From positions 1 through 32,853 of the forward strand of contig CACWTR010000029.1 of assembly GCA_902763865.1 (NCBI GenBank): 32,853 nucleotides of DNA, written 5' to 3'. Source of the stretch: an uncultured Bacteroidales bacterium. Its GTDB lineage: Bacteria; Bacteroidota; Bacteroidia; Bacteroidales; Bacteroidaceae. Shown here piece after piece: positions 1 to 32,853 of this stretch (within the stretch, counting starts at the first letter, position 1; each line of letters opens with the position of its first letter). The notes under the pieces were generated by a model that saw only the letters and a program-made list of their open reading frames with translations, made no database searches and was not told where the DNA came from. Both the position numbers and the translations under genes were made by a program.

Positions 1-2063
1 TCGTGTTCCTCGAAGTTCTTGCGGAGGCGGGCTATCATGGCGTCCTTTGCAGTCCCCTGAAGCAGGTTGTTCTTGAGGGCGAAGAGTGCCGGCGTCTGCA
101 TCGTGTTGAGGATTTCGAGCTTGAACGTGCCGTCGGCATTGAGGAAGTTCTGTCTTAAATAGTCCTTCGCCTCGGCCTGTATCTTCTCATAATAAGCGGC
201 GTCGCGGCCAGTGGCACGTGCCATGTCGCTCATCATGCCAGCATCGATAGCCCAGTACGACGCACTAAGATAGTTCCAATAGACTATCGTTTCGGGCTTC
301 GGCTGCCCGTTCTCGTGGCTGCGTCCGCTGCAGCTCTCCAGGGGTTCGTAGCTTAACCAGTCCGCCCATTGGTAGTTGCCATTCTCGCCCGTCATTACGT
401 TGTGCTCGTATTTGGTCTCGTAGATGTGATCCATAAAGAGGTTCATCGCCTCCCAGTTCTCGTTGACAATGTCTTTGTCGCCAAACTGTTTCCACACCGT
501 CCAAGGCACAATGATGCCGGCATCTGCCCAGCCCAGGCGCATCATGTCGCCGTTGCCCTTGCCGTCACCTGCCCCATATTGTGCGAGAGGTGCGACGCCC
601 GGGAAAGCGCCGGTGGGAGATTGCGTGTCCCTCATGTCCCTCATCCACTTATGGAAGAAGCGGTCTGTGTTGGCGAAGAACGTTCCAGTCTCTGTGAAGA
701 CCTGTGTGTCGGCTGTCCAACCCAGGCGCTCGTTGCGCTGCGGGCAGTCTGTGGTGACGGACAGATAGTTGGAGCGTTGACCCCAGACCGTGTTGGAGAT
801 GAGTTTGTTGATGTCCTCACTGCCCGTCACGATAGTGCCTGTCTCCAGTTCCTTCGTGATGGAAGAGACGGGGACGGACTTGATGCTGCGAATCGTGACC
901 TCGTCCGTGGCCGTTATCGACACGAGGCGGTAGCCGTAGAAGGTGCTTCGGGGAGTGAACGTCACGAAGCCTTTATTGTCGGCAAACGTGTAGCGGAGTA
1001 TCATGCCCGTGTCCGGGATTCGAAGGTTGAGGCGGTGGCAGCTGCCTTCCGGCCCGTCCATGCCGCGACTCTTTGCGCCGTTGCCATCGTTCAGAAGCTC
1101 GCTCGGCAAGCAAGTCAGCATGGTGCCGGCCTTCGCCTTGAACTCGAAAGCAGGTACTGCGGAAGCATTCTGGCCGAAATCCACCACGAGTGTCTCGTCC
1201 GGACGAACCGTCATGGGCTTACCCGGAGCGAACTCCTCGACGATGTTCACCTTGCCGAACTGGTCGTCGGTCGCACCTGTCGTGCCTTTCCAAGTGTAGG
1301 CCTTGACGGGAGACAACGCGAGGTCCCAGCGATGATAAATCTCTGCACCATCGGTCGGCCACACCTTCCCGGGGAATTCCTCATTGATTTCCGGCTGCGA
1401 GAAGGCAGCCGCACGCTCCCATCCTTGCGGCAGTCGGGCATCGTAGTCCTCGCCGTCGAAGATGGCGGCGTGTGTCACAGGACCTGCCACACCAGCCTTC
1501 CAGTCCTTCTGATTCGTGCCGAGACATTCCTCGGAGCCGTCAGCGTAAGTCAACAAGAGCACGCCTCGGAAGGCTACCTTCTTGCCAATCATGCCGTCGT
1601 GACCGCCCGGGGTGATAATCTTGTCAGCCCACCAGCCCGGAACGACCTGCACAGCGAGGTTGTTCTCCTGTCCTGCGCCTTTGTTGAAGGCCTTCGTGAT
1701 GTCGTAAGTAAAGCTGTACTTCGTCTTCTCGAAGTGCGTGAAGCCGGGCTTCAAGACCTCGTTGCCGACGAGCTGACCATTGACATAAAGCTCGTAGGTG
1801 CCCAGCGCGGAGGTCTTCCAGATGGCCCTCTTCACCTTCTTCGCATTGCGAGGACTGCTGACGAACCAGCTTGCGCCATCGGCTGCACGAGTGCCATCGA
1901 CGACTTTGCCCGTGACAACCTGGGCATCTTTGGCGCTTATCCATGCCGATTCGTTCCACGGCTTGACCATATGATAGTCGATGAGTGTGCCGACTGTCTG
2001 TTGCGCGTTGCAAGCCAAAGCACTAAGTGCCAGCACTGCAAAAGTGATAAAACTCTTTTTCAT
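1..2063 (-). CDS. Alpha-L-rhamnosidase, GH78 family (3' end beyond window)
   Basis: Secreted or periplasmic enzyme that removes terminal alpha-L-rhamnose from pectic rhamnogalacturonan or plant glycosides. The ATG at 2063 opens a frame with no stop through to the window edge, so 687 codons are visible and the C-terminus is missing. The N-terminus MKKSFITFAVLALSALACNA is a signal peptide, probably cut before QQ; the Cys near its end does not sit in a good lipobox. A beta-sandwich N-domain (about 30-400) with the GTYELYVNGQLVGNEVLKPG stretch typical of Bac_rhamnosid_N precedes the (alpha/alpha)6 catalytic part, whose family signature DCPQRNERLGWTAD lies at about 439-452. The Asp and Glu of this signature are the expected catalytic or substrate-contact region. 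The start overlaps the upstream gene's stop by ATGA, implying translational coupling. The GH78 family call is firm; the exact substrate is unknown. Confidence 0.93.
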   Translation of the reverse strand, partial: MKKSFITFAVLALSALACNAQQTVGTLIDYHMVKPWNESAWISAKDAQVVTGKVVDGTRAADGASWFVSSPRNAKKVKRAIWKTSALGTYELYVNGQLVGNEVLKPGFTHFEKTKYSFTYDITKAFNKGAGQENNLAVQVVPGWWADKIITPGGHDGMIGKKVAFRGVLLLTYADGSEECLGTNQKDWKAGVAGPVTHAAIFDGEDYDARLPQGWERAAAFSQPEINEEFPGKVWPTDGAEIYHRWDLALSPVKAYTWKGTTGATDDQFGKVNIVEEFAPGKPMTVRPDETLVVDFGQNASAVPAFEFKAKAGTMLTCLPSELLNDGNGAKSRGMDGPEGSCHRLNLRIPDTGMILRYTFADNKGFVTFTPRSTFYGYRLVSITATDEVTIRSIKSVPVSSITKELETGTIVTGSEDINKLISNTVWGQRSNYLSVTTDCPQRNERLGWTADTQVFTETGTFFANTDRFFHKWMRDMRDTQSPTGAFPGVAPLAQYGAGDGKGNGDMMRLGWADAGIIVPWTVWKQFGDKDIVNENWEAMNLFMDHIYETKYEHNVMTGENGNYQWADWLSYEPLESCSGRSHENGQPKPETIVYWNYLSASYWAIDAGMMSDMARATGRDAAYYEKIQAEAKDYLRQNFLNADGTFKLEILNTMQTPALFALKNNLLQGTAKDAMIARLRKNFEEH

Positions 2064-2572
2064 TGCTTCTGATTATTCTGATTACTCTGATTATTCTGAT
2101 TATTCCGATTGCTCAGATACTCTGCAAACACCCGCGCCGCGCTCTCGACCTTGCGGGCACAAGGGCGGACGCGGTAGTATTCGGCATTGCGCTCGTCGGG
2201 TTGCGAGGTGCCAGTCTCTGCCTTGACGCCGTTCATTTGCAGCAGTTCGGCACAAATGATGCTGCCGTTCCTTTGTCGGAACGTCTCGAGGAGCTGGCGG
2301 ACGAGCTGATAGCAAGCAGCCTTTCCCTCACGGTCCTCGCCGCGGGTCTGCCCTTTCTCCATGCCGGCCAGAATCACCAGGGCAGAGCATGTGCCGCACA
2401 TCATGCGCATTCTTCCCACGCCGCCTCCGAAGCCTGCACTTACCTTGAGAGCCGTCTCTTCGTCCATCCCGTAGCGGTCCGCAAAGGCGCACAGCACGCT
2501 CTGGCAGCAGCCGTAGCCCTGCATGAACAGCTCCACGGCCCGCTGAATTCTTTGTTCGAGTTCTGTAGTCAT
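2060..2572 (-). CDS. C_GCAxxG_C_C family putative redox-active protein
   Basis: A 170-residue protein of the C_GCAxxG_C_C family, small cysteine-rich proteins thought to be redox-active or metal-binding, with no established biochemical role. Visible family marks are the GYGCCQSVLCAF segment (Cys22, Cys23, Cys28), the glycine-rich SAGFGGGVGR turn (45-54), MMCGTCSALV (Cys59, Cys62), and later lone cysteines in GSIICAELL and RPCARKV. No signal peptide is seen, so it is probably cytoplasmic. The last ~17 residues (SNRNNQNNQSNQNNQKQ) are encoded by a 9-bp tandem repeat and are not part of the conserved domain. The gene starts 38 bp after mutS ends and overlaps the rhamnosidase start by 4 bp, so the three genes are likely one transcript. 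No functional link between them is obvious. Confidence 0.85.
   Translation of the reverse strand: MTTELEQRIQRAVELFMQGYGCCQSVLCAFADRYGMDEETALKVSAGFGGGVGRMRMMCGTCSALVILAGMEKGQTRGEDREGKAACYQLVRQLLETFRQRNGSIICAELLQMNGVKAETGTSQPDERNAEYYRVRPCARKVESAARVFAEYLSNRNNQNNQSNQNNQKQ
2071..2115. repeat. 9-bp tandem repeat (GATTATTCT, ~5 copies)
   Basis: Five adjoining copies of a nonamer are visible: gattattct, gattactct, gattattct, gattattcc and gattgctca. They encode the NNQ/SNQ tail of the C_GCAxxG protein on the minus strand. They also form the A/T-rich stretch just upstream of the rhamnosidase ATG, where ribosomes would load. Copy-number change would not shift the frame but would change the tail length and possibly rhamnosidase translation. 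Confidence 0.8.
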
Positions 2573-2610
2573 TGTTTGTATCTTTATGAAATGAAAGGAG
2601 CGGGGATGGC

Positions 2611-5229
2611 TTACCCTTTTACCAGCTTCTTGATGTCGTTGAGCTTGGTGAGGGCTTCGAGGGGCGTGAGGTTGTTGATGTCGAGGCCGAGGATTTCGTC
2701 GCGAATCTGGCAGAGTACGGGGTCGTCGAGCTGGAAGAAGCTGAGTTGTACGCCGCTGTCTGCACCCTTTTGCTGTCCTATGCCCTTTGCTCCCAGGTTC
2801 TGATGTCCGCTTGCTCCTTCAAGTTCCTTCAGTATGATGTTAGCCCTGGCTACGATGGCGCGTGGCATGCCTGCAAGCTTGGCGACGTGGATGCCGAAGC
2901 TGTGTTCGGAGCCGCCCCGTTCCAGCTTGCGCAGGAAGATGACCTTGCCATCGACTTCTTTCACGCTGACGTTGAAGTTCTTGATGCGTGGGAACTGCCG
3001 CTCCATTTCGTTCAGCTCGTGGTAGTGCGTGGCGAAGAGGGTGCGTGCGTGTCCGCGGCTGTTCTCGTGGATGTACTCGACGATGGCCCATGCTATGGAG
3101 ATGCCGTCGTAGGTGCTTGTGCCGCGTCCGAGCTCGTCGAAGAGGACGAGGCTTCGTTCCGAGAGGTTGTTCAGTATGCCAGCTGCCTCGGTCATCTCGA
3201 CCATGAATGTGCTTTCGCCGATGCTGATGTTGTCGCTGGCTCCTACGCGTGTGAAGATTTTATCGACGTATCCGATATGTGCACTGTCTGCCGGCACGAA
3301 GCTGCCCATCTGTGCCAGCAGGGTGATGAGGGCCGTCTGACGTAGCAGTGCGCTCTTGCCGGCCATGTTGGGTCCGGTGATGATGATGATTTGCTGCTGA
3401 CGTGTGTCGAGGAAGACGTCGTTGGCAATGTATCGCTCGCCGACGGGCAGCTGTTTCTCTATGACGGGGTGTCTGCCGCCGTGGATGTCTATGACGTCGC
3501 TCTCATCGACGATGGGGCGTATGTAGCGGTTCTCCTGTGCGCTCTGTGCGAAGGAGAGGAGGCAGTCGAGCTGTGCCAGCAGTGCGGCATCCCGCTGAAT
3601 GGGTGCGACGTACTCGGCGAGGGCCGTGACGAGCTGGTCGAAGAGCTGTGCCTCGAGGCTGAGGATGCGTTCCTCGGCTCCCATGATTTTTTCCTCGTAC
3701 TCCTTGAGTTCCTGTGTGATATATCGCTCGGCCTGGGTGAGTGTCTGCTTGCGAATCCAGTCGGGCGGTACTTGGTCGCGATAGGTGTTGCGCACTTCCA
3801 GGTAGTAGCCGAAGACGTTATTGTAGCCTATCTTCAGGCTCTGAATTCCCGTGGCCTCTATCTCGCGCTGCTGCATCTCGAGCAGATAGCCCTTGCCCTG
3901 ATAGGCGATGCGTCGCAGGTCGTCGAGCTCGGGGCTGACGCCGTCCATGATGACGCCTCCGTTAGCGACGAGCAGCGGCGGGTCGGGCCGCACTTCGCGT
4001 GCGATGCGGTCCCGTATGTCGGCACAGAGGTCCAGCTGCCGTCCTATCTCGCTGAGCGTTGCGTCCTCGGCGCTCATGCAGACCTGCTTGATGGGCTCCA
4101 CGGCCTGCAGTGCGATGCGTAGCTGCACGATGTCGCGTGGCGAGACGCGCCTCGTGCTGACCTTCGAGATGATACGCTCCAGGTCGCCCACCGTCTGCAG
4201 TTGTTCCAGCACGGTTTCCCGCATGTCGGGACTCCGGAAGAAGCTCTCCACCACGTCCTGCCGGCGTGTAATCTGCCCCGGGTCCTTCAGGGGGAAGAGC
4301 ATCCAGCGGTGGAGCATTCGTGCTCCCATCGGTGTCACCGTCTTGTCGATGACGTCGAGCAGGGAGATGCCGCCGTCGTTCATGCTGCCCACGAGTTCGA
4401 GGTTGCGGACGGTGAACTTGTCGAGTCGCACGAAGCGGTCCTCCTCTATGCGGCGCAGGGCTGTGATGTGGCCCAGCTGCTGGTGCTGTGTCATCTCCAT
4501 GTACTGCAGGATGACGCCTGCTGCCACGATGCCGCTCTTGAGGTGCTCCACGCCGAAGCCCTTCAGGTTCTTCACCTCGAAGTGGCGCAGCAGTTTCTGG
4601 CGGGCGGACTGTTCGGTGAAGGCCCAGTCGTCGAGCTCGAAGGTGACGTAGCGCGAGCCGAAGCTTCCCTCGAACATCATCTTCTTGCCGCGCTCGTAGA
4701 GGACTTCCTTGGGGGCGAAGGATGCCATGAGGCCTGCCACGTATTCCGTAGTGCCTTCCGCCACGAGGAACTCGCCCGTGCTGATGTCGAGGAAGGAGAG
4801 TCCGCACGCCTGCTTGCCGAAGTGGACGGCACAGAGGAAGTTGTTCTCCTTGTGGTTGAGCACCGTGTCGGCCATCGTCACGCCCGGAGTCACCAGTTCC
4901 GTGATGCCGCGCTTGACGAGCGTCTTCGTCATCTTCGGGTCTTCCAGCTGGTCGCAGATGGCTACGCGCTTGCCGGCGCGGACCAGCTTGGGCAGGTAGG
5001 TGTCGAGGGCATGATAAGGGAAGCCGGCCATTGCCGTGCTCTGTGCGGAGGATGACTTCCCGTTGTTGCGGTGCGTCAGGGTGATGCCGAGAATCTCTGC
5101 CGCGATGACAGCATCGTCGGCATACGTCTCGTAGAAGTCGCCACAGCGGAACAGCAAGAGCGCCTCGGGGTGTTTAGCCTTGAGGTCGTAGAACTGTTTC
5201 ATCATGGGAGTCAGCGCATCCTGTGCCAT
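2611..5229 (-). CDS. mutS: DNA mismatch repair protein MutS
   Basis: Cytoplasmic ATPase that recognises mismatches and small loops and recruits MutL. The 872-residue length is normal for bacterial MutS1. The mismatch-wedge motif is in RCGDFYETY (Phe32-Tyr33-Glu34). The core and clamp domains follow, then the ATPase with Walker A GPNMAGKS (619-626), Walker B LVLFDE (Asp698, Glu699), the GRGTSTYDG signature, and the ATHYHEL switch region. QLSFF at about 828-832 fits a beta-clamp-binding peptide, followed by the C-terminal helix-turn-helix segment. The ATG at 5229 matches the family N-terminus ([26 protein letters not shown]). A TAACTTTG box lies 25 bp upstream. It is the first gene of a probable three-gene operon with the C_GCAxxG protein and the rhamnosidase. 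All key residues are intact. Confidence 0.98.
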
Positions 5230-5253
5230 AGCCGTTTTTTCGTTTAGGGACTA

Positions 5254-5261
5254 CAAAGTTA
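5254..5261 (-). promoter_or_regulatory. mutS promoter (-7 box TAACTTTG)
   Basis: The minus strand reads TAACTTTG, an exact match to the Bacteroidetes -7 consensus TAnnTTTG. A TTG (plus-strand caa at 5282-5284) lies 20 bp further upstream, where the -33 element is expected. The mutS ATG starts 25 bp downstream of the box. Confidence 0.7.
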
Positions 5262-5589
5262 CTGTTTTTCCCCGACAAAGGCAAGTACTTTGCCCGAAAA
5301 AAGAGGCAAAAGCACAAATGTTGCTTGCTGCAGGGCAGGGCAGGAGCTGATGTTGCTTCCGGGTGGACACAACAAGCGCAAGCGCGGCACGAAGAGTCTT
5401 CCCTGCCCGGGGTGCCGCGTCCTTTTGTCAGGAAATCTCGCACGAGTCCCTTCTTAGACGCGCTTTTTTCCCTCCGGTGGCACTTTGCACGGGAAGAAGG
5501 CAAAAAAGCCCTTAAATCGAGCCTGTGATGATTATCAGACAGTTGCAATGAGCCGCAGAACAGCGGGAAGCATAGAAAGTATCAGAACA

Positions 5590-5714
5590 TCACGTCGCGG
5601 AGCATAGATAGTGCAAGAATCGACTGCCAGAAACACGTGTCCCTCCGCACATCGCAACACGTCCTTATGGTCAACACGTCGTGAGCTTATGGCCAACACG
5701 TCGTGAGCTTATGC
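5590..5714. repeat. Degenerate ~22-bp periodic array A (core CACGTC)
   Basis: Two adjoining 22-bp copies (5669-5690 and 5691-5712) differ at one base. Each contains AACACGTCGTGAGCTTAT; CACGTCGTG within it is a palindrome around its central T. Upstream are weaker copies with CACGTC at 5591 and 5658 and CACGTG at 5634, at roughly one- or two-unit spacing. The same core and the same 22-bp period recur at 14711-14819 and 32775-32853. Confidence 0.75.
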
Positions 5715-5913
5715 CAGCAGCTTCAGGTCCCGTCCGGCATAAAGTCACTTGCTGCACGAAAATGGTGTAAGGAATTTTCGTGGGAGCCTCGAAGTCCCGG
5801 AGAGCAATGGTTCAAGGACCGGGAATCGGGATTTGCTGTGCAAAAAGCTCCTTCTGCCTCTTTTTAGCCGAACATTTCTGTGTTTTCTGTGTGCTATTTT
5901 GATTTTTTCTTTG

Positions 5914-5921
5914 TAACTTTG
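5914..5921 (+). promoter_or_regulatory. GH51 promoter (-7 box TAACTTTG)
   Basis: TAACTTTG lies 27 bp before the ATG of the arabinofuranosidase gene and is preceded by TTTTTTCTTTG. Nearly the same TTTTCTTnGTAACTTTGC context occurs at both divergent promoters near 32651-32714. No convincing -33 element is seen. Confidence 0.7.
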
Positions 5922-5948
5922 CGCTTGAATAGATAAAAATAAATACAA

Positions 5949-7946
5949 ATGCACATGAGACACATCCTTACTGCCGCAGTTCTGCTGCTGGCATCTTCAC
6001 TGGACAGTGCCGCCCAGCCGATGAAGGCTCCGAAGGGCGGCAAGGCGATTAGCGACGAATTGCTTGGCATCTTCTTCGAGGACATCAGCCATGCTGCCGA
6101 CGGCGGCCTCTGTGCCGAGCTCCTGCAGAACGGCTCCTTCGAGTACAATCCTACGGAACGCGACGGCTGGGGGCCGGGGACGGCCTGGCGCTTCGCCCGC
6201 CCCGGACATTCGCTGGGACGCATGGAGCCCCGCATGGACCAACCCCTTCACCCCAACAACCCCACCTACATGCGTCTCTACGTGGAGCGCGTGGGACACT
6301 ACTACGACTTCGACGGCTGGACGGGCGTCGGGATGGAGAACGCGGGCTTCGACGGCATCACGGTCAAGGCCGGACAGAAGTACGACTTCTCTGCCTTCCT
6401 GCGCAACGTGGAGGGCGACAGCAAGGAAGTGCGCATCGCCCTGGTCAAGCCTCAGGGCAACGTCTGCCTGGCAGAGACAACGCTGAAGGTCGCTGCGGGA
6501 GAATGGCAGCAGCAGCATGCAACGCTCACCGCCAAGGAAGACTGCCCGAATGCCGTCCTGCGCCTGCTGGTGCTGACGAAGGGTGCGGTGGATGTGGACC
6601 ACCTCTCGCTCATGCCGCAGGACACCTACAAGGGTCACGGCCTGCGCAAGGACCTCGTTCAGGCCCTGGCCGACCTGCAGCCTAAGTTCATGCGCTTCCC
6701 GGGCGGCTGCGTCGTGCACGGCGGCGGCGACGGCTTCTGGAACACCTACCGGTGGAAGACGACCATCGGTCCGCGCCACGAGCGCAAGTCGCTCAAGAAC
6801 TGCTGGGGCTACCACCAGTCGATGGGACTTGGCTATTACGAGTACTTCCAGCTTTGCGAGGACCTGGGCATGGCTCCCGTCCCCATCCTGCCGTGCGGCG
6901 TTTCCTGTCAGGGAGCCAACGGCGGCTGGGGCATGAAGGGACAGGCACAGGACGCAGTGCCCATGTCGGAGATGGACGAGTGGGTACAGGATGCCCTGGA
7001 CCTCATCGAGTGGGCCAACGGCGACGCCTCGACCACGTGGGGCAGGAAACGTGCCGAGCAGGGACACCCCGAACCCTTCGGCCTGAAATACCTGGGCCTG
7101 GGCAACGAAGAACGCATCTCGCCCGAGTTCTGCGAGCGATTCAAGTACATCTACGAGCGCGTCACGAAGGCTCACCCCGAAATCATCATAGTCGGAACAG
7201 CCGGCCCCGGGTCGCATCCGGGCAACTGGGACTTTGAGAACGGATGGAAGCTGGCCAACGAACTGGGCATGCCCATCATGGACGAGCACTACTACGAACC
7301 GCGCGAGTACTTCCTGAACAACCGACAGTACGACGACTACCCGCGGAACCGCAAGACGAAGGTATATCTCGGCGAGTATGCCGCAAAGGATTCCAAGCTC
7401 ATCGACGCACTGGCCGAAGGACTGTACCTGCTCCATGTGGAGAGGAATGCCGACGTGGTCTGCATGACCAGCTACGCCCCCCTCTTCGCCCGCAAGAACG
7501 CTACGAACTGGAACCCCGACCTCATCTACTTCGACAACGAGAAGCCCTACCTGACCTGCAGCTACTACGTGCAGCAGATGTTCGGGCAGTCAGCCGGACA
7601 GTACTACTACGGCAACTGCGTCCGCTTCGAAGGCGACAAGGCAGGCACCGTGCAGCCCGTCAAGGACAGCCACTACGGGCAGTCCGTAGTGCTGAATGCC
7701 AAGACGCGCCGCCTCTACGTCAAGCTCTGCAACGCCACCGACGAGACGAAGACGGCACACCTCGACCTCCGGCGCTTCGGCTCCATGAAGTCGGCCACGA
7801 AGACCGTCCTGGCCGGAAAAGCCGACGACAAGAACACCTTCGACAGCCAGCCCGTTGCCCCCAAGACGGAGCAGGTGGCGCCGCAGAAGCAATCCAGCCT
7901 CAGCCTGCCTCCCTACTCGTTCACGATGCTGGAGATCGAGCTGTGA
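5949..7946 (+). CDS. Alpha-L-arabinofuranosidase, GH51 family, secreted
   Basis: Retaining glycosidase that releases terminal alpha-L-arabinofuranose from arabinan or arabinoxylan. The 665 residues comprise a signal peptide (MRHILTAAVLLLASSLDSAAQ after two extra residues), an N-terminal sandwich with an inserted carbohydrate-binding-like domain (about 80-220), the TIM barrel, and a C-terminal beta-sandwich ending at SFTMLEIEL. The acid/base is Glu387 in YLGLGNEE and the nucleophile Glu476 in KVYLGEYAA; both are intact. FMRFPGGCVVHG is a typical GH51 substrate-loop signature. ATG at 5949 and 5955 are both possible; 5955 gives a tidier signal peptide. It starts a plus-strand gene series and is 92 bp from the next gene. 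Together with the GH78 enzyme it suggests attack on pectic side chains. Confidence 0.94.
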   Translation: MHMRHILTAAVLLLASSLDSAAQPMKAPKGGKAISDELLGIFFEDISHAADGGLCAELLQNGSFEYNPTERDGWGPGTAWRFARPGHSLGRMEPRMDQPLHPNNPTYMRLYVERVGHYYDFDGWTGVGMENAGFDGITVKAGQKYDFSAFLRNVEGDSKEVRIALVKPQGNVCLAETTLKVAAGEWQQQHATLTAKEDCPNAVLRLLVLTKGAVDVDHLSLMPQDTYKGHGLRKDLVQALADLQPKFMRFPGGCVVHGGGDGFWNTYRWKTTIGPRHERKSLKNCWGYHQSMGLGYYEYFQLCEDLGMAPVPILPCGVSCQGANGGWGMKGQAQDAVPMSEMDEWVQDALDLIEWANGDASTTWGRKRAEQGHPEPFGLKYLGLGNEERISPEFCERFKYIYERVTKAHPEIIIVGTAGPGSHPGNWDFENGWKLANELGMPIMDEHYYEPREYFLNNRQYDDYPRNRKTKVYLGEYAAKDSKLIDALAEGLYLLHVERNADVVCMTSYAPLFARKNATNWNPDLIYFDNEKPYLTCSYYVQQMFGQSAGQYYYGNCVRFEGDKAGTVQPVKDSHYGQSVVLNAKTRRLYVKLCNATDETKTAHLDLRRFGSMKSATKTVLAGKADDKNTFDSQPVAPKTEQVAPQKQSSLSLPPYSFTMLEIEL

Positions 7947-7951
7947 CCAGC

Positions 7952-7983
7952 TGCCCCGCCCTGCAATTCCGCAGAGCGGGGCA
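7952..7983 (+). terminator. Hairpin after GH51 gene (possible attenuator)
   Basis: TGCCCCGC (7952-7959) and GCGGGGCA (7976-7983) pair perfectly, with an inner CTGC/GCAG pair around AATTCC. It begins 6 bp after the GH51 stop. No T-run follows, so it may be a processing site or partial terminator rather than a full intrinsic terminator. Confidence 0.4.
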
Positions 7984-8038
7984 CCCTACGCTGACGTGAA
8001 GAACACACATTATATATTTAAACCAAAAACTAATTACT

Positions 8039-11000
8039 ATGAAAAAAAGATTACTTCCAATGCTCCTGCTTTTCCTGACGGGAATCGTGGGACACAGCGT
8101 GACGGCAAAGGCACAGACGCCTGAGCCGAACCAAGTGGTGGAGATTGCCACGGCGGAAGACCTCCACTCCTTCGCCACGATGGTCGAGAACGGCATGGCC
8201 GTAGATGGCGTGCTGACAGCCGACATCAACCTTGCCTCCAGCGACTACCCCGACCTGATGATAGGCAAGGACGGCAGCCCCTTCACCGGCACCTTCGACG
8301 GACAGGGCCACACCATCGCCTACAGCTATGACTTCACTGCCAACTACTGCGGCCTCTTCAGCTTCGTCCGCGATGCCACCATCCGCAACCTCCGCGTCGA
8401 AGGCGATGTCGTCACCCGTGGCATCCACTACGGTGCCCTCATCGGATATGGCGACGGCACGATGCTCGTGGAGAACGTCGTAACCGATGTCCACATCACG
8501 GGCGAGCGCAGCGGCGTAACAGGCAATGGCGGCATGATAGGTGCACTCTACGGCAACATCACCTTCAACAACTGCGCCACCCTGGGCGAGATGGGCAATC
8601 CCGGCAGCTCCATGTACTGCGGCTTCGTGGCCTTCGCCACCGGCGGTGTAACCTCCACCCTGAACAACTGCTTCACCGCCTGCCGCCTGACCGAAGGCAC
8701 AGGTACCGACTACTGCTTCACCTTCTGCCGCGGCACATACGTTGCCAACAACTGCTACTACCTGGAACCGATAGGCGACGTGCAGGGCAAGCCCATTACC
8801 GAAGAGCAGATAGCCAACGGTTCGCTCTGTTACAAACTCAATGGCGACCAGAGCACCATCAGCTGGACACAAACCATTGGCACCGACCTCACCCCGCAGC
8901 CCGGCACGGGAAGCCTGAGGGTATATGCCACCGGCACGCTTCGCTGCGATGGCACAGAGTTGGAGGACAACCCGCTCGACTATAGCAACACCGAGGGCTA
9001 TCCCGTCATCCCCGACCATCAGTTCGGCAGCGACGGCACGTGCACCGTCTGCGGCACACCCGACCCTGATGCCGTCAAGCAGAACGCCGACGGCTATTAC
9101 CTGATAGGCAGCGCCAAGCAGCTGAACTGGGTAGTACTGAGGATGGAACAGGGAGAAAAGAATGTGAAGGTGCTTCTCACGGACGACATCGACCTCAGCG
9201 AAAGCGACTACCCCGACCTGATGATAGGCACGGAGAGCCGTCCCTTCACGGGCATCTTCGACGGAGCAGGCCACACCATTACATACATCTACCAGAACGT
9301 CAACGCAAAGTGGCGCGGCCTCTTTGCCTTTGCCAAGGACGCCACCATCTGCAACCTGCGTGTCGAGGGCAGTGCCTACGTCACCCAGATTCACTACGGT
9401 GCCCTCATCGGACGCGCCAACGGAACGGTGCTCGTGGAGAACGTCGTGACGAATGTCGATATCACCGGAGCCATGAATCAGGTGACGGGCGATGCTGGCA
9501 TGGTGGGAGCCAACTACGCTGACATGACCTTCAACAACTGCGCTACGCTCGGCGAGATGGGCTTTGCCGAGAATGGCCTGCAGAGTTCTATGTACAGCAG
9601 CTTCTCCGGATGGTCGGACGGCAACAGCAAGACAACCCTGAACAACTGCTTCACCGCCTGCCGCCTGACCGAAGGCACCGGCACCGGCAACTGCTTCACC
9701 ATGACCCACAGCAGCGGTACCGTCACCCTGAACAACTGCTATTACCTCTATGAAGTAGGCAGGGTGCAGGGCACTGCCTACGACGAGGAAGAGCTGGCGA
9801 GCGGAGCACTCTGCTACAAGCTCAATGGCGACCAGAGCCAGATTGGTTGGTATCAGGACCTTGCCAACGATGAGATGCCTGTGCCCGACGCTTCGCACCC
9901 GAGAGTCTTCGGCGCAGGTGAAACCTACATGAACATCACCGACGATGCAAGCTTCCGCGCCTTCGTTGACCTTGTCATCGGCGAGGAGAAGGAGCGCTAT
10001 GCAGAGACTATTGCACAGAAGAGCCTCATCGAGACTTACCTGGAAGAGCTCGACAAGCTGGGCGAGACCTCCGACATCGATGCCTTCCTGACTGCCTACA
10101 ACGCCCTGGCAGGTCAGCGCGAGAGCATCCGGACCTGTGCCGAAGCCTATGCCGCATACATCGCAAAGGTCGAGGAAACGAAAAAGTACCTTGAGGACAA
10201 CCCCTTGGACAATGCCAAGGCAGAGCTCCTGAAGGCTTACCTCACCGAACTTGAAGAGCCCAGCGAGGACTATCCCAACGGTTCGGCTGAATACATCCTC
10301 GAAAACCTCGAGCTTAGCGAGGAGGAAATCATTGCCGAGACAAAACTGGTTGCCGATAAGCTGGTGGAGGCTATCACCAACAGCCCGACCGTAGGCACTG
10401 AGGTGACGATGCTCTTCACCAATGCTGACCTGAAGGACAAGTTCAACGGATGGGAGGGACAGCTGCCTACAGGCTGGGGCACCTCGGAAACCAGCCCGTT
10501 GTATGTCGGCGAGTGTCTTGCCGCAAAGATGGACATGCATCAGACGCTGACGGGACTCCCCAACGGCCTCTATGAGCTTCAGGTTCATGGTGCCTTCCGC
10601 CCGACACCCTACGACAACTTCTACAACGTCAATTATGCCGCCACGCTCTATGCCAACGACGTGCACAACTATTTCCAGGCCAACATCGAGGACATGATCA
10701 GCCCTGAGGATGCCATCGACGGAGTGAACTGCAACATCACAGGCCCCGTTGCCGACTTTGCCGTGACCGACGAGTATGGCGAGCTGGCCGGCTACACGTT
10801 GCAGGGCATCGTGGGCTGCAGCAATGCGTTCCAGGCCGGACGCTACTTCAACAGCGTCCTCTGCGAAGTGACCGACGGCACGCTGACCATCGGCATTCGT
10901 CAGCCCGGCACGGGTCTCTCCCGCGACTGGCTCGGCTTCGGAGACATCAAGGTGTTCTACTGCGGACAGATGAACGATGCAGCCGAGAGCCTCGACCGCG

Positions 11001-12409
11001 TGCTGGCCTCGCAGTCGGACCGCGCCTACACCATCCTCAACGTCTATGAATTCGACTTCATGGACGAGTATGCTGCCTATCCCAACTTCAGCCAAGCCCT
11101 GAAAGACGAGCTGCAGCAGACACTCGATGCCGTAGCCACTGCTTCCGAGCCCGAGGCCAAGTTCCAGCTCATCGAGAAGTTCTCCAGCCTCTTCCTGCAA
11201 ATCTACGAGAGCAAGCAGGCATACATCACCCTGATGGACAAGGCCGAAGAAGTGAACGGACTGGAGAACGCTTTCATGGACATCCTTACCGAAGAGGAAA
11301 TCACTCAGATGGAGGACCTCTACGAACTGCTCATCAACAGCTACATGGACGGCACGTTATCTACCGAGGAGGCACTTGCCATCGACGTCAGCAAGGTCAT
11401 CAACTTCCTGCCCGAGCAGGCCGACGGCTACTATCTGCTCCGCACTCCCAAGGACCTCTTTGTCTTTGGCGGCCTGGTTGCTGCCGGTTCGACGGGCATC
11501 AACGGCAAGCTCCTTGCCGACATTGACCTGCGCGAGACGGAGTTCAACAACCTCATGATAGGCAACGATGCAGAACAGTATTCCGGCATCTTCGACGGTC
11601 AGGGCCACACCATCACCTACAGCTATGACTGCGAGGACAACTACTGCGGCCTCTTCAGCTACGCGAATAGCTGCACCATCCGCAACCTGTGTGTCGAGGG
11701 CGATGTCGTCACCCGCGGCATCCACTTCGGTGCGCTGCTAGGCTACGCCCGCGGCACCCTGCTCGTTGAGAATGTCGTGACCAACGTCAACATCGTTGGC
11801 GAGCACAGCGGCGTGACGGGCAACGGCGGCATGGTAGGCCGGTTGGAAGGTCCCATTACGTTCAACAACTGTGCCACTCTGGGCTCTATGGGCTACGAGG
11901 GCAGCTCCATGTACTGTAGCTTCGTAGCTTACGCGGGCAACGGTTCGTCCACCCTGAACAACTGCTACACCGTCAGCAGCCTGACCGAAGGCACCGGCAC
12001 CGACTATTGCTACACCTTCTGCCGCGGCACAGCTCAGTTCAACAACTGCTACTACCTCAATGCCGTCGGTACGGCCCAGGGCAAGCAGATGACCCTCGAG
12101 CAGTTCCAGAACGGCGAGGTCTGCTATAAGCTGAACCAAGGGTCGGCATCCGAAGGGGAAGCCAACGGCTCGCAGGACATCATCAATTGGTATCAGAACA
12201 TCGGCGAGGACGCCTTCCCCGTTCTCGACCCGACTCACCAGATTGTCACCTTCGATGACGGCAAGTACGGCAACCCCGACGGCATAGCCGACATCATGGC
12301 CGACAGCCGCCAGCAGTCAACGGGAATCTTTAACCTTGCCGGACAGCGCATGACGAGAATGCAGAAGGGCATCAACATCGTTAACGGCAGAAAAATCATC
12401 GTCAAGTAA
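8039..12409 (+). CDS. Large secreted protein with three GLUG-type beta-helix modules
   Basis: A 1456-residue secreted protein of unknown function. A signal peptide ends near VTAKAQ. Modules at about 36-290, 347-620 and 1122-1400 are alike. Each has an IDL...FTGxFDGxGHTI...GLF...ATIxNLxVEG pattern, as in GLUG-motif beta-helix proteins, then repeated FNNCATLG, TLNNCFTACRLTEGTG and NNCYYL lines, and ends with a CYKLN/WYQ segment. Between modules 2 and 3 come a helical stretch (about 640-785), a galactose-binding-like beta-sandwich (about 787-978: GLYELQVHGAFRPTPYDNF) and another helical stretch (980-1110). Residues 1427-1456 (GIFNLAGQRMTRMQKGINIV...) form a tail shared with two other proteins in the window. 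Modules 1 and 3 are similar even at the DNA level, suggesting internal duplication. It is probably cell-surface or extracellular, perhaps carbohydrate-binding or adhesive. Its stop overlaps the next start by 1 bp. Confidence 0.85.
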   Translation: MKKRLLPMLLLFLTGIVGHSVTAKAQTPEPNQVVEIATAEDLHSFATMVENGMAVDGVLTADINLASSDYPDLMIGKDGSPFTGTFDGQGHTIAYSYDFTANYCGLFSFVRDATIRNLRVEGDVVTRGIHYGALIGYGDGTMLVENVVTDVHITGERSGVTGNGGMIGALYGNITFNNCATLGEMGNPGSSMYCGFVAFATGGVTSTLNNCFTACRLTEGTGTDYCFTFCRGTYVANNCYYLEPIGDVQGKPITEEQIANGSLCYKLNGDQSTISWTQTIGTDLTPQPGTGSLRVYATGTLRCDGTELEDNPLDYSNTEGYPVIPDHQFGSDGTCTVCGTPDPDAVKQNADGYYLIGSAKQLNWVVLRMEQGEKNVKVLLTDDIDLSESDYPDLMIGTESRPFTGIFDGAGHTITYIYQNVNAKWRGLFAFAKDATICNLRVEGSAYVTQIHYGALIGRANGTVLVENVVTNVDITGAMNQVTGDAGMVGANYADMTFNNCATLGEMGFAENGLQSSMYSSFSGWSDGNSKTTLNNCFTACRLTEGTGTGNCFTMTHSSGTVTLNNCYYLYEVGRVQGTAYDEEELASGALCYKLNGDQSQIGWYQDLANDEMPVPDASHPRVFGAGETYMNITDDASFRAFVDLVIGEEKERYAETIAQKSLIETYLEELDKLGETSDIDAFLTAYNALAGQRESIRTCAEAYAAYIAKVEETKKYLEDNPLDNAKAELLKAYLTELEEPSEDYPNGSAEYILENLELSEEEIIAETKLVADKLVEAITNSPTVGTEVTMLFTNADLKDKFNGWEGQLPTGWGTSETSPLYVGECLAAKMDMHQTLTGLPNGLYELQVHGAFRPTPYDNFYNVNYAATLYANDVHNYFQANIEDMISPEDAIDGVNCNITGPVADFAVTDEYGELAGYTLQGIVGCSNAFQAGRYFNSVLCEVTDGTLTIGIRQPGTGLSRDWLGFGDIKVFYCGQMNDAAESLDRVLASQSDRAYTILNVYEFDFMDEYAAYPNFSQALKDELQQTLDAVATASEPEAKFQLIEKFSSLFLQIYESKQAYITLMDKAEEVNGLENAFMDILTEEEITQMEDLYELLINSYMDGTLSTEEALAIDVSKVINFLPEQADGYYLLRTPKDLFVFGGLVAAGSTGINGKLLADIDLRETEFNNLMIGNDAEQYSGIFDGQGHTITYSYDCEDNYCGLFSYANSCTIRNLCVEGDVVTRGIHFGALLGYARGTLLVENVVTNVNIVGEHSGVTGNGGMVGRLEGPITFNNCATLGSMGYEGSSMYCSFVAYAGNGSSTLNNCYTVSSLTEGTGTDYCYTFCRGTAQFNNCYYLNAVGTAQGKQMTLEQFQNGEVCYKLNQGSASEGEANGSQDIINWYQNIGEDAFPVLDPTHQIVTFDDGKYGNPDGIADIMADSRQQSTGIFNLAGQRMTRMQKGINIVNGRKIIVK

Positions 12410-13209
12410 TGAAAAGACACACATTCTTAGCAATCATGCTCTGTGTCATGGCTCCTGCGGCCATGGCACAGAGTTTCACCGTATATGACAAGGAAGGCGG
12501 CGACCAGGGATTCAACGTCGAGGAAGTGGATAGCGTCGTCTTCAGTGAAAAACCTGCCAAGGCATCAGCCGCCAAGCCGCGCAAGGTGAAGGGCCGCTGG
12601 TGCTCGCTGGGCACCTCTATCTCATGGCTCAACGACCAGACGGCCTCCTATCCCATCACCAAGGGCTACCAGACGCGTGTCATGGAGAAGCTGGCCTTCA
12701 CGGGCTTCATCAACAAGGCCGTCAATGGCAGTGTCCTCCAGTCGGCCATCGCCGCCGTGGCCCTTGCCGACTACTATACCATCGAGCATGGCATCAACGA
12801 CTGGGGCCACTCCACGCCCGTCGGCACCATCGACGACTACATCAACAACACCAAGAACGGCACCTTCGCTGCCACCTACCGTCAGGTCATAGACCGCATC
12901 TTCCAGCGCAACAAGAAGGCACGCGTCATCCTCTGCACCCCGCGTAAGGCATACGGCTACAGCGGCTATCTGCCCGACCACTGGTACGATGCCAAGGGAG
13001 GTATCTACCTCGAGCAGTACGCCGACATCATCCGCCAGATAGCAGCCTACGAGTCCTTCCCCGTTGCCGACTTCTTCGCCGAATGCGGCGGGCAGCGACA
13101 GCTCGACAACTGGAGCTACGACACAGCCCTGCACCCCAACGACGAGGGTATGCAGGTCATGGCCAACGTCCTCATCCAGGCTTTCGAGAAGATACTGGCC
13201 GAAGAGTAG
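12409..13209 (+). CDS. SGNH/GDSL-type hydrolase, secreted
   Basis: A 266-residue secreted hydrolase, probably a carbohydrate esterase or lipase-like enzyme. A signal peptide ends at APAAMA. A short N-terminal strip (SFTVYDKEGGDQGFNVEEVDSVVF) is typical of Bacteroidales extracellular proteins. The SGNH fold follows: block I WCSLGTSISW with probable nucleophile Ser70, a GSV segment for block II, block III GINDW (128-132, with Asn130), and block V DTALHPND with His242. The Asp four residues before His242 is one position further than in the usual DxxH pattern. The gene shares 1 bp with the upstream GLUG protein, so the two are translationally coupled, and ends 24 bp before dihydroorotase. An acetyl- or feruloyl-esterase role with the arabinofuranosidase is plausible but inferred. 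Confidence 0.85.
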   Translation: MKRHTFLAIMLCVMAPAAMAQSFTVYDKEGGDQGFNVEEVDSVVFSEKPAKASAAKPRKVKGRWCSLGTSISWLNDQTASYPITKGYQTRVMEKLAFTGFINKAVNGSVLQSAIAAVALADYYTIEHGINDWGHSTPVGTIDDYINNTKNGTFAATYRQVIDRIFQRNKKARVILCTPRKAYGYSGYLPDHWYDAKGGIYLEQYADIIRQIAAYESFPVADFFAECGGQRQLDNWSYDTALHPNDEGMQVMANVLIQAFEKILAEE

Positions 13210-13233
13210 AAGCAAACACATGCACGCACAAAC

Positions 13234-14655
13234 ATGAAAGAATTCAGTACTGTCATTCCCGACGTCATAGTCATCAATGAGGGCGAGCGCTTCCGGGCGT
13301 CGGTCCTCATTGAGGACGGTCGGATAAAGCGCATAGACCGTTCCCCCGCCGGAGAGGGTGGGGGAGAGAACGACCTGTTCCTCCTGCCCGGAGTCATCGA
13401 CGGACACGTCCACATGCGCGAACCGGGCCTTACGCACAAGGCCACGATGGAGAGCGAAACGCGGGCAGCCGCACGGGGCGGAGTGACATCGGTGCTCGAC
13501 ATGCCCAACGTCGTGCCGCAGACCACGACGCTCCGGCTGCTGCAGGAGCGCTACGCCCTGGCTATGACGTGCCCCGACGGGCAGACGGGAGGCACCGGAC
13601 GGTGCCACGTGAACTTTGGATTCTTTCTTGGTGCTACAAACGACAACATCGAGGAAATACGTCAGCTCGACCCGTCGCTCTCCCCCGGCGTGAAGGTCTT
13701 CATGGGCAGCAGCACGGGGGGCATGCTCGTTGACCGCGAAGAGACGCTCCGTCAGGTGTTCCGCCATTCGCCGACTCTGATTGTGACGCACTGCGAGGAC
13801 ACAGCAAGGATAAATGCTAACACCGAGTCCCTCTTCAAGAGGGAGGGGACAGCCTCACCCCCAGCCCCTCTCCGAGGAGAGGGGAGTTCTTCGCTGCAAT
13901 TCACCCCTCCTTTGGAGGGGACGGGGGAGGCCTCCATTCGCCTCCACCCCCTCATCCGCGACCACGAGGCTTGCCTGCGCAGTACCGAGCTGGCCGTCCG
14001 CCTCGCCAGGGAGGAAGGGGCACGGCTGCACGTGGCTCATATCACAACGGCGCAGGAGCTGGACCTCTTCCGCCCCGGCGACAACCGTATCACGGCGGAG
14101 GCTTGCGTGCCCCATCTGCTCTTCTCCGACGAGGACTACGATACCCTTGGGGCACGCATCAAGTGCAACCCGGCCATCAAGACGCGTGCTGACCGCGATG
14201 CCTTGCGTCGGGCACTCTCCGACGGGCGCATCCGCACCATTGCCACCGACCATGCTCCGCATCTCCCCTCCGAGAAGCAAGGCGGACTGAAGGCTATGAG
14301 TGGTATGCCGATGGTGCAGTTCTCCCTGCCTGCCGTTCTTTCCCTGGCCGACGAAGGAGTGCTCAGCCTTGAGCGGGCAGTGGAACTGATGTGCCACAAC
14401 CCGGCCCTTCTCTACGGCATCCCCGAGCGCGGCTTCATCCGCGAGGGCTACCGGGCCGACCTCGTTCTGGTACGCCGTCGGCCTTGGACGGTGACAAAGG
14501 ACTGCATAGAGAGTCTTTGCGGCTGGAGTCCGCTGGAGGGTCGCACGCTCGGCTGGCAAGTGGAGCGGACGTGGGTGAACGGTCGCCTCGTCTGGGACGG
14601 CACTGGCTTCCCTCTCCAGCCTCAGGGAGAGAGACTCACTTTCTGCAAACCCTGA
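13234..14655 (+). CDS. pyrC: Dihydroorotase
   Basis: Cytoplasmic zinc amidohydrolase that interconverts carbamoyl aspartate and dihydroorotate in pyrimidine synthesis. Visible residues are the metal ligands in GHVHMREPG (His58, His60), Lys154 in GVKVFMGSSTGG (the expected carboxylated lysine), His186 in VTHCEDT, a His in HVAHI (266-270) and Asp339 in ATDHAPH. At 473 residues it is longer than usual. The excess is mainly an inserted stretch at about 199-235, rich in Pro, Gly, Arg and Ser and encoded by a G/C-rich inverted-repeat sequence; a smaller repeat-like stretch encodes PAGEGGGEN (38-46). The catalytic residues flank the insertion and remain intact, so the enzyme is probably still active. 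It is the last gene of the plus-strand series and has no obvious functional link to the glycan genes. Confidence 0.95.
   Translation: MKEFSTVIPDVIVINEGERFRASVLIEDGRIKRIDRSPAGEGGGENDLFLLPGVIDGHVHMREPGLTHKATMESETRAAARGGVTSVLDMPNVVPQTTTLRLLQERYALAMTCPDGQTGGTGRCHVNFGFFLGATNDNIEEIRQLDPSLSPGVKVFMGSSTGGMLVDREETLRQVFRHSPTLIVTHCEDTARINANTESLFKREGTASPPAPLRGEGSSSLQFTPPLEGTGEASIRLHPLIRDHEACLRSTELAVRLAREEGARLHVAHITTAQELDLFRPGDNRITAEACVPHLLFSDEDYDTLGARIKCNPAIKTRADRDALRRALSDGRIRTIATDHAPHLPSEKQGGLKAMSGMPMVQFSLPAVLSLADEGVLSLERAVELMCHNPALLYGIPERGFIREGYRADLVLVRRRPWTVTKDCIESLCGWSPLEGRTLGWQVERTWVNGRLVWDGTGFPLQPQGERLTFCKP
13828..13938. repeat. Inverted-repeat insertion inside dihydroorotase gene
   Basis: An in-frame segment contains self-complementary blocks: CCCCTCTCC next to GGAGAGGGG, and CCCCTCC next to GGAGGGG. 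This is the pattern of short dispersed intergenic repeats found in many bacteria. It replaces the loop that in ordinary dihydroorotases joins the HCED motif to the HPLIR helix. A related G-rich block lies at about 13343-13368. Confidence 0.7.
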
Positions 14656-14710
14656 TTAACGGGATATTACATGCAAACCGTCTGGAGTTCCTTGCCAAAG
14701 TCTCTATCAC

Positions 14711-14819
14711 CACGTCGAGAAGTTATTGTGAACGAGCCATAAAGTTATTTTCATGACGTGAAAATAGTTTCTCGACACGTCGGGAAGCCTTTTGTGTAGC
14801 GTCGGGAAGGTTTTTTGTA
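14711..14819. repeat. 22-bp periodic array B with palindromic units
   Basis: Five degenerate units of 21-22 bp begin at 14711, 14733, 14755, 14776 and 14798. Units 1 and 4 start CACGTCGAGAAG and CACGTCGGGAAG, and unit 5 starts AGCGTCGGGAAGG. ATTTTCA (14747-14753) and TGAAAAT (14759-14765) form a hairpin with loop TGACG. The outer ACGTCGAGAA and TTCTCGACACGT arms are also inverted. It lies between the dihydroorotase gene and the Rpn pseudogene and may also act as a transcription end. Confidence 0.75.
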
Positions 14820-14834
14820 TGCAGCTGGCTTGTG

Positions 14835-15341
14835 CTACAACTCGTTCATCTGTTCGTTGGTGAGGGCGAGTGCTTGCTGTACGGTTTCTTTGGGGACTCC
14901 CCTTTCTATCAGGGCTTTTGCATTGGCGAGAGTCGCTTGCAGCCTGCCACGTTCTTCTCCTATGGCGATGCCCTCAGCCCGTCCCTCAGCCCGTCCTTCT
15001 GTTCTTCCTTCCTTTTGTGCGGTGGATATCACGTCGTTAGACTTCGCCACGCCGTAGAGGATGCGCTCTCGTAATAGTAGAGAAGGCGAACAAAGTGCAG
15101 TTCAATCACAAAAGTTTCGTCGTATGTATTCTTTGCAATGAAGGAGACTCGGTTCCGAGAGTCTTGTACATCGCGAACAATGTCGAATTGAGATTTAAGT
15201 CCGTCTTCGATGGCTTCGACAATCTGCATCTTCTGTCTGGTTAGTACCCGTGATAAGTCCCTCCAGCACGCCGAAGTTGGCCTTGTTGCGGAGCATGCGC
15301 TTGGCTGCCCAGTCGAAGCGTACATACTTGTCCTTTGCCAT
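14835..15341 (-). pseudogene. Degraded Rpn/PD-(D/E)XK nuclease-family transposase-like gene
   Basis: Remnant of the Rpn/PDDEXK_2 family (recombination-promoting nuclease, often annotated as a putative transposase). Three pieces are visible in order. From ATG 15341: MAKDKYVRFDWAAKRMLRNK...FGVLEGLIT in one frame. Then, shifted near 15245: QKMQIVEAIEDGLKS...NRVSFIAKNTYDETFVIELHFVRLLYYYE. Then, back in the first frame near 15075: ERILYGVAKSNDVIST, joining the usual C-terminus with repeated EGRAEG and ERGVPKETVQQAL. The central catalytic half is also deleted, since intact members are near 300 residues and this one about 170 codons. It is therefore almost certainly non-functional. A TATCTTTG box lies upstream. 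Confidence 0.8.
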
Positions 15342-15369
15342 AGTGTTTTGTTTGTGTGGTATCTGTCTG

Positions 15370-15377
15370 CAAAGATA
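15370..15377 (-). promoter_or_regulatory. Relict promoter of the Rpn pseudogene (TATCTTTG)
   Basis: The minus strand reads TATCTTTG, matching TAnnTTTG, 28 bp before the pseudogene ATG. No -33 element is evident. Confidence 0.5.
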
Positions 15378-15527
15378 CGGAATAAAGTCGAATGATGAAA
15401 GGAGAATGCTGAAAATTTATAATAAATTATGGTGCACGAGTAAACCTTTGCTGTGTTTGCTTGTCAAAAGAACAGTGAACTAATTTCTGAATACGCCAAC
15501 TCCCTTCTTACAAAACATCCCGAATCC

Positions 15528-18500
15528 GTGAAACGTATCCATACCCTCGCCCTTCTTTTCCTCTTTTCCCTTCTGGCCGCTGCGCAGAAGGTAACGGTCA
15601 GCGGCACCGTCATGGACGGAGCCCTTAGCGAGCCGATGCCCGGAGCTGCCGTCGTGCTGCTGCAGCCCAAGGACAGCGCCCAGGCTGCCGGCGTGACCTC
15701 CGATGCGGAGGGAAAGTTCAAGCTCCCTTCCGTCAAGGCGGGCAACTACATACTGCGCGTCAGCTTCATCGGCTTCCAGACGTACTATCGCAACATCACG
15801 CTTCCGAAGGGCAACAAGTCAATCAACCTGGGCGAGCTGACATTGCTCGAGAACAGCAAGGTGCTGAAGGAGGCGGAGGTGACGGCAAAGCTGGCCCAGA
15901 TGGAGATGAAGGCCGACACCTTCGTCTATAATGCCGAGGCTTTCCGCATGCCCGAGGGGTCCATGCTGGAGGAACTCGTCAAGAAGCTGCCCGGTGCTGA
16001 AATTGACGACGACGGAACAATCAAGATCAACGGCAAGAGCGTCTCGAAGATTATGGTCGATGGCAAGGAGTACTTCCAGAACGACACGAAGATGGCGATG
16101 AAGAACCTGCCGTCGAAGCTCATCAAGAAGCTGAAAGCCTACGACAAGAAAAGCGACTACACCCGCATCACCGGCATCGACGACGGCGAGGAGGAGACCG
16201 TGCTCGACCTCTCCGTCAAGAAGGGCATGAAGGACGGCTGGGTAGGAAACTTCGACGGAGCCTACGGCACCGAGGACCGCTATTCGGGCAAGGCCAACGT
16301 GAACCGCTTCATGGACAACAGCTATCTCTCCGTCATCGGCAGCCGCAACAACGTGAACGACTTCGGCGGTCGCTGGGGCGGCGGCGGCAACGGCATTGTC
16401 ACCAGCACGATGGGCGGCGTCACCTTTGCCTGGGAGAACGGCAAGCCCGAATACTCCGCCGGATTGCTCAAGCTGGGCGGCAACGTGCGCTACGGCAGCA
16501 GCGACAGCGAGTCGCAGACCCGCACCAACAGCGAGATGTTCCTCCCCTCCGGCGCCAGCCAGTTCTCCAATTCCAAGAACAGGGGCACCAACTGGAATCA
16601 GAACGTCAACGCCAACTTCCGCCTTGAGTGGTTCCCCGACAGCATGACCAACATCCTGTTCCGTCCCAATTTCAGCCACTCCGACGGCAACAGCTTCTCC
16701 GACAGCCGTAGCGTTACCTTCAACCAGAGTCCCTTCGAAGCCGGTCTCACCGACCCCGTCGAGGAGTACAAGACGTGGGCCGACCCCAATGGCATCCGCG
16801 TCAACGGCAACGAGCGCCTCAACAATGGCAACAGCCACTCGAACAACGTCAACGGCGAACTGCAGGTGAACCGACGCATCGGAGTGCCCGGACGAAACAT
16901 CACCGTCAACGTCGAAGGCTCCTACAGCGAGTCGGACAACAAATCCTACAGCCGCTCCATCGTCAACTACTACCAGCGCACTACCGACAACCTCAATGCC
17001 GACTACCAGAACACCTCCTCGCCCTCCAAGAACTACAGCGTGCAAGGTCGCATCAGCTACACCGAGCCCATCCTGAAGGGAACCGTCGTGCAGCTCAGCT
17101 ATCAGGGACAGTACCGCTTCCAGGACAGCAACCGCGAGATGATGGTGTACGACAAGCTGGAGGACGCACTGCGCGACAAAGGCCTGACCGATGTCACTGC
17201 CGTTGACCTCTATAACGGGACGTACCGCGGCATGACCTTCGAAAGCCTCGGCATCGACCTCTCCCAGCTCACCCGCGACGCCATGAACAGTCAGTATGCC
17301 ACCTACAAGGAGTTCAACCAGCGCGTCAACCTCATGCTGCGCCACAACAGCAAGAGCGAGAACGGACAGGAGTTCCAGTTCAACCTGGGCGTGAACTTCG
17401 AGCCGCAGCGCACCGACATGGAGTACGAGAAGCGCGGCGTCCACATCGACACCGTGCGCCACATCTATAATTGGGCACCCCGCCTCAACTTCCGCTGGAA
17501 AATCTCCAACACCAGCCAGCTACGAGTCCGCTACAACGGACGCATGTCCCAACCATCCATGACCAACCTCATCGAAGTCATGGACAACAGCAACCCCCTC
17601 TACATCAGCACAGGTAATGCCGGGCTGAAGTCCTCGTGGAACGACAACTTCAACCTCGACTACAACAACTACATCCCCGACCTGCAGATGGGCTGGTACG
17701 CTGGCCTCTGGGGAGGCATCACGCGCCGCGCCATCTCCAACGCCACCATCTACGACACCGCGTCCGGCATCTCCTACAGCCGACCCATGAACATCGACGG
17801 CGGATGGAACCTGAACACATGGATGGGATTCAACACCGCCCTCGACAAAGCCAAGCACTTCAACATCAACTGGAGCCAGAACATCAACCACGCCACCAGC
17901 GTCGGCTACATCAGCAGCGACCTCGATGCCGGAGCAATGCAGTACATCTCCGGACAGACAGCCGACATGAGCGGACTCTTCGACTACATGGACCGCAGCG
18001 GACTGCTCCGCAAGGCCACCACCAAGAGCACCAGCCTGGGCGAGAACCTCCGCCTCAACTACCGCAACGACCTCCTGGAGGTGGGCATCAATGGCGGCAT
18101 GAACTACCAGCACGCCCGCAACGACATGCAGCAGCAAGGCAACCGCAACACATGGTTCTTCAACTACGGCGGCAACATCGTCATCAACATGCCGTGGGAC
18201 ATGCAGCTGAGCAGCGACATCTCGCAGCAAAGCCGCCGCGGTTACGACGACGCCTCGATGAACACCAACGAGCTCATCTGGAACATGCAGCTCAGCCAGA
18301 ACTTCCTCCGGCAGAAGAACGCCACCGTCAGCGTCCAGTGGTACGACATCCTGCGCAACCGCTCCAGCATCAACCGCAACTACAGCGCCACCAACCGCAG
18401 CGACACCTGGACCAATGCCATACACAGCTACGTCATGGTGCACCTCATTTATCGCTTCAACCTTGTCGGTGACAAGGAAACCCGCGCCGCAGGCTTCGGC

Positions 18501-18569
18501 GGCGGACAGGGCAGCTGGGGCGGAGGCCGTGGCGGTTGGGGCGGCGGAGGCCGCGGCGGACGCTTCTGA
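15528..18569 (+). CDS. TonB-dependent receptor-like outer membrane beta-barrel protein
   Basis: Outer membrane protein with an N-terminal carboxypeptidase-regulatory-like domain (VSGTVMDG...PMPGAAVVLL, about 20-105), a plug-like region (ADTFVYNAEAF...LEELVKKLPG...INGKSVSKIMVDGKEYF) and a long barrel rich in alternating aromatic strands, as in the OMP_b-brl_3 group of TonB-dependent receptors. The tail is glycine-rich (GGGQGSWGGGRGGWGGGG). No ATG exists in frame before the signal peptide. I place the start at GTG 15528, which gives VKRIHTLALLFLFSLLAAAQ as signal peptide; an earlier GTG at 15453 would add 25 residues. No SusD-like partner lies next to it, so it is not a standard SusCD pair. The substrate is unknown, and it may import a ligand or export or anchor a peptide. 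Confidence 0.88.
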   Translation: MKRIHTLALLFLFSLLAAAQKVTVSGTVMDGALSEPMPGAAVVLLQPKDSAQAAGVTSDAEGKFKLPSVKAGNYILRVSFIGFQTYYRNITLPKGNKSINLGELTLLENSKVLKEAEVTAKLAQMEMKADTFVYNAEAFRMPEGSMLEELVKKLPGAEIDDDGTIKINGKSVSKIMVDGKEYFQNDTKMAMKNLPSKLIKKLKAYDKKSDYTRITGIDDGEEETVLDLSVKKGMKDGWVGNFDGAYGTEDRYSGKANVNRFMDNSYLSVIGSRNNVNDFGGRWGGGGNGIVTSTMGGVTFAWENGKPEYSAGLLKLGGNVRYGSSDSESQTRTNSEMFLPSGASQFSNSKNRGTNWNQNVNANFRLEWFPDSMTNILFRPNFSHSDGNSFSDSRSVTFNQSPFEAGLTDPVEEYKTWADPNGIRVNGNERLNNGNSHSNNVNGELQVNRRIGVPGRNITVNVEGSYSESDNKSYSRSIVNYYQRTTDNLNADYQNTSSPSKNYSVQGRISYTEPILKGTVVQLSYQGQYRFQDSNREMMVYDKLEDALRDKGLTDVTAVDLYNGTYRGMTFESLGIDLSQLTRDAMNSQYATYKEFNQRVNLMLRHNSKSENGQEFQFNLGVNFEPQRTDMEYEKRGVHIDTVRHIYNWAPRLNFRWKISNTSQLRVRYNGRMSQPSMTNLIEVMDNSNPLYISTGNAGLKSSWNDNFNLDYNNYIPDLQMGWYAGLWGGITRRAISNATIYDTASGISYSRPMNIDGGWNLNTWMGFNTALDKAKHFNINWSQNINHATSVGYISSDLDAGAMQYISGQTADMSGLFDYMDRSGLLRKATTKSTSLGENLRLNYRNDLLEVGINGGMNYQHARNDMQQQGNRNTWFFNYGGNIVINMPWDMQLSSDISQQSRRGYDDASMNTNELIWNMQLSQNFLRQKNATVSVQWYDILRNRSSINRNYSATNRSDTWTNAIHSYVMVHLIYRFNLVGDKETRAAGFGGGQGSWGGGRGGWGGGGRGGRF

Positions 18570-18573
18570 ATCC

Positions 18574-18598
18574 CTGCCCCTTGCCCCCTTGCTCCCTC
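18574..18598. repeat. CCCCTTGC-type dispersed repeat
   Basis: A TGCCCCTTGCCCCCTTGC block starts just after the TonB-family stop codon. The same motif, in several copies, is inserted in the phospholipase D-like gene near 31930-32035. It looks like a short mobile or recombining intergenic repeat. Confidence 0.55.
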
Positions 18599-18699
18599 TC
18601 TTATCGTCTCGTACTTGCATACGGCTTGTTTCGTACTTCAAAAGCCACTATTTCGGACAGGAATAGTATCATTCTGTGTGTTCTTACGCTCAAAATGCG

Positions 18700-18707
18700 T
18701 AAATTTG
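18700..18707 (+). promoter_or_regulatory. Promoter of the LytS-like gene (TAAATTTG)
   Basis: TAAATTTG fits TAnnTTTG and lies 38 bp before the ATG at 18746. It supports this start over a longer frame that would run back into the TonB-family gene. Confidence 0.65.
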
Positions 18708-18745
18708 TAGCAGCAAAGAAGCATACGAACACACATAACAGCAGA

Positions 18746-19384
18746 ATGAACCCCCTCTGGAGAAGAAATTCCATACGACACGACAGCGCCGAGACTGGCA
18801 CAAAAGTCAATGTTCAATGTACAATGTTGAATGGCGCTCTGCTCATTGACTCCCTCCGAGCCCTTCACCCCCTGGTTGCCTCCGACCCCAAGCGGGCCCA
18901 GGAAATCATCGTGGAGATGATGGCGCTGATGCACTATGCTGCCCGCATGACCGGCGAGCAGCGCATACTGCTCTACTACGAACTCGACTCCATCTGCCAC
19001 CTCGCGCAGCTGATGAAGCTGAACTACGGAGGCAAGGTACGCATCTCGCTTCAGCTGCCGGAAGTCGGCGACCACTGGATACAGCCGCCCGCCATGCTCT
19101 TCGCCTACGTCGAGAGCGCCTTCCGCCACTGCATCGAAGGGGAGGGAGAATCATTCGTCGAAATAAAAGCCACGGTCGAAGGCGATGAGCTACGCTTCCT
19201 CTGCCGCAACTCCAAGGGACGGGAGGGGCAGGCTGGCGCAGTGTCGGCTGTTCCTATCCGTACGGGCAAATCCCCGGCCTGCATAGACAAGCAGCGGAAG
19301 CAGCCAACCACCCGATTCAGCACCCTCCGCACCGAGGACAGCCCTGATGTATATTCCGTAGAACTTACCATCCCTCTCGAATGA
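18746..19384 (+). CDS. LytS-family histidine kinase-like protein, degenerate (pseudokinase)
   Basis: A 212-residue cytoplasmic protein aligned by eye to the His_kinase/HATPase part of LytS-type sensors, with no membrane or sensor domain. NGALLIDSLRALHPLVASDP (29-48) corresponds to the family's PHFLFNSLNSIRALV...DP but lacks the phospho-accepting His. The later DPKRAQEIIVEMMALMHYA matches the next family helix. VESAFRHCIEG replaces the N-box VENAIKHG and loses its Asn. The GIGLxNVxxRL ATP-lid motif is absent, replaced by GAVSAVPIRTGKSPACID; the last strand YSVELTIPLE is conserved. Catalysis is therefore unlikely, and a binding or inhibitory role is more plausible. The first ~27 residues cover a CAATGTTCAATGT repeat, so Met27 (18824) is an alternative start. 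It lies upstream of a LytTR gene and may regulate it. Confidence 0.75.
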   Translation: MNPLWRRNSIRHDSAETGTKVNVQCTMLNGALLIDSLRALHPLVASDPKRAQEIIVEMMALMHYAARMTGEQRILLYYELDSICHLAQLMKLNYGGKVRISLQLPEVGDHWIQPPAMLFAYVESAFRHCIEGEGESFVEIKATVEGDELRFLCRNSKGREGQAGAVSAVPIRTGKSPACIDKQRKQPTTRFSTLRTEDSPDVYSVELTIPLE

Positions 19385-19433
19385 CAAGCCACTCTACCTC
19401 CTTTTCAGGGCTCCGCGAAGAAAAACAGAACCA

Positions 19434-19447
19434 GGGCTGCAAAGCCC
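19434..19447 (+). other. Small hairpin before LytTR gene
   Basis: GGGCT-GCAA-AGCCC forms a 5-bp stem with a tetraloop, followed shortly by GGTAAAAAAAC. It sits in the 111-bp gap between the LytS-like and LytTR genes. It may be incidental. Confidence 0.3.
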
Positions 19448-19495
19448 GTGGTAAAAAAACAATAAGTACCACATTAAACGGTTTTCTTTTTCTTT

Positions 19496-19855
19496 ATGAT
19501 GAAAATCTACATCGAATCGCGCGACGAAATCCGCATCATCGACATGCAGGAAGTATGCTTCCTGCAGGCAAGTCACAACTACACAGATTTCGTGTTTGCT
19601 GATGGGCGAACAAAGAGTGAACTGGTAGGCATCTCCGTGCTGGAAGGCCGGATTGCCGAAGCAGCAAGGAAGGCAGGTATTCCAAATCCCTTCGTGCGTG
19701 TCGGACGCAGCCTGCTGGTCAACACCTCCCACATCGAGCTGGTGAGCATCAAGCTCAAGCTGATCAGCTTCCGCGGCAATCCGCCCATCACGCTCAGTGC
19801 CTCCAAGAACATGCTCATGCTGCTCAAGAGGCATCTATCGGAGAGCATGCAATAA
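19496..19855 (+). CDS. Stand-alone LytTR-domain DNA-binding protein
   Basis: A 119-residue transcription regulator consisting almost entirely of a LytTR domain. Visible family pattern: IRIIDMQEVCFLQASHNYTD (strand and contact region), DGRTKSELVGISVLEGRI, then FVRVGRSLLVN corresponding to the typical FxRxHRSxxVN block, followed by IELVSIKLKLISF and PITLSASKNMLMLLKRHL. There is no receiver domain, so it cannot be controlled by aspartate phosphorylation in the usual way. ATG at 19496 and 19499 are equally possible. It follows the LytS-like pseudokinase by 111 bp and precedes the secreted-protein cluster; control of those genes or of the upstream TonB-family gene is an inference. Confidence 0.88.
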   Translation: MMKIYIESRDEIRIIDMQEVCFLQASHNYTDFVFADGRTKSELVGISVLEGRIAEAARKAGIPNPFVRVGRSLLVNTSHIELVSIKLKLISFRGNPPITLSASKNMLMLLKRHLSESMQ

Positions 19856-19982
19856 GCCCCGCCCGACCCTTCCCGGGCTGACTGATTGCGGCGCGGCGTA
19901 GGTCTCCATGCACCTATGCCCGCCCTCTTCGTACTCTGACCCTTCCTGTCTGCCACCCTCCTCGTGCGTATTGAAGATACTC

Positions 19983-20151
19983 AGCTTTCGGAAGTTAATG
20001 AAGTTAAAGGACGATACCACCGGGATATAGTGTACTTTCAGCCTTGAGTCGGACCGCAAAGCTATTGTCCTTAAACTACCCCAAAGCGAGCATAGCGAGC
20101 TAACTCCTTTAACTTCTCTAACTTCCCTCAATAGCACAGCAACCGAAACTT
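19983..20151. mobile_element. MITE-like inverted-repeat element, copy 1
   Basis: The element is bounded by AGCTTTCGG and CCGAAACTT and has subterminal GAAGTTAA and TTAACTTC repeats. Internally it shares long stretches with copy 2 at 29702-29888, such as AGTTAAAGGACGATACCAC, ACTTTCAGCC and AAAGCGAGCA. It has no coding capacity beyond short frames. It is a non-autonomous mobile element or structured repeat; no flanking target duplication is clear. Confidence 0.65.
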
Positions 20152-20321
20152 AAGTAATATATATGTTCGCGCGCGCGATGTGGCAGCCCTAAAAGGGCAT
20201 CTTGCACAGCTCCGAAACCCTTCTTGTCGGTTCGTACACCGAAAGTCTGCGTTTCGGCCAGAAACCCCTACGGCTCAGAGAAACCATGTTTACTGCTCAT
20301 TCATGTTTCTATAATAATACA

Positions 20322-20329
20322 TATCTTTG
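20322..20329 (+). promoter_or_regulatory. Promoter of the 2262-residue protein (TATCTTTG)
   Basis: TATCTTTG fits TAnnTTTG and lies 90 bp before the ATG. A long A/T-rich 5' leader is implied. No clear -33 element is seen. Confidence 0.55.
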
Positions 20330-20419
20330 CTTCCGAAAAGTGTAAATATATAACGGAATAAAGCATATTAGTCATAAGAAAGTGATAAAACAACCAATAT
20401 TAATTTAATTAATTTTATT

Positions 20420-23400
20420 ATGAATCAGAAAGTTCTTTACTCTGTGATGGGCCTTGCCGCCATGCCAATGGTACAGACGGTTGCCCAAAATCAAAACTGG
20501 ACTGGAACTACAATGACAGTTGCCGGTAGCCAGGCAGTTACAGATGCTGCTACTGCTGAGCCTTTGAGCTTCAACATTGGTAAGTTGGCTCCGGGCTATT
20601 ACAACCTCGCATTGCAGGTTACGTCGAAGGTTTACGATGTTACCGTTGCAGTCTCCGGCGCAAAAGGCACCCCCAATCAGGTATGCAATCCTGGTTCTAC
20701 AGCTCAGGATGTGAACGTTGCATTCCAGGTGGAAGATGCAACGAAAGACATCGTCATTTCCTTGGCAAGCTCTGATCCCGGTGTGTCAGGCTCCGGATAC
20801 TCTATTACCGCTCCTACTACGGTAAGCCTCGCCTTCAACTTTGCTACTATCAAGAGCACATTGGCTACCAATGCCCAGACTCTTGCTAACACCATCAGCG
20901 GCTACAACTATGCAGCCAAGGAGGATGATGTGAAGGCTGCCAATGCCCTGAAGACAAAGGCAGACAACGTACAGTCAAGCTATGATGACTATAAGAAGTA
21001 CAAGCTCTATGCTGAGAAATCTACTATTCAGGAAGAAATCGATGCACTGGCTGACAAAGCTGCCAAGGCAGAGGCTGCCTACCAGAACGAGCAGGCTTAC
21101 AACCGCGTAAACGCCGCAATCACGGCAATCAAGGCTAAGTACAACGCTGCCGTTGCAGAATTGGAGGTGAAACTCGTAGGTGCTGCCGCTTATCTGCTTG
21201 GCAAAGCCAAGGCTGACCTGAACGATTACATCAACCTGGAGATTACGGAGGCCACTTCTGCCAGCTATGCTTCCTATCAGGCCGGCACCGCTGTTGCTGA
21301 CGAGAAAACGAATACCGATAAGATTCCTACAGAAGCTGATCTCAACACCATTGTCAAAAACTATACGGATCAGGCAACAGACAATATCGGTCACTATGAT
21401 GCTCTGCACAAAAAGGTAACTGATCTGCAGGCCGACCTCGACAATGTTAAGCCTGCATCCGGCGACATCGCTGCCCTGTTCCCCAAGACAGAGGCCCAAG
21501 TCGCTATTGATGCCATCAACACAAAGGTAGAGAATGCCTACAACTCTGCCGCCCAGCTGTCGCTCGATGTTGATAAAGAAGCAGGCGAGGCGCAAACAAA
21601 GATCAACGAACTGGCAGATAAGGTTAACCAGGCCAATGCCGAGTACAATGCCAATGCTGCAACCACCACTGCCATTGCTGGTGTCCAGAAGAAGTTGGAC
21701 GATGCCAAGGCAGCTGTCAATGCCAAGGTTTCAACGGATGGCAAATACAAGGCTCAGGACTACTATACTGACTATGTTAAGGGTATTCAGGACAAGATTA
21801 CGAAGCTCACTACCGATGCTGCTGCCGTCTATAAGGTGGATGGCACAGGTTCGGCTCAGACTTACAACTCAGAGCTGGCTGCCAAGATTACGGCTATCGA
21901 GGGTGAGATTACTCCCTACCAGACCAATGCCGTTGCTGCAGTTGCAAAGTACGATGAGCTGGTTGCCGCTATGGCAAGCTACCAGAAGGACCTCGATGAA
22001 GTTCGCGGTCTGGTGGAAAATCTTGCTATCTATGAAGACGAGGAAGGAGTCTATGACTACAAGACGAAGCTTGACCTCCTGCAAAAGCGCATCAACGCCA
22101 TTAATAAGGCTATCAAAGAGGCCCAGGAGAAAGTTGGTGCCGATCACTGGACAGCGATGCTTGGTATCAATAAGGATGCTGCTATTACTGATGCCATTAA
22201 GGCACTGAAGGATAACTACAAGGTTGATCAGAACACCTACGATAAGGATTATCTGGATGGTAGCCTGAAAACCCTCAGCACAAGTATCAACAGCTTCGAC
22301 GCTACAGATGCAACACTCGGTGCAGACCATCAGGCCTTTGCCGATGCAGAAGCTGCCATCAGTGCTAAGGTGACAGCCGCACAGGGTGCAAGGGAAGCCA
22401 TCGACCCCGCCGATGAAAAGGCTCCGGAAAAGATTGCTGAACTGACTGCAACGGTTAACAGCATCAAGGCAGAGCAGGCTGCTCTCGAGGCCGCTGCCGC
22501 TGCCGTTGCAGCCAAAGTTGCGGCCAATAACCAAGCAAAGGGCAACCTTGCTACAAGCATCGGCGGCTTGAAGGAAAAGATTAAGTCGTTTGAGGACACT
22601 TATAAGATTGGTAAGGACAACTCCACCCTTGGCAACCGCGGTAAGGCTGAAGGCAGCATCACCAAGGAAGTCGGTGAGATTAAGACCGAACTCGAGACTT
22701 TGGAAAAAGCAAACAATGATGTTGTAACTACCGTTGTGAAAGAAGTCGAGAAGACTGTTGCCACCAGCGGACTCGCCAACGGCCTGTACGAAGTTAAAGT
22801 AGAGGTTGAAGCCGCAGCTGCCGGCACTGTCTCTGTCAACTACTCCAAAAAGGATTACGATGCAGGCAAAACCACGGTCACGCTGGAGAGCGTATTCGTT
22901 TCTGACGGCACACTGACGGCTGCCGTAAGCGGCAAGGACGACAAGGTGACAATCAAGAAGCTCACCTACCACGAGAACTCCCTGGATGCAACCTACAACA
23001 ATGCAGACGAGAAGAACCCTGGCTACAACAACACCTATTCTGCCTTGAACGCACAGGAGAATGCTCTTGAAACAGCCGCTCCCGGCATCAAGACTGCTGT
23101 TGAGAACAATGCTGCGACCTACACAGCTGCCACCAATGACGTTAAAGCCCTGCAGACAACTGAGCTCAACACTCTGAAAAACCTGAAGAATGTCACCAAC
23201 GCCGAGGCCGTGAGCGACGACGCTACAGCAAAGAAGGATGATCCTGCTAACTTCAAGGTATTTGAGACTGACCTTGACGCCGGCAAGACCTACACAGCTA
23301 AAAAGGCTGCCATCGACGCTGACATCAATGCCCTGCAGACCGCTCTCGATGCATCCAACGCAGCAGAGACTATGGTCGAAAAGTGGCAGAACAAGAGCAT

Positions 23401-26400
23401 CACCGTCGGTGAAGGCGACAATGCCAAGACCTATTCCATCTCAGCTATCACTGCTGCCATCAATAACCTCAAGGCAGAGGCCGAGAAAGAAAGCAACAAC
23501 TACGAGGCATACGCTGCCCTTCAGAGCGAAAACATGTCTAAGCTCAGGCCCGATACTATCTTTACGAAGAAGGATGGCGAGCACCTTGTGGACATGACTG
23601 AAGCTGAGATTAAAGAGATTATAGGCGGAGGTGCTTATGATCACTACATCGAACTGCAAAATGGCTATAAGGCAGGCAAGAATGATATTCTGAAAGCTAT
23701 GAAGCAGAGCCTTAGCGCTCGTACGGCTGTCAGCACCAAGAGTGGCTTCGTGAGTCAGATTGCAGCACTCATCGAAAAGGTGAAGGTTGTCAAGAGCGAT
23801 GGTATAGCTAACAAGAAGAAGTATGACGAACAGGTTGCTGCCTACACTGAGACTCAAACCCTTTGGAACAGCACCTACACCGAGATTGCTGCAACCGACC
23901 ATAGCTCCAAGGTACAGGAATGGCTCGACCAGCTCGACGCTATCCAGGTTGACCTTACCGCAGCTACCGAGGCTGTAGAGGCTAACTACAAGAAAGGTAA
24001 GTCTGTGGCTGAGGCTAAGGACTTCGCCTCAATCAAGGCTCGCATCAACGACGTGAAAGCCCAGCAGAAGGAAGGTTACGACGCTCAGATTGCCGCCGAC
24101 AACAAGGCCGCACACGAGTCCTTCATGGGTACAGAGACTACGAAGGGAGCCATCGGACTGGCTAACGAGGCATATCTGAATGCCGTGAAGGAACGTGCCA
24201 CATACAGTACGACCAACGCCGATATCGAAAAAGAAGTCACGGAGGCTGCTGCTGCACTGGATGTTATCCTCTACAATTGCCCGACAGAAATCGAGAAATT
24301 GAAGAACGATGAGAACGCAGCTTACGCAGCTGTCACCAGTCCTACCACATTCGACGTTAGCGAATACAACGAAGCTGCAACTGCAATCCAAAAGAGGATT
24401 ACAGATGCTCTCGCTCAGTTCAAGGTGAATGTGAAGGCTGCCCTCAATAAATTCTGGGAAAAAAGGACCTTAGGCGACTCAGGCTATAGTGCCAAGCTTT
24501 CTGCTGCAGAATCAGCTATTGAAGACTACAAGGACGAGGCTAAGACTGATGCATTCAAGGATGTACAGAATCTGATAGCTCAAGGTACTGCTGGTGTGAC
24601 TAACCTGAAGCTCTCGGATATTGAGGCTGCTGTTGCCGGTCTGGAGAATATCGATAACATGCTCGCTGCAGACAAGAACGTAGCCGCAGTGAAGGATATC
24701 GATATCCGCCTTGCAGAAGCCGAACAGAAGTACAACGACGTGAAGGCCTACATCGACGGTGTAAATATTACAGATGATTACGCCGGCATCAAGGCAAGCA
24801 ACAAGGAGGATCTGGAGCGGTCTTACTCCAATAACATCACCCGAGGCGCTAAGAGGTTGACTAAGAACTTCAGTAACCGCGACGATATCAAGTGGTTTGT
24901 TGATCAGTTCATTGGGACGGCTACCACTTGTGAGAATAAGGTCAAGGCAGCCGTAGAGAACGATGTCAAGAACACTGAGGCATACGAAGAGATGCTTGCT
25001 GCTTGGAATGAGGTAGCTAAGGTGCTGGAAGATGCAATAGATGCTGCTGCTGCTTACAAGTATGATGCTTCGTTTGCAACGCTCGAGCAGAGGCTTGAGG
25101 ACATCAAGGAAGCGATGGATGATGCCAAGGAATGGGGCTATGCTGTCGATTATCAGACCAATGACTTCGACGTTGATGCACTCACAGCTGATATCAATAC
25201 TGCATTGGAAACTGCCTTTAATACTGAAAAGACCAGTCTTGCAGCGGATATCGCAGAACTGAAGAACCAGTACAATGCATACGTTGCCGCTAATGGTCTC
25301 GATGAAGCAGCAGGTCAGTTCAAGGCAGCAATCGATGAACTCGAAAAACAGCTCAAAGACATAGATATCGTGGACCTTGACGACCCCGCCGACGACATCG
25401 ACTTCGACGACAGGGTTGCTGCTACCGAGGCTCTGATTGAGTTGCAGTACGCTATTGCCAATCTGGAGACTGAGTTGCTCGCGGCTAATGGAAATACTGC
25501 CAATGCCGAAGCACTCGCAGACTTCAACGGCCAGCTTCAGGAGCTTGAAGCCACAGCTTCGCTCGAAGGCATCGACCCGTGGGTAGGTGAGCAGAGCGTT
25601 AAGGGCAAGAAGATTTCCGACTGGATTGCTGAGATCTCAGCTCAGATAGTAGAGCTCAAGAGTGACATTGAGGCTGAACCGAACCTCTCGTTCTACAAGA
25701 AGCAGTACCAGGCTCAAATTGATGCCATTGCGGAAGTCCTCACGCCTGTTGCTTCAGCCATCGCGGATAGGCAGGCTCAGGTAGTAGCCAACAATGCAGC
25801 TTATGCAAGTCTTACCGGAGAACTCGAAAGATTGCAGGGCTTGGTTGATGCAGCCAAGGCAAAGGTTAGTGAGTACGAGCATTTCAATTTACCCTACCCC
25901 AACATCACCTACAACTATAATGACCTGCTTGAGCAGTACAACTATAAACATGTCCTCACTGGTGGTATCCAACTGGATATTAACAATGCAAAGAATGCAG
26001 TGGAAAATGCTAACAGGTACAAGGAAGCTCAGAACTACAACCTGACAATTACGTCAAATGTTGAGAATACGGTAAAGAACTATCTTGATAACTCTGCTAA
26101 CGCTGAGCTCAATTGTCAAATTAATGATCTGAACATTGATCTCGCCGATGCCATCGATATTGCCAATCATGAGGGTAAGGATAAGTATTCCAGCGTGCTT
26201 TGGGCAAGGTTGATTGCTATAAAGGATGCAATCGATACAAGAATCAACAAACTGCAGGAGGATGTTGATTATTCCAACGGGCATGAATACTGGAACGGTA
26301 ACAGTTGGGTTTATGGCTGCTTCAGCGATGCCGACTATGCAGGTCACATGGAGACCGTTGGAAGCATCAAGGAAGATATCGATACCCTCGATGATTCGGT

Positions 26401-27208
26401 TTACAACCTCCAGTTGCTTGGCGACGCTAACGAGGATGGCCGCGTGAATGTGCTTGACTACCAGAATGTGCTCAACATGATTCTCGCACCGGAAAAGCAG
26501 CCGAGTAGTGATGTTGATGAATCGATAGTCGCCAAGTACCAGACAGACGAGGAACTCTTCAGGAACATCGACATCAACAAGAACGAGGTTATCGAAGTGG
26601 GCGACCTGACGGCTATCGTCAACTACATCCTGACCCAGACTTGGAAGGACGGCTATGCTGCAGCCAAGAGCTTCGGCGCTGCCAACGAGAGCGTGACGAT
26701 GGACATCACTCCGATGCAGCAGAATGTGCGCCGCTATGCCATCAGCCTGCAGAACACCGAGGACTACACCGCCTTCCAGCTCGACGTAGTGCTGCCCGAG
26801 GGCATGAAGATTGTGGGCCAGAGCCTCAGCGACCGTGCCGGCCAGAGCCACAAGCTCTACAGCCGCGCCCAGCAGGACGGCAGCATCCGTCTGCTCGCAT
26901 CGTCCATCAAGGGCGAGAGCTTCAGCGGCAGCGAAGGCGCAGTGCTCTACATCGACGTGGAGACCACGAGCGACTTCAAGGGCGGCAGTGTTGAGATGAT
27001 GAACATCCTCTTCTCCGACGTCTATGCCCAGACCCGCGCCTTTGCTATCGGCAACGGCGGCGAGGCTACTGGCATCGACATCACGGCTGCCATGCAGACG
27101 CTCAAGCAGAAGGTTTATGACCTCGGCGGTCGCATGATGAACGGCCTCAAGAAGGGCGTGAACATCATCCAGGGTGCCGACGGTCAGACCAAGAAGGTTG
27201 TGAAGTAA
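20420..27208 (+). CDS. Giant secreted helical protein with dockerin-like and cohesin-like C-terminal modules
   Basis: A 2262-residue secreted protein of unknown function. A signal peptide (MNQKVLYSVMGLAAMPMVQTVAQ) is followed by a small beta domain (25-140; a similar short segment, ANGLYEVKVEV, recurs at about 790-860). Next come roughly 1800 residues of Ala/Lys/Glu/Asp-rich helical sequence, probably extended coiled coil or helical bundles. The C-terminus carries a dockerin-like pair (LGDANEDGRVNVLDYQNVLN from about 2000 and IDINKNEVIEVGDLTAIVNY from about 2048; the second calcium loop is degenerate), a cohesin-like sandwich (about 2090-2205: FQLDVVLPEGMKIVG...) and the tail VYDLGGRMMNGLKKGVNII from 2232. 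Base composition is more A/T-rich than its neighbours except at the 3' end, where the shared modules begin, suggesting the parts have different origins. A role as stalk or scaffold is inferred. Confidence 0.8.
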   Translation: MNQKVLYSVMGLAAMPMVQTVAQNQNWTGTTMTVAGSQAVTDAATAEPLSFNIGKLAPGYYNLALQVTSKVYDVTVAVSGAKGTPNQVCNPGSTAQDVNVAFQVEDATKDIVISLASSDPGVSGSGYSITAPTTVSLAFNFATIKSTLATNAQTLANTISGYNYAAKEDDVKAANALKTKADNVQSSYDDYKKYKLYAEKSTIQEEIDALADKAAKAEAAYQNEQAYNRVNAAITAIKAKYNAAVAELEVKLVGAAAYLLGKAKADLNDYINLEITEATSASYASYQAGTAVADEKTNTDKIPTEADLNTIVKNYTDQATDNIGHYDALHKKVTDLQADLDNVKPASGDIAALFPKTEAQVAIDAINTKVENAYNSAAQLSLDVDKEAGEAQTKINELADKVNQANAEYNANAATTTAIAGVQKKLDDAKAAVNAKVSTDGKYKAQDYYTDYVKGIQDKITKLTTDAAAVYKVDGTGSAQTYNSELAAKITAIEGEITPYQTNAVAAVAKYDELVAAMASYQKDLDEVRGLVENLAIYEDEEGVYDYKTKLDLLQKRINAINKAIKEAQEKVGADHWTAMLGINKDAAITDAIKALKDNYKVDQNTYDKDYLDGSLKTLSTSINSFDATDATLGADHQAFADAEAAISAKVTAAQGAREAIDPADEKAPEKIAELTATVNSIKAEQAALEAAAAAVAAKVAANNQAKGNLATSIGGLKEKIKSFEDTYKIGKDNSTLGNRGKAEGSITKEVGEIKTELETLEKANNDVVTTVVKEVEKTVATSGLANGLYEVKVEVEAAAAGTVSVNYSKKDYDAGKTTVTLESVFVSDGTLTAAVSGKDDKVTIKKLTYHENSLDATYNNADEKNPGYNNTYSALNAQENALETAAPGIKTAVENNAATYTAATNDVKALQTTELNTLKNLKNVTNAEAVSDDATAKKDDPANFKVFETDLDAGKTYTAKKAAIDADINALQTALDASNAAETMVEKWQNKSITVGEGDNAKTYSISAITAAINNLKAEAEKESNNYEAYAALQSENMSKLRPDTIFTKKDGEHLVDMTEAEIKEIIGGGAYDHYIELQNGYKAGKNDILKAMKQSLSARTAVSTKSGFVSQIAALIEKVKVVKSDGIANKKKYDEQVAAYTETQTLWNSTYTEIAATDHSSKVQEWLDQLDAIQVDLTAATEAVEANYKKGKSVAEAKDFASIKARINDVKAQQKEGYDAQIAADNKAAHESFMGTETTKGAIGLANEAYLNAVKERATYSTTNADIEKEVTEAAAALDVILYNCPTEIEKLKNDENAAYAAVTSPTTFDVSEYNEAATAIQKRITDALAQFKVNVKAALNKFWEKRTLGDSGYSAKLSAAESAIEDYKDEAKTDAFKDVQNLIAQGTAGVTNLKLSDIEAAVAGLENIDNMLAADKNVAAVKDIDIRLAEAEQKYNDVKAYIDGVNITDDYAGIKASNKEDLERSYSNNITRGAKRLTKNFSNRDDIKWFVDQFIGTATTCENKVKAAVENDVKNTEAYEEMLAAWNEVAKVLEDAIDAAAAYKYDASFATLEQRLEDIKEAMDDAKEWGYAVDYQTNDFDVDALTADINTALETAFNTEKTSLAADIAELKNQYNAYVAANGLDEAAGQFKAAIDELEKQLKDIDIVDLDDPADDIDFDDRVAATEALIELQYAIANLETELLAANGNTANAEALADFNGQLQELEATASLEGIDPWVGEQSVKGKKISDWIAEISAQIVELKSDIEAEPNLSFYKKQYQAQIDAIAEVLTPVASAIADRQAQVVANNAAYASLTGELERLQGLVDAAKAKVSEYEHFNLPYPNITYNYNDLLEQYNYKHVLTGGIQLDINNAKNAVENANRYKEAQNYNLTITSNVENTVKNYLDNSANAELNCQINDLNIDLADAIDIANHEGKDKYSSVLWARLIAIKDAIDTRINKLQEDVDYSNGHEYWNGNSWVYGCFSDADYAGHMETVGSIKEDIDTLDDSVYNLQLLGDANEDGRVNVLDYQNVLNMILAPEKQPSSDVDESIVAKYQTDEELFRNIDINKNEVIEVGDLTAIVNYILTQTWKDGYAAAKSFGAANESVTMDITPMQQNVRRYAISLQNTEDYTAFQLDVVLPEGMKIVGQSLSDRAGQSHKLYSRAQQDGSIRLLASSIKGESFSGSEGAVLYIDVETTSDFKGGSVEMMNILFSDVYAQTRAFAIGNGGEATGIDITAAMQTLKQKVYDLGGRMMNGLKKGVNIIQGADGQTKKVVK

Positions 27209-27219
27209 ATCTCTCAATC

Positions 27220-27271
27220 AGGCGGGTGGCAGTGCTCCGTGCCACGCACAGGGAACTGCTGCCACCTGCCT
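27220..27271 (+). terminator. Hairpin after giant protein gene
   Basis: Arms AGGCGGGTGGCAG (27220-27232) and CTGCCACCTGCCT (27259-27271) pair with one G-U wobble. No T-run follows. It could be a weak terminator or an mRNA-stabilising end between two co-oriented genes 110 bp apart. Confidence 0.45.
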
Positions 27272-27318
27272 TCCCCAATTAAACCTAAACAACAAAGAAA
27301 TACTTAACTGTTTCTATT

Positions 27319-29676
27319 ATGATTAGTATTACGAATATAAGCAAACAGATGATGCGAAGCTGTCTGCTGTTGTTGGTGCTCCTGACACAGGCACTGACTT
27401 CATCCGCTCAGGTGGAACTCTCACTCGAGGATTTCACAATAGCAAGCAGCGAGACAAAGGAGCTTTCCCTCATCCTCTCTAACGACCAACCGGCCACAGC
27501 CCTGCAGGTGACCATTGACCTTCCGAACGGGCTAAAATACGTAAAGGACTCTGCCAAGAAGACCGATCGCGTCAAGGGACGCGGAGCTGTCGTACAGTCT
27601 TCCGAGAAAACCGGCAAGCTGGTGATTGTGGAGACCGACGGCACCATTGCTGCCGGCACGGGAGCCGTCATCACCTTCAAGGTGGAGGCCGGCGATGACC
27701 TGACCGAAGGCAACTATGGTGTGGAACTCACTGACATCATCATCTCGAGCGCAGAAGGCACTCAGCTGAATCAGGAGGAATCTTATACAGCTACGGCAAA
27801 GTTCCTTGGACTGGACTGCAAGTTCAGTGCTGCCGAGAGCCTCGAAGTGTCCGTCGAACAGGAGTACCAGGTGGATGTCACGATGACCAATAAACAGGAC
27901 ATTACCGCCTTCCAGGGAACACTGACACTGCCCGAGGGACTGGAAATTGTCGTGCCTGATGAGGAAGAACCCGGTGAACTGTTCATCTACTCCGATCGTA
28001 TCCCCAAGACGAACAATTTCAAGTTCCAGCAGAACGAAGGAGTCATCAACTTCGTGTTGAGCTCCACAATGAACTCTAAGCTTGTCGGGAATGACGGTGT
28101 CGTCTTCTCCTTCAAGGTGAAAGCTACTGATGCTTTAGCTGAGGAGTCTAAGATTACACTTACTAATATTTATGCCGCCACGACGAATGGCAAGTCCCAG
28201 CTGTGTGACCCCGTCACCATCTCTGTCACCAACACTTCTGTTGCAGACAAGGCTGCCTTCGATGAGTACAAGGCCGAGCAGACTGCTGCAGTCGAGGCTC
28301 TTGCCGAGGAAGGCGACAGCGAAGAGGCTCAGGCCATCATCGCCGCTGCAGTCGAGGCCATCAATGCTCTCAACTTCGACTATGCCCTGACGCTCGACGA
28401 GAACAAGGCTGCCGTTGACGAACTGGTAGCTCCCGTGGCCGAGGCTCTGCAGGCACAGCGCGCTGCCGAGCAGCTTGCCGCTGACAAGGCTGCCTTCGAC
28501 GAGTTCAAGGCCGAGCAGATTGCCGCTGTCGAGGCTCTTGCCGCAGAAGGCGACAGCGAGGCATCGCAGCAGATTATTGCCGAGGCCGTAGCTGCCATCG
28601 AAGCTCTGGAATATGACGAAGCCAAGACGCTCGAAGAGAACAAGGCTGCCGTTGCAGAAGTGGTAGCTCCCGTAGAGGAAGCTCTGGAGGCACAGCGCAC
28701 AGCCGATGCTGCTGCAGCTGCCGAGCAGCTTGCTGCTGACAAGGCTGCCTTCGATACGTATAAGGCCGAGCAGACTGCTGCAGTCGAGGCTCTTGCCGAG
28801 GAAGGCGACAGCGAGGCATCGCAGCAGATTATTGCCAATGCCGTAGCAGCCATCGAAGCTCTGGAATACGACGAGGAAAAGACGCTCGACGAGAACAAGG
28901 CTGCCGTTGACGCAGCAGTCGCTCCCGTAGCTGAGGCTCTGGCCGAACAGCGTGCTGCCGACGAAGCCGCTGCAAAGGCTGCTGCCAACGAAGCTGCCTA
29001 CACGACCCTGAAGGCTCAGTACGACGAGTTGCGTGCTGCCTTGAGGCAGGCCAAGAACACCATCAAGAGCGACTATGCAGACGTAGCAGCGCAGTTTGAC
29101 GATGCCATTGCCGACATCGAGGATATGCTGAGCGACGCCATCGCCAAGCTGGAAGGCGAGTATGCAGCCGGAAAGCTGACAGCCGAGAGCCAGCTGCAGA
29201 ACGGCGAAACCATCGCAGCCGGCATCGAGAAGCTGCTTGCCGACGTTGCTGCCGCACAGCTTGCAGCTGACAAGGCTGCCTTCGATACGTACAAGTCTGA
29301 GCAGACTGCTGCAGTCGAGGCTCTTGCCGAGGAAGGCGACAGCGAGGCATCGCAGCAGATCATTGCCGAGGCCGTAGCTGCCATCGAAGCTCTCGAATAC
29401 GACGAAGCCCTGACGCTCGACGAGAACAAGGCTGCCGTTGACGCAGTAGTAGCTCCCGTGGCTGACGCCCTGGCCGAGCAGCGTGCTGCCGATGCCATCA
29501 TCCCCGGTGACACCAACGGCGACGGCGAGGTCAACACAGTCGATGCTTCCTACATCCTGATGTACCTCGTGGGCAACGTGCCTGCCGACTTCGTGGAGGC
29601 AGCTGCAGACGTGGATGGCAACGGCAGAATCGACACCCTCGATGCTACAGCTATCCTGAAGAAACTCGTAGAATAA
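27319..29676 (+). CDS. Secreted cohesin-like / helical-repeat / dockerin protein
   Basis: A 785-residue secreted protein. A signal peptide ends near ALTSSAQ; Met11 (27349) is an alternative start. Two cohesin-like beta-sandwiches follow (about 31-163 and 167-305; each has a ...FQGTLTLPEGLEIV-type strand and a late VVFSFKVKA/VITFKVEA strand). Four copies of a ~80-residue helical repeat start ADKAAFDxYKxEQ at 309, 388, 473 and 650; a different helical insert lies at about 562-648. The end (727-785) is a canonical type I dockerin pair, GDTNGDGEVNTVDASYIL and ADVDGNGRIDTLDATAIL, with complete calcium-loop Asp/Asn positions. It lacks the C-terminal tail seen in its neighbours. With cohesin-like and dockerin modules in one chain it could polymerise or link other proteins at the surface. 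The modules are identified by eye, and no partner is known. Confidence 0.83.
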   Translation: MISITNISKQMMRSCLLLLVLLTQALTSSAQVELSLEDFTIASSETKELSLILSNDQPATALQVTIDLPNGLKYVKDSAKKTDRVKGRGAVVQSSEKTGKLVIVETDGTIAAGTGAVITFKVEAGDDLTEGNYGVELTDIIISSAEGTQLNQEESYTATAKFLGLDCKFSAAESLEVSVEQEYQVDVTMTNKQDITAFQGTLTLPEGLEIVVPDEEEPGELFIYSDRIPKTNNFKFQQNEGVINFVLSSTMNSKLVGNDGVVFSFKVKATDALAEESKITLTNIYAATTNGKSQLCDPVTISVTNTSVADKAAFDEYKAEQTAAVEALAEEGDSEEAQAIIAAAVEAINALNFDYALTLDENKAAVDELVAPVAEALQAQRAAEQLAADKAAFDEFKAEQIAAVEALAAEGDSEASQQIIAEAVAAIEALEYDEAKTLEENKAAVAEVVAPVEEALEAQRTADAAAAAEQLAADKAAFDTYKAEQTAAVEALAEEGDSEASQQIIANAVAAIEALEYDEEKTLDENKAAVDAAVAPVAEALAEQRAADEAAAKAAANEAAYTTLKAQYDELRAALRQAKNTIKSDYADVAAQFDDAIADIEDMLSDAIAKLEGEYAAGKLTAESQLQNGETIAAGIEKLLADVAAAQLAADKAAFDTYKSEQTAAVEALAEEGDSEASQQIIAEAVAAIEALEYDEALTLDENKAAVDAVVAPVADALAEQRAADAIIPGDTNGDGEVNTVDASYILMYLVGNVPADFVEAAADVDGNGRIDTLDATAILKKLVE
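28243..29500 (+). repeat. Intragenic ~240-255 bp repeats (four copies)
   Basis: Copies start at 28243, 28480, 28735 and 29266, each with GACAAGGCTGCCTTCGA and later GAGGCTCTTGCCG(A/C). Copies 3 and 4 are nearly identical over about 100 bp. Recombination between copies could change the protein's length without breaking the frame. Confidence 0.8.
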
Positions 29677-29701
29677 ACACATACATAAAAATAATTCATT
29701 C

Positions 29702-29888
29702 AAGTTTCGGGAGTTAAAGAAGCTAAAGAAGTTAAAGAAGTTAAAGGACGATACCACTGGGATGTGGTGAACTTTCAGCCTGGAATCGGACTGCAAAACT
29801 ATTGTCCTTTAACTTTCCCAAAGCGAGCACAGCGAGCTAACTCCATTAACTTCTTTAACTTCCCTCAAAAGCACAACAACCGAAACTT
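29702..29888. mobile_element. MITE-like inverted-repeat element, copy 2
   Basis: Bounded by AAGTTTCGG (29702-29710) and CCGAAACTT (29880-29888), which are perfect inverted repeats. Just inside are GAGTTAAAGAAG and CTTTAACTTCC. It is clearly similar to copy 1 (19983-20151) and 18 bp longer through extra AAGAAGTTA units. It ends 21 bp before the next ATG, so it supplies most of that gene's upstream region. Confidence 0.7.
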
Positions 29889-29909
29889 AAATAATTAAGA
29901 TAAGAAGAT

Positions 29910-31058
29910 ATGAAAAAGTTATTTCTTAGTTTGTCTGTGCTCTTCGGCCTAAGCGGAGCATCAATGGCACAGACAGTCTCTGTCTCCGACATAGAGGCAT
30001 TGCCCGGCGAAACGGTGACAGCAACTATCAACCTCGCTGTACCTGCAGACTCCTACACGGGTTTCCAGATGACAGTGCAGTTCCCCGCAGAGGGCTTCTC
30101 GATGGCAGCCACCGGCGCTGCTTCCGGCTGGAACGGGTCCCTGGAGTACGGTGCTATGGAAGCAGGTAAGGTGAAATTCGCCGCTGCTGCCAGCAAGACG
30201 TTTGAAACAGCTGCTATCGCCGTGGAGTTCACCGTCGGCGAGGGCGTGGCACTTGGCGAGTATCCTGTCGCTGTAGATGTCACCTTCGAGGGCGCTGAAG
30301 GCAAGGCTGATGCCGCTGCCGAGTTCGCAGTTGACGTAGTGAACCGCCACGTCGTCATCCTCGACGAGAACGGCACAGAGGCACCTGCTAACGCTGCCAA
30401 CGTGGATGTAGTCCTGAACCGCACCATCAATGCTGATGAGTGGAGCACCATCTGTCTGCCCTTCGCCGCTACCGGCGAGCAGCTGAAGGCCGCATTCGGC
30501 AACGACGTGCAGCTGGCTGCCTTCACCGCATGGGAGAGCGAGGAAGACGAAGAGGGTGCCATCACTGCCATCAAGGTCAACTTCTCCACCACCGGTGCAG
30601 CAGAAGGCATCGAGGCCAACAAGCCCATGCTTATCAAGGTGAGCGCTCCCGTTGAGACTGCTACCTTCGAGGCTGTCAACATCGAGACAGAGGCAGAGCC
30701 CGTAGTGCAGGTAGGCAAGAAGTCGGCTGAGCGCGGCTACTTCTACGGCACCTATACCGTATCGGAGGTGCCCGAGGAGAACCTGTTCCTCAGCGGCGGC
30801 GACTTCTGGTACTCCACCGGTGCCACAGCCATCATGGGCTATCGCGGCTACTTCGAGTTCAAGGATGTCCTGGAGGCATACTACAGCGAAGGTGCCGAGG
30901 TGAAGGTCAGCCTCTTCATCGACGACGAGGCAACCGGCATCAAGAGCATCTCTGACTCTTCCTTAAAGGCAGAGGAAATCTATAATCTCGCCGGCCAGCG
31001 CGTGGGCAGCCTGAAGAAGGGCATTAACATCGTGAACGGCAAGAAAGTATTGTATTAA
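29910..31058 (+). CDS. Secreted protein with cohesin-like domain and C-terminal tail
   Basis: A 382-residue secreted protein of unknown function. A signal peptide ends at GASMAQ. A cohesin-like sandwich (about 22-147) has the pattern PGETVTATINLAV...TGFQMTVQFPAEGF...IAVEFTVGEG. A second domain (about 165-345) opens with TINADEWSTICLPFAATGEQ, a start seen in many Bacteroidales extracellular proteins. The tail IYNLAGQRVGSLKKGINIVN (from about 357) matches the tails of the GLUG protein and the giant protein. It contains no dockerin. It lies downstream of repeat-element copy 2 and 18 bp upstream of a 58-residue gene with which it is probably co-transcribed. It may be a partner for dockerin-bearing proteins next door; this is inferred from neighbourhood and fold pattern. 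Confidence 0.82.
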   Translation: MKKLFLSLSVLFGLSGASMAQTVSVSDIEALPGETVTATINLAVPADSYTGFQMTVQFPAEGFSMAATGAASGWNGSLEYGAMEAGKVKFAAAASKTFETAAIAVEFTVGEGVALGEYPVAVDVTFEGAEGKADAAAEFAVDVVNRHVVILDENGTEAPANAANVDVVLNRTINADEWSTICLPFAATGEQLKAAFGNDVQLAAFTAWESEEDEEGAITAIKVNFSTTGAAEGIEANKPMLIKVSAPVETATFEAVNIETEAEPVVQVGKKSAERGYFYGTYTVSEVPEENLFLSGGDFWYSTGATAIMGYRGYFEFKDVLEAYYSEGAEVKVSLFIDDEATGIKSISDSSLKAEEIYNLAGQRVGSLKKGINIVNGKKVLY

Positions 31059-31076
31059 CTAACATAAGATATCGTT

Positions 31077-31253
31077 ATGAAGAGAACATATATCTGTCCT
31101 GCCGTAAGCATCGAGGGTGCTACGGTGGAAACGAACATCCTTGCTGCCAGTGGTGTGAAGAGCGAGGACCTCGGCATTGGTTTCGGCGGTGTGGATGCCG
31201 GCGGCGACCAGACTCCGGGCGCAAAAGCCTGGGACAACATGTGGGAGGAATAA
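31077..31253 (+). CDS. Small 58-residue protein of a Bacteroidales-type family
   Basis: An ATG 18 bp after the previous stop opens a 58-codon frame. It begins MKRTYICPAVSIEGATVETN, continues ILAASGVKSEDLGIGFGGVD and ends GAKAWDNMWEE. It resembles small Bacteroides/Prevotella proteins that start MKKTYINP and end in a Trp/acidic motif, a family with no known function that I recall only by pattern. It has no signal peptide. The Gly-rich centre after a conserved leader-like first half is reminiscent of a precursor peptide, but no modification enzyme is nearby. A strong terminator follows 63 bp later, which supports a real transcript end. Confidence 0.7.
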   Translation: MKRTYICPAVSIEGATVETNILAASGVKSEDLGIGFGGVDAGGDQTPGAKAWDNMWEE

Positions 31254-31316
31254 CACCTGCCCTGCCGAATACACGTCTTCCGAGATATAAATAATTTAGT
31301 TGACTGTATTAATGAA

Positions 31317-31351
31317 AGAGGCTGTGTCATGACGTGACACAGCCTCTTTTT
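31317..31351. terminator. Bidirectional intrinsic terminator
   Basis: AGAGGCTGTGTCA (31317-31329) and TGACACAGCCTCT (31335-31347) form a perfect 13-bp stem around loop TGACG. TTTT follows on the plus strand, and TTTC follows on the minus strand. It lies between convergent genes and can serve both. Confidence 0.92.
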
Positions 31352-31383
31352 GTATTCTATTAGTTCCGCCTGAGCCTGCGGTT

Positions 31384-32646
31384 TCACATCAAGCGCTTGG
31401 CGATGGTGAAGAAGCGACCGCGGAGGCGGCGGCGCGGGGGGAACCGCTCCTGCCATACCTCGGGGGTGAGGAGGGTGCTGTGGCGGACGTCGTCGGAGAA
31501 GATGCGCATGAGCTCCTCGGTCGTGGTGCGGGAGAAGATGAAGGCGTTCACTTCGTAGTCGAAGCAGAGGGAGCGGGCATCGAGGTTGGTGGTGCCTACG
31601 GTGCAGAAGAGGCTGTCGATCATCATTACCTTGCTGTGGTGGAAGCCGCCGTCGTAGTAATAGACTTCTGCTCCGTGCTTCATCAGCTTGTGCATCTCAA
31701 GGCCGGTGACATCGTCGTTCACCTTGCCGTCGCTCTTGGTCGATACCATGAACTGCACCCTGACGCCCCGCTGCAGTGCACGGCGCAGGGCTGCCCTGAC
31801 TTGTCCGAAGAGCATGGCGTAGGGGTTGACGATCTGTATGAGCTGGTCGGCATTGTCGATGGCGGTGCAGTAGGTTTGCCGCATGATGCGGGGCGTTTGC
31901 CGCGGCCACCGCGATGCGAAGGCGACGGAAACCGAGGGGCAAGGGGCGGGATTTTGGGGGCAAGGGGCAAGGGGCAGGGGGCAAGAGGATTGCTTAGGAT
32001 GTTGATATTCTCTTGCCCCTTGCTCCTTGCCCCACATCTTCCAGAAGAGCTCTTCGTAGGCCTGGACGATGGAGCCGCTCATGCGGATGTGCATGTCGCG
32101 CCATCGGCCCACCGAGGGCTTGCCGTGCAGGTAGTAGTCGGCCACGTTCATGCCGCCTGTATAGACCAGCTGCCCGTCGATGACGGCTATCTTGTGGTGG
32201 TTGCGGTGCAGGAGATGGTTCAGCCAGGGGAAGCGGACGGGGTCGAACCCTTCGATTCCGATGCCGGCCCCTCGGATGCTGTCCAGCCAGGCACGCGAGA
32301 GGGGCTGGTCGCTATTCTTGTTGCCGAAGCTGTCGAAGAGGATGCGTACCTCCACGTCCTGCCGCACCTTCGCGGCCAGTCGCTTCACCAGCTCGCCGCA
32401 GATGCTGTCCTCCTGGAACTTGAAGTAGTCCAGCAGTATGTAGTGCTCGGCCTGGTCGATGGCCTGAAAGAGGTCGTGGAACTTCTCGGTAGCCGTCGGC
32501 AGGAGCTTCACTTCGACGGCCTCATAGACGGGCACTCCCATGCGGCGGAAGTCGCGCAGCGTGCGCTCGGCGGCATTCCCGCTTCGGCTGGCCTGACAGC
32601 AGAGCAGCAGAGCGAGAACACAAAGGATATATCTTTTGCAGTTCAT
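31384..32646 (-). CDS. Phospholipase D-superfamily protein (cardiolipin synthase-like)
   Basis: Probable phosphatidyl-transferase or phospholipase acting at the envelope. The start is ATG 32646, giving 420 residues with the signal-like MNCKRYILCVLALLLCCQAS; a further-upstream TTG lies inside the promoter box. Both HKD motifs are intact: HHKIAVIDG (His150, Lys152, Asp157) and HHSKVMMID (about His337, Lys339, Asp344). Each is followed by the usual GGMN and GTTNLD segments. Cardiolipin synthases usually carry two N-terminal membrane helices; here there is only one signal-like segment, so it may be an exported PLD-like protein. Residues about 205-240 (SSCPLPLAPCPQNPAPCP region) come from an inserted CCCCTTGC-type repeat located between the two HKD halves, where a loop may tolerate it. 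It converges on the secreted-protein cluster. Confidence 0.88.
   Translation of the reverse strand: MNCKRYILCVLALLLCCQASRSGNAAERTLRDFRRMGVPVYEAVEVKLLPTATEKFHDLFQAIDQAEHYILLDYFKFQEDSICGELVKRLAAKVRQDVEVRILFDSFGNKNSDQPLSRAWLDSIRGAGIGIEGFDPVRFPWLNHLLHRNHHKIAVIDGQLVYTGGMNVADYYLHGKPSVGRWRDMHIRMSGSIVQAYEELFWKMWGKEQGAREYQHPKQSSCPLPLAPCPQNPAPCPSVSVAFASRWPRQTPRIMRQTYCTAIDNADQLIQIVNPYAMLFGQVRAALRRALQRGVRVQFMVSTKSDGKVNDDVTGLEMHKLMKHGAEVYYYDGGFHHSKVMMIDSLFCTVGTTNLDARSLCFDYEVNAFIFSRTTTEELMRIFSDDVRHSTLLTPEVWQERFPPRRRLRGRFFTIAKRLM
31929..32034. repeat. CCCCTTGC-type repeat insertion inside PLD-like gene
   Basis: Several GGGGCAAGG blocks precede a hairpin of GGGGCAAGAG (31978-31987) and CTCTTGCCCC (32010-32019), followed by TTGCTCCTTGCCCC. 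The segment stays in frame and encodes a Cys/Pro-rich stretch. The same motif occurs at 18574-18598. Confidence 0.7.
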
Positions 32647-32650
32647 CGGG

Positions 32651-32714
32651 TGCAAAGTTACAAAGAAAATAAGAATTAAGAATCAGGATTTAAGATTTTC
32701 TTCGTAACTTTGCA
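32651..32714. promoter_or_regulatory. Symmetric divergent promoter region
   Basis: TGCAAAGTTAC...AAAAT (32651-32670) and its reverse complement (32695-32714) match at 19 of 20 positions, with 24 bp between. Each arm contains a TAACTTTG box: minus strand at 32653-32660 for the PLD-like gene, and plus strand at 32705-32712 toward the right edge. The minus-strand box lies only 6 bp before the PLD-like ATG, so that mRNA would be almost leaderless. Confidence 0.7.
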
Positions 32715-32774
32715 TCGTGAATGACGAAGAAACGTTTAACGGACGAGGATTCGGGGAGCGGCAGAATGACCTAC

Positions 32775-32853
32775 GACACGTCGTGTTGATTGCTTCATCG
32801 CGATGAAGCAATTGCTTGATCGCGATGAAGCAATCACTCCATCGCGATGAAGC
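32775..32853. repeat. 22-bp periodic array C with 24-bp palindrome (runs off window)
   Basis: Units start at 32775, 32797, 32819 and 32841, exactly 22 bp apart. The first carries ACACGTCGTGT, an 11-bp palindrome; the others carry ATCGCGATGAAGC. Positions 32789-32812 form a perfect 24-bp palindrome centred on CGCG. The array continues beyond the right edge. Confidence 0.8.

Follow-up and report, generated by a model that had tools for sequence, protein, structure and literature searches.

A probable non-cellulosomal cohesin-dockerin surface scaffold encoded by a recurrent gene cassette of Prevotella-like Bacteroidales

Results

The window analysed here is the whole 32,853-nucleotide stretch of DNA from an uncultured Bacteroidales bacterium, and it contains a cassette of three adjacent genes encoding the proteins P0003, P0001 and P0002 (Table 1). 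Translation confirmed that all three frames are open and lie at the coordinates given by an earlier reading of the letters alone (the sequence-only reading), and the cassette proteins have signal-like N-termini as judged by eye. No enzyme domain was found in the three proteins by Pfam and NCBIfam family scans, the sole enzyme-named match over E 0.001 being NCBIfam CelK on P0001, which spans the dockerin only, and the family scans gave no match to CBM families; for these three proteins the scans agree with the proposed lack of an attached catalytic domain. In other cassettes, ORFs related to the small ORF behind gene 3 are found at the equivalent position.

Table 1. Coordinates of the cassette genes and their parts within the window
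Feature	Position	Strand	Basis or remarks
P0003, cassette gene 1	20420..27208	+	2262 aa, X-dockerin-cohesin-tail; signal-like N-terminus judged by eye
P0003 long low-proline, mostly helical-looking region, residues ~151-1985	20870..26374	+	composition; SMC match far under cut-off
P0003 divergent dockerin, residues ~1998-2072	26411..26635	+	PF00404; helices in AlphaFold2 model A3
P0003 cohesin, residues 2088-2220	26681..27079	+	hold-out profile; AlphaFold2 and Foldseek
P0003 C-terminal T9SS-like tail, residues 2229-2262	27104..27205	+	tail profile, alignment A5; weak family matches
P0001, cassette gene 2	27319..29676	+	tandem cohesins, helical spacer, C-terminal dockerin, without tail
P0001 cohesin 1, residues 31-161	27409..27801	+	hold-out profile
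P0001 cohesin 2, residues 169-307	27823..28239	+	PF00963 and hold-out profile
P0001 helical repeats, residues 308-725	28240..29493	+	AlphaFold2 secondary structure
P0001 canonical dockerin, residues 727-784	29497..29670	+	PF00404; PDB matches to cellulosomal dockerins
P0002, cassette gene 3	29910..31058	+	cohesin, ~200-aa linker module, T9SS-like tail
P0002 cohesin, residues 20-147	29967..30350	+	hold-out profile; weakest of the four
P0002 C-terminal T9SS-like tail, residues 353-382	30966..31055	+	tail profile, alignment A5
Small ORF, 58 aa, 18 bases 3' of gene 3	31077..31253	+	related ORFs in other cassettes

The sequence-only reading had counted about four cohesin-like sandwiches, and four cohesins were recovered, two in P0001 and one each in P0002 and P0003. 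A hold-out profile made from 51 rows of alignment A1, with all sequences of the window excluded, matched P0001 cohesins 1 and 2 (iE 2.3e-23 and 8.4e-22), the P0002 cohesin (1.3e-8) and the P0003 cohesin (2.5e-24), and reported none of 900 shuffled controls (300 shuffles of each of the three proteins) below iE 1. When the cohesin family profile was searched against the PDB (top match 3e-9), 30 of the 34 chains at E <= 1, including the 26 best, were cohesins by name or title or were taken by us to be cohesins. The Pfam family PF00963 detects only one of the 12 cohesins of this genome, namely P0001 cohesin 2, which scored 25.6 bits when scanned alone (cut-off 24.1; 1.5e-5) and is the only place in the genome search above the cut-off; on whole proteins, P0001 (19.3 bits) and P0002 (16.1 bits) fell under it, and P0003 gave no match at E <= 1.

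Structural comparison led in the same direction for the P0003 module (delimited as residues 2090-2205 in the sequence-only reading), whose AlphaFold2 model is predicted to have the cohesin beta-sandwich fold: solved cohesins made up 45 of the best 50 Foldseek rows, among which the best TMt was 0.72, to 5nrk_A. For the full-length P0001 model the outcome was mixed, as cohesins took ranks 1 and 2, and TMt values for individual cohesins were 0.70-0.76, yet cohesins accounted for just 10 of the best 50 rows, with integrins and AgI/II-type tandem sandwiches making up most of the others. An unrelated Ig-like family was ruled out by the PDB profile search, Foldseek and the hold-out profile, because the sandwiches are cohesins by profile and one well-modelled module is also a cohesin by fold.

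Two of the proteins had also been credited with dockerin-like pairs, one of them canonical, and PF00404 bears this out. The P0001 dockerin, with two calcium-binding loop-helix repeats, scored 39.3 bits (7.7e-10), and the divergent P0003 dockerin scored 19.6 bits on the whole protein, under the cut-off of 22.9, and 36.4 bits together with its in-frame neighbours in the genome search. In the full-length AlphaFold2 model of P0001 (pTM 0.38) the dockerin block had a pLDDT of 33-56, and therefore no cohesin:dockerin interface was obtained from this model. In a set of 57 non-redundant dockerins, drawn from relatives and from this genome but without the two window dockerins, the two halves agree at positions 10, 11, 14, 17, 18 and 21 more often than shuffled halves do (z 4.8-8.4), as would be expected of a two-way binding face; part of this symmetry may be repeat homogenisation, since an excess is also seen at positions 9, 13, 15 and 20 (z 4.8, 4.6, 4.7 and 3.5) and, taken together, at the calcium positions (z 4.0). 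The halves of the P0001 dockerin agree at three of the six face positions, as do, by eye, those of the P0003 dockerin.

The agreement at face positions bears on a purely structural alternative, according to which the cohesin folds and EF-hand pairs are structural modules only: every dockerin would lie against the adjoining module of its own chain, making a calcium-stabilised rod stiffer, and the proteins would not bind one another. Cohesin does abut dockerin without a linker in many proteins (e.g., L062 5381-6997, residues 120-264 followed by 265-322), and the predictions made include no trans interface. However, a cis rod accounts poorly for the agreement between halves, for multi-cohesin proteins without dockerin that occur beside dockerin proteins without cohesin, and for the one dockerin face code common to eight other proteins, on six contigs of this genome, and we consider it unlikely.

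For the helical stalk of ~1800 residues claimed for one protein, the analysis covered composition and family matches in P0003 and a predicted structure in P0001. The long P0003 stretch has 18 prolines in 1835 residues and a coil-type match (SMC, 28 bits, far under the cut-off of 729), and by eye it contains a beta-like insert at residues ~790-880. In P0001, residues 306-725 were predicted to be helical by AlphaFold2, with block pLDDT values of 61-91.

The C-terminal tails weakly resemble T9SS sorting signals. Four of 20 tails match TIGR04183 (best 0.0032) and three of 20 match PF18962 (best 0.0084), none shown above cut-off; hhalign against canonical-looking T9SS tails gave a probability of 31.6 across 15 columns, and at E <= 1 the P0002 tail had no match in either NCBIfam or Pfam. 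SprA is present in the genome (SprA_N, 5.4e-215, in a 2606-aa frame) and in all 13 cohesin genomes among 149 of the order, a co-occurrence that discriminates little because 140 of the 149 have SprA. Among complete survey proteins, a terminal tail or tail-like stretch is present on 36 of the 37 with a cohesin and no dockerin (31 called by profile, 1 by pattern and 4 by eye) and on 38 of the 76 with both modules (30 by profile and 8 by eye, L081 being doubtful); the other 38 of these 76 end in the dockerin. The dockerin is terminal with no tail behind it in 56 complete survey proteins, 38 with a cohesin and 18 without.

The cassette, which had been regarded as unusual, is not singular: related genomes show its gene order (X-dockerin-(cohesin)-tail, then cohesin(s)-dockerin, then cohesin-tail) as well, and its own genome has a second copy of this order. 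Adjacencies in related loci number 44 in the cassette direction, 6 reversed and 17 of other kinds, and 59 gene runs include five complete ones, of which this genome contributes two. Nor is the cassette type free of catalytic domains: gene 1 of the second own-genome cassette is a 2575-aa frame that combines a C10 peptidase with a dockerin and a tail, and in which cohesin was not detected. Across 101 genomes of the genus, 79 had both cohesin and dockerin, none cohesin alone, 11 dockerin alone and 11 neither (Fisher p 4.4e-9), an association that is partly to be expected, since the two modules often share one protein; of the 22 genomes that the cohesin profile did not match, three (G007, G101 and G122) do have a PF00963 match. 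The 79 genomes were recognised by the profile made here and only 39 by PF00963 over its cut-off, so that likely dockerin partners are present and mostly lie under standard detection. Two genomes of other families encode relatives on the scale of scaffoldins, with 8, 5, 10 and 7 cohesins, and carry dockerins on C25, S8 and M14 peptidases.

In this genome, the cargo of the 11 dockerin proteins scanned was peptidase, CotH-like or adhesin-like, with no glycoside hydrolase (L021 7760-10000 was scanned by its last 747 aa only, and two further ones from outside the window, L018 11690-18562 and L020 4223-7432, were left out). A cellulosome was rejected for this genome because GH cargo and CBMs were absent from the proteins scanned.

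Discussion

We consider a non-cellulosomal, T9SS-anchored cohesin-dockerin surface scaffold, in T9SS-bearing Prevotella-like Bacteroidales, to be the best reading of this cassette and a probable one. Of the scaffold originally proposed, the module identities stand by profile and, for one module, by fold, but the arrangement is not singular. The reading builds on observations of module identity, gene order, the partition of protein ends between tail and dockerin, SprA and the other dockerin proteins. P0003 and P0002 would be exported and anchored through their T9SS-type tails, and P0001 would be the adaptor to these anchors, its dockerin plugging into a tailed cohesin (on P0002 or on P0003) and the two P0001 cohesins taking up further dockerins, either that of P0003 or those of cargo. 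The outcome would be a calcium-dependent branched assembly that holds a very long protein at the cell surface, where it may serve adhesion or proteolysis.

Because P0001, like other second genes, has cohesin(s) and a terminal dockerin on one chain, it might instead mainly polymerise with itself, dockerin into the cohesin of the next copy, to form a fibre for which P0002 and P0003 are only the base. The P0001 dockerin code does differ from the one shared by the group of eight proteins in its genome, but self-binding is not singled out by sequence. Distance correlations between cohesins and dockerins within cassettes are uninformative here: six of eight pairings gave r 0.50-0.72 (p <= 0.0002), a seventh r 0.61 (p 0.059, n=6) and the eighth no value, and co-evolution was rejected as evidence of pairing, since high values for nearly all pairings reflect shared descent, not partner choice. 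We regard a P0001 fibre as rather improbable.

The proteins that end in a dockerin raise the matter of location. A protein with a Sec signal and no T9SS tail is expected to reach the periplasm only, and the system could accordingly organise periplasmic rather than surface proteins; in PMC10994853, a fusion without the T9SS tail serves as a control. However, the neighbours of tailless dockerin proteins bear T9SS-like tails, and two C10 peptidases of this genome carry a dockerin in the place that a tail or tail-like end occupies in 31 of the 33 other C10 proteins inspected (six of 41 rows were set aside before counting, five as frames that we judged to be shadow or antisense frames and one as the opening piece of a frame broken by a stop), which makes a periplasmic system improbable as well. 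The same two peptidases, with the 56 survey proteins in which nothing follows the dockerin, would fit a more tentative idea, that the dockerin is an export ticket in trans, a tailless protein binding a tailed cohesin protein in the periplasm and both crossing the outer membrane. Dockerin and tail nevertheless occur together in the 38 cohesin-dockerin proteins described above and in genome G148, whose dockerin proteins with a sorting domain known to Pfam include a C25 peptidase, and we find the idea doubtful.

If the modules bind, the surface scaffold that we favour would be an assembly system of Prevotella-like bacteria, with own-genome cargo so far limited to peptidase, CotH-like and adhesin-like proteins. 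The socket-and-plug modules are those used by cellulose-digesting bacteria, and here they probably join proteins into a structure at the cell surface. The cellulosome scaffoldins of clostridia and ruminococci share cohesin and dockerin modules and an adaptor/anchor logic with the cassette, which differs in having T9SS-type ends, no CBM and no GH among the scanned dockerin proteins of its genome. Among cohesins of solved structure, that of Clostridium perfringens NagJ (GH84C), likewise non-cellulosomal, is one of the nearest in both profile and fold. It has dockerin partners and differs from the cassette in being fused to an enzyme and in coming from a Gram-positive organism; we know of no scaffold cassette for NagJ.

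For the rumen, PMC7480376 reports dockerins in Bacteroidetes with no role defined, and dockerins on GH modules in published Prevotella bins; PMC5831590, on a T9SS-linked member of the rumen Bacteroidetes, reports finding neither cohesins nor dockerins there, in common with other Bacteroidetes genomes. The role of dockerins in rumen Bacteroidetes is now directly testable. Ruminococcus albus has a single anchoring cohesin (PMC6118326), a case in which one or few cohesins serve several dockerin proteins, as may happen for the IAVLNA group here, in another phylum and with other cargo.

Similar proposals already exist for Cloacimonadota and Planctomycetes. The Planctosome of Nemodlikiaceae, also non-cellulosomal and hypothetical, has an anchor protein, a cohesin-dockerin adaptor and peptidases, and differs in its phylum and in anchoring by a lamin-tail domain (PMC6461901). 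For Candidatus Stygibacter (Cloacimonadota), PMC8542988 describes, likewise from genomes only, a putative cohesin scaffoldin whose C-terminal surface-attachment domain is attributed to anchoring by the T9SS, together with dockerin enzymes that include peptidases. Its scaffoldin is a single 3,755-aa protein with CBMs, accompanied by some GH enzymes, whereas the cassette described here, in whose proteins neither CBM nor GH was found, recurs with adaptor and anchors as separate genes.

Results

Translation of the window yielded three adjacent open reading frames at the coordinates that the sequence-only reading had assigned to them, namely the cassette genes 1, 2 and 3 (P0003, P0001 and P0002). 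The window covers bases 1 to 32,853 of a contig of 37,106 bases, in a genome of 2.9 Mb that is in 75 contigs and 84% complete.

Features of the window and the modules of the encoded proteins
Feature	Position (strand)	Description
Upstream protein	8039-12409 (+)	1456 aa; tail as in P0002 and P0003; no cohesin or dockerin detected
P0003 (gene 1)	20420-27208 (+)	2262 aa; dockerin, cohesin and P0002-type C-terminus, all at the protein's end
P0001 (gene 2)	27319-29676 (+)	Two cohesins, then helical repeats; dockerin C-terminal
P0002 (gene 3)	29910-31058 (+)	Single cohesin, linker module, short conserved C-terminus (tail)
Short ORF	31077-31253 (+)	58 aa; directly 3' of gene 3
Repeat	32790-32853	End of the window; repeats of a gcgatgaagcaa-like unit, by eye

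On the cohesin identity of the window modules Pfam by itself is equivocal: among the three proteins only the second P0001 cohesin passed the PF00963 cut-off (25.6 bits when scanned alone), and it was also the one place matched genome-wide. The tandem P0001 cohesins, searched against 61 genomes, matched in 17, and regions gathered around these matches and around own-genome dockerins gave 67 cohesin domains, 55 of which were aligned once near duplicates were dropped. The resulting family profile matched 34 PDB chains at E ≤ 1, and 30 of these, including all of the best 26, were classed as cohesins by molecule name, entry title or known identity. With the four window rows withheld, the profile recovered 4 of 4 window modules, bearing out the cohesin-like sandwiches proposed from sequence; that of P0002 is the weakest (hold-out iE 1.3e-8). 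The C-terminus of P0003 was modelled with AlphaFold2 (mean pLDDT 82.8), and 45 of the 50 Foldseek rows listed for this model are cohesin entries. Across the genome the profile detects 12 cohesins, 1 of which is detected by Pfam, and PF00404 has 14 matches.

Gene order was surveyed in 30 whole-genome regions, 38 named-genome loci and the window, four duplicates or near duplicates being left out. First genes were defined by an internal dockerin with a tail-like end or a cohesin after the dockerin, second genes by a cohesin and a terminal dockerin, and third genes by a cohesin and tail-like end without dockerin. In these loci, picked by cohesin or dockerin match and in some cases related to one another, first-to-second adjacencies were 17 forward and 2 reversed, second-to-third 17 and 1, and first-to-third 10 and 3; 17 further adjacencies involved other gene kinds or repeats. 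The exact triple occurs in 5 of 59 gene runs, many of them interrupted by locus or contig ends (the window, L021 from the same genome, L063, L068 and L106), and partial runs were first-second (8), first-third (7) and second-third (4). No cohesin was detected behind the first gene's dockerin in L021 and L068. By record title, 37 of the 38 named loci are Prevotella, Prevotellaceae, Bacteroidaceae or Bacteroidales, and one is Candidatus Tenebribacter. Relatives of the 58-aa ORF lie behind the last gene at 14 of 53 testable run ends, a partly circular count as the profile was seeded from run-end ORFs, and at 11 of the 29 run ends formed by a third gene, as against none of 67 inner genes and one of 178 control ORFs.

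A second cassette, on contig 12 of the same genome, begins with a 2575-aa frame carrying a C10 peptidase, leucine-rich repeats, a dockerin and a tail, followed by a cohesin-dockerin protein and then a cohesin-tail protein. The face code IAVLNA (dockerin residues at putative cohesin-contact positions) is common, in at least one dockerin half, to eight own-genome proteins on six contigs. Two of these are C10 peptidases, and another is a small cohesin-dockerin protein adjoining a cohesin-tail protein; P0001 has a different code. Twelve own-genome proteins were scanned (11 with dockerin), revealing C10 peptidase, CotH, LRR, Flg_new and Ig-like modules and no glycoside hydrolase. This absence may not extend to the group, since dockerins on GH modules are described for published Prevotella bins (PMC7480376).

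The comparison of protein ends covered 156 proteins whose ends are distinct; near-identical pairs were retained, and 5 of the 156 run off their locus. Complete proteins with a cohesin and no dockerin had a tail or tail-like end in 36 of 37 cases (recognised by profile in 31, by pattern in 1 and by eye in 4), the remaining one ending in its cohesin. Where both modules were present, the dockerin was terminal in 38 of 76, and the other 38 were tailed (30 by profile) or tail-like by eye (8, L081 being doubtful). Dockerin-only proteins ended in the dockerin (18 of 28), a tail (6) or otherwise (4). Among 33 other complete C10 peptidase frames (2 own-genome), 31 were tailed or tail-like at the end, as assigned by profile (26), pattern (3) or eye (2), one had a dockerin near its end and one had no assigned end type; two C10 peptidases on contig 7 of the own genome, added on purpose beyond the 33, have a dockerin at the end. 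Many C10 frames of the genus span ~1,570-1,660 aa, and the two whose ends were traced, L153 and L160, have the cassette-type tail.

The best family matches of the tail are sorting families of the type IX secretion system (T9SS), at weak scores (TIGR04183 in 4 of 20 tails, PF18962 in 3 of 20); aligned with canonical-looking tails, it reached an hhalign probability of 31.6. The translocon component SprA is encoded in the own genome and, across the order, in 140 of 149 genomes.

The two dockerin halves agreed above shuffled halves at positions 10, 11, 14, 17, 18 and 21 (z 4.8-8.4), several of which touch the cohesin in type I dockerins; excess was also seen at positions 9, 13, 15 and 20, and none at calcium positions 1, 3, 5 and 12. 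This test used 57 non-redundant dockerins, of 83 usable among 110 matches, and the window dockerins fell outside it, as the second half of P0001 lacks one residue relative to the pattern and the match in P0003 spans one half; the P0001 halves share the residue at 3 of 6 face positions. Cohesins occur in 79 of 101 genus genomes, all 79 with a dockerin, and the new profile found none in 11 dockerin-less genus genomes, a co-occurrence that is partly automatic because some proteins carry both modules.

PF00963 also matches genus ORFs of ~1250-1300 aa, in many cases across roughly the first 110 positions of the model; these places are absent among the new-profile matches listed, and three genomes (G007, G101, G122) have such a match and no new-profile match. 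Of two genomes from other Bacteroidales families, G148 (loci L166-L172) has 27 cohesins and 52 dockerins and G039 (L059, L173-L178) has 24 and 38, with C25, S8 and M14 peptidases among the cargo; on contig 85 of G148 dockerin genes are followed immediately downstream by the gene of a protein with at least 10 cohesins. Pfam Por_Secre_tail was found on 3 of 8 dockerin-gene products scanned in G148 and was absent from two scanned in G039.

Discussion

Most likely, the tailed proteins P0002 and P0003 are exported and anchored by the T9SS, while the cohesins and dockerin of P0001 would join these two to other partners; the matching of individual dockerins to individual cohesins is inferred. As the boldest option, tail-less P0001 might reach the surface by co-export with a tailed cohesin partner. 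Movement of folded proteins by the T9SS is described in PMC9251779; by titles and abstract starts, none of the matches listed concerned such co-export.

No paper among the matches listed, mostly from outside the subscription literature, described a Bacteroidales cohesin cassette in its title or abstract start. Cohesin-dockerin systems outside cellulosomes are already known, and for Cloacimonadota PMC8542988 proposes a scaffoldin that has a T9SS-type end and is anchored at the surface.
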